DNA from: Lactobacillus johnsonii ATCC 33200
GTDB taxonomy: Bacteria > Bacillota > Bacilli > Lactobacillales > Lactobacillaceae
Length of the DNA: 64,000 nt
Assembly: GCF_000159355.1 (NCBI RefSeq)
Contig: NZ_GG670121.1
Span: 270,358 to 334,357, forward strand
Direction: 5' to 3'
Part shown: piece after piece, positions 1-64,000 of the stretch
Layout of the letters: each line of letters starts with the position of its first letter
How positions within the stretch are numbered: position 1 is the first letter of the stretch
The notes under the pieces: generated by a model
Database searches by the model: none
What the model was told of the DNA's origin: nothing
What the model saw: only the letters and a program-made list of their open reading frames with translations
Position numbers and translations under genes: made by a program

Positions 1-106
1 ACTTAACCTGCCTAGCTTACACCAACCGCTAGTTCTCTGAACACTGAATTAAGTGGCTACTATATTACCTATGATCATAAGGGAGAATGGCTATTTAGTC
101 AACTGC

Positions 107-3040
107 TTATTTATAAAAACCCTTAGTCTCTAAACTGTATCCTTTCCCAGCAGACATGTCATATTGAATTAATTGATAATCCTTTAGTAACTCTTTTTGT
201 TTCTTAGTTAATTTCTTCTCAGAAACTTGCTTACCATTTTGATCGATTAATTCAAAGCCATCATCTCCAGAATAGTTAATAGTGATAGCAGGTAATTCTT
301 GATAAATCTTAGTAAGCAAGGCTTGATAAGCTGTTACTTTTGAATTAGTTTGCTCTAAAGCCATTGGAATAAAGGAAGCTGTTGAGACATATTTATTTGG
401 CTTGATTTTACTCTTAGCACCATGCTCACGGGCATACTTATTTGAATAGATAAAGTAGTTCGTTGCATGTAATTTTACCGGATACTTGTTTAATTGTGTC
501 TGATCAATAATTGCTGGGTAGTGGTCACCATAAAATACAAGGGTAATTGGCTTATTGATTTTATCAATCTGTTTAATGAACTTTTTCACAGCCTTATCTG
601 TGTATTCAATACCTTTAGTATATGCAGCAAAACTGTTTTTAGTATTTTCATCAGAAATTAGAGACCCACTAACATTTTCTTTATATTCATTTGGAGAATA
701 ATAATCACCATATGGAATATGGTTTTGCATTGAAATTAAATTGATAAACTGACCATCTTTTTGACTATTAATTTGTCGCAAACCATTTTGATAAGCTGTC
801 TCATCAGATAAATATGGATTAGTTCCAATAGTCTTTTTGTCGTAAATCTTATACTTAGAGCCTAAGTAAGCAAATTTATTAAACTTAAAGCGACGATAAT
901 TATCAATTCGGCCGTAGAATGTACCATTAAATGGATGTAAGGCACTGCTGTACTTAAAGTCCATTCCAATTGTTGGATAAAACTTGTAACGGAATGTAAC
1001 TTGCGTGTATGGCGTGACTGCAGTAGAAAATACTCCCATGTTAAATCCAGTTAAGGATTCATATTCCATATTTCCAGTTCCGCCACCATAACCAGCACTA
1101 AGCATGTGGCCAGAAGTAGTGGTTGTCATCAATTTTCGAATATATTTAATTGGATCACGAACATCATTAGAAATCTTAACACTTGGGAATTCTTTTGGAT
1201 CAACAAAACTTTCGCTAAGATTAAAGACAAGTGTTTGATCACTTAACTTATTCTTTCTCGTCTTATTAATGCTTACTGCTTCATTCTGATATTTTTCAAC
1301 TACTTTTTTTATGGAACTTTCTGAGTAATTAGCTGGCTTATCCATGATCGGCACTTTAATAAAGTCTAGAAAAGTCAGAATTGAGCCGTTAGCTCCCGTA
1401 CTATCTGGTGGATTTCTAAAGTTAGGACTATTATCAAAGCCCTTGGAAATATAATAGATCGGTGAATTTTCATCGTTAAACCACAAAGGTGTAATTAAAA
1501 CTAAGAGGCTAATAACCAATTTTACCCAGCTTGATTTTTTACGCTTGAGATTAATTGGAAACTTCTTTTCTAAAAAGACAATTAAAACGATTAGGACAGC
1601 TAATCCAATTAAAATATAGATTAAATTATTTGTCCCCATCATTGGAATTAAAGTTTTCCAATTAACAATTTCACCAATTTCGGTTGGATAAACGGGCTCT
1701 TCTCTCAAGCTCATTTTAATGCCATTAGCAATCGCAATTCCTAAACCCAAAATAGTTGGAATACTTGCTGCTACCCAGAAGTGCTTGGTAATTACATAAA
1801 AGACTTCAAAACATGCTAGAAGAAAAATACTGGACAAAATAACAGTTCCAAGTCTACTGGTAAAAATATAAGTCAAGGTAACGTTAACATTACTCTTAAA
1901 TGTAAAGAAACCAATAATACTTACAACCATAAAATATGCAAAGAGACATATTATTGGCCTATGCTTCTTAAGGAAATTTAAGCCGCTGTTTAATAGATTA
2001 AGAAGATCATTTAAATCTGTGCCAGTAAATTTATTCAGAAATTTTTGCACATGCTTGTTTGATAGAACAAATCTATTAAAAATAAAATTAATAATAAAAC
2101 TTGCGATCAATAATGACAAAATTAAGAGAAAAGTGACTTTTTTACTAACAGGAGCCAGTAATAATTGAAGCTTTTCCTTCCATAAAGTCATTCCATAAGC
2201 AGTTGTCCCAAAGATAATTGCAGGAATTAAAAGAGACAATGCACTATGTGATACATCTACCAACCATTTTCTAAAAAGTAATCCGCCAGTTACTACAAAT
2301 AAGATCATCAATGGCGATGATAGACTCATTAACAAGCTCGTATTCCATGACATGTTCATCTGTGTGAAGACAACAGCTTGTGGAGTTTGAATTGGTATTA
2401 ATTGAATAGTGAAATAATAAACTGCGGGAAGTAAGATTACTGTTGCAACTGTTAAGGCAGCTACTAGCCTCTTAGATACAGTAATTTTTGAAATAAGCAT
2501 TCCCCAGGCAAATGGCAATACCAAATAGAGGCCAAAAATACTATAGCTAGTTAAAAGCGAATTACCTGCACTTAAGGTAAAGATCAAAATTGTAATTGTA
2601 GTTAATAACAAAACATTTTGCTTAGTACTTAACTTATTTTGCAGCCTAAAAATAAAAGGTTGAAAGAATAAAGAAATAATAATCCCACTAAATAAAGCTG
2701 ATGTACTTGTTAAAACGGGAAAGAAGATTCCCCATAAGTTCCAAGCAGAGAAAAATTGCGGCAAAGAAATAACGAACACTAGATAAAAGATGACTAGGGT
2801 AATTACTCCTTCAAGCCAACTTTTAACTGTTTCCTTAAAGCTGTATTCCTTGTCACCATAGCTCATCCCATACCAAACCATCACGGCTAGCTCTACTAAA
2901 CCAATCATTAAACCAATTTTTGTTCGGCCAGCAACGGTTGGCGGATTATAATTCCAAAAGCCTAAGGTTTGAATTAATATTCCCAACAGTAAAACTATAA
3001 GTAAAATCCACTGGATTGTCTTTTTCAATACTGATTTCAT
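107..3040 (-). CDS. LtaS-like membrane phosphoglycerol transferase / sulfatase-fold protein
   Basis: A 977-residue protein. Roughly the first 530 residues form a dozen or more hydrophobic segments and the last 400 an extracellular alkaline-phosphatase/sulfatase-fold domain. Family hallmarks are visible: the nucleophile-Thr loop GGGTGNMEYESLTG, the metal/substrate motif MQNHIPYG and the distal metal motif YGDHYP. LTA synthase relatives transfer glycerol-phosphate from phosphatidylglycerol to a polymer or glycolipid outside the membrane. This protein is much longer than classical LtaS (about 650 residues) because of the extended membrane part, so the acceptor may differ and it may modify a glycan rather than make LTA. 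Its ATG overlaps the plsY stop by four bases (ATGA), so translation is coupled. Family assignment is firm; the substrate is inferred. Confidence 0.85.
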   Translation of the reverse strand: MKSVLKKTIQWILLIVLLLGILIQTLGFWNYNPPTVAGRTKIGLMIGLVELAVMVWYGMSYGDKEYSFKETVKSWLEGVITLVIFYLVFVISLPQFFSAWNLWGIFFPVLTSTSALFSGIIISLFFQPFIFRLQNKLSTKQNVLLLTTITILIFTLSAGNSLLTSYSIFGLYLVLPFAWGMLISKITVSKRLVAALTVATVILLPAVYYFTIQLIPIQTPQAVVFTQMNMSWNTSLLMSLSSPLMILFVVTGGLLFRKWLVDVSHSALSLLIPAIIFGTTAYGMTLWKEKLQLLLAPVSKKVTFLLILSLLIASFIINFIFNRFVLSNKHVQKFLNKFTGTDLNDLLNLLNSGLNFLKKHRPIICLFAYFMVVSIIGFFTFKSNVNVTLTYIFTSRLGTVILSSIFLLACFEVFYVITKHFWVAASIPTILGLGIAIANGIKMSLREEPVYPTEIGEIVNWKTLIPMMGTNNLIYILIGLAVLIVLIVFLEKKFPINLKRKKSSWVKLVISLLVLITPLWFNDENSPIYYISKGFDNSPNFRNPPDSTGANGSILTFLDFIKVPIMDKPANYSESSIKKVVEKYQNEAVSINKTRKNKLSDQTLVFNLSESFVDPKEFPSVKISNDVRDPIKYIRKLMTTTTSGHMLSAGYGGGTGNMEYESLTGFNMGVFSTAVTPYTQVTFRYKFYPTIGMDFKYSSALHPFNGTFYGRIDNYRRFKFNKFAYLGSKYKIYDKKTIGTNPYLSDETAYQNGLRQINSQKDGQFINLISMQNHIPYGDYYSPNEYKENVSGSLISDENTKNSFAAYTKGIEYTDKAVKKFIKQIDKINKPITLVFYGDHYPAIIDQTQLNKYPVKLHATNYFIYSNKYAREHGAKSKIKPNKYVSTASFIPMALEQTNSKVTAYQALLTKIYQELPAITINYSGDDGFELIDQNGKQVSEKKLTKKQKELLKDYQLIQYDMSAGKGYSLETKGFYK

Positions 3041-3657
3041 TTGTATATCCCCAGCTTTTTCTTAATTGTGACTAATACATCCACACGCTTACCCTTACCA
3101 GTAAAGAAATCGACAATATCTTTTCTAAATTGAAAAATCATGATTAAGGTAGCAATTAAAAAGATTAACCCTTGTTCCCAGCCAAAATTAATCCAAGTAA
3201 AAATGCTGAATCCTAACATATAGACCAACGGTGGTATAGTAAGGTTCTTCATAATAATGACTAAAAATAGGCCAATTAATAAAGCAATTAAGCCCGCTCT
3301 CCAATCAAAAAAGACAATCCACAATGCAGTGACTGCTACTCCTTTACCACCCTTAAAATGATTCCAAAATGGGAAAGAATGTCCTAAAATCACTCCAAGA
3401 CCTGCAAAAGACAAATCTAGACGATTACCATGATAAATAAAGTAAACAATTAACAAAGCAGCTAAAGTTTTGGCTAAATCACCAATGCAAGTCAGAATAC
3501 CCCATTTTTTACCAAAAACTGCTCCGACATTAGCCGTTCCTGGATTACCAGAACCGTATTTAGTCGGATCTTTATGCAAAAATATTTTTGTAACAATCAT
3601 AGCAAAAAGGATATTTCCGAGGAAATATCCTATTACTAGCGAGACAAATTCATCCAT
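3037..3657 (-). CDS. plsY: PlsY-family acyl-phosphate:glycerol-3-phosphate acyltransferase
   Basis: A 206-residue polytopic membrane enzyme of normal PlsY length. It moves an acyl group from acyl-phosphate to glycerol-3-phosphate, giving lysophosphatidate, the first step of phospholipid synthesis. Conserved motifs are the glycerol-phosphate loop SGNPGTAN at residues 36-43 and the block GHSFPFWNHFKGGKGVA at 92-108. About five hydrophobic segments are visible. The start overlaps the LCP stop by one base (TAATG) and the stop overlaps the next start by four bases. Because it sits in a wall-polymer operon it may be a second, dedicated PlsY; whether another plsY exists lies outside the window. Confidence 0.9.
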   Translation of the reverse strand: MDEFVSLVIGYFLGNILFAMIVTKIFLHKDPTKYGSGNPGTANVGAVFGKKWGILTCIGDLAKTLAALLIVYFIYHGNRLDLSFAGLGVILGHSFPFWNHFKGGKGVAVTALWIVFFDWRAGLIALLIGLFLVIIMKNLTIPPLVYMLGFSIFTWINFGWEQGLIFLIATLIMIFQFRKDIVDFFTGKGKRVDVLVTIKKKLGIYK

Positions 3658-4766
3658 TAGTACGCTCTATCTCCATTCCATAATTCATCCGTATGCGGAT
3701 CATATATGTAGTATACCTGATTAGAGTCACCACTGTTCCAATTAAATTGGGAATTCATTGAATTTTGATAAGTTTCATTATTATCAATATCCATCGAATC
3801 TAACCCAAGATCATTTCTCACAATATTTGAAATTCTTTGTAATTCTCTATCAGACATTACTTGGTACGAAGCGTCTCCAATCATTGCTCCTACACCATGC
3901 AAGTAGTCACTAGACATATTGTTAGTACATTTACGATAGTTTTTACTAATCTTAACCATTGAATCAAAAGTTAAGTTTGTCCTCAGGCTAGTAGACACTG
4001 AACCTAAAATTGAATCTAAATTTTTGAGAGTATTAAAGGAAAGTGCGTGCTCTAAAACGGACATAATGACCTCACGCTGTCTCAATTGACGACCGTAATC
4101 TCCCTTAGGATCGTCATAGCGCATTCTAGAGTAAGCTAAAGCTTGACTACCATTTAAGTGAACTGTTTTTCCTTTAGTAAAGGTATAGCCATCATAAGTA
4201 AAGGTCAATGGTGGCGTCACTGTAATGCCACCAACTCCATCAACAATCTTACGCATGCCACCCATATTCATCGAAATATAGTATTTTATTGGCACATTGA
4301 GAACTTTACTTGTGGTCTGCATTGCCATCTTTGCTCCGCCAATATTATAAGCGGCATTAATTTTATGCACACTAAAGCTATCTGTACCAATCATCCGGGC
4401 CATTGTATCACGTGGAATGGACATTAAAGAAAGTTTCTTTTTGGCCGGATTCACGGTCACTAAAATCATTGTATCTGAGTTTCCGCGAACTTCTTTTCTG
4501 CCAAAGGCTCCAGTATCTGTTCCTAACAACAAAATATTAAAGGGCTCCTTACCAGAAAAGCTATCTTGCTTGACTGCTGTTTTAGGATCATAAGTTTTAT
4601 CAAAAGCATTTTTTGCTTTTAAATAAACGGAACCTGCATAAATTCCAAGTCCTAAAAACAAAACTAAAACTATCCCAATAATAATTTGAACCTTTTTTTT
4701 CTTATTATGTTTTTCTCTATTCAACTCAACTCTTGAGTGAATAGGTTCTTGGGGCTTATTATCCAT
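3657..4766 (-). CDS. LytR-CpsA-Psr (LCP) family cell-wall polymer transferase
   Basis: About 369 residues: a short basic cytoplasmic N-terminus, one transmembrane segment (hydrophobic core IIIGIVLVLFLGLGIYAG) and an extracellular LCP domain. Recognisable LCP blocks are LLLGTDTG, RGNSDTMILVTVNP, MSIPRDT and the arginine-rich AYSRMRYDDPKGDYGRQLRQ. Known LCP enzymes attach teichoic acids or capsular glycans from lipid-linked precursors to peptidoglycan. I placed the start at the ATG giving MDNKPQEP; an in-frame TTG five codons upstream is possible, and neither has a strong ribosome site. It is first in a coupled operon with plsY and the LtaS-like gene, which supports a wall-polymer role. Confidence 0.87.
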   Translation of the reverse strand: MDNKPQEPIHSRVELNREKHNKKKKVQIIIGIVLVLFLGLGIYAGSVYLKAKNAFDKTYDPKTAVKQDSFSGKEPFNILLLGTDTGAFGRKEVRGNSDTMILVTVNPAKKKLSLMSIPRDTMARMIGTDSFSVHKINAAYNIGGAKMAMQTTSKVLNVPIKYYISMNMGGMRKIVDGVGGITVTPPLTFTYDGYTFTKGKTVHLNGSQALAYSRMRYDDPKGDYGRQLRQREVIMSVLEHALSFNTLKNLDSILGSVSTSLRTNLTFDSMVKISKNYRKCTNNMSSDYLHGVGAMIGDASYQVMSDRELQRISNIVRNDLGLDSMDIDNNETYQNSMNSQFNWNSGDSNQVYYIYDPHTDELWNGDRAY

Positions 4767-4893
4767 AATATTCTTTCTCAAACTTTCTTAAAACAAGGAT
4801 ATTATAGCAAAATCACATTATTAAAACTTAATTATGACAAATCTTAACTAATTAGTAAAAAAGGGGAAAACTTATTGCTTCCCTCTTTCTATC

Positions 4894-5775
4894 TTATTTT
4901 AAAGTAATTGTTGTTGAAAAATGTGTGCTTTCATCTGGCTTTAAGAAGTTATTTCCCTCTTTTTTCATCCAATCAGTTAATTCGTCACTTTTAACATCAG
5001 GTAGTCCAGCAAAAGGCTCCATACATAAGAATTTAGCTTCTGGATCTGTCATTGTCCAAAGTGCCACATATGGAAAATCTTCTAAAGTTAAAGAAATCTG
5101 ATGGTCAGATTTTGCACTCGATAATACAATTCCAGTTAATCCAGGATTGTTAATAATAATCAACCCATCATCAAATTCTGAATATGATAAAGGTAACGTA
5201 CTTTTTTCTGCCTTAGGTACTGGAATAACTTTACCATTTCTAAATGGAATAGGATCAATTTGGAATTGAGTTAATTCTGTAACTTCTGGACTTAATGAAA
5301 CTTCATAATCAGAAAATTCCAATTCATCTCCAACGATTGGAACATTAAATCCTGGATGGAATCCAAGACCAAAAGGCATCGTTTCTTCTGAATTATTTTT
5401 AACTAAAAACTCTACCTTTAATTGGTTAGCCTCTAACGTGTAAGTAACCATTAGACTAAAGTGAAAGGGATAAACAGTTAAAGTTTCTTCATTTTCAGTT
5501 AAAGTCAAACTTACTCTATCATCCCCCTTGTCCACAACTGTCCAAGGATAATCCCGTGCAAAGCCATGTTGTTTCATCTCATATATTTTTCCATTTAAAA
5601 TATATTTATTGTCATTCGATTTTCCGATTACCGGAAAAAGAATCGGAGCATGTCTTTCCCATTCACTCCCATTCCAGATATAGTCGGCATTCGTAGTCTT
5701 ATCAACTACATGAGTAAGTTGAGCGCCGACCTCATTAATTTCAACCTTTAATTGGTTGTTTTCAATTGCTAGCAT
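4894..5775 (-). CDS. Aldose 1-epimerase family protein (LacX-like)
   Basis: A 293-residue cytosolic protein of the galactose-mutarotase-like fold, which interconverts alpha and beta anomers of hexoses or hexose phosphates. Family-type segments include FPVIGKSNDNKY, MKQHGFARDYPW (probable catalytic His region) and GLGFHPGFNVP (second His). The length and sequence type fit the LacX/YeaD-like branch rather than classical GalM of about 340 residues. AGGAGG lies seven bases before the ATG, and a good minus-strand promoter lies at 5815-5843. It is apparently monocistronic. The exact sugar cannot be read from sequence. Confidence 0.82.
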   Translation of the reverse strand: MLAIENNQLKVEINEVGAQLTHVVDKTTNADYIWNGSEWERHAPILFPVIGKSNDNKYILNGKIYEMKQHGFARDYPWTVVDKGDDRVSLTLTENEETLTVYPFHFSLMVTYTLEANQLKVEFLVKNNSEETMPFGLGFHPGFNVPIVGDELEFSDYEVSLSPEVTELTQFQIDPIPFRNGKVIPVPKAEKSTLPLSYSEFDDGLIIINNPGLTGIVLSSAKSDHQISLTLEDFPYVALWTMTDPEAKFLCMEPFAGLPDVKSDELTDWMKKEGNNFLKPDESTHFSTTITLK

Positions 5776-5814
5776 CCATTGTCCTCCTAAACAATTTCGA
5801 CCAATCCCATTTTG

Positions 5815-5843
5815 AAAATATCACGCCATACTTAATATGTCAA
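5815..5843 (-). promoter_or_regulatory. Sigma-A promoter of the aldose-epimerase-like gene
   Basis: Read on the minus strand: TTGACA (5843-5838), a 17-base spacer, then TATTTT (5820-5815), 40 bases before the gene start. The -35 box is perfect. From here to 6025 I see only AT-rich sequence. Confidence 0.6.
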
Positions 5844-6025
5844 CCGTAAGCGATAACATATAATTTATTATTGAATTTTCTATTTCTTTACTTGTTATTT
5901 AACTTTAAATACTTTTTTATTTGTTAAAAAGCTCTATGTATTTAACTTGACTTTTAATTTAGTTCTAATACAATTAAAAGTGTTCTAATATTAAAAATGA
6001 TTTATGAATTAGGACAAGTTGATAC

Positions 6026-6059
6026 AAAGAAGGCATCCCAGACGTGGGATGCCTTCTTT
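6026..6059 (-). terminator. Rho-independent terminator after the GRP-type sugar transporter gene
   Basis: A perfect 15-bp stem (6026-6040 with 6045-6059) and a four-base loop lie seven bases past the stop of the 6066-6929 gene. The U-tract is short, so strength is uncertain. Confidence 0.8.
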
Positions 6060-6065
6060 CATTCC

Positions 6066-6929
6066 TTAGAATAATGTAGTTAACATTGCACCGCCAATAA
6101 TTAAAATTAGGCCTGCAATGGTAAAGATCAAGCCTTTGCGAGTTTTCTTTTCGTGTAAGAAAATCAAACCACCTAAAGTAGAAATCACTACACAAAGTTG
6201 AGAAATAACGAAAGCCATGTTAACTCCGTTATCTTGAACAGAAAGAATGTAAGCTAATGCGGCAATTGCATAAAGAATACCTGCCCCACCACTTTGAACT
6301 GTAGATTTTTCTTTCCAAACATGCAAATTCTTAGTAACCAATGTATAAATAAATACAGCTACTAACATACCAAAAGTTTGACCAAAGAAAATAGAAATGC
6401 TGTTTCCATGTAAAGCCTTTGGAATAGAACTTGAAGTAATATATCCAAGTGAAGTTAAAACAAGCAAGATAATAGTACTTACTTGATTAGATTTGTTTCC
6501 TTCGCTTGTTCCACGATCAGTAAATGAAGTTAAAACAACTCCAATGATCAAAACTAAGATTCCAATGAAGCCGTAAAGTTTAGCTTGAGGGCTGCTCCAC
6601 TCACCAAAAGCAAGTACCCCAACAAGAGGAACCCCGATTAATTGTAAACCGGTAGAAATTGGCATAGTTTCAGAAACACCAATTTTTTCATAGGAAATAT
6701 ATTGACCAACTTGACCAATCACCCAGCAAACTCCTCCTAATGCAGAAAGCAAGAAGAGTGACCAGCTCATTGCTGGATGCATAATTGCCATTACAATTGC
6801 GCCAAAAATAAATGAAGCAGCAACAGTACCAACGATTTGATTATAAACTGTACTATTCTTTACACTTGCAATAACTAAGGGCATAAGTCCCCAGCCGATT
6901 GCTGGTAAAAACAAATAAATATATTTCAT
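6066..6929 (-). CDS. GRP-family sugar uptake permease (GlcU/RbsU type)
   Basis: A 287-residue membrane protein with about ten hydrophobic helices, matching the size and pattern of the glucose/ribose porter family (DMT superfamily, two five-helix halves). Typical features are the N-terminal LPAIGWGLMPLV and the central GEWSSPQAKLYGFIGILVLIIG region. Members carry glucose or ribose by proton symport without phosphorylation. GGGAG precedes the ATG. It stands alone between the epimerase-like gene and an unknown membrane gene; the nearby mutarotase-type enzyme would fit uptake of free sugar, but that pairing is inference and the substrate is not determined. Confidence 0.85.
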   Translation of the reverse strand: MKYIYLFLPAIGWGLMPLVIASVKNSTVYNQIVGTVAASFIFGAIVMAIMHPAMSWSLFLLSALGGVCWVIGQVGQYISYEKIGVSETMPISTGLQLIGVPLVGVLAFGEWSSPQAKLYGFIGILVLIIGVVLTSFTDRGTSEGNKSNQVSTIILLVLTSLGYITSSSIPKALHGNSISIFFGQTFGMLVAVFIYTLVTKNLHVWKEKSTVQSGGAGILYAIAALAYILSVQDNGVNMAFVISQLCVVISTLGGLIFLHEKKTRKGLIFTIAGLILIIGGAMLTTLF

Positions 6930-7000
6930 AATTTTGTATCTCTCCCAAATTTTTAAACAATTAATTCTATCAAGGATCGATACAGTCTGACAAGAGCTAA

Positions 7001-7714
7001 TTATGAAATCCTTTTCTTTTTCATTAAAATTCTGTTACTCCGCCAAACTAGAATAAGTAAAATAGCCTCTCCAACTAAAGGCAGAAAGATAATATTTAAA
7101 GAGGTGGCACTTGCAAATAACATATGCAAAACAACTGCTACTAAAATCATGATCCAAGAAGTCCATCTTCTAAACCATGGTTGCCAAATACTTCCCGCTA
7201 AGACGAGATAATATACACACAGAACAAAACCCAAAATAAGTAGCCAAGTTTGTCCCTGTACTGTAAAGATCTCAGCTCCCATAAGAGCTGCAAACCCGCT
7301 GATATAGGCTAAATATGCTAAAACCAGCATCATGACAAGTCTAATGATTAAAAGCTCACTATTTTTTTGATTCATGACTAAATTATTTTTGAAAATTACC
7401 ATTCCAATCCAAGTTAGTAAAAGCAAAGCAATCACTAGACCAATAGTAAAATTCATTGCCATTTGATTAGTCATGAAAAAGACAATAATCAAAATCAAAC
7501 CTAATTCATAGTAAAAATTAAGTGCAAAAATACTGCTCTTTAGCTCCATCGGTAGCCAAAGTAAAACTATCGCAATAATAAAAAAGATAGCACATCTACC
7601 TTTGAGCCCTTGATCAACTAGAGCATAGTTAGGTACATAGACCAAAGTAGCAGCCAAAACTCCTAGAAGAGATAAAGCAATCTTTATCCAGATATCTTTT
7701 GTTAATTTTTTCAT
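7001..7714 (-). CDS. Unknown polytopic membrane protein
   Basis: A 237-residue protein made almost entirely of hydrophobic stretches (about seven or eight predicted helices) with a basic C-terminus (RSNRILMKKKRIS). I recognise no family motif. GGGAG sits eight bases before the ATG. Upstream it faces the degraded MFS gene at 7851, so the 136-base gap 7715-7850 probably carries divergent promoters. It could be a regulator or accessory of that lost transporter, but nothing in the sequence proves this. Confidence 0.7.
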   Translation of the reverse strand: MKKLTKDIWIKIALSLLGVLAATLVYVPNYALVDQGLKGRCAIFFIIAIVLLWLPMELKSSIFALNFYYELGLILIIVFFMTNQMAMNFTIGLVIALLLLTWIGMVIFKNNLVMNQKNSELLIIRLVMMLVLAYLAYISGFAALMGAEIFTVQGQTWLLILGFVLCVYYLVLAGSIWQPWFRRWTSWIMILVAVVLHMLFASATSLNIIFLPLVGEAILLILVWRSNRILMKKKRIS

Positions 7715-7850
7715 TCGTAAATTCTCCCTTGTTCAAATTATCGCACTTTTCAAATTTAGAATCTTCAAAAAAATTACTTACGAGAAAAAATTTTTCTGTT
7801 AGTATGATCAGCGACGCTTTTTTAGAAATTAAATACAGGAGGAATTTTTT

Positions 7851-9261
7851 TTGGAAGAAGTACAATCACAAACACGTCCTGAATTAAAGCCGCTGATTTT
7901 TGTTGCTCATCCTTGGATGGCAATGGCTGCGCTAATGATCGGAGCCTTTGTAGGGATGTTATCTGAAGCATCTTAAACATTGCTTTGCCGCAATTAATGA
8001 GCGCTTTTCATGTCGGAAGCGGTACTATTCAATGGCTCGTTACCGGCTATATGTTAATTATCGGTATTATCTTGCCACTTTCAAGTTTGCTTACTAAGTG
8101 GTTTACAACACGACAATTAGTTATTTTTGGTCTATGTGCTTTCTTATTTGGAGCGATTATTTCTGCCTTAGCACCTAGTTTTGAAATTTTACTTTTAGGA
8201 AGAATGATTCAAGGAATCGGAACAGGCATTGTCTTACCGCTAATGTTTACTGTCGCAATGCAAATTTTCCTGCCTAATCGTTTAGGGGCAGCAATGGGTG
8301 TTTGCGCGATGGTAATTATGCTAGCTCCCGCAATCGGACCAACAGTTACCGGTTTAATTTTAGCCAAATTATCTTGGAATTGGATTTTTTGTATGTTCGT
8401 ACCATTTTTGGTAGTAGCAATCATTTTTGCTTTTACTTCATTAAAAAACACAACTAAAATTACTAGGCCTAAAATCGATTATCTTTCTATTATTGAATCG
8501 GCCGTAGGTTTTGCCAGTTTGGTGGCTAGTGTTAGTTTAGCCTCTGACCTAGGCTTGACTTCTGTACCTGTAATCGGATTATTTGTTCTAGCAATTATTG
8601 TTTTGGCCCTTTATGTTCATCGCCAACTTATGTTAGAAAATCCAATTTTAAATTTAAAAATATTTTCTATTCCACAGTTTCGAACTGGTGCCCTGTTAGT
8701 CATGATTGATTTTGGTATTATTTTGTCAGCAATGTATTTATTGCCACAATTCATCCAAAATGGACTTTCAATTGCTGTGGCCCTTACCGGTATCATTATG
8801 CTTCCAGGCGGTATTATTAATGCTTTAACCTCCGCTAATTTATGACAGCCAAGGGTGCTAAGAGACCTACCATTTTAGGTTTTATTATTGCTTTAATCGG
8901 TGCCCTAATGCTTGCCTTAGCTGCCCCAACGGCTCCGATTTGGTATATTATTTTAGCTCAGATCATTCTAATGATTGGTTGTCCACTAGCTATGTCGCCT
9001 GCCTAAACTTATGCTCCAAACGCGATTCAAGGACCAGAATCTGCTGATGGTTCAACAATCATGAATACCCTTCAACAAATTGTAAGTGCGATTGCGACTG
9101 CTATTGCAACGATTTTATTAGCTACAGGACAAAGTACTGTAGCTGGCTCCAGTGCTGTTAAATTCACTAATGGTACTCACTACGTCTTTTACTTCACTTT
9201 AGTTTTAATTGTAATTGGCCTATTATTAAGCCTAACTATTAAAGAAGACCAAAACTCTTAA
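7851..9261 (+). pseudogene. Degraded MFS multidrug transporter (DHA2/EmrB type)
   Basis: This is the remains of a 14-helix drug/proton antiporter. A good AGGAGG precedes TTG at 7851, giving MEEVQSQTRPELKP. The frame breaks at 7974, where GCATCTTAAACATT looks like loss of one T from a codon for ...ASLNIALPQ. It resumes from 7985 with the DHA2 region (SGTIQWLVTGYML, GRMIQGIGTGIVLPL), breaks again near 8843 by an indel before KGAKRPTILGF, and carries an in-frame TAA at 9004-9006 where SPAQTYA would be expected. The last part (9061-9261) encodes the final helices. Three independent lesions make it a clear pseudogene. Confidence 0.9.
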
Positions 9262-9280
9262 ATTTTAATATTTCTCATTA

Positions 9281-9313
9281 AAAAACCGAAGCTCCACGTG
9301 AACTTCGGTTTTT
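9281..9313. terminator. Bidirectional terminator between MFS pseudogene and GT2 gene
   Basis: Complementary arms AAAAACCGAAG (9281-9291) and CTTCGGTTTTT (9303-9313) have A/T runs on both sides, so the hairpin can serve the converging units. Confidence 0.8.
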
Positions 9314-9320
9314 GTCATAT

Positions 9321-10253
9321 TTATTTTTTCTCTTTAATAATATAAATTGGTCGATTCTTAACTTGTATATATACCCTACCAATATATTTACCTAAAATAC
9401 CAATGCAAAGAAGTTGCAGACCACCCAGTAATAATATAATGCATACCATTGAAGCCCAACCAAAAATGCTTGAACCTGGGTAAAGCACACGACGGATAAT
9501 CACTGCTATCAATCCAATAATTGATAAAATAAATGATCCTGTACCAATCCATACAGCCAAGTTAAGCGGAGCCTGAGAAAAGTCGGCAATCCCATCCATG
9601 GCGTACTTGAATAACTTCCAAGTGTTCCAGTCACTTTCACCAGCAACACGTTCAACGTTGTGATAGTCTAAGTATTTGGTCTTAAATCCAACCCAAGAGA
9701 AAATACCCTTTGAAAAACGGTTGTATTCAGGCATATTCAAAACTGCGTCTACCATTTGACGAGTCATCATTCGATAATCACGAGCTCCTGGTACGATTTC
9801 AGTATCAGAGATCTTATTAACCACCTTATAAAACATATCGCTTAAGAAGGACTTAAATTTAGCTTCTCCAGTACGATCCACTCTACGGGTTCCAATACAG
9901 TCGTATTCTCCGGTTTTAATTAGATCATACATTTGTGGTAAGAACTTAGGAGGATCTTGTAAGTCAACATCCATTACAACTACATAATCTCCAGTTGCCG
10001 CTTGAAGTCCAGCGTAAAGAGCGGATTCCTTACCAAAGTTTCTTGAAAATGAAACAAAGTGTACATGCTCTGGATCCTTCTTGCGTACTTCTTTAATTTC
10101 TTTTAGGGTATTATCCTTCGATCCATCGTTAATAAACCAATATTCTGGTTCTAGATCAGGAATAGTATCCATTACTTTATTCACTGCGGGATAAAAAAGT
10201 GGTACAGATTCTTCTTCATTATAACAAGGTACTATAATTGATAATTTTTTCAT
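9321..10253 (-). CDS. Family 2 polyprenyl-phosphate glycosyltransferase (GtrB/DPM1-like)
   Basis: A 310-residue enzyme. The N-terminal GT2 domain has PCYNEEESVPLFY, the nucleotide-binding region INDGSKDNT and the catalytic-type VVMDVDLQDPP. Two C-terminal transmembrane helices lie at roughly residues 230-295. Relatives (GtrB, CsbB, YkoT) load glucose or another sugar onto undecaprenyl phosphate at the inner membrane face. The gtrA-like gene ends 19 bases upstream and is transcribed first. Together they suggest a lipid-linked sugar donor and its flippase for decorating a wall polymer. The third partner, a GT-C transferase using the lipid-linked sugar, is not adjacent; the membrane protein at 36970-38676 is a remote candidate. 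Confidence 0.88.
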   Translation of the reverse strand: MKKLSIIVPCYNEEESVPLFYPAVNKVMDTIPDLEPEYWFINDGSKDNTLKEIKEVRKKDPEHVHFVSFSRNFGKESALYAGLQAATGDYVVVMDVDLQDPPKFLPQMYDLIKTGEYDCIGTRRVDRTGEAKFKSFLSDMFYKVVNKISDTEIVPGARDYRMMTRQMVDAVLNMPEYNRFSKGIFSWVGFKTKYLDYHNVERVAGESDWNTWKLFKYAMDGIADFSQAPLNLAVWIGTGSFILSIIGLIAVIIRRVLYPGSSIFGWASMVCIILLLGGLQLLCIGILGKYIGRVYIQVKNRPIYIIKEKK

Positions 10254-10272
10254 ACTTTAACAGTCTTTCTTA

Positions 10273-10710
10273 TTACTTTCTAACGTCTACTTTTGGTTTA
10301 GTAGTTTTAATTTTTCTAAAGGTAAGTAACTTATTAATTACAAATTGGATCAAGGTAGCGATAAATGTAGAAACAGCCTTTACAATCAATTGATTATAGC
10401 CAAGTTGAGTTACAAAAATAAATAGGCAGACAGTTGTAAACAAAGTTGTAATTTGTCCTACTAAATAATAGGAGATAAATCTTACTAATAATTTATCGTG
10501 AACCTTAAAGTTAAGAAAACTATTCCAGAAAAAGTTGTTGATCAACCCACAAGATGATGAAATAAAATTAGCTACTTCGACTTGCATCTTAAAGTGAGTT
10601 AAAATGGCAAAAATTCCAAAGTCAACACCTAATCCTAACACACCAATTAATACATAAATTATTAGCTGTCGCAAGTCTTCATTATGAAGTATTCTTTTAA
10701 AAATACCCAC
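10273..10710 (-). CDS. GtrA-family membrane protein (putative lipid-linked sugar flippase)
   Basis: A 145-residue protein with four hydrophobic helices, the size and layout of the GtrA/DPMS family. Typical family features are the start of the domain at QLIIYVLIGVLGLGVDF, NFFWNSFLNFKV after helix two and a basic tail. GtrA proteins are thought to flip polyprenyl-phospho-sugar across the membrane. The start is GTG with GAAGGG about 12 bases upstream. It forms a two-gene unit with the GT2 gene. Confidence 0.85.
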   Translation of the reverse strand: MGIFKRILHNEDLRQLIIYVLIGVLGLGVDFGIFAILTHFKMQVEVANFISSSCGLINNFFWNSFLNFKVHDKLLVRFISYYLVGQITTLFTTVCLFIFVTQLGYNQLIVKAVSTFIATLIQFVINKLLTFRKIKTTKPKVDVRK

Positions 10711-10778
10711 GGCTTATTTTCCCTTCTTTAATCAATCATTACTTATTTTAAACTAATTCTTTTTAAAATACTTTCTTT

Positions 10779-10807
10779 TTGACAAATTATTAATAATTTA
10801 ATACAAT
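10779..10807 (+). promoter_or_regulatory. Strong sigma-A promoter of rpsN
   Basis: TTGACA (10779-10784), an exact 17-base spacer and TACAAT (10802-10807) lie 87 bases before the rpsN start. This is one of the best promoters in the window. I found no clear Zur/AdcR-type palindrome overlapping it. Confidence 0.75.
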
Positions 10808-10893
10808 GTGCTTACTTTAAGTTAGCTCGAATTAGTCATTTTTTATTCTTAATTAAACTATTTTTTATACTCTATATTCGAAAGGAAAGATAT

Positions 10894-11151
10894 ATGGCAA
10901 AAAAATCCAAAATCGTTAAGGCTGCTAAGCAGCGTGAATTAATCAAGAAATACTATGAATTAAAAGAAGCTGGTGACGTAGAAGCATTAGCAAAATTACC
11001 GCTTGATGCTCACCCAACTCACTACCATAACCGTGATTTACATGATGGTAGACCACATGGTTATATGCGTAAGTTTGGTATATCACGTTTACGCTTTAAA
11101 GAATTAGCACACAAGGGACAACTTCCTGGTGTGCGTAAAGCTAGTTGGTAA
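10894..11151 (+). CDS. rpsN: 30S ribosomal protein S14, zinc-independent paralogue
   Basis: An 85-residue protein ending in the S14 signature ([26 protein letters not shown]). It lacks the CXXC...CXXC zinc ribbon of the S14 usually encoded in the spc operon of Firmicutes, so it is the C-minus form that can replace zinc-bearing S14 when zinc is scarce. It stands alone with its own strong promoter and terminator, away from ribosomal operons, as such paralogues usually do. GAAAGGAAA precedes the ATG. Whether a second, zinc-binding rpsN exists cannot be seen here. Confidence 0.95.
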
Positions 11152-11205
11152 AATTATAAAACTAGTTCTTAGTTAAATCAAAATTTAAACATATAGTCAC
11201 ACTTT

Positions 11206-11232
11206 AGACATTCCTGTTGGAATGTCTTTTTT
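11206..11232 (+). terminator. rpsN terminator
   Basis: A nine-bp stem AGACATTCC/GGAATGTCT (11206-11214 with 11219-11227) is followed by a run of T. Confidence 0.85.
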
Positions 11233-11266
11233 TGTATTTAATACTACAAATTCTCAATTCATATTT

Positions 11267-11275
11267 TGATATAAT
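11267..11275 (+). promoter_or_regulatory. Extended -10 promoter of the split membrane-peptide gene
   Basis: TGATATAAT is a TGnTATAAT extended -10 box; the -35 region is poor. The predicted transcript begins near 11282 and would open with a stem formed by 11285-11293 and 11303-11311, then the GGAGGTGG site at 11360-11367. Confidence 0.55.
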
Positions 11276-11440
11276 TTTTATTAGGCTTTTATAGATAGCT
11301 AATATAAGAGCTTAGTAACTTTTCATGGCTCTACACCCCTCACATATATTTTAGGTTACGGAGGTGGAAGTCATGATAATTTGGATAGGCTAGAGTGTTG
11401 GTCTGCCTTGATAATAGCTGCTATTGCTATCGGCATTGTC

Positions 11441-11640
11441 GTCAACTACCCCAGAATGAATTCTGGGCTTGGTGGTTCGTTAGCTTGCGCTAACTATTTC
11501 ACCAATTTGCTTAGATACAGGCTTAACTTGCTTGAATTGCGAAAATCCAAACAGCGGTTTTCCCAATTACCAAAGCCTTTTGAGTCCGCAAGTTGCCAAA
11601 CGGACTGCAGTCTATTTAGATTGCTTTTTTTATTTTAGGA
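11441..11640 (-). ncRNA. Presumptive omega-RNA of TnpB (scaffold region; 5' limit uncertain)
   Basis: In this family the guide RNA is made from the 3' end of tnpB through the right end of the element. On the minus strand this region holds the stem GTTAGC/GCTAAC (11494-11479), an eight-bp stem CCCAGAAT/ATTCTGGG (11467-11450) and the terminal GTAGTTGAC. The guide would be the flanking chromosome just beyond, 11440 down to about 11421. Structure and position support this; the processing ends are guesses. Confidence 0.6.
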
Positions 11641-12950
11641 TTTTTCCAAATACCTTTGCTTTTTTCTAAGATGTTTACAGAAGCATTCCAATCTCTTATG
11701 TGATAACTTCCGCATACTGGGCAAGTCCATTTCCGATCCTTAAGCGTAAGTTTCTTATAGCCGTTTTGTCCCATTATGTTTCCGCAATTATGACACCTTT
11801 GCGTAGTAAATTTTGGGTCAATCGTGACAAACTTTTTGCCATGAAGATCAGCTTTATATTCGAGCATGGTTAAGAAACTCCGCCATCCTGCATCAGAAAT
11901 AGATTGGGCAAGAACATGATTCTTTAACAGATTTTTACTTCTTAGTTCTTCGGCTACTACTAAATCGTGGTTTTTGATTAATGCAGTAGAAAGAACGTGC
12001 AAAAAGTCTTGTCTCTGTCTGCGAATCCTGTCGTGCAGTTTAGCGACGGCTAGGCGCTGTTTTTGATAGTTCTTGGATTCACACAAAGAGCGTCCTTCTT
12101 TTTTGGCTCTGCGTTCTCTACGTGAAAGTATTCTTTGAGCGTGGGCGAGCTTTTTCTTGGCTCTGCAATAAAACCTTGGATTAGCTACCATTGCACCGTT
12201 AGAATCCGTCAAGAAATTATCCAAGTTAAGATCAATGCCGATCTGCTTTTGTGTTTTAGCATAGTCTTTGACAAAGGCAATATCACTTCCCAGCTGTAAA
12301 GAAAGATAAAACTGATCGTCTGCCGTTTTCTTAATTGAAGCAGTGCCGATTCGAGTAGGAATACGGTCAAGCAGGCGCTTTTTAATCAGCTTGCGCAATC
12401 CTACAATTCTCACTGTTCCTAGTTTAGGAAGCTTAACATGCTTAGCGTCAATAAATCTAACCGTGCCATTATCAAGATAGGCTTCGTCTTGCTTTATGTA
12501 CTGACAGTTAGTCTGATATGACCAGTTGTTTCGTTTCTTGTGAAAGGTTGGTATTCCATAGCCAATTTTATGATAGTTTCTCCATGCTTTGTGATAATTT
12601 TGAATTGCATTGGCGATAGCCAAGCTATCAATGTCTTCAACACGCAAGAAATCATACTTATCTCTAATATTTTTAGGTTTAGAAATTAAGTCTTGCGTAT
12701 CAATCATTCTTAATGCTTGTTGATTTTCATATTCAGACATTCCCTGCATTACAAAGGGCAAACCGCTGCTAAGCTGTTTGATCCTATTGGCCTTTTTAAC
12801 GTGATAGATCAAACGGCCAGCGCCAACGTATTGGTTATAAACAAAACGCTGTGCGTCATAATTCTGCTTAATCATTTTCTTTTGATTATTGCTAGGATAG
12901 AACCTTACTTTTACGCCAAAGTGATATTCAAAACTGCTCATTCTTTTCAT
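11616..12950 (-). CDS. tnpB: TnpB, IS605-family RNA-guided nuclease
   Basis: A 444-residue protein with all parts of an active TnpB. The N-terminal helical/wedge region is followed by a split RuvC nuclease with Asp240 (IGIDLNLDN), Glu334 (VVAEELRSKN) and Asp420 (HIRDWNAS), and a zinc ribbon with Cys386, Cys389, Cys410 and Cys413. TnpB proteins use an omega-RNA from the element's right end to cut DNA next to a TAM, which preserves the element at vacated donor sites. No stop, frameshift or missing catalytic residue is seen. It is transcribed away from tnpA; the 98-base gap to tnpA should hold both promoters. Confidence 0.95.
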   Translation of the reverse strand: MKRMSSFEYHFGVKVRFYPSNNQKKMIKQNYDAQRFVYNQYVGAGRLIYHVKKANRIKQLSSGLPFVMQGMSEYENQQALRMIDTQDLISKPKNIRDKYDFLRVEDIDSLAIANAIQNYHKAWRNYHKIGYGIPTFHKKRNNWSYQTNCQYIKQDEAYLDNGTVRFIDAKHVKLPKLGTVRIVGLRKLIKKRLLDRIPTRIGTASIKKTADDQFYLSLQLGSDIAFVKDYAKTQKQIGIDLNLDNFLTDSNGAMVANPRFYCRAKKKLAHAQRILSRRERRAKKEGRSLCESKNYQKQRLAVAKLHDRIRRQRQDFLHVLSTALIKNHDLVVAEELRSKNLLKNHVLAQSISDAGWRSFLTMLEYKADLHGKKFVTIDPKFTTQRCHNCGNIMGQNGYKKLTLKDRKWTCPVCGSYHIRDWNASVNILEKSKGIWKNPKIKKAI

Positions 12951-13048
12951 TTTTTCACTCCCTTTATTGATATGATTTAATCATAGACTATGTAGATATT
13001 ATGATCAATAGTAAACGCTTATAAACAAAGAGGATAACAGTATTTCCT

Positions 13049-13513
13049 ATGATAAAAAAGAAAGACAAAATAAAAGACGCAGGCTATGAAAAGCACTACG
13101 TCTACAATACTCATTATCATTTGATTTGGTGTACCAAATACCGCAATCAGATTTTTACAAATACCAATTTAGCCGAAGAAATGCGAAAGCTTTTATTGCA
13201 GATTGCCGAGGATAATCAAATTAAGATAGAAAAAATGGAGATCATGCCCGAACATGTTCACTTATTGGTTAGCTTTAAGCCTTCTAAATCTGGTTCTAGT
13301 GTAATCAAGGCTCTAAAAGGCAGAAGTGGCAGGTTGTTTTTGCAGGCACATCCTGAAATTAGGCAAAACAAGATGTGGGGCGGACATCTATGGTCGCCAA
13401 GCTATTATTTTGGCAGTGTAGGCAATATGTCAAAAGAAGTGGTAGAGAAATACATCAACGATCAAGTCTATAACGCAATCAAAGACGGTAAGCACTATCC
13501 ATCCCCGCATTAA
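13049..13513 (+). CDS. tnpA: TnpA, IS200-type Y1 HUH transposase
   Basis: A 154-residue single-strand transposase of standard length. The HUH metal motif is PEHVHLLV (His69 and His71) and the nucleophile is probably Tyr135 in VVEKYIND. It cuts and rejoins the single-stranded ends of the element at the subterminal hairpins. AGAGGA lies upstream of the ATG with long spacing. Its stop codon lies inside the left-end hairpin. It looks intact, so the element may still move. Confidence 0.95.
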   Translation: MIKKKDKIKDAGYEKHYVYNTHYHLIWCTKYRNQIFTNTNLAEEMRKLLLQIAEDNQIKIEKMEIMPEHVHLLVSFKPSKSGSSVIKALKGRSGRLFLQAHPEIRQNKMWGGHLWSPSYYFGSVGNMSKEVVEKYINDQVYNAIKDGKHYPSPH

Positions 13514-13593
13514 AATACGGGGATTTACGGGCGAATCTCATTAAACGCATTGGGTATTTTCCTAATCCGTGCAGCAATTGCTTATGCAATAAC

Positions 13594-13683
13594 AAAAAAG
13601 GCTAATCACAAGGATTAGCCACACAATCAGTCATCTTAAGTTACGATTGAAGGTAGAGAGTGCGAGTCTCTATCTCCTTTTCT
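13594..13683 (-). ncRNA. Putative antisense RNA overlapping the 3' end of the split peptide gene
   Basis: On the minus strand a TATAAT box lies at 13695-13690. About seven bases later would begin an RNA of roughly 90 bases whose 5' part folds into the stem 13674-13667/13659-13652. It ends in a canonical terminator: stem 13620-13613/13607-13600 followed by six U (13599-13594). It is complementary to the last codons and 3' tail of the peptide mRNA. Convergent units sharing their 3' ends are typical of type I toxin-antitoxin loci such as txpA/ratA or par. Not tested; the -35 box is weak. Confidence 0.5.
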
Positions 13684-13689
13684 TTTACA
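13652..13689 (+). terminator. Plus-strand terminator of the split peptide gene
   Basis: The stem GGTAGAGA/TCTCTATC (13652-13659 with 13667-13674, one G-T pair), a seven-base loop and a pyrimidine tail rich in T form the end of the peptide mRNA. Confidence 0.65.
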
Positions 13690-13695
13690 ATTATA
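13690..13695 (-). promoter_or_regulatory. -10 box of the putative antisense RNA
   Basis: TATAAT on the minus strand just outside the plus-strand terminator. The region 17 bases upstream (ATGATA) is a poor -35, so strength is uncertain. Confidence 0.4.
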
Positions 13696-13730
13696 TAAGA
13701 TTTTGAAGTGAATATCATCATTAATATATT

Positions 13731-14123
13731 TTAGCTTTGTCTGGTAAATTCAATATTTTTGAGGATACCGAAAATATCACCAGCAATTGATTTTACTTTA
13801 AATGATTTTCGATCATCAGCTAACTTAGCACGCATAATTACTTCATCATCTTCATTTTTTATTTTTAAATCATTACCGGACAATTCATAAGTATCATTTT
13901 CTGATGTCGTACCATTTGTCATCTTTACTTTTTTATCATTAGAAAATTCTAGTTTTGTTTTTGATGTCACACCTAAAAATGTTGCTTGGTTAGTATAAGT
14001 TCCAGCTAAATGATGAGATCTATAATTACTCCATCCAATTAAGGAGATAATTGCTACCAGAACTATTACCGCAACTACAATCCAGTTTGCTTTGTTTTTC
14101 TTTGATTTTTCGTAGTTATGCAT
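13731..14123 (-). CDS. Unknown small membrane-anchored protein
   Basis: A 130-residue protein with a basic N-terminus, one transmembrane helix at about residues 15-31 (VVAVIVLVAIISLIGW) and an outward-facing beta-rich domain (GTYTNQATFLG, KLEFSNDKKVKM, TYELSGNDLKIK). Such short beta domains resemble lipocalin-like modules in Lactobacillus envelope proteins, but I do not assign a family. It follows the lipoprotein gene by 15 bases, so the two are probably co-transcribed and may work together. Confidence 0.7.
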   Translation of the reverse strand: MHNYEKSKKNKANWIVVAVIVLVAIISLIGWSNYRSHHLAGTYTNQATFLGVTSKTKLEFSNDKKVKMTNGTTSENDTYELSGNDLKIKNEDDEVIMRAKLADDRKSFKVKSIAGDIFGILKNIEFTRQS

Positions 14124-14138
14124 TAATTGACCTCTTTA

Positions 14139-14846
14139 TTACTCTTTCTCAAAAACCATGATTGTACTCATTCCGCTTTTCCAAAATACAATTAAGTTCT
14201 TTGAAGATGGAGCTTGTTTTTCACCATTAATTACAAAATCAGTAGAACCTGCTGGATAGAATGAAACAGACCAGTTAATTTGAGCATCATGTAATGAACC
14301 AGTTAAACTATTCTGCGTTTTTTGGAAGGTTAAGGGATGTAGATCGTCGTTATAACTTACTCCATCTTTATTAACAACTACTTTATCGCCGCCCACCATT
14401 TGGATTGTATTTGGAGTTACAACCAAGGTAATTGGATTTTCAGTATTCGCCTTGTCTTCTCCACCATCTCGAACAACAATTTTTGTGGATTTCCAGGTTC
14501 CAGCTAAGCTGCTATAGTTTCCTTGCTCAATCTGATCAAAGTTCATCTTGTTATCACTGTTATTGCTTTTAGCAGTGTTTTTTGTTTCTTTTTCAGCTTT
14601 AGTATTGGATTGCTTTATACTAGAGCTACTTTCACTCTTATTAGCCGAACTAGAGCTAGAAGATTGTTCACTGTCCATTTCTTCTGCGCTATTTTTAGAC
14701 TCGCCGCTTTGGTTCGAGCTCTTTTTAGTAGAAACTACTGAACTTTTCTTACTATCATGGTTTCCACTACTCGTATTTTGATTACTACAGCCTGCTAATA
14801 AAAGTGTTGACAATATTGCTGCTGTAATTAATACTTTCTTTTTCAT
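14139..14846 (-). CDS. Serine/lysine-rich surface lipoprotein of unknown function
   Basis: A 235-residue protein with a classical lipobox (LLLAGC, Cys at 20), a low-complexity linker rich in Ser, Lys and Asn to about residue 105, and a C-terminal globular domain (SLAGTWKSTKIVVRDGG through FVINGEKQAP) with beta-strand character. The tail FWKSGMSTIMVFEKE resembles domains found in Lactobacillus lipoproteins of unknown role. It is the first gene of a two-gene unit with the anchored protein downstream. Likely exported, lipid-anchored and reaching through the wall by the linker. Confidence 0.75.
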   Translation of the reverse strand: MKKKVLITAAILSTLLLAGCSNQNTSSGNHDSKKSSVVSTKKSSNQSGESKNSAEEMDSEQSSSSSSANKSESSSSIKQSNTKAEKETKNTAKSNNSDNKMNFDQIEQGNYSSLAGTWKSTKIVVRDGGEDKANTENPITLVVTPNTIQMVGGDKVVVNKDGVSYNDDLHPLTFQKTQNSLTGSLHDAQINWSVSFYPAGSTDFVINGEKQAPSSKNLIVFWKSGMSTIMVFEKE

Positions 14847-14888
14847 TACTTATCTATCCATACTTTTATTCTTCCTATTACTCATAAA

Positions 14889-14918
14889 AAAAGCATATTC
14901 GATTAGGAATATGCTTTT
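14889..14918 (-). terminator. Terminator of the LPQAG surface-protein gene
   Basis: A perfect 12-bp stem AAAAGCATATTC/GAATATGCTTTT with a six-base loop and a T run on the minus strand, 26 bases past the stop at 14944. Confidence 0.85.
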
Positions 14919-14943
14919 ATAGATACTAATTTTATACGCTTAA

Positions 14944-16402
14944 TTAGTCGTTCTTTCTCTTCTTACTTGCACCTAAAGCACCTAATCCAAGAGAAGCAAT
15001 TGACAAACCAGCTAAACTTGCAAATAAGCTAATCTTTTTGTCAGTTCCGGCTTGTGGCAATTTATTTTCGGTAGCTTTTGCTTGTGAGCCCTTTGCTGCA
15101 GCAGCTGGTGTAGTAGAAGTAGTCTTTACTTCATTTGAAGCATTCTTTGCTGGAGCAACAACTTTAACATCAGTAGTTTTTTCAGTTGCAGCTTTAGTAT
15201 CATTCTTAACTACACTTGCAGTATTTTCAGTAGCTTTGTTTTCACTCTTAACTACATCAGTGGTCTTAGTATTTGAACCTTCATTCTTAGCTACTGGAGT
15301 CTTAGTATCAGAAGTAGTCTTTGATGAAGTAGTTGAAGACTTACTTTCAGTAGTTTGGTTAGTATTTGATGATGTGTTTGTAGTTGATTGATCTTTCTTT
15401 GAAGTAGTATCGTTTGTTACTTTTTCAGAAGATTGATCCTTCTTTGCATCAGTTGCTGATTGGTTCTTGTTGTAAGAAGCATTTTCATCTGATTTGATAC
15501 CGTGATTTCTGTTGTAGGCGTCATAATCAATTTTTAATAGTTCTTTAGTCATATGCTGGAAGACCATTGTTTCTACCGTTATCATCAATATCATAAACTC
15601 GAACAACACTAGGATCGGTATACTTCAAAACCCACTGTTCATCTTTTCCAACATTCTTTGCTACAAAAGGAGCTAATTTATTAGCATAGTTATCTGCTTC
15701 ATTTTTATAATCTGATACGGATAAATTAGTTCGTGCACTTATTAGTGTTCCAAGATATGGATAAGTAATAGCACCATATAAACTTTCTAAGGCTTCATTA
15801 TTACGTCCTTGCATTTTAAGTCTTTGACTATCGCTCGGACTCATTTCGTAACCAACATTCAAAATTTCGTTTGGAACATGCGTATCAATTAATGCTTTAG
15901 CAGCATTGTTTTGATCAGTGGACAATTGGGTTTTTCTTTCATTAAAAGTATCATCAAGATATTTGTCTACTTTTCCTTTTGTATCTACTAACTGTGCATC
16001 GATTTTATCAAAATGTATTTGATCTTTATTTTCAATTCCATGTCCAAACCAATAATTCTCGTTTTTTACAATATTAGATAAGGGATCCGACTTAGGATAA
16101 GCAGCATCATAGTTTCTTGCTACTATTCCTTTAACTGGAGAATTAGAATATTTTTCCTCTATACGTTCTTGTTGAAGTGGATTCTCGTCAGGAACTCCTT
16201 GTCTACTATTTATAGTTTTTTGTGCACTAGCAACATTTAACTTACTGCTACCAGCATTAACTGTGTTTTGCTTAACTTCCGTGCTATTAGCATTGTTATT
16301 ATTTACTGCTTGTACATTGTCAGCTTTAGCAACATTTCCATTAAGCGCAAATGCTCCAGCTACAAACAAAGCAGACATCAACATTGTTGTTCTTTTCTTC
16401 AT
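14944..16402 (-). pseudogene. LPQAG sortase-anchored surface protein with a frameshift
   Basis: Two frames make one protein. The first (16402-15545) has a signal peptide and about 240 residues of alpha-helical domain resembling SEC10/PgrA surface-exclusion proteins, and ends at TAA just after GLPAYD. The second continues directly in another frame as KELLKIDYDAYNRNHG, a Thr/Ser/Lys-rich linker, then LPQAG, a hydrophobic segment and KKRKND (stop at 14944). The two meet at about 15547 by a net +1 shift (one inserted T or two lost bases). Without readthrough the exported product would lack its anchor. A sequencing error or a programmed shift cannot be excluded. A larger relative is at 44718-47525. 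Confidence 0.8.
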
Positions 16403-16454
16403 TTTACATCCTCCAAAAAAATAATAAATAACAGTTTATACAAGCGTAGTTTAA

Positions 16455-16462
16455 CCCCCCCC
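16455..16462 (-). repeat. Homopolymeric G8 tract upstream of the LPQAG surface gene
   Basis: Eight consecutive C on the plus strand (G on the coding strand), 53-60 bases before the surface-protein start. Upstream on the coding strand are TTGACT and TTGAAA, and downstream a TATAAA (16440-16435), so the tract lies in or beside the promoter spacer. Confidence 0.7.
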
Positions 16463-16555
16463 ATTTTCAACTAAGTCAAGCCTTTTCACACAATTTGTTG
16501 TAATTTTTTACACCGCTTTAATAACTTTCCCTTTATACCAACATTTTCCAAAAAC

Positions 16556-16602
16556 AAAAAATTCCGAAATTTATCATCAATTGATAGAATTTCGGAATTT
16601 TT
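16556..16602 (-). terminator. Terminator of hicAB
   Basis: Long complementary arms AATTCCGAAAT/ATTTCGGAATT flank an AT loop and end in a T run on the minus strand, just past the hicB stop. Confidence 0.75.
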
Positions 16603-16604
16603 TA

Positions 16605-16997
16605 TTATTGGTAATTCAATTTTTCCCTAAGTGCTTCTGTTAGTACTTTGGAAAAATTAATTTTCTTTTTCTCAGCTTGGAGAGCTAGCTTAGCAGGTAC
16701 AGTTACATTTTTTCTAACAGTTTTTTCAAAGTTAGCTGCTGATTTTGTTAAATCAGTCGATACTAATGCGACAAAAGCGCCAGGATCCTCTATTTTAATC
16801 TCAGCGGGATCAGTCATTTTTGGCAATTTCTTTTCATCAAACAAAATTGTTCCCAAAGCATCTGCTGCCATTTCAAAAGCATCTTTTAGTCCATGTCCTT
16901 CAGTAATGGCTCCCTTAACATCGGGAAAACTAATAAAGTAAACATTATCTTCAATTGGTTTAAAGATTGCTGGATATGTTACAATTCTTTCTTTCAT
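16605..16997 (-). CDS. hicB: HicB-family antitoxin
   Basis: A 130-residue protein. The N-terminal partial-RNase-H-like HicB fold is shown by TYPAIFKPIEDNVYFISFPDVKGAITEGHG, interrupted here only for reference to its start and end segments TYPAIFKP and DVKGAITEGHG; AFEMAADALG follows. The C-terminal DNA-binding segment NVTVPAKLALQAEKKK with KVLTEALREKL is ribbon-helix-helix like. It should bind and neutralise HicA and repress the operon. I chose the ATG giving MKERIV because AAAGGA precedes it by seven bases; an in-frame GTG six codons upstream overlaps the hicA stop region. Confidence 0.85.
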   Translation of the reverse strand: MKERIVTYPAIFKPIEDNVYFISFPDVKGAITEGHGLKDAFEMAADALGTILFDEKKLPKMTDPAEIKIEDPGAFVALVSTDLTKSAANFEKTVRKNVTVPAKLALQAEKKKINFSKVLTEALREKLNYQ

Positions 16998-17014
16998 GAT
17001 TATTCCTTTCATCA

Positions 17015-17224
17015 CTATCTTTTTAAATTAGCAGGTTCTTCAAGACCTAGTTCTTTATATAGAGCTTTTACTGTATAATATGATATTTCTCGATGTCTAG
17101 CTAACGGTGCCTTTAATCCATTCCAAGGATTTGTTACACGTGCATGTCTATTATTTCTTTTACCTTCATCAATTATCATCCCTTTGTTAAGTAGATCTTT
17201 GATGATATCCCTTCTTTTAACCAC
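17015..17224 (-). CDS. hicA: HicA-family mRNA interferase toxin
   Basis: A 69-residue protein of normal HicA size with a double-stranded-RNA-binding-like fold. The usual catalytic His region is represented by NNRHARVTNP, followed by LARHREISYYTVKALYKELG, matching the HicA C-terminus (basic loop, then a helix ending KxLGL). It should cleave translated mRNA unless bound by HicB. The start is GTG with AAGGAG five bases away. It lies immediately upstream of hicB, the standard toxin-first order. Confidence 0.8.
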   Translation of the reverse strand: MVKRRDIIKDLLNKGMIIDEGKRNNRHARVTNPWNGLKAPLARHREISYYTVKALYKELGLEEPANLKR

Positions 17225-17244
17225 TTTTTCTCTCCTTGCTGATA

Positions 17245-17264
17245 ATTATACACATATGCGCATA
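17245..17264 (-). promoter_or_regulatory. hicAB promoter with palindromic operator candidate
   Basis: On the minus strand TATAAT is at 17250-17245, preceded a few bases upstream by the perfect 10-bp palindrome TATGCGCATA (17255-17264). A palindrome in the -10/-35 spacer fits repression by a HicB ribbon-helix-helix dimer; this is inferred from position only. Confidence 0.5.
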
Positions 17265-17325
17265 AATTAAAAACATTTACTACATTTATAATTACGCAAA
17301 AAGAGGTCTTTTTTTCCAAACAAAA

Positions 17326-17349
17326 AAGCCCCGACTTATGTCGGAGCTT
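17326..17349 (-). terminator. gpmA terminator
   Basis: A stem AAGC(C)CCGAC/GTCGG(A)GCTT with a four-base loop and a T run on the minus strand, 22 bases past the gpmA stop. Confidence 0.8.
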
Positions 17350-17370
17350 CTTTTACTCAAGAACTAAAAA

Positions 17371-18063
17371 TTAGTCGTCAAGCTTTTCTTTGTTAACAAC
17401 ATCTAACTTGTCGTCAAATGTGTAAACAACTGGTTCACCAGTCTTCATTTCTAAGTCCATAATGTCATCATCAGAGATGTTTTCAATGTACTTAGTTAAA
17501 GCACGAAGTGAGTTACCGTGTGCAGCAATAATAACATTCTTGCCGTCAAGTAAATCTGGAGCAATGTGATCTTCCCAGAATGGCATTACACGATCTAAAG
17601 TAACGTGTAAGTTTTCTGCCTTAGGAACGATATGTGGATCAAGATTTGCGTAACGACGGTCATGTGCTTGACTGTATTCGTTATCGTCATCAATAGCTGG
17701 TGGCAAAACATCGTATGAACGACGCCAAATGTGAACTTGTTCGTCACCGTACTTTTCAGCAGTATCCTTCTTGTTTAAACCTTGAAGAGCACCGTAATGA
17801 CGTTCGTTTAATCTCCAAGTCTTAGTTTCAGGAATCCAAAGTTGGTCACTTTCTTCAAGTGCGTAGTGCAAAGTCTTGATAGCACGAGTTAATAATGAAG
17901 TGTAAGCTTGATCAAATTCAAGACCATGTTCCTTAATTAAACGACCAGCCTTCTTAGCTTCTTCAACACCTTTTTCTGAAAGGTTTACATCAACCCAACC
18001 AGTAAATTGGTTAGAAAGGTTCCATTCACTTTGACCGTGACGAATTAAAACTAATTTCGACAT
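17371..18063 (-). CDS. gpmA: 2,3-bisphosphoglycerate-dependent phosphoglycerate mutase
   Basis: A 230-residue glycolytic enzyme that interconverts 3- and 2-phosphoglycerate. The phosphohistidine signature [10 protein letters not shown] (His9) opens the protein, and [20 protein letters not shown] and the second catalytic His in [10 protein letters not shown] are all present. Length and sequence are typical of the cofactor-dependent family. It is monocistronic with its own terminator. AAAGGAG precedes the ATG with good spacing. The assignment is firm. Confidence 0.97.
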
Positions 18064-18224
18064 GAACTGTATCTCCTTTAAAATTCAATGTTTCACTAAC
18101 TATTTTACACGCTTATTCAAAATTTTCATAGGAATTACGAAAAAAAGCTTGATTAATTCACAAAATGTTTAATGTTAAAATAACGATAGATATATTAATT
18201 TTGATGAATTGGAAGTATTTAATT

Positions 18225-18647
18225 ATGGAAAATATCAAGTTAGATGGTGGGCATCTCTCACTTGAACAGCTAAATGCAATTTTTAGAACAATTCCACAAG
18301 AAATGGACGTTTTAGATGAAAACGACCGTGTTGTCTGGTCCTCTATGAATGAGAAGCGCTTATTTAAGCGTACTGAAAAAGTTATAGGTAAGACTGTTTT
18401 TGAAGTGCATCCCGGCCACAGTCAAAAGCATGTTAAGGAAGTTCTAGATCAAATGCACGCCGGCAAGCGTAAAAACATTTCAATTATGATTACCAAAAAG
18501 AAACAACCAATTAACATTTCCTTCTATAGTCTTCATAATGAACATGGTAAATATATTGGCTGCATTGAGGTAACCCAAGCAGTAAGCAACTTACAAGTTA
18601 AAGGCAGTAAATTACGCAATATTTTAAATGTCCTTAAAAAGCACTAA
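18225..18647 (+). CDS. Stand-alone PAS-domain protein (DUF438-type PAS)
   Basis: A 140-residue single-domain protein. It aligns along its length with the C-terminal PAS domain of the DUF438 protein at 50093-51289: LSLEQLNAIF with LNLEQLSAIL, DENDRVVW with DENDKVAY, GKTVFEVHPGHSQKHV with GNSVYSCHLPESVPRV, and GKYIGCIEVTQ with NKYLGCLEVAQ. The hemerythrin and DUF438 parts are missing. PAS domains of this kind bind heme, flavin or small ligands; here the ligand is unknown. I used the ATG at 18225 with GGAAG nine bases upstream; an in-frame ATG at 18204 is less likely. Confidence 0.8.
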   Translation: MENIKLDGGHLSLEQLNAIFRTIPQEMDVLDENDRVVWSSMNEKRLFKRTEKVIGKTVFEVHPGHSQKHVKEVLDQMHAGKRKNISIMITKKKQPINISFYSLHNEHGKYIGCIEVTQAVSNLQVKGSKLRNILNVLKKH

Positions 18648-18732
18648 AGTTAAGCTCTTAGAATACTTTTTTCAGCCAAAAATAGAGTAAAATAAAATAA
18701 GATAGATACATTTATTGGGGGAATATATTTTT

Positions 18733-19560
18733 ATGAAGAAAAAATTCAGCTTCCTAATTTTATTGGGAGTAATTTTATTTTCTTTAACTACAGCTTGTTC
18801 AAATAAAAGCAGTAAACAAACAAAGAGTACTGAGCCTTCTGCAAGCTCATTAATCAATGCAAAATTTAATTCTAGCTTTGCTAACGGTCACTTCACTCAA
18901 ACCACTAATTCTGATGAAATGAGCCAAAAGTCAAAATCAGAAGGTTTATTCAAAAACAAAGGTGATGTAACTAATCTTACTTATACCTTAACTCAAAAGA
19001 AAAAATCTCAAACTGAACAAATGTGGCTTACCATGAAGGACATGTACTTACTTTTAGAGCAAAACAAGGGTCATTGGATTAAAAACTCAATTGATGCAGA
19101 CACTTTTGATCCTGATCAAGTAAAGGAAAGATTCGATCCTGCAACTTTTAAGAAAATTAATAAAGCTTTTGCTAAAAAAGCCACTGTTCAAAGAAAAAAT
19201 GGAAATTATGAAATTAGTTTTGATGGTACTGATGCCAACCTATGGAATGCTGTCAATCCTTTGATTATTGATGCCATGAACACTCCTGGTTCTCAAAATA
19301 TACAGGTGGCCCGCTTAGTAAAATCAGCTCAAGTTCAAAATCTTAAGATCACTTATTTAATTGATCCAACTACCAAAAATGTCGAATCAATGACCTTTAA
19401 GGCCCAATATACTGCTGGCGGAAAATATAACTTCACTTGGAACCTAACTTATGACCAATTAGGTCAACACAGTGATTTAGCCGTTCCTTCTGACATTCAA
19501 AAGAATGCAATTAGTGCTGAAGACATCAAGAAAGCACAAGAAGAACAAAATAATCAATAA
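18733..19560 (+). CDS. Surface lipoprotein of unknown function
   Basis: A 275-residue protein with a signal peptide and lipobox (LTTAC). The mature part has a repeated beta-strand pattern (NGHFTQTTNSDE, LTYTLTQKKKSQ, YEISFDGTDANLW, QNLKITYLIDPTTKNVESMTF) like the LolA/LppX-type half-barrel of Firmicute lipoproteins that bind lipid or measure envelope state; this is a fold-level impression, not a family call. GGGGG precedes the ATG. The next gene starts 20 bases downstream and encodes a protein of similar pattern, so they probably act together at the membrane surface. Confidence 0.75.
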   Translation: MKKKFSFLILLGVILFSLTTACSNKSSKQTKSTEPSASSLINAKFNSSFANGHFTQTTNSDEMSQKSKSEGLFKNKGDVTNLTYTLTQKKKSQTEQMWLTMKDMYLLLEQNKGHWIKNSIDADTFDPDQVKERFDPATFKKINKAFAKKATVQRKNGNYEISFDGTDANLWNAVNPLIIDAMNTPGSQNIQVARLVKSAQVQNLKITYLIDPTTKNVESMTFKAQYTAGGKYNFTWNLTYDQLGQHSDLAVPSDIQKNAISAEDIKKAQEEQNNQ

Positions 19561-19580
19561 TCATTTAGAAAGATACACTG

Positions 19581-20363
19581 ATGGAAAAAAATAAAATCAA
19601 AGATAAAAAGATTATTTTTTCTAACAATCAAGGCGGCAAAATTGCCGCTTTAATTTTAGGTATTATTATCCTAATAGTAGTAGTCTGGGGCGCAATTATT
19701 GCATTTAATAAGCCAAGCGTTAAAGATGCATTAACTACGGCTGCCAATACCAAAATTGCTACTGCACGCGTTAATGTTAAAACTACTAATGCAAAGTCAA
19801 AAATGTATTCAAATTATGTCGTCGGTCTAGATAATGCCATCCATATTACCATGAAAAGCATCCCTAAATCTGATACTAATTCTGAGTTATGGGGTAACAA
19901 AGACTATGTTTACCACCGTGATGGCACGAAACAATGGAATTACATTAAACAAAATGCCATCTTCAGTGAAGTTTATTCAGGCTATAAAAAGCTCTATACT
20001 GCACATGATTTCACCCAATTTTCTGACGATGCCTTTAAGCATATGACACTTAAATCTAATGGATTTAATAGTTATGTTATTTCCTATAAGGGTGATAATA
20101 GCGACGTAATTAAAAGCATGCAAAAAGCGACTACTGTCGCTCCCACTAGCGATCCGCAATCAACCAATGTTAAAAATATTGATGTACGAATTTCGATTAA
20201 TCGAAAAAAACAACTAACTGATATGTACTATAAAGTTACTTATAATAGTAAGAAAGAAGGTATTCTCACCTTACATCTTTATGACATTAATAAAGTTAAA
20301 AAATTAACAGTACCTTCCTCAGTTACTAAAAATGCTAAAAAATTAAATTTTAAACTTAATTAA
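19581..20363 (+). CDS. Unknown membrane-anchored extracellular protein
   Basis: A 260-residue protein with a basic cytoplasmic tip, one transmembrane helix (AALILGIIILIVVVWGAIIAF) and an outward domain with the same strand-rich look as the upstream lipoprotein (VDVRISINRKKQ replaced here by IDVRISINRKKQ, then LTLHLYDINKVK). It is likely co-transcribed with the lipoprotein before it and the oxidoreductase after it (12-base gap). No enzyme motif is seen. It may be a diverged partner or paralogue of the lipoprotein. Confidence 0.7.
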   Translation: MEKNKIKDKKIIFSNNQGGKIAALILGIIILIVVVWGAIIAFNKPSVKDALTTAANTKIATARVNVKTTNAKSKMYSNYVVGLDNAIHITMKSIPKSDTNSELWGNKDYVYHRDGTKQWNYIKQNAIFSEVYSGYKKLYTAHDFTQFSDDAFKHMTLKSNGFNSYVISYKGDNSDVIKSMQKATTVAPTSDPQSTNVKNIDVRISINRKKQLTDMYYKVTYNSKKEGILTLHLYDINKVKKLTVPSSVTKNAKKLNFKLN

Positions 20364-20375
20364 GGAGATTTTATT

Positions 20376-21338
20376 ATGAAACTAGGCATTATTGGCTCAG
20401 GAAAAATTGTTCATGATTTTCTATCAATTGCTGATCAAATCCCAAATCTTGAACTTGCGGCTCTTTCAACTACTAAAAGAAGTCATCAAATTGGTCTTGA
20501 ATTGCAAGAAAAATACAATATTTCAAAATTATATCAAGACAATACTGACCTATTTAATGATGCTAATGTCGATACTGTCTATGTAGCTGTTCCAAATAGT
20601 TTGCATTTTAGTATTGCCAAGGCCGCATTAGAAGCAGGAAAAAACGTCATTTGTGAAAAGCCATTTGTTGCTACAACTGATGAAGCACGTGAATTAAAAG
20701 AAATTGCTGATAAAAACCAAGTAATTATTGTTGAGGCGATCACTAACATTTATTTAGAAAACTTTAAATTCATTGAAGATAACTTAGCTAAAATTTCCCC
20801 CATTCATGTCGTTAATCTTAATTACACTCAATATTCAAGTCGCTATGATGCTTTCTTAGAAGGGGACATTCAACCAGCTTTCGATCCTAAAAAAGATGGT
20901 GGGGCTCTAATGGATTTAGGCATCTACAACTTACACATTATTATTAAATTATTTGGTAAGCCAGATTCTGTTAAATATTTCCCAACTATTCAAAAAAATA
21001 TTGATACTTCTGGTATCCTTCATTTGGGATATTCTGATAAACAGACCAGTTCAATTGCTGCTAAAGATAGCTTTTCACCTAATGTCAGCACCATTGAAGG
21101 TGAAAAAGGTGCACTCATAATTTACGGCCATCCTAATGAAATGCCAAAAGTTGGCATCCAATTACGAGGAGAAGAGCCGAAAGTTGTTAACTACAACAAG
21201 TATTCTCATCGAATGATTGCTGAATTTATCGAATTCACTAAGATTATTGATCAACATGATTTTACAGTTGCTGATCAAGCTTTTACCCATAGTCTAAATA
21301 CTCTAGCTGTTTTACAAGAAGCAAAAAAGCAACGTTAA
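20376..21338 (+). CDS. Gfo/Idh/MocA-family NAD(P)-dependent oxidoreductase
   Basis: A 320-residue cytosolic enzyme. The N-terminal Rossmann domain has GIIGSGKIVHDF; the family block NVICEKPF at about residues 90-97 carries the catalytic Lys, followed by DPKKDGGALMDLGIYNLH with the expected Gly-Gly and Asp/His positions. Family members oxidise or reduce sugars, inositols or dihydrodiols with NAD(P). AAGGAG precedes the ATG. It may be the last gene of a transcript starting at 18733, though function does not obviously match the two envelope proteins. The substrate is unknown. Confidence 0.88.
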   Translation: MKLGIIGSGKIVHDFLSIADQIPNLELAALSTTKRSHQIGLELQEKYNISKLYQDNTDLFNDANVDTVYVAVPNSLHFSIAKAALEAGKNVICEKPFVATTDEARELKEIADKNQVIIVEAITNIYLENFKFIEDNLAKISPIHVVNLNYTQYSSRYDAFLEGDIQPAFDPKKDGGALMDLGIYNLHIIIKLFGKPDSVKYFPTIQKNIDTSGILHLGYSDKQTSSIAAKDSFSPNVSTIEGEKGALIIYGHPNEMPKVGIQLRGEEPKVVNYNKYSHRMIAEFIEFTKIIDQHDFTVADQAFTHSLNTLAVLQEAKKQR

Positions 21339-21340
21339 CA

Positions 21341-21371
21341 AAAATGACAGGACTAAAAATCCTGTCATTTT
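21341..21371. terminator. Bidirectional terminator between oxidoreductase and antiporter genes
   Basis: A 12-bp stem AAAATGACAGGA/TCCTGTCATTTT with a seven-base loop and T runs on both strands separates two convergent genes. Confidence 0.85.
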
Positions 21372-21378
21372 TTTATAT

Positions 21379-23205
21379 TTAATTTCTTCTACCCAATTCT
21401 TCTCTAATTCTTTCTGCATCTTCACCTTTAGCTGTAAAAATTAGATGATCTCCTACTTCAATGATTGTATTTCCATGTGGCACTAACCATTTACCATTCC
21501 GCCAAATTCGACTAACGGTCATTTGTTCAATAAAGTCTAGATTCATCAATTTCTGACCAGCATACTTATGATTTCTAACCGTTACTTCAAACAAGCCATT
21601 CTTAGTATCTATTAAAATTCTCAAAATTGAAGGTGATTCAATTAGAGCTCTTAATACAGAAGTCTGAACATTGAAAATATTGTATATTTCAATTTTTTCA
21701 CTGACTAATTTCTTAATTGTTTCCGGCTTTGGTCTCTCTTGACTAGCAATAACTCTTTGAACACCATGCTCCTTTGCTAAACGAGCAATTTTACGATTTA
21801 AGTCATCTTCAATAAATCCAGCTACTAAAATATCACAGTCAAAGACACCAGCTTTTTCTAAACATGCCTCTTCTAAGCTGTTAATTAACTTCAAATTAGC
21901 AACTTTACTCTTATAAGTATCATAGTTTTCTTTTTTATGGGTTACTAATAATACATCATACCAATTATCATGAAGCTCCTGAGCAACAGGAACAGTCATT
22001 ACATTGGTTCCCATCATGACAACTCGTTGCTTAATTTTATCTTCTTTAGTTAATCTAAAGAGCGAATTAAATAGAAATGGGCCTAAGATACATACGACTA
22101 CGGCTGCCAAAATAAAAGCATCTGATTGAGTTTCAGTAATTGCATTTAACTTACGAGCAACCTCTAATGTTGGAAGTACAATCGTAATTGTAGTCATAAT
22201 TAAAAATGTACCCGCAAGACTGTTACGTTTATTGAAATTTCGTGTATAAACCAAAAATATAGGTAATTTGGCTAAAAGTAAGAACAATACTAAAACTGGG
22301 ATTAACATTAAAGCATTTGGATTAGCCAGAAGTGACTTCAAATCTAGCTTAACCCCCGTAGTAATAAAGAAAATTGGAATAAAGAATCCATAACCAATAG
22401 AAGTTAGCTTATCCATTGTTGCTTCACTTGGTTCAAGTAACTTCATAACCATCCCAGCTAAAAAGGCACCTAAAATATTTTCTGCTCCTACACGTTCTGC
22501 GACTGTTACTAATGTAAATATTAAGAAGAAGGCCAATCGAATATCTAATTGAGTAGTTGCTTTAGAGATCTTATTAAACCATTGATATGGTTGTTTAAAT
22601 CGTCTCAACAAGATAATTGCTGCTAGGAAAAGCAGAACAATAAGCCATAATCTTCCAGCATTCCCACCGTTAATTGAAGCATAGATAGTCAACAGCAATA
22701 AAGGAATTACTTCCCCTAGAACGGCTGTTAATAATATGGTTTGCCCGATCGGCCGAGATAAGATTTCTTTTTCTTTTAGAGTGGCAATTACCACTCCTAA
22801 GGCTACAGTCATAAAAATAATCATAGCCAGCATAACGTCATTAAATAGGCCTATTAATTTTAGAATATAAGCTAAAGCAAATGCCGTTATTGTAATAGCG
22901 GTAAAAGCAATAATTGCTATTCGTGCTGGATTAATTTTACTCTGTTTAGACTCAGGTAAATCCTTCTTTTTAAAAAGATCAAAATTAATTTCCATACCTG
23001 ATAGAAACATCAGCAAAATCACACCTAAATTTGATAGAAGCGATACGCTGCTTGTGATTTTTATGGTATCTAATAAGCTTTTTCCTAGAATTATTCCAGT
23101 CACAATCTCAGCAACTGCCGTTGGTATAGCATTAATCCTAAATCGCGCCATAACGATTGGAATTACTAAAGCTGCTAAACTAACAATAAATATAGATAGA
23201 TCCAC
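21379..23205 (-). CDS. CPA2-family cation:proton antiporter with TrkA-type regulatory domains
   Basis: A 608-residue protein. Residues 1-375 form about 12 helices of the sodium/proton exchanger fold (MARFRINAIPTAVAEIVTGI, VAERVGAENILGAFLAG). Residues 390-510 are a Rossmann-like domain (VVMMGTNVMTVPVAQEL) in which the usual TrkA-N glycine-rich loop is weak. Residues 520-608 are a TrkA-C domain (ALIESPSILRILIDTKNG, GNTIIEVGDHLIFTAKG). Such KefB-like proteins export potassium or sodium for protons; TrkA-C domains can bind c-di-AMP in Firmicutes. Together with the two Kup importers, it suggests active potassium balance. Ion and ligand are inferred. Confidence 0.88.
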   Translation of the reverse strand: MDLSIFIVSLAALVIPIVMARFRINAIPTAVAEIVTGIILGKSLLDTIKITSSVSLLSNLGVILLMFLSGMEINFDLFKKKDLPESKQSKINPARIAIIAFTAITITAFALAYILKLIGLFNDVMLAMIIFMTVALGVVIATLKEKEILSRPIGQTILLTAVLGEVIPLLLLTIYASINGGNAGRLWLIVLLFLAAIILLRRFKQPYQWFNKISKATTQLDIRLAFFLIFTLVTVAERVGAENILGAFLAGMVMKLLEPSEATMDKLTSIGYGFFIPIFFITTGVKLDLKSLLANPNALMLIPVLVLFLLLAKLPIFLVYTRNFNKRNSLAGTFLIMTTITIVLPTLEVARKLNAITETQSDAFILAAVVVCILGPFLFNSLFRLTKEDKIKQRVVMMGTNVMTVPVAQELHDNWYDVLLVTHKKENYDTYKSKVANLKLINSLEEACLEKAGVFDCDILVAGFIEDDLNRKIARLAKEHGVQRVIASQERPKPETIKKLVSEKIEIYNIFNVQTSVLRALIESPSILRILIDTKNGLFEVTVRNHKYAGQKLMNLDFIEQMTVSRIWRNGKWLVPHGNTIIEVGDHLIFTAKGEDAERIREELGRRN

Positions 23206-23257
23206 TTTTCTTCCCCTTATAGTAAATTTAGTACCATTATACTAAAAAACAACAAAA

Positions 23258-23287
23258 AATAAGTCGGCTTTTATAAGCCAACTTATT
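23258..23287 (-). terminator. Terminator of the PfkB-like gene
   Basis: A stem AATAAGT(C)GGCTT/AAGCC(A)ACTTATT with a TTAT loop, and a T run on the minus strand. Confidence 0.7.
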
Positions 23288-23291
23288 CTAT

Positions 23292-24104
23292 TTATTCTGC
23301 TTCTTCAAAGGTAATTCTTCTAGCAATAATTTGCTTTTGAAGTGCGGGGGTTATTCTGAAATCAGTAAGCCATTTACTTTGAGCCGTATCACTACCTGCA
23401 GCAATTGCATCAGCTAAATTTCTAACAGGAGTGTATCCTTTAAGCATCCCAGCTAAGAAAGTTCCAAGTAAGGCATCCCCACTACCACTACTATCAACTT
23501 CTTCAATTTCAGGCGCATGTGCCATTAAAGCATCCATCATATTAACAATTGCAGCACCATTTGCACCTAAGGACAAAAGAACATGTTGTGCTCCTTTGAC
23601 TACTAAGCTATGAGCCATATCAATTAATTCTTTTGTAGTTACTTCCTTGTCATCCTTTTCGAACCAATGCTTCAATTCAGTCTCATTTGGCTTAATTAAT
23701 AATGGGTTCATTGGCAAGATATCAAGTACGTTTTCATAAGGAACATCTACTACTAATGCAGCTGCTCTTTGATCAGCAACTTTAGCCAAATCAGTCAAAT
23801 AAACTGGATCTATTCCCTTAGCAAAGCTTCCGGCAATTACTAAAATGTCACCAGCTTTTAAGACTTTCAAATAATCCAATAATTTTTGTTGGTTTTTAGC
23901 AGTAATTTTAATTCCACGAGTTTGCTCAATAAATTGATTCTTAATCTCAGCTTTATCAAGCTCTTCTGCTACTTGCTCTACATTTTTGTGATTTACAATT
24001 CCAGTCGCAATTGAATCAATACCTAGTTTTTTTAAAATAAGTGAAATATTAATTCCTTTACCTACTACACTTTCACTAGGATCTAAGGTTACTGTATAAA
24101 TCAA
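23292..24104 (-). CDS. Shortened PfkB-family kinase paralogue lacking the substrate lid
   Basis: About 270 residues, related along its length to the 1-phosphofructokinase at 42838-43764 (MIYTVTLDP, VGKGINISLILKKLGI, IAGSFAKGI, LIKPNETEL, AIAAGSDTA). Compared with it, about 22 residues are missing after TLDPSES, covering the substrate Asp and lid strands, and about 19 after ITAKNQQK. The nucleotide-binding end is kept (DSSGSGDALLGTF). I place the start at TTG 24104: GGAGG stands in front and MIYTVTL matches the family start, whereas the ATG five codons upstream overlaps that ribosome site. It may be inactive, regulatory or altered in substrate. Confidence 0.8.
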   Translation of the reverse strand: MIYTVTLDPSESVVGKGINISLILKKLGIDSIATGIVNHKNVEQVAEELDKAEIKNQFIEQTRGIKITAKNQQKLLDYLKVLKAGDILVIAGSFAKGIDPVYLTDLAKVADQRAAALVVDVPYENVLDILPMNPLLIKPNETELKHWFEKDDKEVTTKELIDMAHSLVVKGAQHVLLSLGANGAAIVNMMDALMAHAPEIEEVDSSGSGDALLGTFLAGMLKGYTPVRNLADAIAAGSDTAQSKWLTDFRITPALQKQIIARRITFEEAE

Positions 24105-24148
24105 AATTATATCCTCCATGCTTTTTTCATAGTTTATTATAAGACAAA

Positions 24149-24180
24149 AAAGACATGATGCCCATTAGGATCATGTCTTT
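24149..24180 (-). terminator. Terminator of the GH25 lysozyme gene
   Basis: An 11-bp stem AAAGACATGAT/ATCATGTCTTT with a 10-base loop and a T run on the minus strand, 34 bases past the stop. Confidence 0.85.
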
Positions 24181-24213
24181 CATGTATTAGTCTATTTGAA
24201 AATTGTTCTCAAA

Positions 24214-26244
24214 TTATCTGTATCCCCATGCTTGGTTATTCAAACGACCAACTAAATAACCATATTGACCATTTGCACGTGGTTGTCTTAACCATACATA
24301 GTTACCAGAACGGTAGTATGCATCGTATTTAATTACAGTATTAATTGGTAAAGTTTCAATAATTGGGCTAGTAGTACTTGCACCAGTTCTTAAGTTAATT
24401 GCTCCACCAGTAATGAAAGTACCATTTTGCTTAGTCCAACTAGCATTGTTATTAGTATTTACTTGCTTAGGAGTAGTTTGTTGAACAGGCTTAGTTTCTG
24501 CTGGCTTACTTGCTGTTGCAGAACCTTCCTTGAACGTTCCCCATGCTTGACCATTGTTACGTCCTACTAAGTAACCATATTGACCATTTGCACGTGGTTG
24601 TCTCAACCATGTGTATTGACCAATTGTGCGGTAAGCATCATATTTAACTTCTGAATTAGCTGGTAATTCTGCAATTACTTTACTGTTAGTGCTTGCGCCA
24701 GTTCTTAAGTTAATTGCTCCACCGGTTACAAAGACACCGTTTTGTTTAGTCCAATCACTGTTTACGTTAGTATTTGTGCTTGGCTTTTCTGCTGGCTTAT
24801 TAGTATTAGTGTTTGGCTTAGCAGTAGTTGCAGAACCTTCTTTGAATGTTCCCCATGCTTGACCATTGTTACGTCCTACTAAGTAACCATATTGACCATT
24901 TGCACGTGGTTGTCTCAACCATGTGTATTGACCAATTGTGCGGTAAGCATCATATTTAACTTCTGAATTAGCTGGTAATTCTGCAATCACTTTACTGTTA
25001 GTGCTTGCGCCAGTTCTCAAATTAATTGCTCCACCAGTTACAAAGACACCGTTTTGCTTAGTCCAATCACTGTTTACGTTAGTGTTTGTGCTTGGCTTGT
25101 TAGTTGGTTGAGCTGGTTTATTATTGGTGTTAGTGTTTGGTTTAGCAGTATTGGTAGCACTTGCAGTTGTCTTAAAAGTACCCCAATCTTGACCATTTGC
25201 ACGTCCTACTAAGTAACCATATTGGTCATTAGCACGTGGTTGTCTCAACCATGTGTAGTTACCCTTAGTAGCGTAAGCATCATACTTAACTTCACTATTT
25301 GCTGGAAGTTGAGCAATAATACTACTACTAGTACTTGCACCAGTTCTTAAATTAATTGCACCACCAGTAGTAAAAGTACCATCTTGCTTAATCCAATTAG
25401 TTTCAGTTTCTGCTGGCTTATTAGTATTTGGTCTAGCAGGTGCTTGACTACTGCTTTGTCCGTTATTAGCATTTGAATTATTGGTATTAGTCTTGTTTGA
25501 AAGAGGAACTACATTAACATTTCCATCCACATTTTGACCGCGCCAATTTTGCGTATATTGCCAGATAGCCACATTATCCATTGATGGGAAGTAGTTGAAG
25601 TCAGGATTGTCTTCACGACCATTAGTCTTATACTTAGCTACCCATAAGGCATTTGGATACTTTTCAGAAATCTTATTAGTATCGACCTTATTCTTTAGTA
25701 ACCATTCACTAGAATAAAGCATTGGGTTGTATCCACCATCATGAACAGTATCCATGAAACTAGTGATTGCATTAGTATTAGCTGCAACACTGCCATTAGT
25801 ATTATTGTTAACGTCTTGTTCCCAATCAGTTGCTAAATATGAGCCTTGTGGTAAACCAGCTTGTTGTGCTGAATTAACTGCATAGTTTCCTTCTTGAACT
25901 GCTCGATTGCTGTCAGAGCCAAAATGAGTGTAGTGGTAACCCATAGTCATCATATTATTTTGTTCAGCACTCTGGATTTGACCTTGAGCATTAGGATTTT
26001 GATAATTTGTACCTTCAGATACTTTAACGACAGCAAATTGTGCCCCAGATTTTGCTTGTTGATTCAAGTTTGTACTTTGCCAACTTGAAACATCTATACC
26101 TGCAGAACGTGCAGGTACATTATCAGTTGCGGCTTGTGCTACTTGATGAGTTTTAGTAACACCCATCGGATCTACAATTGCTAAAGCTGTCATAGCACTA
26201 GCACAAGCTAATGCACTAATAAATTTCTTATTTGTTGAACGCAT
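24214..26244 (-). CDS. Secreted GH25 lysozyme with four C-terminal SH3-like wall-binding repeats
   Basis: A 676-residue exported muramidase. Signal peptide to about residue 39; GH25 domain at about 47-245 with Asp51 (GIDVSSWQ) and the catalytic pair Asp140/Glu142 (LATDWEQD); Asn/Thr/Pro-rich linkers; and four repeats of about 75 residues at 283-357, 393-468, 497-572 and 602-676, each beginning W(I/T)KQ and containing GGAINLRTGAS and WLRQPRA. These resemble bacterial SH3 domains that bind peptidoglycan. Repeats 2 and 3 are identical over about 86 residues including the linker. AGGAGG precedes the ATG. It probably acts on the cell's own wall, next to the GH73 gene. Confidence 0.92.
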   Translation of the reverse strand: MRSTNKKFISALACASAMTALAIVDPMGVTKTHQVAQAATDNVPARSAGIDVSSWQSTNLNQQAKSGAQFAVVKVSEGTNYQNPNAQGQIQSAEQNNMMTMGYHYTHFGSDSNRAVQEGNYAVNSAQQAGLPQGSYLATDWEQDVNNNTNGSVAANTNAITSFMDTVHDGGYNPMLYSSEWLLKNKVDTNKISEKYPNALWVAKYKTNGREDNPDFNYFPSMDNVAIWQYTQNWRGQNVDGNVNVVPLSNKTNTNNSNANNGQSSSQAPARPNTNKPAETETNWIKQDGTFTTGGAINLRTGASTSSSIIAQLPANSEVKYDAYATKGNYTWLRQPRANDQYGYLVGRANGQDWGTFKTTASATNTAKPNTNTNNKPAQPTNKPSTNTNVNSDWTKQNGVFVTGGAINLRTGASTNSKVIAELPANSEVKYDAYRTIGQYTWLRQPRANGQYGYLVGRNNGQAWGTFKEGSATTAKPNTNTNKPAEKPSTNTNVNSDWTKQNGVFVTGGAINLRTGASTNSKVIAELPANSEVKYDAYRTIGQYTWLRQPRANGQYGYLVGRNNGQAWGTFKEGSATASKPAETKPVQQTTPKQVNTNNNASWTKQNGTFITGGAINLRTGASTTSPIIETLPINTVIKYDAYYRSGNYVWLRQPRANGQYGYLVGRLNNQAWGYR
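24514..25086 (-). repeat. Near-identical direct repeat in the lysozyme gene
   Basis: Two copies of about 260 bases (24514-24774 and 24826-25086, period 312) encode the same 86 residues. The DNA is nearly identical too, pointing to recent duplication or gene conversion. Confidence 0.8.
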
Positions 26245-26298
26245 TAAAAAACTTCCTCCTCCAAAGAATTTTAATGAAACAATCTAATCTTTTATAAA

Positions 26299-28248
26299 TT
26301 AACGAACTAGTACTGACTTGGCAGATATCCATTGATTTCCACCAAGGTCGTACCAAGTTTGTCCGTTAACATTAGCTACACGAAAGTATCTCCAACTTGA
26401 ACCGTCTTTCAAGAACTTACCTGAAATTTGATCTTGGCCTGGAACACGCCATACTGGCACACCATAGTCTGGTTTAGAATTAATAGTCAATACACCAGAT
26501 TTTGCAGTGACTTGTGCTTCTTGAGTAGTATATTTTGCCATAATCCATTTACCATTACTAATTTCATAATATAAGTTGCCGCCGGCATATTTTGAAGCTA
26601 TAACTACGAACTCACTACCAACTTCAACTCGTTGGTCTAGCTTTTGACCATCTGGACCTGATAATACTTGCGTAGTCTTAGTTACTTTAACTAAAACAGT
26701 AGATGCACTCTTTGGAGCAGTATTAGTACTAATCCATTGGGTATCATAGTTATTATTTGCACCTGCTGTAGACACGGCGCTTTGGTAACTCTGTACTGGT
26801 GCAATATTTTCAACAACTGAAGCAGTTGGTTTTACAACAGTTTTAGCACTAGTAGTTACTGGAGCAGTCTTAACTTCCTTAACTTCAACCTTCTTAGGCT
26901 TTACTACTGGAGCTTCAACTACTTTAGCTAATTCTTTAGTTGAAACTACTGGAGTGTTCTTAACAGCTGGAGTTGTTTCTTTTTTCACAGTTTCAACTGG
27001 TTTTACCACTGGAGTTTCAGCTTTTTTAACTTCAGCTGCTTTAACAACTGGAGTGGTCTCCTTTTTTACAGTTTCAGTTGGTTTTACTACTGGAGTTTCA
27101 ACCTTTTTAACTGTATTAGTCGTCTTGTTTTCAGTAGTCTTTACTACTGGGATAGCAGTCTTAGTTTCTTTATTTTCAGCTTTAGGAGCTTCAACTTTTA
27201 CAGGGGTAGTCTTAGCTGGTTCAGCTTTAACAGCCTCTTTTTTAACTTCTTCTTTCTTAGCTGGAGTTGCTGCTAATGAAGTAGCTAATTGTTTAACTGG
27301 TTGAGCTGCCTTAGTTTCTGATTTAACCTTCAAAGTCGTAGTTTGGACTGGAGTCTTAACTGGTTGGCTAGCTTGGTTGTTAGTAGTGGTTGTAGTTTGC
27401 TTATTACTATTATTAGTATTAGCAGTGGCAGTGTTAGCAGTAGTGTTATTAGTAATTGGGCTAAATGCAAGTGCATTAATCCAGCCGTTACCAATAAATG
27501 CGCGCTTTACGCCGTTGTTATAAGTAATATACTTAGTAACATTTACGTTTTGACCAACTCTTGCAGTATCTACTTGTGTACCAACACTAGGATCAACTGG
27601 TGCACTCATAACTGGTGTTGTTTGTGCAACTGTACGATTTTCGTTAACAACTTGTGTAACGGGATCATATTTGTCAAAACCATTAGTTGCAATCACACTA
27701 TTAAGCGTCTTAGCATAATTTGGATCAGTAGCGTATTTACCTTGTAAACCATTTTGAGTTGCTTGAGCATAGTTATTTGAGTTTTCTACCCAAGTACCAG
27801 AGTAATAATTACCCATTTGGTTACGTAATAAAGCACCATTATCTTCAAATGATTCAGTATATGATGGATACTTTCTAAATCTGGCATTAGTAGTGTAGTA
27901 ACCACCATTACCGTATTCGCCAGTATTCATATTTACTGACTGACCGTTGTAAGAGCCTTTAATACCAAATAAGTTATTATTAGGTTCTTGAGCCAAACTT
28001 GATTGACCCCAAGCTGATTCAACTGTTGCTTGAGCAAGCATAACTGAAGTATAAGTACCATACTTAGATGATGCGGTAGTAGCAGCTGGAATAGCTTTAT
28101 CTAAAAATTCTTGTTGATAGGTTGCAGCTTGAACAGTACCTTCACCAGTTTTTAAAGGATTATCTGGTTTAAGGTTGTTGGTAACTGATATACCGGCAGT
28201 GGTTATAAGTGCCGCGGTAGCAATACCAGTGAATGTTCGTTTTTTCAT
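26299..28248 (-). CDS. Secreted GH73 N-acetylglucosaminidase autolysin
   Basis: A 649-residue exported hydrolase. Signal region to about residue 42; GH73 glucosaminidase domain at about 45-205 with the catalytic Glu in AQATVESAWG and the motifs NNLFGIKG, YYTTNARFRKYPSYTES and YATDPNYAKTLN. A short beta module (YITYNNGVKRAFIGNGW) follows, then a long Lys/Pro/Val/Thr-rich region with repeated PVVKP.ETVKKETTP units. C-terminal strand-rich modules from about 510 resemble wall-attachment domains of Lactobacillus (SLAP-like). It cleaves between GlcNAc and MurNAc, typically for cell separation. The ATG follows AAGGAG by eight bases. Confidence 0.9.
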   Translation of the reverse strand: MKKRTFTGIATAALITTAGISVTNNLKPDNPLKTGEGTVQAATYQQEFLDKAIPAATTASSKYGTYTSVMLAQATVESAWGQSSLAQEPNNNLFGIKGSYNGQSVNMNTGEYGNGGYYTTNARFRKYPSYTESFEDNGALLRNQMGNYYSGTWVENSNNYAQATQNGLQGKYATDPNYAKTLNSVIATNGFDKYDPVTQVVNENRTVAQTTPVMSAPVDPSVGTQVDTARVGQNVNVTKYITYNNGVKRAFIGNGWINALAFSPITNNTTANTATANTNNSNKQTTTTTNNQASQPVKTPVQTTTLKVKSETKAAQPVKQLATSLAATPAKKEEVKKEAVKAEPAKTTPVKVEAPKAENKETKTAIPVVKTTENKTTNTVKKVETPVVKPTETVKKETTPVVKAAEVKKAETPVVKPVETVKKETTPAVKNTPVVSTKELAKVVEAPVVKPKKVEVKEVKTAPVTTSAKTVVKPTASVVENIAPVQSYQSAVSTAGANNNYDTQWISTNTAPKSASTVLVKVTKTTQVLSGPDGQKLDQRVEVGSEFVVIASKYAGGNLYYEISNGKWIMAKYTTQEAQVTAKSGVLTINSKPDYGVPVWRVPGQDQISGKFLKDGSSWRYFRVANVNGQTWYDLGGNQWISAKSVLVR

Positions 28249-28371
28249 CACTTAAACTCCTTCCAATTTACATACACCCTTTATTGTAGTTTGGCAAGTT
28301 GCCAGATACAACCGAACAAACATTCTGAAATAAAAAAGTAACCTAAATTACATACTTTCATCTCAAAATAA

Positions 28372-28399
28372 AAAGAGTAATGCCGAAGCATTACCCTTT
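28372..28399 (-). terminator. Terminator of the DUF2922 gene
   Basis: A stem GTAATGC/GCATTAC with a CGAA tetraloop (28377-28394) and a T run on the minus strand, about 55 bases past the stop. Confidence 0.75.
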
Positions 28400-28451
28400 T
28401 AAGAGTTTATTTAATAACTTAATCAAGTTTCTTATCTCAAAAAATATCGTC

Positions 28452-28691
28452 CTAATTCTTTTCACTATCATCAAACACAGAAGTAACTGTACGTTCAACA
28501 TATTGAGCAGATAAAGGAGTCTGATATTGATCAACTTCTTTCTTTGCAAATAAGTTAGCTTCACACATTTTGTTCATAGCATCCTTAACTTCATTTTCAG
28601 TCAAGTTTTCTGCTGCATCAGGTAAAGATAGATTTACTTTCTTATTTTTAGCATTCTTAAATGTAAGTCTTAATGTTTTAGTAGTAGTCAT
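28452..28691 (-). CDS. DUF2922-family small protein
   Basis: A 79-residue protein matching the DUF2922 pattern: TKTLRLTFKNAKNKKVNLSL at the start, written here only to its limit, a middle LTENEVKDAMNKM and YVERTVTSVFD at the end. The function of the family is unknown. It follows the DUF1659-like gene by 40 bases; small proteins of these two types are commonly paired in Firmicutes. No signal peptide or membrane segment is visible. Confidence 0.75.
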   Translation of the reverse strand: MTTTKTLRLTFKNAKNKKVNLSLPDAAENLTENEVKDAMNKMCEANLFAKKEVDQYQTPLSAQYVERTVTSVFDDSEKN

Positions 28692-28731
28692 TTTTTATTT
28701 CCCCTAAATTTTCTTTATTTATGTGTTTTTC

Positions 28732-28941
28732 TTAAGCTTGAATATTTGAATACGAAATTAGTCTAGCAGTTTTAATACCATCGTCTTTTTGTAACTTAGA
28801 CATGGCATTTTCCACCTTCATTACTTCTTCAGCACTAGCTTGCTTCTTGACATTTTTTAAAATTCTACTTTTCTTACCCTTGCTATATTTTTCACCCGCA
28901 AAAGTAAATTGAACTGATTGATCTTTTAAAATAAATTCCAT
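28732..28941 (-). CDS. DUF1659-like small protein
   Basis: A 69-residue, strongly basic protein (MEFILKDQSVQFTF then KYSKGKKSRILKNVKKQAS) whose shape and position before a DUF2922 gene suggest the DUF1659 group. The function is unknown. I use the ATG at 28941 with AGAGGT six bases upstream; a longer in-frame start exists but has no ribosome site. It is transcribed away from the lipoprotein at 29120. Confidence 0.65.
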   Translation of the reverse strand: MEFILKDQSVQFTFAGEKYSKGKKSRILKNVKKQASAEEVMKVENAMSKLQKDDGIKTARLISYSNIQA

Positions 28942-29074
28942 TTTTATACCTCTAATAATCAAACTGATAATTAATTTTTTGTAAGTCAGCACCGGTGAAT
29001 TGCCTTACACTATTACTAACGATTTATCTCAAAAAATTGTGCCACTTTTTCAACAAATTTTTCATACGTGAATT

Positions 29075-29083
29075 TGGTATAAT
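29075..29083 (+). promoter_or_regulatory. Extended -10 promoter of the 29120 lipoprotein gene
   Basis: TGGTATAAT, an extended -10 box with weak -35, 37 bases before the start; AGGAGG at 29109-29114 is the ribosome site. Confidence 0.55.
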
Positions 29084-29119
29084 TTAAGTAAGATAAATTC
29101 ATTTTTATAGGAGGAAAAA

Positions 29120-30175
29120 ATGATGAAACGATCAAAAATCGGAGTTGCCATTACGGCATTCTTCATTACCTTTTTAGCAGTTGGATGTTCAAACACATCA
29201 TCAAATAATTCATCTAATAGTGGTTTCGACAAGTACACCACCTATATGAATCAAGGAAAAGATGCTGCTTCTAGTCAAAAATATGAAACAGCTGAAGAAA
29301 AATTTGAAGATGCACATGATGTAAAAGCTACTTCTGAATCAAAAGCTTATGCAGATCAAGCTGGCGACATGAAGGATGCTCAAGAAGAAGTTAGAGAATA
29401 TGAATTTAAAGATGCCTTAGGTGAATTAGATAAAGCAGCCAACAAGACTAACGGCTACTCAGTAATGACTAAGCAAGCTTCTAAACTCTACAAGACAATT
29501 GACAACGTTCAAGATCATATCACTAATGATATTAACCCATTATACAAACAGGCTAAACTAAGCTACAGAGATGGTGACTACCAAGCAGCAGTTAAATCTT
29601 GCGACCAAATTTTAGATTTACCTTACATTAATAGTAAGTATTATAAGAAGGTAAAGAAGAACGTTAAACATTTACGCAAAGTTGCTAATGCAAAATTAAA
29701 TGGCGAAAATGTTAACGATGACATTGACACTGATAACTTAGATGCTAATGATGACGATGAAGTTACTACTTCAAACAAGCAAACTTCTAACTCATCAAAC
29801 AGTAGTAATACTGACAACAACACTAGTTCTAACTCTAACAATAGTTCAAGCAATTCAAATAGTTCAAACTCTCAAGACAATAGTGCTGCAAGCCAAAAAT
29901 CTAGTGCAACAAGCTCAAGCAACAACACTGCAGCTAATAACAACAATTCAAATACTAATTCTTCATCAACTTCAAGTAGCGATAGTATGATGATCGATGG
30001 TCAAACAGTTACTGGCAGAGTAATTTCTCAAACTCGTAATCAATTAAGTTCAATTGGTGTTGATACTAGTTCATGGTCTGACCAAAAAGTTGTTGACTTC
30101 ATGAGATCAGCTGCTAATAGTGGCCATACTACAATTGATTCTTACACCAAACAAGATGTAGAAAACTTTAAATAA
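29120..30175 (+). CDS. Asn/Ser-rich lipoprotein with TPR-like helical region
   Basis: A 351-residue protein with a lipobox (FLAVGC, Cys at 23). Residues about 38-190 are helical and repeat a TPR-like pattern (YMNQGKDAASSQKYETAEEKF, shown to its first part; YKQAKLSYRDGDYQAAVKSC). An acidic patch (DDIDTDNLDANDDDE) and a long Ser/Asn/Thr linker follow. The C-terminal 60 residues (GRVISQTRNQLSSIGVDTSS) form a small helical domain. The layout suggests a membrane-tethered scaffold spanning the wall. No enzyme motif is seen and I do not recognise the family. Confidence 0.75.
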   Translation: MMKRSKIGVAITAFFITFLAVGCSNTSSNNSSNSGFDKYTTYMNQGKDAASSQKYETAEEKFEDAHDVKATSESKAYADQAGDMKDAQEEVREYEFKDALGELDKAANKTNGYSVMTKQASKLYKTIDNVQDHITNDINPLYKQAKLSYRDGDYQAAVKSCDQILDLPYINSKYYKKVKKNVKHLRKVANAKLNGENVNDDIDTDNLDANDDDEVTTSNKQTSNSSNSSNTDNNTSSNSNNSSSNSNSSNSQDNSAASQKSSATSSSNNTAANNNNSNTNSSSTSSSDSMMIDGQTVTGRVISQTRNQLSSIGVDTSSWSDQKVVDFMRSAANSGHTTIDSYTKQDVENFK

Positions 30176-30261
30176 GACCTATAAAATTTGCTTTTGATTG
30201 TAATTCAATGTAAGATTATATTGAATTTTTGTACAGCTAGACAGTAAAGGAGCTCTTAACT

Positions 30262-30681
30262 TTGACTGAAGACAAGAAGAACACCGAAGAAACTCAAGAA
30301 AAAGAAGAATTTGAAGTATTTATGCCAGAGGCAAATCGTGTAGAAATGCCAGCTACTGAATTTAAAGAACAACCAGATTACTTAAAGACATTTGCTAACT
30401 TCTATATTTCAAAATTTGACGAAAGCGATCTTGAAATTATGGATGTTTACGATGGTAATCATGATGTTATTGAAATTAATACATACTTAACTAACAATAT
30501 GGCTTTCAGCCGTCAAAATTTAGTTAAACACGTATTAAATATCCATGCAAATCGTTTCTTGGATATGCTTAACAACATCCAAAAGCAAACTGGTGTAGAT
30601 CCACAAAATATGAAAACTTACGAAGATTGGGAAAAATGGTACACTGATCGTCGTAACGAAATTAAGCAAACTCTTTCATAA
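30262..30681 (+). CDS. Unknown acidic cytosolic protein
   Basis: A 139-residue protein with a very acidic N-terminus (TEDKKNTEETQEKEEFEVF) and a compact helical body (YLKTFANFYISKFDESDLE, QNLVKHVLNIHANRFLDML). No signal, membrane segment or catalytic motif is visible. The start is TTG with AAAGGAG 11 bases upstream. It lies between the lipoprotein gene and kup with its own terminator at 30741. Conserved-looking composition and codon use suggest a real gene, but no role can be assigned. Confidence 0.65.
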   Translation: MTEDKKNTEETQEKEEFEVFMPEANRVEMPATEFKEQPDYLKTFANFYISKFDESDLEIMDVYDGNHDVIEINTYLTNNMAFSRQNLVKHVLNIHANRFLDMLNNIQKQTGVDPQNMKTYEDWEKWYTDRRNEIKQTLS

Positions 30682-30740
30682 AAAAATCACAAATTATTAG
30701 TTGCATATTGAATCCTAAAGGAACAAAATAGTGCTAGTAA

Positions 30741-30772
30741 AAAGAATGTATTGTTTTAATACATTCTTTTTT
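30741..30772 (+). terminator. Terminator after the 30262 gene
   Basis: A 12-bp stem AAAGAATGTATT/AATACATTCTTT with a short loop and a T run. Confidence 0.85.
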
Positions 30773-30819
30773 ATTTATCTAAAATGTCATTATGTTTTAT
30801 TTTATTAGGAAATTTTAAT

Positions 30820-32817
30820 ATGAATAATGGTGTACGAAAAAAGGTCACTCTAGCTGGCCTTTTAGTTTCAATTGGAATCGTCTATGGCGATATTGGTACA
30901 AGTCCTCTCTATGTTATGAAGGCAATTGTGAATGAAAATGGAGGAATTGCTAGTGTTAACAGAGAATATATAGTCGGATCTATCTCTCTTATTCTTTGGA
31001 CAATAACTCTTTTAACAACAGTTAAGTATGTTCTAATTGCTCTTAAAGCGACTAACCATGGTGAGGGTGGTATTTTTTCACTTTATGCTTTAGTTAGAAA
31101 AAAGGCCAAATGGTTAGTTCTTCCTGCTTTAATTGGTGGAGCTGCCTTGCTTGCAGATGGCACACTGACACCTGCAGTTACTGTCACGACAGCAATTGAA
31201 GGTCTTAAAAACATGAGATTTGGCAATGATATTCCCGTTCCTAATCAAAAAAGTGTTCTTATTATTACCATCATCATTCTTTTATTTTTATTTTCCATCC
31301 AAAGAATGGGAACTAGTATAATTGGAAAAACTTTTGGGCCAATTATGCTTATCTGGTTTACTTTTTTAGGTTTAACTGGTGCTATGAACCTAAGTCATGA
31401 CTTGTCGCTCCTTGAGGCTCTCAACCCTGTGTTAGCAGTCAAAATTTTGTTTAGCCCAGCAAATAAGGTTGGTGTCTTAATCCTAGGAGCTGTCTTTTTA
31501 GCAACTACAGGGGCAGAAGCACTTTATTCAGACGTAGGCCACGTAGGAAAAGGCAATATCATGGCTTCTTGGCCTTACGTCTTTATTTGTCTAGCTTTGA
31601 ACTATCTTGGTCAAGGAGTATGGATTTTAGAAAATCCCAACTATCATGCTGGTAATACCGACTTTAATCCTTTCTTTGAAGCTCTTCCAAGTCAGTGGAA
31701 ATTTTTTGCCATCATTTTAGCTACCTTAGCAGCCATTATCGCTTCTCAGGCTCTAATTACCGGATCTTTTACATTAGTTTCAGAAGCAAGTGGCTTAAAA
31801 TTTTTACCAAGGATGAAAATTATCTATCCCTCCACTGAACAAGGACAGATCTTCATTCCTTCTATTAATAAAATGCTATGCGTTGCTACAATCGGAATTG
31901 TCTTTTTATTTAAGACATCAGAACACATGGAGGCAGCTTACGGGTTAGCAATTACGGTCACCATGTTAATGACAACAATCTTACTTTTTGAGTACCTATC
32001 TCTAAAAAAAGTTAACATCTTGTTACGCTTAGTTTTTCTATTTTTGTTCGGTGCAATTGAAAGTATGTTTTTAATTTCCAGTTTAGCTAAGTTTTTACAT
32101 GGCGGTTATGTAACAGTAATTATTGCTGCCTTTATCGGTGCAATTATGTATATTTGGTATTTTGGTAACAAAGTTCGTGATAGACGCGAAGCTAAAAATG
32201 CTTACGTGCGTTTAGACGAATACATTTCTATGCTAAGTAATTTAAGTCATGATGATAGTGTACCCTTATATGCAACAAATTTAGTTTATATGGCTAAGGT
32301 TAAGTACAATAAGTTTATCAAGCGCGATATACTCTACTCAATTTTAGACAAACGTCCAAAACGGACCCATGCATATTGGTTTGTCACTGTTAATGTAACT
32401 AACGAACCCTTTACCGCCGAATATGCAATCAATACTTACGGCACAAAAAACGTGATTAACGTTCAACTATATTTAGGTTTTAAGCAACAGCAAAAAGTTA
32501 ATGTTTATCTACGACAAATAGTTCACGATCTAATTAAAGATGGTACAATCGAATCTCAGCCACAAGAATACACCACGACTCCCGGTCGTGACGTTGGAGA
32601 TTTTAAATTTGTAATTGTAAATGATGTGATTAGTCCACAAACTCAATTAAATACTTATGAAAAGTGGTTAGTTGAAAGTCGTGTCTGGCTTCAAAATTTA
32701 TCTTCTAATCCTGCTGTTTGGTTTGGATTAGAATATGCTGATACAGTAGTTGAACGAGTTCCATTAATCCTAGGCTCACAAAATATTAAATCAATTCAAA
32801 GAACTAAATTGAAATAA
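30820..32817 (+). CDS. kup1: Kup-family potassium uptake protein, copy 1
   Basis: A 665-residue potassium/proton symporter. The Kup N-terminal signature GIVYGDIGTSPLYVMK is present, followed by about 12 membrane helices (GGAALLADGTLTPAVTVTTA, FLATTGAEALYSDVGHVGKG, shown in part) and a cytoplasmic C-terminal domain from about residue 450 (YVRLDEYISML, YTTTPGRDVGDFKF). I start at ATG 30820 with AGGAAA upstream; the longer in-frame start has no ribosome site. It is followed by a terminator and then a close paralogue, so each copy has its own control. Confidence 0.95.
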   Translation: MNNGVRKKVTLAGLLVSIGIVYGDIGTSPLYVMKAIVNENGGIASVNREYIVGSISLILWTITLLTTVKYVLIALKATNHGEGGIFSLYALVRKKAKWLVLPALIGGAALLADGTLTPAVTVTTAIEGLKNMRFGNDIPVPNQKSVLIITIIILLFLFSIQRMGTSIIGKTFGPIMLIWFTFLGLTGAMNLSHDLSLLEALNPVLAVKILFSPANKVGVLILGAVFLATTGAEALYSDVGHVGKGNIMASWPYVFICLALNYLGQGVWILENPNYHAGNTDFNPFFEALPSQWKFFAIILATLAAIIASQALITGSFTLVSEASGLKFLPRMKIIYPSTEQGQIFIPSINKMLCVATIGIVFLFKTSEHMEAAYGLAITVTMLMTTILLFEYLSLKKVNILLRLVFLFLFGAIESMFLISSLAKFLHGGYVTVIIAAFIGAIMYIWYFGNKVRDRREAKNAYVRLDEYISMLSNLSHDDSVPLYATNLVYMAKVKYNKFIKRDILYSILDKRPKRTHAYWFVTVNVTNEPFTAEYAINTYGTKNVINVQLYLGFKQQQKVNVYLRQIVHDLIKDGTIESQPQEYTTTPGRDVGDFKFVIVNDVISPQTQLNTYEKWLVESRVWLQNLSSNPAVWFGLEYADTVVERVPLILGSQNIKSIQRTKLK

Positions 32818-32885
32818 ATATTTTTAATTAATCGCTTGCAGATACTTGCAACTCTTGCGCAAATAGATGAAAATAGATATGTTTA

Positions 32886-32917
32886 AAAAAAAGAATGTCT
32901 TTTCGGCATTCTTTTTT
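32886..32917 (+). terminator. kup1 terminator
   Basis: A stem AAGAATG/CATTCTT extended by flanking A/T pairs, ending in a T run, about 70 bases past the kup1 stop. Confidence 0.75.
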
Positions 32918-32966
32918 ACGTTATTGAATATTTAGCTATTTGGCTATTTATTGGGAGAATATAATA

Positions 32967-35018
32967 ATGAATGAAAAAACACGGAAAAATATATCAGCCG
33001 CAGGCTTACTGATTGCTATTGGTATTGTCTACGGAGATATCGGAACAAGTCCGCTATACGTTATGAAATCAATTGTTGCCGGAAACGGCGGAATTGCGAA
33101 CGTAAATCGCGACTTTATTGTAGGTTCTATTTCCTTAGTACTTTGGACAGTTACCCTGTTAACAACTTTGCAAACTGTCTTTATTGCCTTAAAAGCTACT
33201 AACCATGGTGAAGGTGGTATTTTTGCCCTCTATACTTTGGTCCGGAAACGAGCTAAGTGGCTTATTCTTCCTGCTTTAATCGGTGGAGCGGCCATCTTAG
33301 CTGATGGTACTTTAACGCCTGCAGTTACTGTTACGACTGCGATTGAAGGATTAAAAGGAATTGAATTTGGTCATGGTAACGTTCCGGTTTCTACTCAGGG
33401 AACTGTTATTGCGATTACAGTAGTAATTCTTTTGCTTTTGTTCTCAATTCAACGAATGGGAACAAGTATTATTGGTAAGGCTTTTGGTCCAATCATGTTT
33501 ATCTGGTTTACCTTCTTAGGTGTAATTGGATTAATGAATATGATGGGTGACCTTTCAATTTTGCAAGCTCTTAATCCATACTACGCAATTAAACTTTTAT
33601 TCAGTCCATATAACAAGGCTGGAATCTTCATTTTAGGTTCTATCTTCCTTGCTACTACTGGTGCTGAAGCTTTGTACTCAGATGTTGGTCACGTTGGTAA
33701 GGGGAATATTATCGGTTCTTGGCCATATGTCTTTGTTTGTTTGTCACTTAACTACTTCGGTCAAGGTGTTTGGATTTTAAACAACCCTAACTACAATGCG
33801 GGAAATGGTGATTTCAACCCATTCTTCGAAATTATTCCACAAAACATTCGTTTAGCTGCGATTGTTTTAGCAACTATTGCAGCTGTTATCGCTTCACAAG
33901 CTTTGATTACTGGTTCATTTACTTTAGTAGCTGAAGCCAGTGGTTTGAAATTTTTACCAAGAATGAATATTATGTATCCTTCCACTAAAAAGGGACAGAT
34001 TTATATTCCTTCAGTTAACAAAATGATTTGTGCAGCAACTATTGCAATCGTACTTTTCTTCCAAACCTCAGCGCACATGGAAGCAGCTTATGGTTTGTCA
34101 ATTACCATTTCAATGTTAATGACAACAATTCTGCTCTATGAATGGCTGGCAATGAAGGGCGTTCATACTATTTGGAATTGGCTCTTCTTAATTTTCTTTG
34201 GTTTCTTAGATGTAATGTTTATGTTAGCCAGTTTGAGTAAATTCATGCACGGTGGTTACGTTTCACTAGTTATTGCCGGATTCATCGGTATCATTATGTA
34301 CGTTTGGTACTATGGTAATAAAATTAGAGACAAGCGTGAATCACGTAACGCTTATGTCCGTCTTGATGAATATGTTGATATGTTGACGAACTTAAGTCAC
34401 GACGAAGATTATCCTACTTTTGCGACTAACTTAGCCTATATGGCAAAAGTTAAGTACAATAAGTTTATTAAGCGAGAAATTCTCTACTCTATCTTAGATA
34501 AACGTCCTAAGCGAGCACGAGCATATTGGTTTGTAACAGTTAACGTAACCAATGAACCATTCACTGCTGAATATGCTGTTAACACTTACGGTACAAAGAA
34601 TGTTATTAACGTTCAGCTCTTCCTTGGTTTTAAGCAGCAAACTAGCGTGAATGTTTACTTGCGTCAAATTGTTCACGACTTGATTGCAGATGGAACTATT
34701 GAATCTCAACCACAGGAATACACTACTACTCCTGGTAGAGATGTTGGTGACTTCTCATTCGTTATCGTTAACGATGTAATTAGTCCACAAACACAACTTA
34801 GAAGTTATGAAAAATTCTTAGTTGAAGCACGTGTATGGCTTCAAAATCTTTCCTCCAACCCTGCTTCATGGTTTGGCTTAGATTATGCAGATACAGTCAT
34901 TGAACGTGTACCATTGATTCTAGGAAATCAAAGAAGACAACATATTACTCGCATCCCTCCTAAGAAATTTGAAGATATTAAAAAGAAGCTTCAAGCCGAA
35001 GGAGAACTAAAAGAGTAA
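32967..35018 (+). CDS. kup2: Kup-family potassium uptake protein, copy 2
   Basis: A 683-residue paralogue of the gene just upstream, with the same signature GIVYGDIGTSPLYVMK, the same helix pattern and a nearly identical C-terminal stretch (FTAEYA.NTYGTKNVINVQL). It differs most in the extracellular loops and in a longer basic-acidic tail (ITRIPPKKFEDIKKKLQAEG). GGGAG precedes the ATG at 32967. Kup transporters import potassium and are often used at low pH; c-di-AMP inhibits members in some Lactococcus and Lactobacillus relatives. The pair arose by tandem duplication. Confidence 0.95.
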   Translation: MNEKTRKNISAAGLLIAIGIVYGDIGTSPLYVMKSIVAGNGGIANVNRDFIVGSISLVLWTVTLLTTLQTVFIALKATNHGEGGIFALYTLVRKRAKWLILPALIGGAAILADGTLTPAVTVTTAIEGLKGIEFGHGNVPVSTQGTVIAITVVILLLLFSIQRMGTSIIGKAFGPIMFIWFTFLGVIGLMNMMGDLSILQALNPYYAIKLLFSPYNKAGIFILGSIFLATTGAEALYSDVGHVGKGNIIGSWPYVFVCLSLNYFGQGVWILNNPNYNAGNGDFNPFFEIIPQNIRLAAIVLATIAAVIASQALITGSFTLVAEASGLKFLPRMNIMYPSTKKGQIYIPSVNKMICAATIAIVLFFQTSAHMEAAYGLSITISMLMTTILLYEWLAMKGVHTIWNWLFLIFFGFLDVMFMLASLSKFMHGGYVSLVIAGFIGIIMYVWYYGNKIRDKRESRNAYVRLDEYVDMLTNLSHDEDYPTFATNLAYMAKVKYNKFIKREILYSILDKRPKRARAYWFVTVNVTNEPFTAEYAVNTYGTKNVINVQLFLGFKQQTSVNVYLRQIVHDLIADGTIESQPQEYTTTPGRDVGDFSFVIVNDVISPQTQLRSYEKFLVEARVWLQNLSSNPASWFGLDYADTVIERVPLILGNQRRQHITRIPPKKFEDIKKKLQAEGELKE

Positions 35019-35036
35019 CACAAGTTAATAGCTAAC

Positions 35037-35066
35037 AAAAAGGCATCCCTGTCGGGATGCCTTTTT
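35037..35066 (+). terminator. kup2 terminator
   Basis: A perfect 13-bp stem AAAAAGGCATCCC/GGGATGCCTTTTT with a TGTC loop. Confidence 0.9.
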
Positions 35067-35113
35067 AGTGTTCAAATATAAAAATTTTTAAGAGGATTTC
35101 TAACTATGTTTAA

Positions 35114-36772
35114 CTAATTTAATTCCTTAATAATACCTTCCAAGGTCTTCTTAGCTTCTTCTTGAATTGGTTGAGTAGGGTGTTCTTCATCATACTTATT
35201 CAACCAGTCTAACCGATCTTGCATTCTCTTAGCCAAAGTCTTTTGATATTCAGGGTCATCTAAGTGAACTTCATATCCTTCAATTGGCAAGTAAGATACA
35301 CCCTTGAAGTTACCAAATTGCTTCCAGTCACTGTCTTTGATAGTGTCGTTAGCAAGATCTTCAACTAGCTTCTTAGTTACTTCCTTTGGAATATCCTTAC
35401 CCATGAATGCATCAGTATTCAGAATGTAACAAGAAGCTCCACGCTTAGTAAATAATTCCTTAAAGTCTGAGTAGTCACCAGATACTGGGTAAGCACGGAA
35501 TGGATCCGCAAATGGTTCAATTACCAAAGTATTCATATCAAAGCCCTTTGGTAAGTTTTCAGCACTAGTTCTCTTAGTTGCTAAAGTAAGTCCCATGGTA
35601 GTTGCTAGAACTGGATCATCAACCTTTAAGATTGGTGGCAAAGAACCATCCTTCATAATCCAGAATAAGGCAGTGATTGGTGCATTTTCATAGTCAACTC
35701 TATGTGGTGAAGTATAACGTGTCTTAATAACACGACCATTATTATTCCGAAGATCTTCAGTTACAATAACTTTTTTACCATCTTCATCTTGAGTAACTGC
35801 ACAGTTCATAATTGTAGTGTAGTACTTAGTCTCATGGTGTCCTGCTGGATAGTCATGCGTCTTATCAAAGTATGAAGGCTCTAATGCTACTGAAGATCCA
35901 TCTTCACGAGAAATAATGAATGCATCGTCGTGCAAAACAGTGATATCATATTTACCATCATACATTTCATGAGTCAAAGTAGATTTACCTGAACCAGATA
36001 AGCCGTAGAAAGCAAATACTTTATCATCCTTATCCTTAAAGTGGAATGACTTTTCACCACCGTGACAAGCAGTATAACCGTTTCTGTGAGCCATAGCCCA
36101 AGCAAGAGTTAAAGTACCCTTCTTTAATTCACCGAAGTAGCGTAAGCCAAAGACTGCAGCACAGTTATGGGGAGCATCAAAGACACCAAAGCCTTTTGGA
36201 TAGTCTTCATCTTGTGTATTTGGATCAAAGTAGAAGTAAATATCTCCTTCATCATATAATTTCGACTTCTTATAGATCTTTTCAGCTTCTTCATCAAAGA
36301 ATTGGAAGTTCAAGATATAGGAGAGCAAGTTAAAGGCTTGATCTTCTGGCATCATAATATGTGCTTTAACAGTAAAGCTTGGATCTAATCCTACTAAAAC
36401 TGTTGCTTTTAAGAATTTTTGATCATGGCCCTTATAAATATCTTCACGTAAATTTCCTGCTAATGCTTCAGGATCCTCTTTTGGATCATCTACAAAGTGA
36501 CGTGCACTTGCTGTTCTACCCAAGATTTTACCGTGATTATAAACTAATTGCTTTGCACCCTGTGGTAAACCGAGTTCTTTAGTATGTAAAATTGGTAGGT
36601 CAGTTTCGATAACACCAGATTGTTTCTTAGCTAAATTATAAGCTTCAGCAACACTAGTTACTTCGTGTACATTGTTACCATAAAAGGCAGATTCAATAGT
36701 AGAACGAACCCGACTAAATTTTTTGTTAGCTTTTCTTAACTCATCATGAGAATAACGTTCTTGTGTACTCAA
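35114..36772 (-). CDS. pckA: Phosphoenolpyruvate carboxykinase (ATP)
   Basis: A 552-residue enzyme interconverting oxaloacetate plus ATP with phosphoenolpyruvate plus CO2. Recognisable motifs are the P-loop YGLSGSGKST, the metal-binding HDDAFII, RYFGELKKGT and TRYTSPHRVDYENAP near the active site. I place the start at TTG 36772 (MSTQERYSHDEL) because GAGGAGG sits eight bases upstream; the longer frame runs back through the ribosome site and a cre operator, so it is unlikely to be translated. In lactic acid bacteria it may feed carbon between C4 acids and PEP. CcpA control is likely from the operator at 36797. Confidence 0.93.
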   Translation of the reverse strand: MSTQERYSHDELRKANKKFSRVRSTIESAFYGNNVHEVTSVAEAYNLAKKQSGVIETDLPILHTKELGLPQGAKQLVYNHGKILGRTASARHFVDDPKEDPEALAGNLREDIYKGHDQKFLKATVLVGLDPSFTVKAHIMMPEDQAFNLLSYILNFQFFDEEAEKIYKKSKLYDEGDIYFYFDPNTQDEDYPKGFGVFDAPHNCAAVFGLRYFGELKKGTLTLAWAMAHRNGYTACHGGEKSFHFKDKDDKVFAFYGLSGSGKSTLTHEMYDGKYDITVLHDDAFIISREDGSSVALEPSYFDKTHDYPAGHHETKYYTTIMNCAVTQDEDGKKVIVTEDLRNNNGRVIKTRYTSPHRVDYENAPITALFWIMKDGSLPPILKVDDPVLATTMGLTLATKRTSAENLPKGFDMNTLVIEPFADPFRAYPVSGDYSDFKELFTKRGASCYILNTDAFMGKDIPKEVTKKLVEDLANDTIKDSDWKQFGNFKGVSYLPIEGYEVHLDDPEYQKTLAKRMQDRLDWLNKYDEEHPTQPIQEEAKKTLEGIIKELN

Positions 36773-36796
36773 CTTTTTTCCTCCTCTGAAACCATA

Positions 36797-36811
36797 GAAA
36801 GCGGTTTCAAT
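36797..36811 (-). promoter_or_regulatory. Perfect cre operator upstream of pckA
   Basis: On the minus strand TTGAAACCGCTTTCT matches the CcpA consensus WTGNAANCGNWNNCW at every fixed position, 25 bases before the pckA start. This predicts repression by CcpA when preferred sugars are present. Confidence 0.75.
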
Positions 36812-36902
36812 TCTTACAGTTAAATGATAACATAACGAGCTTTCTATAGCCATGTATTAATTGAAAAATAAATTGATATTAATCGTAAATAACCCATACA
36901 AA

Positions 36903-36950
36903 CAAAAAGCAGTTTCCTAATAAATTGAACTTATTAAGGAACTGCTTTTG
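36903..36950 (-). terminator. Terminator of the 36970 membrane-protein gene
   Basis: Arms of about 20 bases (36903-36922 with 36931-36950, one bulge) and a T run on the minus strand. Confidence 0.75.
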
Positions 36951-36969
36951 TATATGAATTAAATATCTT

Positions 36970-38676
36970 TTAATTGTCTTTATTATTTATAAACTTTTTC
37001 CATAGTGAAAATACAATAACTAAAAGCCAAGAAATTAATGAAATTACACTTATCACATAGAACCAGCTCGGCACTGCAAAGTGTAGAATAGCGCGATTTA
37101 ATCCAGCTTTTTGATCAACAATTGGATTTCCAATTACATTTTTAGCGCCGGAGAATTTCTTACTATTCACTGTTAGTTCACTTTGCGTGTAAAGCACAAC
37201 AGGTAAAACTATTTTATTATCTTTATTAGCCTTCCAAGATAATACTAAATCACCATTTTTAGTAACTCGGTGATCAAATTTTTGGTATCGCTCAACAACA
37301 TTAACTTTATATAGATAAGCTGCATTTTGGTCAATCGACTTATCTTTCGTTGGTAAATAGTCTGGTAAATAATGCCACTTCAACATTTCTAGCATCTTGT
37401 CACTGGTTGATTGTTTAGCGACAACTTGAACTTGTGCATCTTTTTGACAAGCAACTGTGAAAATGTAGTTGGTAATTATATTTGGCACAGCTGCTTCTAA
37501 AAGTAAAATTGTTACCAAGCTAATGCCAACTGCTTTTGGCTTAACTCCCTCTTTTAGTAAGTAGTTAACCGTTAAAGCCATCCCTAGTAAAATCAATGGA
37601 TATGCCACAACTGTTAATCTAAATGGAAATTGAAAGTAGGATTTTAAGCTTGGGAAAACTCCTTGAACTAGTCCCCATGGAAAAACAAATGAAGATAAGC
37701 CTAATAAGACCGTACCCCAAATGGTTACAAAAGTATTTAGCTTATCTCGTTTATAGTGCATGACAACATAGATAAATTGCGCAATAATCAATAGGACAAA
37801 AATTGGCAAAATATAAGCAAATGCTGTTCCATATTCGTTGTGCCAAAGCATATGTGGTCGCAATCCGCCACGCGATAAATCAAATTCAGTAGTTGCAGAA
37901 AGGTGATTTGTAGGCATTAAAACTAAAAATGCACCAATTACATTTGCTGATAAGACAACGGTTCCTAAAACTGCCTTAATAAAGGGTATCCAAACTTTTT
38001 TAGAATTATTGTTAATAATTAAAGAGTAGATAAAGAATGGAATTAGTAACAAGACTGCCATTAAGGTACTTAAGACATGGACTTGGATAAGCAGACTCAT
38101 CACAATCATTAACTGAATCCAGTTAATTGGTTGTTTTTTATTGCTAATCATGCGAACGCCGCATAAAACAACTAGCGGCATTAGAGCCTGTCCCCACCCA
38201 TTAAAAGAACTACGATTGATAAAAGCTGGAATCATCCCAATGTTAATATAGATAATTCCCATTACAGTAGCTAAGTGCTTATTAATACCTACCTGCTTTA
38301 GGAGGTAATACATACTGCCAGCACCCAACAAAGAAATTAGATAGGCTAAGATAACTTGATAGTTAAACCAATTACCAGCAATAATAACTAAAATCCCGTT
38401 AAAGTAGGCGAAAAGTGGCCCATAAATGGCATTAATAATTCTTCCGCTCTGCTGAAAAGTAAAATTTGTTTGGAAAATGCTAAAGATTCCACTTTTAAGC
38501 TGCATCCCTGCATCATAAAAGCGACTATAGTGAAATAAGGTATCAGCAGTGTCATCACTAGCTAAGATAGTGTGTGAGATTAGCTGCGGTGAAATGACTA
38601 TGGTTGTAGCCAAGATGATTAATAAATATGGCCAGATGAATTGGAAAAATTTATTAGTTTTTATTTTTTCTAACAT
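36970..38676 (-). CDS. Polytopic GT-C-like membrane protein
   Basis: A 568-residue protein with about 12-13 hydrophobic helices and a short extracellular soluble part near residues 415-530 (TSDKMLEMLKWHYLPDYLP, YKVNVVERYQKFDHRVTKNG). The first loop has the acidic ILASDDTADTLFHYSRF, like the Asp/His loop of GT-C glycosyltransferases that use polyprenyl-phospho-sugars; related proteins are annotated as YfhO-like or 6-pyruvoyl-tetrahydropterin-synthase-related membrane proteins. It could be the transferase using the sugar made by the GT2/GtrA pair at 9.3-10.7 kb. It stands alone. Function is inferred from fold only. Confidence 0.7.
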   Translation of the reverse strand: MLEKIKTNKFFQFIWPYLLIILATTIVISPQLISHTILASDDTADTLFHYSRFYDAGMQLKSGIFSIFQTNFTFQQSGRIINAIYGPLFAYFNGILVIIAGNWFNYQVILAYLISLLGAGSMYYLLKQVGINKHLATVMGIIYINIGMIPAFINRSSFNGWGQALMPLVVLCGVRMISNKKQPINWIQLMIVMSLLIQVHVLSTLMAVLLLIPFFIYSLIINNNSKKVWIPFIKAVLGTVVLSANVIGAFLVLMPTNHLSATTEFDLSRGGLRPHMLWHNEYGTAFAYILPIFVLLIIAQFIYVVMHYKRDKLNTFVTIWGTVLLGLSSFVFPWGLVQGVFPSLKSYFQFPFRLTVVAYPLILLGMALTVNYLLKEGVKPKAVGISLVTILLLEAAVPNIITNYIFTVACQKDAQVQVVAKQSTSDKMLEMLKWHYLPDYLPTKDKSIDQNAAYLYKVNVVERYQKFDHRVTKNGDLVLSWKANKDNKIVLPVVLYTQSELTVNSKKFSGAKNVIGNPIVDQKAGLNRAILHFAVPSWFYVISVISLISWLLVIVFSLWKKFINNKDN

Positions 38677-38818
38677 TTTTAACCTTTTCTAATTAAGAAT
38701 ATTGTCTTAAGTGATAAGAATACCAATTCATAATATTATTAATAATTTCTTTTTGCAAACAATGAAAAAAGAACCAAACAGCTTTCGCCATTTGATTCTA
38801 AAATTAGTTTTTATTTTT

Positions 38819-40768
38819 TTACCAAATCACAACACGTTTTTCTGGATCTAACCACATACCATCCTCTGGCTTAACATCAAATGCCCTGTAGAACTCTTCT
38901 TGGCATTGTGATTGAACGTTAGCTCTTTCAGGACCAGGAGCATGAACATCAACTGAAACTTGTGTCTTAATTGATTCAGGAAGTTGCTTGTTTGCCCAAA
39001 CACGAGCAAAGTTTTCAAATACTTCCTTCATGTTTCCATTTTCACCCTTATTAGCTTCAACAGCAGCAGTCAAACCACCTTGGTCAGCAATATTTTCAGA
39101 AACAATCTGCTTACCATTCAAGGTAACTGGACCATATTCAATACCGTTAAATAAGTCAATTTCGGCTTGAGTACGTTTCTTAAATTCCTCAAAGTCTTCG
39201 TCTGTCCACCAGTTCTTTAAGTTACCAAATTCATCAAATTTAGCACCGTTGTTATCAAAGGCGTGAGAAATTTCGTGTGCAATAACAACACCAATACCAC
39301 CGTAGTTTAAGCTACGAGATTGTTTCAAGTCATAGAATGGCTTTTGCAAAATTGCGGCTGGGAAGGTAATATCATTTCTCTGTGGATCGTAACATGCATT
39401 TACTAAGTTACCAGGCATGAGCCATACAGTTCGATCAACCGGTTGAGTTAATTTTTCAAGATTATACTTAACTGATTCTACAGCAGCTGCACTTTCATTA
39501 GAGTAAAGGCTACCGCCTTCTGCTTCAGGGACAACTTGAAGACGATCATAGATTTCTTCAATCTTTTCTGGATAACCAATCTTCAAAATTAAAGCCCGTA
39601 ACTTAACAATTGCTTTTTTCTTGGTATCTTCAGATAGCCAATCATTTTCAGAGATACGTTTTTCATAAACGTCAATCATCTTATGAATCATATCTTCTAC
39701 GTCAGCCTTAGCTTCAGCGCCAAAGTAAGTTTGACCGTAGTAAACACCAACTACTTCGCTAAACATACCATTAGCTAAACGATAAGCTTGCTTAGTACCA
39801 GAAGATAATTCTGGTTGACCTGATAAAGCTTGACTAAATGGAAAAGCAGCTTCACGGAAGTCTTGAGAAAGATATGCAGCTACACCATTAATAAACTTAA
39901 CAACCATCCAGCCTTTAATTTCATCAAAATTATCTTCGTTGATTAATTCCTCAACATGATCTAAGAATCTTGGTTCAGTGACAATAATTTTCTCAGGCTT
40001 TTGAGCAAATAAATTACTTAAGAAGTTGTCAATCTTAAAGCTATCAAACTTATCTTCAAATTCAGATAAAGGCATTGGATTGTACATTGCTGGGTAATCT
40101 GCCCATTCTTCAGTTGACTTAAGAACCTTAGAAAGTTTCTTATCAAACTTCTTAGCATCTTCTACATACTTCTTAGCATCTTCTTCACTTACACCAGCCA
40201 TCTTAAGTAAGTTTTCAGATTGATCTTGTAATACTTTCAATAAATCAGCTGCTGCAGGATTGTCATAAGTAGTAGTATCAGGCAAGAATAAACCAGGTCC
40301 GCCAAAGTACACAACATGAACTTTAGTATCCTTCATGTCAGCATCAACTGACACACTGATTGGTAAGTCAAAAGCATTCTTGTAAAAATCAGCTGCTCTT
40401 AAGTTAAGGTCAGTTAAATTACGTAAACTAGTGATTTCTTCAAGGTCAGCTTTAATTGGCTTTGCCCCATCTTCATTTCTCTTATCAAAGTTATTAGCAA
40501 TTTTGTAAAGTTCAACTGCTTTTTCAAAATTAGGAACATTTGGCAATTTCTTTTTACCATCTGCAAAATCCGCAAAATCTTGCATTAAGCTCTTTTCAAT
40601 GTTCAAATCAATGCCATCAAAAGAACTAATTCTTGAACGGTCTGAAGGAATTTTTGCTTTTTCAATCCATTCAGAGTTCACTGCTAAGTAAAGATTATCT
40701 TGTGGTCTTGCATTAAGATCGGGCTTAGTAATATCACCAGCACCGCCACGTACATTGAGTAATGCCAT
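38819..40768 (-). CDS. pepO: PepO-type M13 neutral endopeptidase
   Basis: A 649-residue zinc endopeptidase of the neprilysin family. The zinc motif HEISH (VIAHEISHAFDNNGAKFD) and the third ligand motif SENIADQGGL are present, as is the late block VHAPGPERANVQ. The protein has no signal peptide or N-terminal anchor, as usual for PepO of lactic acid bacteria, which degrades imported oligopeptides in the cytosol. AGGAGG precedes the ATG (MALLNVRGGAG). It is monocistronic between unrelated units. Confidence 0.95.
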   Translation of the reverse strand: MALLNVRGGAGDITKPDLNARPQDNLYLAVNSEWIEKAKIPSDRSRISSFDGIDLNIEKSLMQDFADFADGKKKLPNVPNFEKAVELYKIANNFDKRNEDGAKPIKADLEEITSLRNLTDLNLRAADFYKNAFDLPISVSVDADMKDTKVHVVYFGGPGLFLPDTTTYDNPAAADLLKVLQDQSENLLKMAGVSEEDAKKYVEDAKKFDKKLSKVLKSTEEWADYPAMYNPMPLSEFEDKFDSFKIDNFLSNLFAQKPEKIIVTEPRFLDHVEELINEDNFDEIKGWMVVKFINGVAAYLSQDFREAAFPFSQALSGQPELSSGTKQAYRLANGMFSEVVGVYYGQTYFGAEAKADVEDMIHKMIDVYEKRISENDWLSEDTKKKAIVKLRALILKIGYPEKIEEIYDRLQVVPEAEGGSLYSNESAAAVESVKYNLEKLTQPVDRTVWLMPGNLVNACYDPQRNDITFPAAILQKPFYDLKQSRSLNYGGIGVVIAHEISHAFDNNGAKFDEFGNLKNWWTDEDFEEFKKRTQAEIDLFNGIEYGPVTLNGKQIVSENIADQGGLTAAVEANKGENGNMKEVFENFARVWANKQLPESIKTQVSVDVHAPGPERANVQSQCQEEFYRAFDVKPEDGMWLDPEKRVVIW

Positions 40769-40849
40769 TAATAAAATTCCTCCTTGTAATTCATAAGTAG
40801 TTATATAAATGATATCATTATTAAAATTATTAGTCTATGATTAAACATA

Positions 40850-40881
40850 AAATAAAACTACTATTTCTGGCAGTTTTATTT
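40850..40881 (-). terminator. Terminator of the fruK-PTS operon
   Basis: A 10-bp stem AAATAAAACT/AGTTTTATTT with a 12-base loop. It directly abuts the PTS stop, with A/T runs. Confidence 0.6.
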
Positions 40882-40882
40882 T

Positions 40883-42820
40883 TTAGTTGTTAGTAAATAA
40901 ATTTTTAATTTCTTCTGGTGTCTGAGCTTTTTTTAGTTTTTCAATGAAATCTTGATGTGTTAACAATTTAGCCGTATTAGACAAATATTGTAAATGCTTC
41001 TTACTATCCTTTTCAGGAACCAAAAATGAAATTACAGTATCAATCTTTTGTCCATCTAAAGAATCCCACTCAATCGGGTTCTTTAGCTTTAAAATTAACA
41101 TAGATGACTGTTTAATAGCTGCAGATTGTGCATGCGGGATAGCAAAGCCATCTGTCATTCCAGTAGAATTTTCTTTTTCACGAACTAAATACTTGTCATA
41201 GACAGCCTGACTACTAGTAGCCAAACCATTTTTCACTGCTAAATTAGCTAAGTATTTTAAAGCTGAGTCTTTATTTGATACATCAACATTTACTTCAATA
41301 TTTTGCGTTTCCAAAATATCATTTGGATTATAGTCTGTAACAGCCTTATCTTTTTCTACAGTTTTAGGCTTTTCGATATTTTCTTCTTTACCAAATACAT
41401 CTAGATCATGGCCATCTTCAAATTCTGGCTCTCTTTTTGCAAATCTACCAGCAATCAAAGCTAATAAGATTCCTGAAATGAATGAACCAATTACGATCCA
41501 TAATACCCATAAAAATGGTTTGTTAACTAATGGCAAAATAATAAATCCACCATGAGGGGCTGGAACTTGAATTTTAGAGATATAAGTCAAAGCTGCCGCA
41601 ATTGATGATCCAACCATAAATGCAGGAATATTCCATAAAGGATGCTTTGCAGCAAATGGAATAGCACCCTCCGTAATATGGGTTGATCCTAGTAGAAAAT
41701 TAACATAACCAGCTGTACGTTCATTCTTGGAATATGCCTTCTTATTTAATAAAACTGCAAAGCCAGTTGCTAAAGGTGGAGCAATACATGCAGCAGATAC
41801 ACCGGCCATAAAGTAGTAGTTACCTTGTGCTAGTAAGGCTGTACCTGTTACATAAGCAGCCTTATTAATTGGTCCACCAAAGTCAGATGCACACATTACA
41901 CCAATAATAATACCTAGAAGAATCGGACTAGAATTTTCAAATCCCTTTAACCAGGACATCATACCCGTATTAATTGCTTTAATTGGTCCATTTAACCAAA
42001 ACATAATTGCACCAGTAATGAATACACCTAAAACTGGAAGTAAAAAAATTGACTTTAGTCCTCTAAATTCTTTATCAGGAAGTGGTTTTAACAATCTCTG
42101 AAGTAAGAGAACTACAATTGCTGCTAGATAACCACCAATAATAGCTCCTAAGAAACCACCGCCGCCAACACTTGTAATCATCCCAGCCGCAAAACCAACG
42201 ACTAGGCCTGATCTTTTAGCTAACGCTTCAGCAATAAAAGCACCTAAAACTGGGACCATCAAGCCCATTGTTGTACTACCAATTGTATTTAACATATAAG
42301 CAAATTGATTATACTGACTGCTCTTAGGATCAGCAGAATAAATTCCCCAGAAAAATGAGACAGCAATTAGCACACCACCTGCTACAACAAAAGGTAACAT
42401 GTGGGAAACACCATTCATTAAAGATGTGTAAATTTTAGTTCCTAAATTTTCAGCGCTATTTCCAGCTGTAGAAGATTTTTTAGCTGATTGTCCAGGTTTG
42501 TAAATAGGTGTATCGGGATTTAGTGCTTCCTTAATTAGTGTCTCTGGTTCTTTTATTCCTTTGGCAACGGGTACAATTACCACTCTTTTACCAGCAAAAC
42601 GGTCTGGATCAACATCTACATCTGAAGCAATCACTACGCCCTTAGCATTATTTATTTCTTCTGGTGAAAGTTCATGCTCAACACCAGTTTGACCATGGGT
42701 TTCAATTTTAATTGAATACCCTAATTTTTCAGCAGCTTTCTCTAATGCTTCTTCAGCCATAAAAGTATGTGCTACACCAGTTGCACACCCAGTTGCTCCG
42801 ACTAAATCATATTGAGTCAT
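40883..42820 (-). CDS. fruA: Fructose-type PTS transporter, domains IIB-IIC-IIA
   Basis: A 645-residue fusion. The N-terminal EIIB has the phosphocysteine loop VGATGCATGVAHTFMAEE; EIIC has about eight to ten helices from residue 130 to 460 (AFIAEALAKRSGLVVGFAAG); and the C-terminal EIIA (about 500-645) has the phosphohistidine in GFAIPHAQS. This B-C-A order is common in Gram-positive fructose permeases, which deliver fructose-1-phosphate. I prefer the start MTQYDLVGATG (42820), where GAAGGG has proper spacing; an ATG three codons earlier abuts that site. It lies 17 bases after fruK in the same transcript. Mannitol- or tagatose-type specificity is less likely but not excluded. Confidence 0.92.
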   Translation of the reverse strand: MTQYDLVGATGCATGVAHTFMAEEALEKAAEKLGYSIKIETHGQTGVEHELSPEEINNAKGVVIASDVDVDPDRFAGKRVVIVPVAKGIKEPETLIKEALNPDTPIYKPGQSAKKSSTAGNSAENLGTKIYTSLMNGVSHMLPFVVAGGVLIAVSFFWGIYSADPKSSQYNQFAYMLNTIGSTTMGLMVPVLGAFIAEALAKRSGLVVGFAAGMITSVGGGGFLGAIIGGYLAAIVVLLLQRLLKPLPDKEFRGLKSIFLLPVLGVFITGAIMFWLNGPIKAINTGMMSWLKGFENSSPILLGIIIGVMCASDFGGPINKAAYVTGTALLAQGNYYFMAGVSAACIAPPLATGFAVLLNKKAYSKNERTAGYVNFLLGSTHITEGAIPFAAKHPLWNIPAFMVGSSIAAALTYISKIQVPAPHGGFIILPLVNKPFLWVLWIVIGSFISGILLALIAGRFAKREPEFEDGHDLDVFGKEENIEKPKTVEKDKAVTDYNPNDILETQNIEVNVDVSNKDSALKYLANLAVKNGLATSSQAVYDKYLVREKENSTGMTDGFAIPHAQSAAIKQSSMLILKLKNPIEWDSLDGQKIDTVISFLVPEKDSKKHLQYLSNTAKLLTHQDFIEKLKKAQTPEEIKNLFTNN

Positions 42821-42837
42821 CTTTTTCATCCCTTCTA

Positions 42838-43764
42838 TTACTTAACTTCACTTACGTGAATCTCATTTAAATATTTTTCTAGTTCAAAATCTGTTAGTCC
42901 CATGCGACTCGCAGTATCACTACCAGCAGCTATTGCCAATTTCAATGCCTCTATCGTGTTACATCCCAATTCTTTTTTTCCAATAAATGTACCGAGCATG
43001 GTATCTCCAGCTCCAGCTGTGTTGATGACTGAAATTTTAGGAGCATTACCAAAATAAGCATGATTCTTATCAATTAAGGCCGCTCCCGAATCTCCAAGAG
43101 AGACTAAAACATTTTTACAACCGGCATCAATCAGCTTTCTAGCTAGTTTAATAATTTTTTCTTGATCCAATTTTTCATTTAAATCAAAAAAACTAGCTAA
43201 TTCTTGATCATTTGGTTTTAGTAAATAAGGATGATAAGGCAAAGTATCTAAAACTGACTTAGAACTAGAGTCAATTACTAGTTTTACTTTTTTATCAGCC
43301 ATAACTTTGGCAATTTTAACTAAGTAGTCTTGGTTAATCCCTCTAGAAAAACTTCCTGAAATAATTAAAGTATCGCTTTCTTTTAGCGTTGTCCTTAAAT
43401 ACTTTAAAAATTGCTCTTGAACTTTTTCACTTACTTCTGGACCAGGATTTACTTCTTTATATTCTCGATTTTGATCTATTACCCGAGTAAAGACATTAAT
43501 TCTAGTCGGTTCCTCAACCTTAAGAAAATTATTGCTGATGCCTTTTTCTGTTAAACTTGCTGTAATGTAATCAAGTGTAAAGCCGCCTCCGATTCCGGTC
43601 GCCACATTTTCTATACCCATTTTTTTCAAAATAAATGATACATTTACACCCTTACCATTAGGTTGAAGCTCAAAGTTCTCAGTTCTATTAACAATATTTG
43701 GCTCTAATTTTTTAGTAATAATTACCAAATCAATTGCTGGATTAAGTGTTATTGTATAAATCAT
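42838..43764 (-). CDS. fruK: 1-phosphofructokinase (PfkB family)
   Basis: A 308-residue kinase with complete PfkB features: the substrate region TLNPAIDLVI and QPNGKGVNVSF, then ISGSFSRGI, LLKPNDQEL and the ATP/catalytic motif NTAGAGDTMLGTF. It should phosphorylate fructose-1-phosphate, the product of the adjoining PTS permease, to fructose-1,6-bisphosphate. Tagatose-6-phosphate kinases (LacC) are very similar and lacD lies 4 kb away, so dual use is possible. It is first in the operon, facing the RpiR-type regulator, with cre-like sites between them. AAGGAGAA precedes the ATG. Confidence 0.9.
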   Translation of the reverse strand: MIYTITLNPAIDLVIITKKLEPNIVNRTENFELQPNGKGVNVSFILKKMGIENVATGIGGGFTLDYITASLTEKGISNNFLKVEEPTRINVFTRVIDQNREYKEVNPGPEVSEKVQEQFLKYLRTTLKESDTLIISGSFSRGINQDYLVKIAKVMADKKVKLVIDSSSKSVLDTLPYHPYLLKPNDQELASFFDLNEKLDQEKIIKLARKLIDAGCKNVLVSLGDSGAALIDKNHAYFGNAPKISVINTAGAGDTMLGTFIGKKELGCNTIEALKLAIAAGSDTASRMGLTDFELEKYLNEIHVSEVK

Positions 43765-43779
43765 GAGCTTTTCTCCTTT

Positions 43780-43794
43780 TCTTACCGCTTACAT
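43780..43794 (-). promoter_or_regulatory. cre-like site before fruK
   Basis: On the minus strand ATGTAAGCGGTAAGA matches 14 of 15 positions of WTGNAANCGNWNNCW (last C replaced by G), between promoter and ribosome site of fruK. Confidence 0.5.
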
Positions 43795-43833
43795 TATTAG
43801 TATACTTAGATAAGAAGGTAAGGTTTTTCTAAA

Positions 43834-43848
43834 ATGAAAGCGTTTTAT
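43834..43848 (+). promoter_or_regulatory. Second cre-like site in the fruK-rpiR intergenic region
   Basis: ATGAAAGCGTTTTAT matches 14 of 15 consensus positions, 54 bases from the first site (about five helical turns), between the two divergent genes. Confidence 0.45.
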
Positions 43849-43885
43849 TAAATAAGTTGTAAAGTTTTACAGAGAGGGTACATAC

Positions 43886-44644
43886 ATGCAAAATAATGAT
43901 CTTAGTAATGCAGAACTCCATTTGTGGGAAACAGTTCAAAAAAATCCACAAAAAATTGCAAAAATGTCGATTGTTAAATTAAGTCAATTTGCTCATGTTT
44001 CAACTGCTACAATCGTCAGGACTATGCAAAAAATGGGCTATAGCGGCTATACATCTTACCGAGAGTCACTAAAATTGCAGGACCTTTCTAATAGTAATTT
44101 TGATGTCTTAAATGATGCAGACGATAAAATTAAGAGTGTGATTACCAAAAATGAAATTGAAATGAACAATACTCTCCATAATCTTAGCTACAGTAACATT
44201 GAAGATAGTATTTCAATGACTAAACAGGCAAAGGTGGTCTATATTTTCGCACGTGGTCTATCGGAATCAATTGGACAAGAAATTATGGTTAAACTGCAAT
44301 TAACAGGTAAGTATGTTGAATTTCATTCGGATCCAAATATTATTAAGACGTCGTCTAAAAGAATTAAAGAAGATGCATTGGTTATTTTTATTAGCTTAAA
44401 TGGTAATACTCCCGAATTAGTTGAAGCTGCACAAAATTTATCACGTCATGATGTTCCTACTATTACCTTTACCACTAATCCTAATGGACAACTTGCTTCG
44501 CTTTCGACATTGACTTTTATGGGCTACATGTCAAAAACCAATTATTTTCCTGATTATGAGGTACGCTCTAGATTACCCTTACAAATCATGACACGTATTT
44601 TTTCAGATGCATATTCAGTTAGAACCGGTTTTGCTAGACAATAA
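43886..44644 (+). CDS. MurR/RpiR-family transcription regulator
   Basis: A 252-residue regulator: N-terminal helix-turn-helix (MSIVKLSQFAHVSTATIVRT, residues about 27-46) and a C-terminal SIS sugar-phosphate-binding domain (about 105-235, with VVYIFARGLSESIGQEIM and LVIFISLNGNTPELVEAA). Members sense phosphosugars and control neighbouring catabolic genes. It is divergent from fruK-fruA with 121 bases between starts, so it most likely regulates that operon in response to fructose-1-phosphate or a related phosphosugar. Classical fru operons use DeoR-type FruR instead, which makes this arrangement less usual. AGAGAGG precedes the ATG. Confidence 0.88.
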   Translation: MQNNDLSNAELHLWETVQKNPQKIAKMSIVKLSQFAHVSTATIVRTMQKMGYSGYTSYRESLKLQDLSNSNFDVLNDADDKIKSVITKNEIEMNNTLHNLSYSNIEDSISMTKQAKVVYIFARGLSESIGQEIMVKLQLTGKYVEFHSDPNIIKTSSKRIKEDALVIFISLNGNTPELVEAAQNLSRHDVPTITFTTNPNGQLASLSTLTFMGYMSKTNYFPDYEVRSRLPLQIMTRIFSDAYSVRTGFARQ

Positions 44645-44694
44645 AAAAGAGTTGATAATCTTCGTTTTTCGACGTTGATCTATCAACTCTTTTT
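44644..44694. terminator. Bidirectional terminator between rpiR-type gene and surface-protein gene
   Basis: Arms AAAAAGAGTTGATA/TATCAACTCTTTTT (14 bp) around a 23-base loop separate two convergent genes. Confidence 0.8.
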
Positions 44695-44717
44695 CTATCG
44701 ATATATAATTTTATAAA

Positions 44718-47525
44718 TTAATTATTCTTTTTCTTACGGTTAATGCCAAGGTAACTAACCAAAGTAGTACCTGCGACTGCTAATCCAGAAAGAGCTGCAA
44801 TTAGCTCATTCTTTGCACCAGTTTGTGGCAATTTATTAGTAGTTACATTACCAGTTACAGCAACTACATGGGCTTTATCAGCTTTAACCCAGCGGTTTGC
44901 ACTAACTTTATAGTAAGTAGTACCGTTAACTTTCTTTTCTCCAAAGGTCTTAACTGGAGTATTTGAACCGGTTAAGACAACGGATACGGCTGAACTATCA
45001 CTATTATCAACAATCTTAACAGTAGATGATTTTTCTTCAGACTTATTGTCAGTCTTAAGATCAGACTTAACATTTCCTTCTACAGTATCAGAATCCTTTA
45101 CATCTGGCTCAGGAGTAGTTGTAGTAGTTTCAGATGAATTAGTTGTTGATGCTTTACCATTTGAATCCGTCTTCTCTGTTGGCTTTACAGTGCTACCTTC
45201 ATCAGCTTTATCTGAAGGTTTTACAACATGACTGGTATCAGGTTTGTTGGTTGGTTTTACAGGATTTTCAGCATTAGAAGTTTCTTTATGACTGTTTTCA
45301 GTTTCTTTCTTATTAAATGCGTCTAATCTTGCCTTAGCATCTTTAAGCTTACTTTGTTCAGCAGCTAATTCTGCTTCTGCCTTCTTAAGTTCTTCTGATG
45401 CATTTGTAACTTGTGCATCAGCTTTAGATTTAGATTCCTTCAAAGTATCTAAGATTAATTGTTGAGCTTTAACTGCCTTATTAGCAGCAGTTGCGTCATC
45501 ATTAGCCTTATTCAAAGCTGTTTGAGCAGCGGAAAGATTTGATTGAGCATTTTCTAAATTGTTCAAAGTTTGATTCAATGAATCTAAAGCAGCTTGGACA
45601 CTCTTTAAATTATTATCTTTAGCTTGAACATCATTTTGGGCTGCATCTACCTTGGCTTGACTTGCCTTAACAGCAGCAGTAGCTTCAGATAAAACATTTT
45701 GGGCTTGAGCTACAGTTTCTGCTACCCTAGCTTGGGCAGCTTGTGTATCTGAAATTGCCTTATTGATCTTAGTAGAACCATTGTTTAATTCTGCTAGGTT
45801 AGCTTGTAGACTCTGAACGTTATTTTGTGCTGATTTAACTTCATTTTGTGCTACAACTAGGTTTTGATTTGCAGTTACTACGTTAGCTTTAAGGATATTA
45901 ATCTTATCTTCTTGCTTAACATCTTTCAAGTAGGATTGAACTAAGTTTTGGTAACTATTAAAATCTATTCCATTGATTGGATTAAATATAATTTCATCCA
46001 TACTATCTGCATTATTCATCATTGGTTGAATTTCATATTCATTTCCAGCCAATCCAACGTAGTTAGCATCTGGCTTAATCATGGATGCATAGTGTCCAAT
46101 ATATACTGGTTTATCGTTCCAAAAATCAACATCTTTTTCCCACTCATCTTGAGTTAGAGGATGGGTACTTTCAAAACTATAAGCAGCTGCATCTGGATGA
46201 CCTTCAATATATTTATCAATATCGTCTTTTTCACTCATCCAATTGTCAATTGGATTAACCTCTCCAGCTGATATATCTTCTTCATCGCTATAAAATGGAC
46301 CATACTTACTAGTTAATAAACTAGGATGATTAAATTCATCAGAGTAATGTTGAAAATCAGAGCTAAGCATGGCAATAGCCACAGCTGTCAAAGAAATTGA
46401 TGGATGGCGTAATCCATACTTATCGCGATATGTCATCCAGTGTTGATAGTATCCAAGAGCCTTTTCTATATTACTTAATGAAGTTGAGTCGTTTTCTTGA
46501 CCTAATTTAACAGCTTCCTTAGCCCATTCTACAGTAATATTCTGGTAAGCATTTGGTTGACCAGTGATGATATTATATGCAGTTTGAGCATCTTCTCTTA
46601 AACTTTCAGAATTATCTTTATTGTAAGCAATTGCCTTAAAGAATCCAGCTGCTCCGCTTGCTTGATCTTGTAAGTCTTTCAAAGCCTTTTGAGCATCGGC
46701 CAATGCTTTTTGCTTAGCATTAACATTGTTTTGAGCATCTACTAGAGCCTTGTTTGCCATTGCAAGATTATTATTAACAGTGGCTATCGTTTGATTATTT
46801 TCAGCTAAAGAAGCTTGATTCTTAGACAAAACTGATTCGTTATTTGCATTTGTTTTCTTAATTTCTTTTAATGCGTTTTGAACGTTTTGAACATTTTGTT
46901 TTGCTTCATCTAATCCACTGTTTTTAACAGCAGCTTCAGCGCTAGCAACATTATTATCAGCAGTTTTCTTTGCAGCTTCTTTACTGTTAACTAAATTTTG
47001 AGCATCAGCTTGTTTTTGCTTAGCAGTCGCCAATTGACTTTGTGCTGTACTTAAATCTGCATTGGCATCACTGACATTTTGCTTAGCAGCTTGAATTGCA
47101 TTTTGCTGTGCAGCAATATTCTTTTGAGTATTTTGAATATTTTCAGAAGTTGCTTGCTTTGCTACTGCACTTGCACTATCTAACTTATCTTGTGCTTGCT
47201 TTGCAATAGCTTGCTTATCAGCTAGATTCTTTTGGCTATCATTTACCTTAGCTTGTTGAGCATCACAAGCATCGTTTGGTGCTTTTGACTGTGCTTGTGC
47301 GTCAGTTAATGCGCTCTTTTTACTATCTACGCTTGCTTGAGCATTATTAACCGAGTTTTTTGCTTGGTTAACAGCATCTTGTAATTTTTCTTTATCTAAT
47401 TTAGCAACTGTAACAGTGTTATTTTTATCAACTGTAGCAGCTTGAACTTTACTATTATTAGTACTTGCTAAAAGAGTAGCTGTTAATGCAGCAACAGCCA
47501 AACTTGTATATTTTAATCCCTTCAT
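44718..47525 (-). CDS. Large LPQTG-anchored coiled-coil surface protein (SEC10/PgrA-like)
   Basis: A 935-residue wall protein. Signal peptide to about residue 29; an Ala/Gln/Asn/Lys-rich coiled coil to about 290 (repeats like LADKQAIAKQAQDKL); a globular domain at about 300-520 (YGLRHPSISLTAVAIAML, IDNWMSEKDDIDKYIEGHPD) of the SEC10/PgrA type; a second coiled coil to about 755; a Thr/Ser/Asp linker; a small strand-rich module (VNGTTYYKVSANRWVKADKA); then LPQTG, a hydrophobic segment and NRKKKNN for sortase. Proteins of this shape act as adhesins, aggregation or surface-exclusion factors. GGAGG precedes ATG at 47525. It separates fruK/rpiR from lacD. Confidence 0.88.
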   Translation of the reverse strand: MKGLKYTSLAVAALTATLLASTNNSKVQAATVDKNNTVTVAKLDKEKLQDAVNQAKNSVNNAQASVDSKKSALTDAQAQSKAPNDACDAQQAKVNDSQKNLADKQAIAKQAQDKLDSASAVAKQATSENIQNTQKNIAAQQNAIQAAKQNVSDANADLSTAQSQLATAKQKQADAQNLVNSKEAAKKTADNNVASAEAAVKNSGLDEAKQNVQNVQNALKEIKKTNANNESVLSKNQASLAENNQTIATVNNNLAMANKALVDAQNNVNAKQKALADAQKALKDLQDQASGAAGFFKAIAYNKDNSESLREDAQTAYNIITGQPNAYQNITVEWAKEAVKLGQENDSTSLSNIEKALGYYQHWMTYRDKYGLRHPSISLTAVAIAMLSSDFQHYSDEFNHPSLLTSKYGPFYSDEEDISAGEVNPIDNWMSEKDDIDKYIEGHPDAAAYSFESTHPLTQDEWEKDVDFWNDKPVYIGHYASMIKPDANYVGLAGNEYEIQPMMNNADSMDEIIFNPINGIDFNSYQNLVQSYLKDVKQEDKINILKANVVTANQNLVVAQNEVKSAQNNVQSLQANLAELNNGSTKINKAISDTQAAQARVAETVAQAQNVLSEATAAVKASQAKVDAAQNDVQAKDNNLKSVQAALDSLNQTLNNLENAQSNLSAAQTALNKANDDATAANKAVKAQQLILDTLKESKSKADAQVTNASEELKKAEAELAAEQSKLKDAKARLDAFNKKETENSHKETSNAENPVKPTNKPDTSHVVKPSDKADEGSTVKPTEKTDSNGKASTTNSSETTTTTPEPDVKDSDTVEGNVKSDLKTDNKSEEKSSTVKIVDNSDSSAVSVVLTGSNTPVKTFGEKKVNGTTYYKVSANRWVKADKAHVVAVTGNVTTNKLPQTGAKNELIAALSGLAVAGTTLVSYLGINRKKKNN

Positions 47526-47610
47526 TTTTTCCTCCAAATTAACAATTTCTTTTTTATTTTATTGCGTTAAATACTTTTTTCAAGTTACGTCTAAACTTAT
47601 GCATACACAA

Positions 47611-47640
47611 AAAAACAAGGCCAATTCTGGCCTTGTTTTT
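47611..47640 (-). terminator. lacD terminator
   Basis: A perfect 13-bp stem AAAAACAAGGCCA/TGGCCTTGTTTTT with an ATTC loop, 18 bases past the stop. Confidence 0.9.
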
Positions 47641-47658
47641 CGATAGTTAATTCAATTA

Positions 47659-48654
47659 TTATTCTTCAATTTCTAACTTATCTTTCCATGATTTGGCACC
47701 TTTAAGGGCATCATTCAAGTTTTCGATATTTTTCTTTCCTTCAGTTGAAAGCCATTCCCTACCTTGCTTTTCTCCTTCGGCAGCAAATGGCTTAATTGCT
47801 GGCTTCCACGTTGCACGCCCGCAAAGAACACCATTAAAGTTAGCACCAGCTTCTTCCGCCATCTTAATTTCTGCAATGAATTCTTCTGAAGTTACACCAG
47901 CTGATAAAAAGATATATGGCAAATCAGTTAAATCTGATTGTTTCTTCAATAATTTCTTTGCTTCTTCTTGAGTATAAACAACATTGTTGTCGCCATTATA
48001 TCCTTCTACAAACTTAATATTAAATGGCATCTCAACTTTAAGAACTGTTACATCATATTGAGGCTTAGAAAATTCTTCCATAGTTTTGAAGACTTTTTCA
48101 GGCTTTACCTTTGCATACTCTTCACCTTTAGCATCATCAATTTTCCCATCATAAGTTAATAATTCAAGGAAAAATGGCAATCCATTTACTTTAGTCTCAG
48201 CTCCTACTCTTTCAACAAAAGCCTTCTTTTTATCGTTAATTTCATCACTTTCGTCTGGATCGTAGTAAAGTAAGAACTTAACTGCATCGGCACCATCATT
48301 TTTAATTCTTAATGCTGATTGATCGGCAATTAAATCACACATTCTACCTGGTTCAGTAGTGTCATAACCAGTCTTTTCATAAGATAGTAATAAACCACAA
48401 TTCTTATCTCTAACCTTAGTTGCTGGAAGACCATATTCCGGATCTGTCAAAATGGCAGAAGCATATGGAGTCAACTCACTAGAAACAGCTTCCTTAAAAT
48501 CAACAATTGTTGTTTCATCAGCAGGCTTATTTGCTGCCTCAGCTAACATTCGTTTTAATGATCCTCTTTGGTCAATTGCTAATGCGCTGATTACTCCAGC
48601 CTCATTAGATAAATTATCCATATGTTTTGCAACTTCAGGTGAAATCTTTCTCAT
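47659..48654 (-). CDS. lacD: Tagatose 1,6-diphosphate aldolase
   Basis: A 331-residue class I aldolase of the LacD family, cleaving tagatose-1,6-bisphosphate (and often fructose-1,6-bisphosphate and other ketohexose isomers) to DHAP and glyceraldehyde-3-phosphate. Family blocks are LAIDQRGSLKRML, LTDPEYGLPA, VKFLLYYDPD, the Schiff-base Lys region VTVLKVEMPFN and PYIFLSAGVTSEEF. I use ATG 48654 (MRKISPEVAKHMD) with GGAGA six bases upstream. The rest of the tagatose-6-phosphate pathway (lacA, lacB) is not nearby; fruK 4 kb away could supply the kinase step. Two cre sites cover its promoter. Confidence 0.94.
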   Translation of the reverse strand: MRKISPEVAKHMDNLSNEAGVISALAIDQRGSLKRMLAEAANKPADETTIVDFKEAVSSELTPYASAILTDPEYGLPATKVRDKNCGLLLSYEKTGYDTTEPGRMCDLIADQSALRIKNDGADAVKFLLYYDPDESDEINDKKKAFVERVGAETKVNGLPFFLELLTYDGKIDDAKGEEYAKVKPEKVFKTMEEFSKPQYDVTVLKVEMPFNIKFVEGYNGDNNVVYTQEEAKKLLKKQSDLTDLPYIFLSAGVTSEEFIAEIKMAEEAGANFNGVLCGRATWKPAIKPFAAEGEKQGREWLSTEGKKNIENLNDALKGAKSWKDKLEIEE

Positions 48655-48687
48655 CGTGTATCTCCTTTTCATTTACCGCACATTTAT

Positions 48688-48693
48688 ATTATA
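48688..48693 (-). promoter_or_regulatory. lacD -10 box
   Basis: TATAAT on the minus strand, 34 bases before the start; the cre sites begin one base upstream. Confidence 0.6.
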
Positions 48694-48708
48694 AGATGGC
48701 GCTTTCAT
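48694..48708 (-). promoter_or_regulatory. cre site 1 of lacD
   Basis: On the minus strand ATGAAAGCGCCATCT matches 14 of 15 consensus positions and lies exactly in the spacer upstream of the -10 box. Confidence 0.6.
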
Positions 48709-48715
48709 AAAAAGA

Positions 48716-48730
48716 AGAGATCGCTTTCAT
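48716..48730 (-). promoter_or_regulatory. cre site 2 of lacD
   Basis: On the minus strand ATGAAAGCGATCTCT matches WTGNAANCGNWNNCW at every fixed position. It lies 22 bases from site 1, two helical turns, so two CcpA dimers would sit on the same DNA face. Confidence 0.7.
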
Positions 48731-48772
48731 TCTGTAAAGCTTTTCACTTAATAAGAAAAATCATGTAAAAGT

Positions 48773-49999
48773 TTACCTAAATATTTTCAACTTTCCTTTT
48801 AATCTCGTATGAAGGGGAACAATAATTGCCAGCATCATAAAAATCCCAACTGCAGCAACAATAAAGAAATTGATATAGCCAAACTTATCAATAACTAAGC
48901 CTCCAAATAAAGGTCCAAAGGCCCTTCCAACAGCCGACGTTGAAATTGTTAAACCTTGATATTTACCTTTACTATCGACCGGAGATAAGTCATTGACATA
49001 GGCAGGCATTGCCGGCATAGCAGTTGATTCACCGAGAGTTAAAGTAACCATTGAAAATACAAAGTGAGCATAGTCTTTTGCAAAAATTAGAGTTACAAAA
49101 GAAATAGCAAACATAGTAACTCCAAATACTACTTGATGAAACAAGTTCTTAAATGTGTTAGGAAAACGACTTAAAAATGCTTGAACAATCACAATAATGC
49201 TGGCATTAATCGTCCACAGTAAACTATATAAATGAAAAGGAATTCCCAAAGAAACCATATAAACTGAAAGGTTAGATTCCCAATTCATATACATCAACCA
49301 AATTACAGCTAAGGTAGTGAAAAAGCCAATAGTCAGCTTTAGATTGGCAGCAGGCATCGGAGTTGCCTTATTTTTACTATCTTTATTTTGCTGAGCTTTT
49401 CTTTCTAAATGAAACTTAATAATCGGTCGATAATTAATGACTGCATTTATACTTACAATCACAAAAAGACTGGCCGCAATTACAAATAAAATTGTAACTG
49501 AATAATCATAGATATAACCTACAATTAATGTCCCTAATACCACACCAAGATTTTGTGCAAAATAAATTGTATTAAAGACATATCGACCGGGCTTAGACTT
49601 GATGCTAGTCGCAATTGAATTAATTAACGCACCGTTCCAGCCGCCCAGGAGACCAGTCAAAGTCATCCAAACCCAATAAATTGGCCAAGTATGATTAGCA
49701 GCCATCCCAAATAGTACTAAGGCATCTAAGCCAGCGCCGGCAATAATTAAATAGTATGGATTGAAATGATCATATGCCCAGCCAGCAATAAATGAACCAA
49801 GCATATTAGCTAAACAATTAAACAAAAGTACTATTCCAATCATAGCCAAAGAGACATGGAGTCTTTTATTCAAATAAACTGAAGTTAGTGGCCAAATAAA
49901 ACTGGCTCCAATCCAGGTAAATAACTCACCTAAAAGAAGCCAATGTAACTTTATCTCATCATCCGGTTGGATATTTCCCTTACTATGCAACTTTCTCAC
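48773..49999 (-). CDS. MFS transporter
   Basis: A 408-residue protein with 12 predicted helices, the standard two six-helix MFS halves. The loop after helix two is degenerate (FIAGWAYDHFNPYYLIIAGA), and the second half has FGPLFGGLVIDKFGY. It resembles drug- or solute-exporting members of the MDR type, but the substrate is not evident. Start MRKLHSKGN with AAGGG upstream. It lies alone, between lacD (same strand, upstream) and the end of the nrd-linked cluster. Confidence 0.85.
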   Translation of the reverse strand: MRKLHSKGNIQPDDEIKLHWLLLGELFTWIGASFIWPLTSVYLNKRLHVSLAMIGIVLLFNCLANMLGSFIAGWAYDHFNPYYLIIAGAGLDALVLFGMAANHTWPIYWVWMTLTGLLGGWNGALINSIATSIKSKPGRYVFNTIYFAQNLGVVLGTLIVGYIYDYSVTILFVIAASLFVIVSINAVINYRPIIKFHLERKAQQNKDSKNKATPMPAANLKLTIGFFTTLAVIWLMYMNWESNLSVYMVSLGIPFHLYSLLWTINASIIVIVQAFLSRFPNTFKNLFHQVVFGVTMFAISFVTLIFAKDYAHFVFSMVTLTLGESTAMPAMPAYVNDLSPVDSKGKYQGLTISTSAVGRAFGPLFGGLVIDKFGYINFFIVAAVGIFMMLAIIVPLHTRLKGKLKIFR

Positions 50000-50062
50000 C
50001 CTTTTCTTCTATATTCTTACATTCAGTCTAGCAATTAATGAACATTTTTGCACGATAGTAAA

Positions 50063-50088
50063 AAGACTCTGCCTAAAGGTAGAGTCTT
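50063..50088 (-). terminator. Terminator of the nrdD-nrdG-DUF438 cluster
   Basis: A stem AAGACTCT(G)CCT/AGG(T)AGAGTCTT with a two-base loop, five bases past the DUF438 gene stop. Confidence 0.75.
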
Positions 50089-50092
50089 CTAA

Positions 50093-51289
50093 TTATTTCT
50101 TTTCTGTCTTCCAATTTCTAATATCAGTAACATCCTGAGCAACTTCTAAACAGCCTAAATATTTATTGTCTTTTCTCACAGCAAAATACTGTAAGTATAA
50201 GTACCGTCCCATATGTCTTGGCTTAAACCAAAACTCATACTTATCTTTTTTCCCCTGATGAAAATCATCAAAAATCTTTTTAACTCGTGGTACGCTCTCA
50301 GGTAAATGACAAGAATAAACACTATTACCAAGCGCATTTTTAGAATGAGGAAAAATATTGGCACCTCCGCCAAAATAAGCTACTTTATCATTTTCATCAA
50401 TAAAAGTTAACGCAAAAGGCAATAAGTCCAAAATTGCAGATAATTGTTCTAAATTTAAGCTCCCTTCTGCAAAATTTAGTGCTAAACTACTTAATTTATC
50501 GATAGAAATAGGCCCATCACTTTTCGGCTTTTCCTTAGGTTTCCAATTCATTGGTTTTTGAATCAAAGTATAGTCAATCTGCTCTTCCTCATTTTTTACA
50601 TTACCCCAGTCTTCTTCACTAGCAACTTCATCAATCATTGGCAACATGATTTCTTCTTCCTTAAAAATCATTTCAAGAACTTCATGTGCCGTCTCTTTTA
50701 TTGCCTTAGACACTTCAGCCTTATTAATATCTTTTTGACTAATAAGTAAATTAGCTTGACCGATAAGTTTTCTAATTTTATCATCAACGCCCCACATAAC
50801 TTTCGGTGGTGCAGTAATTCCATATTTAGTCATAATGGGAAACATGGAAGTTTCTTTACGAGCATAATGATAATGAATTTTGGCTAGGTCTTTTAATTCC
50901 TGTCTTAACTTTGAGAGTACACCCTTATCTCCCTTTTCCCACTTAGCAAGGTCTGGTAATAAGGCGTCATTTACCAAGGACTTAAGAACCATATTCTCTA
51001 ACTTGAATGTATGAACAGGATGACCTGGTTTTTCAAACTCAGAATTCTCCTTATTTTCCTTAATATTACCCTTAAAAACATCGGCATGAACATTGCATAA
51101 ATATTGAATTTTTCTTGGATCAAGACCTTGTGCAATTAATTCTCTTTCTGCCGCAGTAATTTCGGCTACATCAACTTGATCAAAGGCAGCTTGAAACATT
51201 TTTTTTGCTTCCTCAAGCTCTCCACCGTCTTGAATAAAATTTAAAATTTTTAAAATAGCTTGTTGTCGTTCTTTATCTAGTTCTTTCAT
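50093..51289 (-). CDS. DUF438-hemerythrin-PAS sensor-type protein
   Basis: A 398-residue cytosolic protein with three modules: DUF438 (about 1-75, LDPRKIQYLCNVHADVF), a hemerythrin-like four-helix domain (about 88-235) with His/Glu ligands in HPVHTFKLENMVL, IHYHYARKETSMFPIM and FKEEEIMLPMIDEV, and a C-terminal PAS domain (about 270-395). Hemerythrin domains bind a di-iron centre and sense oxygen or nitric oxide. No output domain is attached. It overlaps the DUF59 gene upstream by one base and belongs to the anaerobic ribonucleotide reductase cluster. The PAS part has a free-standing relative at 18225. Confidence 0.87.
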   Translation of the reverse strand: MKELDKERQQAILKILNFIQDGGELEEAKKMFQAAFDQVDVAEITAAERELIAQGLDPRKIQYLCNVHADVFKGNIKENKENSEFEKPGHPVHTFKLENMVLKSLVNDALLPDLAKWEKGDKGVLSKLRQELKDLAKIHYHYARKETSMFPIMTKYGITAPPKVMWGVDDKIRKLIGQANLLISQKDINKAEVSKAIKETAHEVLEMIFKEEEIMLPMIDEVASEEDWGNVKNEEEQIDYTLIQKPMNWKPKEKPKSDGPISIDKLSSLALNFAEGSLNLEQLSAILDLLPFALTFIDENDKVAYFGGGANIFPHSKNALGNSVYSCHLPESVPRVKKIFDDFHQGKKDKYEFWFKPRHMGRYLYLQYFAVRKDNKYLGCLEVAQDVTDIRNWKTEKK

Positions 51290-51879
51290 TAATCAATCAC
51301 CTTGTAGCCTTTATCCTCGAACGCCTGCTTTACTTTATCTAAGTCAATCTTCATAGCCTGCGCACCAAGTGGAATTGTCATTACTCTTCCTACAGTAGAT
51401 AACAAACCTGGGATTTTAATTCTTGTAAAGCCGCAGTCATACATAATTTGAATAAAATCTGGATATTCTTCAGCCAGCTTTTTTATTGGAACAGAAAAAT
51501 CAATTATCTTTTCTTTTTCCTCTGTCTCTTCAATTTCATTTTCTTGGTCAAGTGCTTGCTCATTATCAAGCATCCCTAATTGTTTCTTAGCAGCTACTGT
51601 CATACGCTCTGGATTCCAAACTGGATACCAAACTAACTTTATATCACACTTATTTATTTCTGGCACAGATAAAACTGCTTTTTCAATTGCGTTTTGTAGA
51701 TATGTAGATAAGGGACATCCCACAATAGTTAGGGTCATCTTGATTGTTGCATGATCTCCCTCAATATCGATTCCATAAATCAAGCCTAAATTGACTACAT
51801 CAATCAACAACTCTGGATCTTCGATACTTTGAAGAGCAGTCATAATTTTATCTACTAATTTCAAATTCTTTTCTTGCAT
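51289..51879 (-). CDS. DUF59 (MIP18-like) and DUF1858 fusion protein
   Basis: A 196-residue protein. Residues 1-105 are a DUF59/SufT-like domain (IEDPELLIDVVNLGLIYGI, MTLTIVGCPLSTYLQNAI) with a conserved Cys in VGCPLS; such domains help assemble Fe-S clusters. Residues about 125-196 are a DUF1858 domain (DFSVPIKKLAEEYPDFIQIM, YDCGFTRIKIPGLLSTVGRV), often linked to hybrid-cluster and hemerythrin-type proteins. It is coupled to the DUF438 gene by a one-base overlap and follows nrdG by 54 bases. It may mature or repair the NrdG cluster; this is inferred from neighbours. Confidence 0.85.
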   Translation of the reverse strand: MQEKNLKLVDKIMTALQSIEDPELLIDVVNLGLIYGIDIEGDHATIKMTLTIVGCPLSTYLQNAIEKAVLSVPEINKCDIKLVWYPVWNPERMTVAAKKQLGMLDNEQALDQENEIEETEEKEKIIDFSVPIKKLAEEYPDFIQIMYDCGFTRIKIPGLLSTVGRVMTIPLGAQAMKIDLDKVKQAFEDKGYKVID

Positions 51880-51890
51880 CTTTTCACCTA

Positions 51891-51912
51891 AAAAAATAAG
51901 AGAAACTCTCTT
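51891..51912 (-). terminator. Possible attenuating terminator after nrdG
   Basis: A six-bp stem AAGAGA/TCTCTT with a three-base loop followed by T-rich bases on the minus strand, between nrdG and the DUF59 gene. It is small, so it may only lower downstream expression. Confidence 0.5.
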
Positions 51913-51933
51913 GTTTCCCTTATTCTATCAAAT

Positions 51934-52647
51934 TTATCTAACCAGTTTATCCCAAATAACAACCTTATTAGCCTTGATTGATTTTTGAACATCAATAATT
52001 CGCTGGTTACTTGACCCACGAAATTGTAGTGTCAGATCTTTCAAGTCATCCATGAAACGTCCATCAACTAAAATATCAATCTTTGAAAGCATTTCTTTCT
52101 TATCAGGAGTTTCTTTTTGAAGCTCATCCCAGGTATAGCCTGACCAAGACCAAATATCTTTACTATGTCCAAATTCCTTACGCACACGATTAATTAATTT
52201 CAAGCATACCCAAGTATTTAAAAAAGGTTCACCGCCTAATAAAGTTAATCCCTGCACATAGGATTGAGACATATCTTCAATAATTTTATCTTCCAATTTT
52301 TGAGTATAAGGACGTCCATAATTAAAATTCTGGGCTGCTAAATTGTAACAACCGGGACAGTCAAACAAGCATCCACTCACATATAAGCTGCATCTAACCC
52401 CTTCACCATCAACAAAATTAAATGGCTTATAGTCAGCAATTTTATGCTTAGAGTATTCTTCTGACTTCCATTCTTGGGGCTTAGGATTCTTCGGTTTTCT
52501 ATGTTGTTGTTTTAATTTTTTAGCATGTTCAACTTGCGGCTTATATTGATTAGAATCAACAAAAATTGTATCTCCACCAACATTAACCTTAATTAAATTT
52601 CCTCGAACATCAGGACCTTCTTGATTATTCTTATCTTTCTCTGGCAT
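51934..52647 (-). CDS. nrdG: Anaerobic ribonucleotide reductase activating protein
   Basis: A 237-residue radical-SAM enzyme that installs the glycyl radical on NrdD. The cluster motif CLFDCPGC (CX3CX2C) binds the 4Fe-4S centre, and TLLGGEPFLN is the SAM-binding GGE region. It has an N-terminal extension of about 65 basic residues (HAKKLKQQHRKPKNPKPQEW) beyond the usual 155-175 residue core. Its ATG overlaps the nrdD stop by one base, so the pair is translationally coupled. Confidence 0.95.
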   Translation of the reverse strand: MPEKDKNNQEGPDVRGNLIKVNVGGDTIFVDSNQYKPQVEHAKKLKQQHRKPKNPKPQEWKSEEYSKHKIADYKPFNFVDGEGVRCSLYVSGCLFDCPGCYNLAAQNFNYGRPYTQKLEDKIIEDMSQSYVQGLTLLGGEPFLNTWVCLKLINRVRKEFGHSKDIWSWSGYTWDELQKETPDKKEMLSKIDILVDGRFMDDLKDLTLQFRGSSNQRIIDVQKSIKANKVVIWDKLVR

Positions 52648-54857
52648 CAGTATTCGTCATTCTTTCTAACTTCATCCTTAGCCATCTTTTCTTCCATTCC
52701 CATATTCAAGTGCTTTACACGGTGGACAATTTCTTCATGACGACCATGAACCATTGGACGTTTCAAAGGATTGCCTAGATAACCACAAGTACGCTTTACA
52801 CAGTCACAAGTTTCTGGATCATGATTTCCACATTGTGGACATTCAAAGCCTTTAGCGGTTGCCTTAAATTCACCCTTAAAACCACACTTGTAGCATTGGT
52901 CAATTGGAGTGTTGGTTCCTAAGTATCCTACTTTATCATAAGCCCAGTCCCAGACAGCCTCTAGTGCCTTAGGATTTTGCTTAAGGTTTGGATATTCACA
53001 ATAATGAATGAATCCACCTGCAGCATAGAATGGATATGGAGCTTCAAAAGCTAATTTTTCAAATGGAGTTGGGTGTTTTCTTACATCGTAGTGGAAAGAA
53101 TTAGTGTAATATTCCTTATCAGTAATATCTTTAACCAAACCGAATTTTTTAGTATCCAAACGACAAAACCTATCAGTTAAGCTTTCACTTGGAGTTGAAT
53201 ATACACTGTAGTGATAGTGATTTGGATCTTCTTTTTCCCATTTAGCGCAGTAATCGTGAAGTTCTTTAACAATATTAATAGTAAATTGGTGCGCTTCCTC
53301 ATTATGTTCCCAATTAGGACCATAAAAGACTGTACCAACTTCATAAAGTCCAATATAACCTAATGAAACTGTACAGCGTCCATTTTTGAAAAGATCATTT
53401 ACATTATCTTCTGCATTTAGCCTTTTACCAAAAGCGCCATATTCATAAAGAATTGGAGCATTATCAGGTACAGCATCAGTACAACGTTTAGCCTTAATTT
53501 GCAAAGCTTCATGTGCTGTTTGGACTTTTTCTCTAAAAATTTGCCAGAATAAGTCTTTATCTCCTTTTGATTCCATGGCAATTCTAGGTAGGTTTAAAGT
53601 AACAACACCTAAGTTCATACGACCAGAATTTACTTCTTTACCAGTTTCTGGATCTTTCCAACCTTGTAAGAAGGAACGACAACCCATTGGAGCTTTAAAT
53701 GATCCAGTAATTTTCTTAATCATGTCATAACTAACAATATCTGGATACATACGCTTAGTAGAACATTCCAAAGCTAATTCCTTGATATCATAGTTTGGAT
53801 CTCCAGGATGTAAGTTAAGTCCCTTCTTTAGCGTAAAGACTAATTTAGGAAAGATAGCTGTTCTCTTATCTTTTCCTAAACCTTCAATTCTAATCTTTAA
53901 GATTGCTTTTTGGATTTCACGTTCAATCCAAGATGTTCCTAGTCCAAAACCTAAAGTAGTAAATGGAGTTTGTCCCTGACTTGAAAATAGGGTATTAATT
54001 TCATATTCAAGAGCTTGCATAGCATCATAGATATCCTTTTTTGTTCGCTTAACTGCAAAAGCCTTGATCTTTTCTTCATCGTCAAAAAATTCGCTAGCTT
54101 CTTTAATATTCTTGTGATAATTTTTTTCAGCATATGGAGCCAAAACTTCATCTACTCTGTCGGCAGAACAGCCTCCATATTGACTAGAAGCAACATTAGC
54201 AATAATTTGAGACATTTGAGCAGTGGCTGTTTCGATTGAATGAGGAGATTCAATATTTGCATTTCCAATTGTAAAGCCATGACCTAGCATTTCTTTAAAG
54301 TCAATCAAACAACAGTTAGTTAAAGGACTGAGTGGTGTGTAGTCTAAGTCATGCCAGTGAATATCGCCACGCAAGTGTGCCTTAGCAATATGTTCTGGCA
54401 TCATCGTTAAACCAATTGTTTTACCAACTACACCGGCTGTTAAATCACGCTGAGTTGAAAAAACACGTGAGTCTTTATTAGCATTTTCATTAACAATTGT
54501 TGGATCATGGTGAATTAAACGTCCCAGACGGTTAGTAGTCTCAGTTTGCTTCTTAAAATTGACCTCGTCTTCTCTACGATAATCAACATAAGCATTTGCT
54601 TCATCACTAAAGCCGAGTTCGATTAATGTTTGAACAAATGCATCTGCTATTTTCTCAGTAGAAGTCTGCTTTGCACCATTTAATTTTTGAAGGATAGCAG
54701 GTAAAATATCTGCTTCATGTTCAGTCAGATGCAAGCTATCTAAAACCATTTCAATTTTGTAAAGAGCAAAAGGATAGATGCTACCGTCTCTTTTAATGGC
54801 TGTTTCTGGCAGCGTCATTTGAGTAATTGATTTAATTTGAGCATCTTGTTGTAACAT
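52647..54857 (-). CDS. nrdD: Anaerobic (class III) ribonucleoside-triphosphate reductase
   Basis: A 736-residue enzyme making deoxyribonucleotides without oxygen. The N-terminal ATP cone (VRRDG-like IKRDGSIYPFALYKIEMV) reads dNTP levels. The active barrel has HWHDLDYTPLSPLTNCC and MGCRSFLQGW. The C-terminus has four zinc cysteines (CYKCG, CPQCG) and the glycyl-radical motif RTCGYLG (Gly692 the likely radical site). The enzyme needs NrdG, encoded next. A pair of NrdR-like boxes lies upstream at 54905-54951. The first ATG is used; its ribosome site is weak (AAGAAGAG). Confidence 0.96.
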   Translation of the reverse strand: MLQQDAQIKSITQMTLPETAIKRDGSIYPFALYKIEMVLDSLHLTEHEADILPAILQKLNGAKQTSTEKIADAFVQTLIELGFSDEANAYVDYRREDEVNFKKQTETTNRLGRLIHHDPTIVNENANKDSRVFSTQRDLTAGVVGKTIGLTMMPEHIAKAHLRGDIHWHDLDYTPLSPLTNCCLIDFKEMLGHGFTIGNANIESPHSIETATAQMSQIIANVASSQYGGCSADRVDEVLAPYAEKNYHKNIKEASEFFDDEEKIKAFAVKRTKKDIYDAMQALEYEINTLFSSQGQTPFTTLGFGLGTSWIEREIQKAILKIRIEGLGKDKRTAIFPKLVFTLKKGLNLHPGDPNYDIKELALECSTKRMYPDIVSYDMIKKITGSFKAPMGCRSFLQGWKDPETGKEVNSGRMNLGVVTLNLPRIAMESKGDKDLFWQIFREKVQTAHEALQIKAKRCTDAVPDNAPILYEYGAFGKRLNAEDNVNDLFKNGRCTVSLGYIGLYEVGTVFYGPNWEHNEEAHQFTINIVKELHDYCAKWEKEDPNHYHYSVYSTPSESLTDRFCRLDTKKFGLVKDITDKEYYTNSFHYDVRKHPTPFEKLAFEAPYPFYAAGGFIHYCEYPNLKQNPKALEAVWDWAYDKVGYLGTNTPIDQCYKCGFKGEFKATAKGFECPQCGNHDPETCDCVKRTCGYLGNPLKRPMVHGRHEEIVHRVKHLNMGMEEKMAKDEVRKNDEY

Positions 54858-54904
54858 GGTTATTCTCTTCTTTCACAATATCTATGGTTCTATTTTATCA
54901 GAAA

Positions 54905-54951
54905 CTACATGATATTGTAGGTATTAACATTTTGGATCATATATATTGTAT
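54905..54951 (-). promoter_or_regulatory. Pair of NrdR-like boxes upstream of nrdD
   Basis: Boxes at 54905-54920 (CTACATGATATTGTAG) and 54936-54951 (ATCATATATATTGTAT) resemble the NrdR consensus ACACWATATATWGTGT at 10 and 12 of 16 positions. Their spacing is 31 bases, three helical turns, as known for NrdR operators. This predicts repression by NrdR when dATP is high. Confidence 0.6.
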
Positions 54952-55024
54952 TAAGCAAAAGTCACGTCTAGCAAGAGAGAGGCTCATTTTCAAAATTTTC
55001 TATAATTAGTAAAGTAGTCAAAAA

Positions 55025-55061
55025 AAATACTGCTGAGAGTAAAAAATTCTCAGCAGTATTT
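55025..55061 (-). terminator. Terminator of the ATP-grasp ligase gene
   Basis: A 14-bp stem AAATACTGCTGAGA/TCTCAGCAGTATTT with a nine-base loop and a T run, just past the stop at 55068. Confidence 0.9.
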
Positions 55062-55067
55062 TTCTAA

Positions 55068-56399
55068 TTAAATTTCATTCTCATGGTTTTCTTGTTGACC
55101 ATCACGAAGAGCTTGTTTTTCTAATTTTTTAGCTTCTTCTTCAAAATATTGTCCCTTATTTACTTGGTAGTACTTCTTATATCTAGCATAGTAGTTATGG
55201 AACATGTAGTGCATCAATAACCAACGTTTTAAGCTGCGATCTTTATCATAGAAGACAGTGGTACCGTAGTGACCCTCATCAATTAACTTTTCAGCTAGGC
55301 GTTTTGAACCGTTGTCGTAAGCATATTCCTTAAAGATCTTCTTTGGAACACCAAGCCACAACATATAGTTAGCACCGTCTTTATTTCCATAAACTGTTGG
55401 CTTGTCCTTTAAATTATCTTCAACATAGTCATCTACATACCACTTAGCTAAGTTATAACCATTTAAAGTTACGTAGAAACTTGAACGACCTTGACGGAGG
55501 TTGATCTCAAAGAATTTGTATTCTCCATCTCTTGGATCGTACTTAATGTCAAAGTTAGCCATACCAGTATAGTTCAATTTTTCAAGGAATGATTGAACAG
55601 TATCGTAAAGCTTTTGGCTGAAGGCTGGCAAAATTGCCATGTAATTACCGATAGATTGAGGAGTTGGGTCTTCAAGAAGTGGGTGACCTAAGCACATCAT
55701 CTTAACCTTGTGATCTTTATCAACATAAGCATTAAGAACACGCATGTTAGAATCATCGCCTGGAATGAAATCTTGTAAAATCAAGTCTTCAGTATAACCA
55801 TTGGTATAGATTTTACCAACGATATCTACTAATTCTTCCTCATCGTGAATAGTAAAGGCTTTTTTACGGCCTTCAAATTGACAATTCAACCATGAAACCG
55901 GATCTTCTGGCTTCAATTCAACTGGATAATCAAATGGTAAATTCAAATAATTTTCAGCCTTATAGTCATCCATAGTCACAATCTTAGTATGTGGATATGG
56001 AAGACCATACTTTTCAGCAATTTCGTAGAAACCTTCTTTAGAAATTAGCTTCTCTAGCAAGTCATAATCAATGTAAGGAACAACAAAAGTATCCTTCAAC
56101 TCATCCTTATGCTTAGCCAATAATTCTGCGTATCCATCTCCACAAGCAATTAAAATAACTGGTTCTAGATGATTCTTGTATTCTTCAATCTTTTGCTTCA
56201 TAACGTTCATAAAGCCTGGATCTTCTTCAAAGCCTTCATGAACTTCTACGTCAATAATTTTAGAATAGCGCGTTGCTGCTAATTGACTAGCAGCCCAAGC
56301 TTGAACCTTAATTCCATAAGCCTCGTTGAAGGAGCGAGCCATTCCGTAAACATTGATATCACTACCTAATAAAATAGGGGTAAATTTTGCTTGTACCAT
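55068..56399 (-). CDS. ATP-grasp ligase, probable D-aspartate ligase for the peptidoglycan cross-bridge
   Basis: A 443-residue ATP-grasp enzyme. The N-terminal pre-ATP domain reads TPILLGSDINVYGMARSF; the lid and metal-binding regions are LILQDFIPGDDSNMRVLNAY, GMANFDIKYDPRDGEYKFFE and INLRQGRSSFYVTLNG. The layout matches Enterococcus faecium Asl(fm), which adds D-aspartate to the Lys side chain of the cell-wall precursor. Lactobacilli of this group have L-Lys-D-Asp type peptidoglycan. It follows an asparagine-synthetase-like gene by 29 bases, so the bridge aspartate may then be amidated. No aspartate racemase gene is in the window. Confidence 0.8.
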   Translation of the reverse strand: MVQAKFTPILLGSDINVYGMARSFNEAYGIKVQAWAASQLAATRYSKIIDVEVHEGFEEDPGFMNVMKQKIEEYKNHLEPVILIACGDGYAELLAKHKDELKDTFVVPYIDYDLLEKLISKEGFYEIAEKYGLPYPHTKIVTMDDYKAENYLNLPFDYPVELKPEDPVSWLNCQFEGRKKAFTIHDEEELVDIVGKIYTNGYTEDLILQDFIPGDDSNMRVLNAYVDKDHKVKMMCLGHPLLEDPTPQSIGNYMAILPAFSQKLYDTVQSFLEKLNYTGMANFDIKYDPRDGEYKFFEINLRQGRSSFYVTLNGYNLAKWYVDDYVEDNLKDKPTVYGNKDGANYMLWLGVPKKIFKEYAYDNGSKRLAEKLIDEGHYGTTVFYDKDRSLKRWLLMHYMFHNYYARYKKYYQVNKGQYFEEEAKKLEKQALRDGQQENHENEI

Positions 56400-56428
56400 T
56401 TTGTATCCGTACTTCTCTCTAACTTTAA

Positions 56429-58378
56429 TTAAACAAGTCTGCCACTTTCGATTAATTCTGCTACTTCTGGTTGAACATGTTGATACTTCTTAACAGTTTC
56501 ATCATAATCAACAAAGAATAATTTATACCAAACTAAGAAAGTGTAAATAGCCCAAATTTGACGACGAGCTGAACCATCGCCCTTGTAATTATCATCAAGC
56601 AATTTAACAATCTTCTTTTGGTCAAAAATGTCATCTACAAAGTCTTCAGTAAACAATGCTCTAACTTGTTTGTAAAATCTTGGTTCCTTAAGCCATTGCT
56701 TAATTGGAGTTGGGAAACCAAGCTTAGGTCTTTGAGCCCATTCTTCTGGTAAGACCTTCTCAGATGCTTTACGAAGAGCATATTTAGTATCGTGACGGTT
56801 AACTAGATATTTAGTTGGAATTGAGTTAGCAAGTTCTGCAATCTTCTTATCAAGATATGGCACACGTAGTTCTAGAGAGTGAGCCATGGAGATCTTATCT
56901 GCTTTTTGCTCAATGTCATTAAGCATAAAGTGGTGAAGATCAATATATTGCATTTGCTTAACTTCATCAATATTTTTAACTTTCTTAAAGTCTTCTTGAT
57001 AAATACCGTTAACTGTTAGATCATTCTTATATTTATCACGCAAGATGCCATTAGCATCTTTAGAAGTAAAGATAGTTGGATAGTCCATATCATAAATGAC
57101 AGATTGACCAACATAAAATTCACTTGGCTCTGCCAAGTTAGTGTACATATGTACTTTACCTGGGAAGTTAGGCATCTTCTTAATCTTATGAGCTAAACGA
57201 ACACGACTCTTCTTAGGTAATTTCTTCAAGCCAGCAGTAAAGACCTTAATTACATCATTATGGGTATGCATTCCATAGTTAACGTAGCCTGCAAATAATT
57301 CATCAGCACCTTCACCAGAAAGGGCAACAGTAACATGCTTTCTAGCTAATTTACACAGGTACCATAATGGAATAATAGATGGGTTAGCATCTGGTTCGTC
57401 CATGTGATATTGCATTTCTGGGAAGTCGCGCATTGCTTCATCTGCATCAACTTTATCTGCAAAGAATTTCCAACCGTGTAAGTCAGAAAGTGCCTTAGCT
57501 TTTGATGCTTCATTATATGTAGAATCATCAAAAGAAACTGAGAAGACATCTTCAGGATCAAGTAAACTAGTTAAATAAGAAGAATCGATACCTTCAGATA
57601 AAAATGCACCAACTGGTACGTCTGCATTTCTGTATAAACCAACAGTTTCTTTTAAATCTTCATTGATTTTGTCTAAGGTTTCTTCAAAACTTAAGCTATT
57701 TTCAACATACTTAGCATCCCAGTATTGATGAGTCTTCATTTTGCCATCTTTATATTCGAACCAGTGACCTGCTGGGAAGCGGTAAACACCCTTAAAGAAA
57801 GTCTCCTTTAAGTCGTTATACTGGTTCATTAAGTATGGCTTAACTGCTTCAGCATTTAATTCCTTTTTAAAGCCTGGGTAAGCTAAGAAGCTCTTCAATT
57901 CACTACCAACAATTAACTTACCATTTTGGTCTGAGTAGTACATTGGCTTAATTCCGAAGAAGTCACGAGCACCATATAAAGTCTTGGTATTGTCATCCCA
58001 AATTACAAAGGCAAACATACCACGAACTTTCTTCAATAAGCCATCCATTCCCCATTCTTCATAGCCATGAAGTAAAACTTCAGTATCAGCCTTAGTAGTA
58101 AAGGTATGACCTGCATCAATTAATTCTTTTCTTAATGGTTTAAAATTATAAATTTCCCCATTAAAAATAATTGCTCTACTTTTATCTTCATTAAAAATTG
58201 GTTGACTTCCACCACGAAGGTCAATAATTGACAAACGTCTAAAACCTAAAGCCACCTTATCATTAGTATATTTTCCATCGGAAGATGGACCACGGTGTTT
58301 AATTGTATCCATCATTCCTTGAATAGCACAGTCTTTATCCTTTAATTCAGGATCAAAAAACGCACAAATTCCACACAT
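56429..58378 (-). CDS. asnB: Asparagine synthetase-like amidotransferase
   Basis: A 649-residue protein with an N-terminal class II glutaminase domain (nucleophile Cys2 in MCGICAFF, then TIKHRGPSSDG) and a C-terminal adenylating domain with VPVGAFLSEGIDSSYL and LSGEGADELFAGY. Family members amidate aspartate or, in several lactic acid bacteria, carboxyl groups of peptidoglycan. The PP-loop reads SEGIDS where SGGxDS is most common. Because it is in one unit with a D-aspartate-ligase-like gene, amidation of the D-Asp cross-bridge is a real alternative to free asparagine synthesis. AGGTGAAA precedes the ATG. Confidence 0.88.
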   Translation of the reverse strand: MCGICAFFDPELKDKDCAIQGMMDTIKHRGPSSDGKYTNDKVALGFRRLSIIDLRGGSQPIFNEDKSRAIIFNGEIYNFKPLRKELIDAGHTFTTKADTEVLLHGYEEWGMDGLLKKVRGMFAFVIWDDNTKTLYGARDFFGIKPMYYSDQNGKLIVGSELKSFLAYPGFKKELNAEAVKPYLMNQYNDLKETFFKGVYRFPAGHWFEYKDGKMKTHQYWDAKYVENSLSFEETLDKINEDLKETVGLYRNADVPVGAFLSEGIDSSYLTSLLDPEDVFSVSFDDSTYNEASKAKALSDLHGWKFFADKVDADEAMRDFPEMQYHMDEPDANPSIIPLWYLCKLARKHVTVALSGEGADELFAGYVNYGMHTHNDVIKVFTAGLKKLPKKSRVRLAHKIKKMPNFPGKVHMYTNLAEPSEFYVGQSVIYDMDYPTIFTSKDANGILRDKYKNDLTVNGIYQEDFKKVKNIDEVKQMQYIDLHHFMLNDIEQKADKISMAHSLELRVPYLDKKIAELANSIPTKYLVNRHDTKYALRKASEKVLPEEWAQRPKLGFPTPIKQWLKEPRFYKQVRALFTEDFVDDIFDQKKIVKLLDDNYKGDGSARRQIWAIYTFLVWYKLFFVDYDETVKKYQHVQPEVAELIESGRLV

Positions 58379-58438
58379 AAGTAACTTTCACCTCAAAATA
58401 AACAGTAGTCTTATTATAAGCTATTTACATTTCAAAAA

Positions 58439-59848
58439 CTAAATTCGATAGAATCGTCTCTTAGAAGCAGCTCCATATCCAAATACCTGTAATAAATGCC
58501 TTTGAACATCAACATTTACTATATATCCAGCTGCTTCATTAGCATGATCCATCTGTCTATTCCAGCGCTTATTGTATTGCGTAGTAAGCGCATGGTTTGG
58601 GCCCATGAGAGCCGAGCAATTAAAAAATATATATTGTATACCGTTAATGCGATATTGGTCTTCAGTATGACGGTGTCCACATAAATATGCAACTATTTTT
58701 GCATTTTTTATCTTTGTGAAATCAAAGCTATTAGCTAGGGTAAATTCAGGAGGAACATCCCTTGAATTAAGGTAGCCTTTTTCATGTTGATTAAAGGCCA
58801 CCATTAATTCATGTAGAGAACGCCCATTAAATTTCAAGGCATTTGTTCCCTTGCGAGTAATAGGATTTGCATGACTCATGAAAATAATTGTTTTACCATT
58901 TGAATTTTCAAGAATTTCGATAATTTCTTGCATCTGATCTTCACGAATCGCTAAAGCAAGTTTAGTATCGTATTTTTTCTTACCTTGCTCGTCTAGCTCA
59001 TAAGGTAAATCAGATGTATTGACCGTAATGATTCTGACGTCATCTTTATCAAAATATGCAACCCCATGCTTGCGCGTAATATAGTGAATACCATCTTGCG
59101 CATACATACTTGGCCACATTATATCTTCAAATTCATTTTCCGGAAAACTAGCTCTCAGATCATGGTGCTCATCAAATTTATCATTTTCATCGTGATTACC
59201 TTTAATGACAGCAAAGTTAGTTTTTTTAGATCTAAACGTTCTAGACAAAGATATCAACTCTGCTTCGCCAACTAATCCTGGGTCGGATCCATCCATCCAA
59301 TCACCTAAATGAGCCTTTAAATCTAAAACATCTTTATCTTCAAGATAATTAAACTCTTTAACATGACGAAGTCCGTTATGCCCATAAAAATCAATACTAT
59401 CAGCATCTTTATAGTGCGTATCGGTTAAAACACCGATATTAACTGAGTTATAGCCATCTCGGCTATGCTTTTTCACATAATCTACTAACTGATCTAATTG
59501 ATCTTCAACGATATAACGACGTCCTGTCTGTTTATTAACAAATGCAGTATAACGGTTTAGCCTTTTATCAAACTTCCGAACATAAGCTGGTGCTAGATCA
59601 GACGCATTAATCGAACGTAAAGCTTGGTGCAAGACATTGTCAGTGTCCTTATAAACAATGAGCTTATATTCTTCACCATGAGGAGTTCCTTCAGGCGCTC
59701 CAACGTTATACTCACCAACAGTCACATACTTTTGCATTCCATCGAATGGAATATTATTTTTCTTTCGCATCATCTTCCGGGTTACACCGGAAAATTTATC
59801 AATCATACCTTTGGTTTTCTTGATAATTTTCATGATACTCTTCCCCAC
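58439..59848 (-). CDS. Calcineurin-like metallophosphoesterase
   Basis: A 469-residue protein. The N-terminal 140 residues carry YVTVGEYNVGAPEG and KFDKRLNRYTAFVNKQTGRR, of no recognised family. The phosphoesterase domain follows with the metal motifs GVLTDTHYKD, HLGDWMDG, VIKGNHDENDK, MSHANP and CGHRHTEDQ, all intact. Such enzymes hydrolyse phosphomono- or diesters using two metals. No signal peptide is seen, so it probably works in the cytosol. It lies 60 bases upstream of asnB on the same strand and after a small acidic-protein gene with a terminator between them. The substrate is unknown. Confidence 0.82.
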   Translation of the reverse strand: MGKSIMKIIKKTKGMIDKFSGVTRKMMRKKNNIPFDGMQKYVTVGEYNVGAPEGTPHGEEYKLIVYKDTDNVLHQALRSINASDLAPAYVRKFDKRLNRYTAFVNKQTGRRYIVEDQLDQLVDYVKKHSRDGYNSVNIGVLTDTHYKDADSIDFYGHNGLRHVKEFNYLEDKDVLDLKAHLGDWMDGSDPGLVGEAELISLSRTFRSKKTNFAVIKGNHDENDKFDEHHDLRASFPENEFEDIMWPSMYAQDGIHYITRKHGVAYFDKDDVRIITVNTSDLPYELDEQGKKKYDTKLALAIREDQMQEIIEILENSNGKTIIFMSHANPITRKGTNALKFNGRSLHELMVAFNQHEKGYLNSRDVPPEFTLANSFDFTKIKNAKIVAYLCGHRHTEDQYRINGIQYIFFNCSALMGPNHALTTQYNKRWNRQMDHANEAAGYIVNVDVQRHLLQVFGYGAASKRRFYRI

Positions 59849-59860
59849 TCATTACACAAA

Positions 59861-59881
59861 AAAAGGCCCTTACTTGGCCTT
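59861..59881 (-). terminator. Terminator between the 59886 gene and the phosphoesterase gene
   Basis: A stem AAGGCC/GGCCTT (59863-59868 with 59876-59881) followed by seven T on the minus strand. Confidence 0.7.
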
Positions 59882-59885
59882 GGGG

Positions 59886-60368
59886 TTAATTATTTGCCAA
59901 AGCATTTGCGGCAAGACCCAATGATAAAACCGCATCTTTAGACAAAACCTTTTTCAAATCATTAGGAGCAATCGCTCTTACAGCGCCGATGACTTTCAAA
60001 CTATATAAAAGCACATGTAAATCAGTAGCACGATCATAGCTACCATCTTGCAATGGATCCTCATGATTATAGGTTAAATTAATCTCGTCTTGATCTACAT
60101 ATCCATCTACGTGGTTAGTTAAAATACGATCACTTAGCTCACGCAATGGTTTATCTAAATGCAGTAAAGTTAATTTACCATCAGATTCACTATTGTAGTA
60201 TTCATCTTGAGTCATATCAAAGTATTCTTCAATTGGTTTATCAAGAATATCCAAACTATTAATTTCATTATAAATTCTCTTGGTATTCAGGTCTTGTTGG
60301 CCGTTGATAATCTTTTCTTGTGATAAAGCCATATCGTCAGCCAATGTCATGGTAGTTAAATTATCCAT
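59886..60368 (-). CDS. Unknown acidic helical protein
   Basis: A 160-residue protein rich in Asp, Glu and Leu (LADDMALSQEKIINGQQDLN, IEEYFDMTQDEYYNSESDGK), with a C-terminal hydrophobic-helical stretch (LSKDAVLSLGLAANALANN) and no signal peptide. Family unknown. AAGGAGG stands five bases before the ATG, a strong ribosome site; the longer in-frame ATG seven codons upstream runs through it. It is transcribed toward the phosphoesterase, with a terminator in between. Confidence 0.65.
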   Translation of the reverse strand: MDNLTTMTLADDMALSQEKIINGQQDLNTKRIYNEINSLDILDKPIEEYFDMTQDEYYNSESDGKLTLLHLDKPLRELSDRILTNHVDGYVDQDEINLTYNHEDPLQDGSYDRATDLHVLLYSLKVIGAVRAIAPNDLKKVLSKDAVLSLGLAANALANN

Positions 60369-60478
60369 ATTGTCCTCCTTGAAATACAACTTCCATTATA
60401 ACAAAAAAGTTCTTTTTTTCCTGTACTTATCCATATTATAGGTAGATATTACAAAAAACTTTATAATTTATCAAAATA

Positions 60479-60510
60479 AAAACATGTAGTTTAGATAAAC
60501 TACATGTTTT
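60479..60510 (-). terminator. Terminator of the phn operon
   Basis: A perfect 15-bp stem AAAACATGTAGTTTA/TAAACTACATGTTTT with a two-base loop, just past the last permease gene. Confidence 0.85.
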
Positions 60511-60519
60511 ACTAATTAA

Positions 60520-61332
60520 TTAGACTAATTTCTTTCGAATCCAACCAGAAATCCAGTCAATAATGACAACCATGACAATAATACCAACTAAGATAACACC
60601 TACACGGTTCCATTGACGATACTGCAAAGCAATAATTAATGGATAACCAATACCACCAGCACCAACTAAACCTAGAATAGATGCTGAACGGATTGAAACG
60701 TCAAAACGGTATAAAGTGTTAGAAATTAAAGCGGGCATTAAGTTGGGCATCGTTGCAAACATAATAATGTTAAATTTAGAACCACCGGCTGCTGTAACGG
60801 CTTCATTAGCTCCTTCTTCAAGGTTTTCAATTGCTTCAGAGAACAATTTAGCAAGCATCCCCACTGAGTGGAAACCCAAAGCTAAAACACCGGCTGCCGA
60901 ACCAGGTCCAACAGCTTTAATAAACATCAAAGCTAAAACAATTTCTGGGAAAGAACGTATAATTGCTAAAACAATTTTTCCAGAACGAGAAGTATACCAT
61001 TTTTTATGGCGCGTGTTAGCTGCCCAAAAAGCGAAAGGTAATGAGATAACTGCGGAAATAAAAGTACCTAAGAAAGCAATACAGATTGTTTCCCACAATT
61101 GAGAAATTAAATCTTCACCGCTCCCGTTATATACATAAGACCAATCTGGATGGAAAATACCAGCTAAAATAGCACCGGCAATTTGACCAGCAGTTGCTTT
61201 TATTCCACCAAAGTTCATTCCTACAAATGACCAAATAATTAAAGCTACAGTAACAATTGCAATTACCCAGTGCTTAATTTTTTTCTTGGTATCAACTGGT
61301 TTAGGAGGTAGTTTTTTCATTGTAGTATCCAT
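60520..61332 (-). CDS. phnE: Phosphonate-type ABC transporter permease, second copy
   Basis: A 270-residue permease with about six helices and the conserved cytoplasmic EAA-type loop (EAVTAAGGSKFNIIMFATMP). Followed by LGLVGAGGIGYPLI, a hallmark of PhnE proteins. It forms the membrane channel together with the upstream permease, which it resembles, making a heterodimer. Its ATG overlaps the upstream stop by one base. The basic N-terminus (KKLPPKPVDTKKKIKHW) is cytoplasmic. Confidence 0.92.
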   Translation of the reverse strand: MDTTMKKLPPKPVDTKKKIKHWVIAIVTVALIIWSFVGMNFGGIKATAGQIAGAILAGIFHPDWSYVYNGSGEDLISQLWETICIAFLGTFISAVISLPFAFWAANTRHKKWYTSRSGKIVLAIIRSFPEIVLALMFIKAVGPGSAAGVLALGFHSVGMLAKLFSEAIENLEEGANEAVTAAGGSKFNIIMFATMPNLMPALISNTLYRFDVSIRSASILGLVGAGGIGYPLIIALQYRQWNRVGVILVGIIVMVVIIDWISGWIRKKLV

Positions 61333-62135
61333 TATTTCATCAACGCCTCCCGAGATTTAGTAGAAACATAGTCGATAATAACTACGACAACGATAATAAT
61401 CAAAATAATCAGACCAGTCTTAGCATAGTCAAAGACTTGTAGCGTTTGTTGCAAGTAAAGACCAATACCACCAGCACCAATATATCCAAGAACTGTTGAG
61501 GCTCTGACGTTAATTTCAAATGCATATAAAACATAAGAAATAAAGTAAGTAATAATTTGTGGCATCACAGCAAAGTGGATAATTTGAAGCTTGTTTGCAC
61601 CAACAGCAGTTAAAGCTTCAATTGGACCTGGATCAATGGTTTCAATTGATTCATAAAACAATTTAACAACTACACCAAAAGTAAATACTGACAAGGCTAA
61701 AACACCGGCAACTGGTCCAATACCAACAATTGCAACAAAAATTGCACCCAAAAGTAAATCTGGAATAGTTCTAACAATGTTCATGATCACTCTTAAAATG
61801 CCAGTAACCGCCTTATTTTTAACAATATTTCTTGCAATTAAAAGTGAATATACAAATGCAATAGCTGAACCAATCACAGTTCCTAAGATAGCCATTTTAA
61901 TTGTTTCAATTAAAAGCGGAACTGCTGTAGCAGCATATCCCCAGTCTGGGTGACACATTTGCACAAAAATATCGGTAAATTGGCTAAAGTTATTAAACAA
62001 AACGCTAATGTGCGTATTGGTTACATTTACCGAAAGAAAGAGACCTAAAACCATAATTACGACCCAAACAAGGTTCATAATTTTGAACTTCTTTTTAGGT
62101 AACTCAGCTAAATGCTGTTCCTTAGATTTAGGCAT
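61332..62135 (-). CDS. phnE: Phosphonate-type ABC transporter permease, first copy
   Basis: About 267 residues with six helices, the loop [20 protein letters not shown] and [14 protein letters not shown], the same signatures as its downstream partner. I start at ATG 62135 ([12 protein letters not shown]), where AGGGG precedes it and the codon overlaps the end of phnC; the open frame extends further up into phnC, but translation from there is unlikely. With the second permease it builds the channel driven by PhnC. Confidence 0.92.
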
Positions 62136-62913
62136 CTTCTTCCCCTTTCTTGCCATTTCCACCATTGTAAATATCGTCAAAGACAGCTTGAGAAGTTTCA
62201 CTCATCTTACCATCGTAAACAATTTGACCTGCACGAACACCGATTACCCGATCTCCAAATTCTTTAGCAAGCTCTACGCTGTGAAGGTTAGCAACTACGG
62301 TCATCCCATATTCTTCATTAAGCATCTTCAAATCATGCATAACTCGACGTGAAGTTTGAGGATCAAGTGAAGCTGTTGGTTCATCAGCTAAAATAATTTT
62401 AGGATTTTGAGTAAGCACACGGGCAATAGCAACACGTTGTTGTTGTCCCCCAGAAAGTTGATCCGCACGAGTATAAACTTTATCTGCTAAATCAACACGC
62501 TGGAGCGCTTCGTATGCTTTTTGCTTGTCTTCCTTAGTAAATAGGTTAAAAGTTGTTTTCCAAGTTTGATAGTAACCTACTCGACCAGTTAAAACATTGC
62601 GTAAAACACTTGAACGTTTAACCAAGTTAAAGCTTTGGAAAATCATTCCAATATCACGGCGAATTTCGCGTAAGTCTTTACCCTTAGCAGAAGTAATTGA
62701 CTTGCCATCAATTATGATATCTCCCTTTGAGATATCTTGTAGACGGTTAATTGAACGAAGTAGAGTAGATTTACCTGCACCAGATAGACCTACTACTACA
62801 ACAAATTCTCCCTTATCAATATTTAAGTTAATATCCTTTAAACCAACTGTTCCGTTATCATAAATTTTACTAACATTTTTTAGTTGAATCATTGGCTGAT
62901 TAGTAGCTGCCAT
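62128..62913 (-). CDS. phnC: Phosphonate-type ABC transporter ATP-binding protein
   Basis: A 261-residue ATPase with all motor motifs: Walker [10 protein letters not shown], the signature [13 protein letters not shown], Walker [13 protein letters not shown] and the switch His in [10 protein letters not shown]. It closely follows the PhnC pattern ([33 protein letters not shown]). It powers uptake of phosphonate, phosphite or a similar anion by the two permeases and the lipoprotein. Its 3' end overlaps the first permease gene by eight bases. Confidence 0.94.
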
Positions 62914-62964
62914 TTAATTTAAAAATCTCCTTAACATTATTTAAATTGACTACAGTGCATAAAA

Positions 62965-62993
62965 AGATAATTGTCTTTTAGGGACAATTATCT
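62965..62993 (-). terminator. Hairpin between phnD and phnC
   Basis: A perfect 11-bp stem AGATAATTGTC/GACAATTATCT with a seven-base loop and five T on the minus strand, after phnD and before phnC. It may let phnD be made in excess over the ATPase and permeases. Confidence 0.65.
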
Positions 62994-63020
62994 CTTACTA
63001 AATAAGCTTTATTTAATTGA

Positions 63021-63950
63021 CTATTTCTTGTCCTTGGCAATAATCTTGTCATATTTACGAACAATATCGAAGTTGCTGTCCTTAGACTTAGTGTAGCCTT
63101 CGTGACTATAAATTGATTCGATAATCTTCTTACCTTCTTTAGATTCACCAACTTCAATAAATGCCTTTGCAAGTTTCTTTTGGAAGGACTTAGACATATC
63201 ACTTCTAACAGAAATAGTATCGTTAGGAATTGGCTTAGTGAAGTAAATTGGGACAACTTGGTCCATAATCTTAGGATTGTCCTTTTTAACAGTGTTACGA
63301 GCATCTTCAAAAACAAATGCTGCGTCAGTATCGCCATTTAATACGTTAAGAACTGCTTGGTCGTGTCCAGTAACAGTAACTAACTTACAATCCTTTGGAA
63401 CGTTTAACCCTTTTTCTTCAAGTTCAGCAACTGGGAAAACATATCCTGCTGAAGAAGTTGGGTTTTGAACTGAAATACTCTTACCTTTTAAATCTTTCCA
63501 AGACTTAATCTTAGAACCCTTCTTAACAAGAATTTCGGCTCTGTAAGAGTTAACTAAGTTCTTAGTAGCTTGACCACCTGGTTGTTTTACACCGTAGCGT
63601 TGTGCTTGAAGTAAAACATTAGCTGCTCCTTGCTTGTGAGCTAATACATAACCATCTGGTGGCAAGAAACCAACATCAACCTTTTTAGATTTCATTGCTT
63701 CAACAACAGTATTGTAGTCAGTTGACATTGAAACATGAACTGGAATGCCAAGTTTCTTTGAAAGCATCTTTTCTAAAGGCTTAGCACGAGCTTCAAGCTT
63801 ATTAGCAGCTTGACTAGGTACAAACTGAATAGTTAATGACTTAGGTGTATAACCATCCTTTGAACTGTTTGACTTGTTAGAACAAGCAGTTGCAACAACA
63901 GCAAGTAAAATTGCAAAAAGGCCAACCAAGACTTTTTTGAACTTTTTCAT
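63021..63950 (-). CDS. phnD: Phosphonate-type ABC transporter substrate-binding lipoprotein
   Basis: A 309-residue lipoprotein (lipobox VVATAC, Cys at 23) of the PhnD family: LTIQFVPSQAANKLEARAKP, HVSMSTDYNTVVEAMKSKKV and DVGFLPPDGYVLAHKQ in the first lobe, SVQNPTSSAGYVFPVAELEE in the hinge region, and a second-lobe motif DTDAAFVFEDARN. It captures phosphonate or a related small phosphorus anion outside the membrane. Phosphonate-degrading genes are not visible, so the true ligand could be phosphite, phosphate ester or methylphosphonate. GGAGGAAACG precedes the ATG; the promoter lies beyond or near the right edge. Confidence 0.93.
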   Translation of the reverse strand: MKKFKKVLVGLFAILLAVVATACSNKSNSSKDGYTPKSLTIQFVPSQAANKLEARAKPLEKMLSKKLGIPVHVSMSTDYNTVVEAMKSKKVDVGFLPPDGYVLAHKQGAANVLLQAQRYGVKQPGGQATKNLVNSYRAEILVKKGSKIKSWKDLKGKSISVQNPTSSAGYVFPVAELEEKGLNVPKDCKLVTVTGHDQAVLNVLNGDTDAAFVFEDARNTVKKDNPKIMDQVVPIYFTKPIPNDTISVRSDMSKSFQKKLAKAFIEVGESKEGKKIIESIYSHEGYTKSKDSNFDIVRKYDKIIAKDKK

Positions 63951-64000
63951 CGTTTCCTCCTAATGAAACACATTAAATGACAAATACAAAAAAAGACTCA

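What the first reader, a model, noticed from the sequence alone, without database searches (positions are those of the whole stretch)
11267..13695. A type I toxin-antitoxin-like locus cut in two by an IS605-family element
Removing 11441-13540 joins TTG-initiated codons 1-20 (11381-11440) to 25 more codons and TAG (13541-13618), giving an open 45-residue hydrophobic peptide with a charged tail. The mRNA would start near 11282 (extended -10 at 11267), open with a stem-loop and end at a terminator at 13652-13689. On the other strand a TATAAT at 13695-13690 and a textbook terminator at 13620-13594 define an antisense RNA of about 90 bases overlapping the last codons and 3' tail. This convergent, shared-terminator layout is that of known type I systems (txpA/ratA, par). 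I do not recognise the peptide, so it may be a new family.
Basis: partly seen in the sequence, partly recalled or inferred. Interest (0 to 1): 0.75.

Follow-up and report, generated by a model that had tools for sequence, protein, structure and literature searches.

The report
Likely new toxin-antitoxin family in lactobacilli
A tiny Lactobacillus gene that looks self-poisoning, and apparently held in check by a small antisense RNA, has been cut in two by a jumping gene, and uninterrupted relatives of it, unannotated where that could be checked, turn up in many lactobacilli, on plasmids too.

Summary
An IS200/IS605 element (11441-13540) splits a small gene. Three relatives have the place without the element (left flank 97.6-98.6%, right 93.6-94.2% identical); two keep the frame open, one is frameshifted. 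A paralogue without insertion lies in the same genome.

The locus belongs to a family with matches in 41 of 75 genus genomes (some short), on 14 Lactobacillus plasmids and (antisense part) in 63 of 301 family genomes. [quoted passage not shown]

The layout resembles par (fst/RNA II), but no peptide scanned gave an Fst match, nor any convincing Pfam, NCBIfam or PADLOC match.

In the window the toxin frame is broken and the antisense gene whole, like 9 of 50 other antisense modules that lack an intact toxin. Transcripts and toxicity are untested.

The parts
11267..11275 (+). extended -10 of the toxin-mRNA promoter (TGnTATAAT); transcript expected from about 11282
   Evidence: read directly; -10-like boxes at the same place in other copies seen by eye only, not tested
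11315..11321 (+). anti-repeat GTAACTT in the mRNA leader, complementary to the direct repeat downstream
   Evidence: helix 1 of the counted structure: 7 pairs, 3 with two-sided changes, 91.9% of cells paired
11324..11375 (+). stem-loop that hides the ribosome-binding site GGAGGTG (11360-11366) and the leader ATG (11373-11375); the direct repeat lies in its loop
   Evidence: helices 2 and 3 (6 of 12 pairs with two-sided changes); folds of four relatives, of which only one has |z| > 2
11353..11360 (+). 5' copy of the direct repeat (AGGTTACG), predicted target of the antisense RNA
   Evidence: cognate pairing better than non-cognate in relatives, 0 of 20000 permutations
11373..11393 (+). leader reading frame behind the strong ribosome-binding site, cut short here by a stop (6 codons); 12 codons in L020-L022
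   Evidence: coding signal inconclusive
11408..11440 (+). 5' part of the toxin-like peptide gene: TTG start and 10 more codons
   Evidence: start place conserved in 34 of 37 intact copies; alignment A1
11441..13540 (.). IS200/IS605-family element; right end at 11441, left end at 13540 (TTTAA before the left end on the minus strand)
   Evidence: clean junctions against L020, L021, L022; end hairpins and TTTAA; no second copy of either end in the genome
11616..12950 (-). tnpB, 444 aa
   Evidence: OrfB_IS605 PF01385 and Cas12f1-like TNB PF07282 above cut-off
13049..13513 (+). tnpA, Y1 transposase, 154 aa
   Evidence: Y1_Tnp PF01797, E 2.3e-41
13541..13618 (+). 3' part of the toxin-like peptide gene: 25 codons and TAG
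13594..13620 (-). predicted terminator of the antisense RNA (hairpin 13620-13600, T run 13599-13594), overlapping the last toxin codons
   Evidence: helix 4 (98.8% of cells paired)
13594..13683 (-). predicted antisense antitoxin RNA, about 90 nt
   Evidence: 3' module model R1, 113.9 bits at this place (the window's own copy was not in the model's alignment A3, close relatives were); fold
13636..13645 (+). 3' copy of the direct repeat (TTAAGTTACG); its complement is carried by the antisense RNA
13649..13686 (+). hairpin plus T tract: predicted terminator of the toxin mRNA and 5' hairpin of the antisense RNA
   Evidence: helix 5: 9 of 11 pairs with two-sided changes, 98.4% paired
13690..13695 (-). 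-10 (TATAAT) of the antisense promoter
   Evidence: in relatives the best box lies at one offset in 26 of 31 scored copies

Best explanation
[quoted passage not shown] In an intact copy (relatives): a plus-strand mRNA of about 300 nt carries a strong ribosome-binding site, a short leader frame and a 36-37-residue membrane-spanning peptide that mostly ends in KKANHKD. A stem-loop hides the ribosome-binding site and the leader ATG and shows a direct repeat in its loop. A minus-strand RNA of about 90 nt, from its own promoter behind the mRNA terminator, ends inside the last toxin codons. It carries the complement of the repeat and often a CUCC stretch, so it can pair with the mRNA at the 3' ends and at the leader, covering the repeat and the ribosome-binding site and blocking translation. 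When the DNA (for example a plasmid) is lost and the short RNA decays, the peptide would be made and would harm the membrane. In the window the element separates the first 11 toxin codons from the last 25; the antisense gene is left whole. Shown by sequence: frame conservation, promoter and terminator patterns, covarying helices, repeat co-change, plasmid carriage, the insertion. Inferred: transcription, repression, toxicity, plasmid stabilisation, membrane target.
For: Loci without the element in 3 relatives, two with an open frame; paralogue in the same genome. Purifying selection on the hydrophobic frame only: pN/pS 0.39, against 1.28 and 1.31 in the other two frames and 0.84 +- 0.14 in column permutations, 0 of 200 as low (22 copies). 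Start codon at one place in 34 of 37 intact copies. RNA structure: 20 of 37 pairs with two-sided changes against 8.0 +- 1.7 in shuffles and 3-6 in slid controls. The leader repeat pairs with the cognate antisense RNA at -16.27 kcal/mol, non-cognate -12.52, letter-shuffled RNA -10.41 (sd 2.50); 0 of 20000 permutations over 19 distinct repeat pairs. Antisense promoter score at least 9 of 12 in 30 of 31 copies scored, 5.7 expected (8 of 39 not scored). Genus: 41 of 75 genomes; plasmids: 14 records, all Lactobacillus. One hydrophobic segment (22 peptides, best 19-residue mean 1.70-2.94).
Against: No transcript or toxicity data. Of four folds of the mRNA leader only one is clearly more stable than shuffles (z -2.14; others -0.52 to -1.17). 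The counted structure was drawn on one of the sequences, which favours it over the slid controls, and the permutation tests ignore relatedness of copies. How the peptide is translated is unclear: the strong ribosome-binding site serves a leader frame whose relation to the toxin frame varies, and the leader's coding signal is inconclusive (32 of 300 permutations as low; 6 of 35 leaders out of register). 34 of 75 genus genomes had no hit, so the system is dispensable, and 2 of 39 copies had no intact hydrophobic frame.
Confidence: 0.83

Rival explanations
1. It is a diverged member of the par (fst/RNA II) family, with a hard-to-recognise Fst peptide.
For: Convergent promoters, direct repeats read in opposite directions, a stem-loop hiding the ribosome-binding site, plasmid carriage and a charged tail are described for par (passages of PMC7472228) and fit what is found here. 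An SxxxG stretch, one form of the P/D/S/TxxxG motif named there, occurs in 7 of 22 peptides of A1.
Against: No match to PF13955 or NF033608 for the peptides scanned (5 whole peptides; 7 peptides or pieces), while a real Fst beside one copy on an L. johnsonii plasmid is found by NF033608 above its cut-off (33 vs 26 bits) and by PF13955 below its own (28.2 vs 36). Profile comparison with that one Fst gives probability 0.2, one aligned column (weak, single-sequence template). The motif is absent in 15 of 22. Terminators are separate, not bidirectional; a leader frame is interposed in the own genus.
Confidence: 0.14
2. The small membrane peptide is not a toxin but another peptide under antisense control (a regulator or signal).
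For: Toxicity untested; hydrophobic peptides with antisense RNAs need not kill.
Against: Carriage on 14 plasmids, tandem copies (L044, L126), modules without an intact toxin (9 of 50), and mostly non-ATG starts with a hidden ribosome-binding site are what one expects of a toxin.
Confidence: 0.1
3. A dispersed repeat (BOX- or REP-like) whose conservation reflects copying, not function.
For: Several copies per genome, tandem arrangement.
Against: Frame-specific selection, compensatory pairs, repeat co-change, promoter conservation.
Confidence: 0.03

Closest known systems
par / fst-RNA II of pAD1 and Lpt/RNAII of Lacticaseibacillus plasmids
   Same: convergent RNAs, direct repeats shared by mRNA leader and antisense RNA, stem-loop hiding the ribosome-binding site, about 30-residue membrane peptide with charged tail, plasmid carriage (passages of PMC7472228, PMC5608710, PMC8003834)
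   Different: no Fst match in the searches run; P/D/S/TxxxG motif in only 7 of 22 peptides; two separate terminators, the antisense one inside the toxin's last codons; leader frame before the toxin; mostly GTG/TTG starts
txpA/ratA, bsrG/SR4 of Bacillus subtilis
   Same: antisense RNA overlapping the 3' end of the toxin mRNA; for bsrG/SR4 also hiding of the ribosome-binding site (passage of PMC8309996; txpA/ratA recalled)
   Different: no convincing Pfam match; here the antisense RNA also carries a repeat matching the mRNA leader
hok/mok/Sok
   Same: antisense control aimed at the ribosome-binding site of a leader frame that precedes the toxin (passage of PMC8309996)
   Different: Gram-positive; convergent 3' antisense; coupling to the leader is only a possibility here
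IS200/IS605 elements
   Same: tnpA plus tnpB, end hairpins, no target duplication
   Different: nothing unusual seen

Membership tests
type I toxin-antitoxin system | small hydrophobic peptide gene | tested here: met
   36-37 residues, purifying selection on that frame
type I toxin-antitoxin system | cis antisense RNA overlapping the toxin mRNA | tested here: inconclusive
   predicted from sequence: conserved promoter and terminator, covariation; no RNA data
type I toxin-antitoxin system | peptide toxic, antisense RNA protective | not testable with these tools
   needs expression in laboratory strains
par (Fst/RNA II) | Fst toxin domain | tested here: not met
   no match to PF13955 or NF033608; hhalign probability 0.2
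par (Fst/RNA II) | P/D/S/TxxxG motif in the membrane segment ('the majority' of Fst/Ldr toxins) | tested here: inconclusive
   SxxxG in 7 of 22 peptides, none in 15
par (Fst/RNA II) | direct repeats crossed by both RNAs | tested here: met
par (Fst/RNA II) | stem-loop hiding the ribosome-binding site | tested here: met
   covarying helices 2-3; folds alone are weak
par (Fst/RNA II) | one bidirectional terminator shared by both RNAs | tested here: not met
   T runs beside two different hairpins
hok/mok/Sok | toxin translation coupled to a translated leader frame | tested here: inconclusive
   leader pN/pS 0.61 vs 0.93 +- 0.30, 32 of 300; frame relation varies
IS200/IS605 | Y1 (HUH) transposase | tested here: met
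   PF01797 E 2.3e-41
IS200/IS605 | TnpB | tested here: met
   PF01385, PF07282
IS200/IS605 | insertion without target duplication, next to a short fixed target | tested here: inconclusive
   no duplication against L020-L022; TTTAA beside the left end, but no second copy in the genome, so a fixed target cannot be judged

The most novel reading that the evidence does not exclude
A Lactobacillaceae-wide type I toxin-antitoxin family with a new toxin, in which toxin translation depends on a leader frame (as mok/hok), and whose antisense half is often kept alone after loss of the toxin, including by transposon insertion as in the window, as an RNA shield against incoming plasmids that carry full copies.
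Probability: 0.3. Interest if true: 0.75.

Novelty: new variant of a known kind. Interest (0 to 1): 0.62.

Why it matters
If true, many lactobacilli carry an RNA-regulated addiction module that annotation misses: 14 plasmid records list no feature under the match (that gene table is incomplete). It would bear on plasmid stability in L. gasseri, L. johnsonii, L. crispatus and L. amylovorus, adds a toxin family with no detected relation to Fst but under similar RNA logic, and offers natural modules without an intact toxin with which to test whether type I antitoxins protect cells against plasmids carrying the full system.

Tried and rejected
Rfam: no match in the window at gathering scores; the paralogue gave only five matches, E 2.6-8, all below their gathering scores. 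Pfam, NCBIfam, PHROGs, PADLOC, PDB with the peptides: nothing convincing; best Pfam E 0.14, best NCBIfam E 0.1 (an excisionase, far below cut-off), best PHROG E 0.01 (unknown function, 2 of 22 members), PADLOC and PDB none. Phage records and viral contigs: no relative. Programmed frameshift from leader into toxin frame: set aside because both +1 and +2 relations occur and in L102 the frames coincide. A first repeat test used a window shifted by one base (cognate 6.08 vs 5.73 of 13, p 0.0013); corrected. Model R1 hits in the family reach down to E 1e-3 and the weakest may be chance; at E <= 1e-5 I count 52 of 301 genomes in 15 genera from the table. The three R1 searches differ in depth: 50 candidates scored per genome in the genus, 12 in the family, 9 in the class. 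Of the 50 antisense modules, 13 lacked the 5' element by pattern; four of these were not counted as toxin-less (L013, L027, L031 retain a toxin frame; L065 is the window). L035, counted as toxin-less, keeps a remnant frame. One pattern hit, L047:3994, was dropped as unrelated before that count. Literature, judged by titles and abstract starts: searches listed nothing on this family; passages of PMC10832526 added nothing; two key papers (Fozo 2010, T1TAdb) are not held, so a prior description cannot be excluded.
Full report
What is there. The window lies in a genome of 1.78 Mb (G000, contig C31) that I take for a Lactobacillus from its relatives. Between a ribosomal-protein-S14-like gene (10894-11151; name recalled from its sequence) and a small gene of unknown function, an IS200/IS605 element with tnpA (Y1_Tnp) and tnpB (OrfB_IS605, TNB domain) occupies 11441-13540. 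Three relatives have the place without it: L020, L021 and L022 match from about 9810 to the junction at 97.6, 98.2 and 98.6% and resume at 13541 at 93.6-94.2%; in L021 and L022 the right side is colinear only to 13747. The ends carry hairpins; on the minus strand TTTAA precedes the left end at 13540. Neither end has a second copy in this genome.

The family. The right flank finds a second place in the same genome at 76% identity, the left flank the same place at 74%: a paralogue without insertion (L003 2505-2835), whose A run is shorter and changes its tail. With it, 41 of 75 genomes of the genus have a match at E <= 1e-3, up to six each; some of these are only about 30 bases long. One genome has tandem copies (L044). 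39 long copies were aligned. Plasmid records: 14 of 72,556, all Lactobacillus (gasseri, johnsonii, taiwanensis, crispatus, amylovorus, intestinalis), with no feature listed under any of the 14 matches in a gene table known to be incomplete (again 14 with the orthologue as query). No phage record matched.

The peptide. Alignment A1 of 22 peptides gives MIAxAIAISIxLNALGxFAIRLAIAYAITKKANHKD. Across these 22 copies pN/pS is 0.39 in this frame and 1.28 and 1.31 in the others; permuting columns gives 0.84 +- 0.14 and never as low in 200 trials; third positions vary most. In the window the start is then TTG 11408: 11 codons before the element and 25 after it. The tail varies with the length of the A run: KK[AT]N[HR][KR][DG] in 31 of 39, KKLI[TA]RIS in 3, KKS in 2, none found in 3.

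The RNA. On the minus strand, behind the plus-strand terminator, 31 of 39 copies could be scored for a promoter: 30 reach at least 9 of 12 matches, 5.7 expected from shuffles, and in 26 of 31 the best -10 box lies at one offset. In 23 aligned copies five helices (37 pairs) hold 95.4% paired cells and 20 pairs with two-sided changes; shuffles give 8.0 +- 1.7 and slid controls 3-6 (the structure was drawn on one of the sequences). They are an anti-repeat/repeat helix, two helices that hide GGAGGTG and the leader ATG, the antisense terminator, and the hairpin that ends the mRNA and begins the antisense RNA. Thermodynamic folds alone are weaker evidence: one of four leaders has z below -2. The repeat just before the ribosome-binding site recurs in the 3' module, so the antisense RNA can bind both. 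Cognate duplex energy is -16.27, non-cognate -12.52, with letter-shuffled RNA -10.41 kcal/mol; 0 of 20000 permutations reached the cognate mean over 19 distinct repeat pairs. Shared ancestry of copies is not removed by these permutations. The mRNA would be about 300 nt (290-328 in 25 of 39 copies where both ends could be placed).

Spread. A covariance model of the 3' module (R1) finds 39 of 75 genus genomes, 63 of 301 family genomes in 20 of 40 genera at E <= 1e-3 (52 in 15 genera at 1e-5 by my count), and 3 of 398 class genomes at E <= 1e-5, all in the own genus (fewer candidates scored per genome). Named relatives include Ligilactobacillus, Limosilactobacillus and Secundilactobacillus (20 loci). 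Of 40 further locus ids given to a motif script, outside the own genus I could read a hydrophobic frame with a KK[AT]N-type tail in L096, L099, L102, L103, L104, L126, L135, L136 and L139, and a partial one in L134; other loci failed the script's filter or showed no such frame. In L135 and L136 the peptide follows the ribosome-binding site directly; in L102 the leader and toxin frames are one.

Mechanism. [quoted passage not shown] This is inference; no RNA or toxicity data exist here. The least clear step is how the toxin start is reached, since the strong site serves a leader frame. Coupling, as in mok/hok, is possible, but the leader's own coding signal is inconclusive (0.61 against 0.93 +- 0.30, 32 of 300; 35 of 39 leaders found, 6 of 35 out of register).

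The window copy. The toxin frame is broken; the leader frame also has an early stop (6 codons) that L020-L022 lack. The antisense unit is whole (113.9 bits). It resembles nine modules without an intact toxin among 50 antisense modules in hand, seven of which keep a -10-like box by a loose pattern. Whether such modules guard against plasmids with full copies is a testable idea, not a result.

Known systems. Passages of PMC7472228, PMC5608710, PMC8003834 and PMC8309996 describe par/Fst, Lpt, bsrG/SR4 and hok/mok. Par shares most of the RNA logic. The Fst domain and the bidirectional terminator are not met; the P/D/S/TxxxG motif is found in 7 of 22 peptides. It works like par but is not filed as par. 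Six literature searches listed no paper on this family by title and abstract start; the library lacks most subscription papers and two key ones.

Noticed in passing
L025 358-469; L032; L035; L040; L041; L043; L052; L054; L059: Antisense (3') modules without an intact toxin frame, 9 of 50 examined; 7 keep a -10-like box by a loose pattern. L032 and L054 look like the same element in two genomes; L035 keeps a remnant frame.
   Followed up: partly
L044 (G008) and L126 (G083): Tandem arrays: three full copies plus a toxin-less module in L044; about four full or nearly full copies and a remnant in L126.
   Followed up: partly
toxin 3' end, e.g. window 13594-13599 and relatives: A homopolymer A run codes the KK tail and serves as the antisense terminator's T run; its length differs between copies and changes the tail, as slippage would.
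   Followed up: partly
window 11426-11440 beside the right end of the element: By established TnpB biology (recalled), the guide of this element's TnpB would match the empty toxin site next to TTTAA, so it could cut alleles without the element.
   Followed up: no
L062 4523-4780: A real Fst-family toxin (NF033608) lies next to a copy of this system on an L. johnsonii plasmid that also carries cas9.
   Followed up: no
window 14139-14846: Lipoprotein-like serine-rich protein with a DUF6287 match above its cut-off, near the locus.
   Followed up: no
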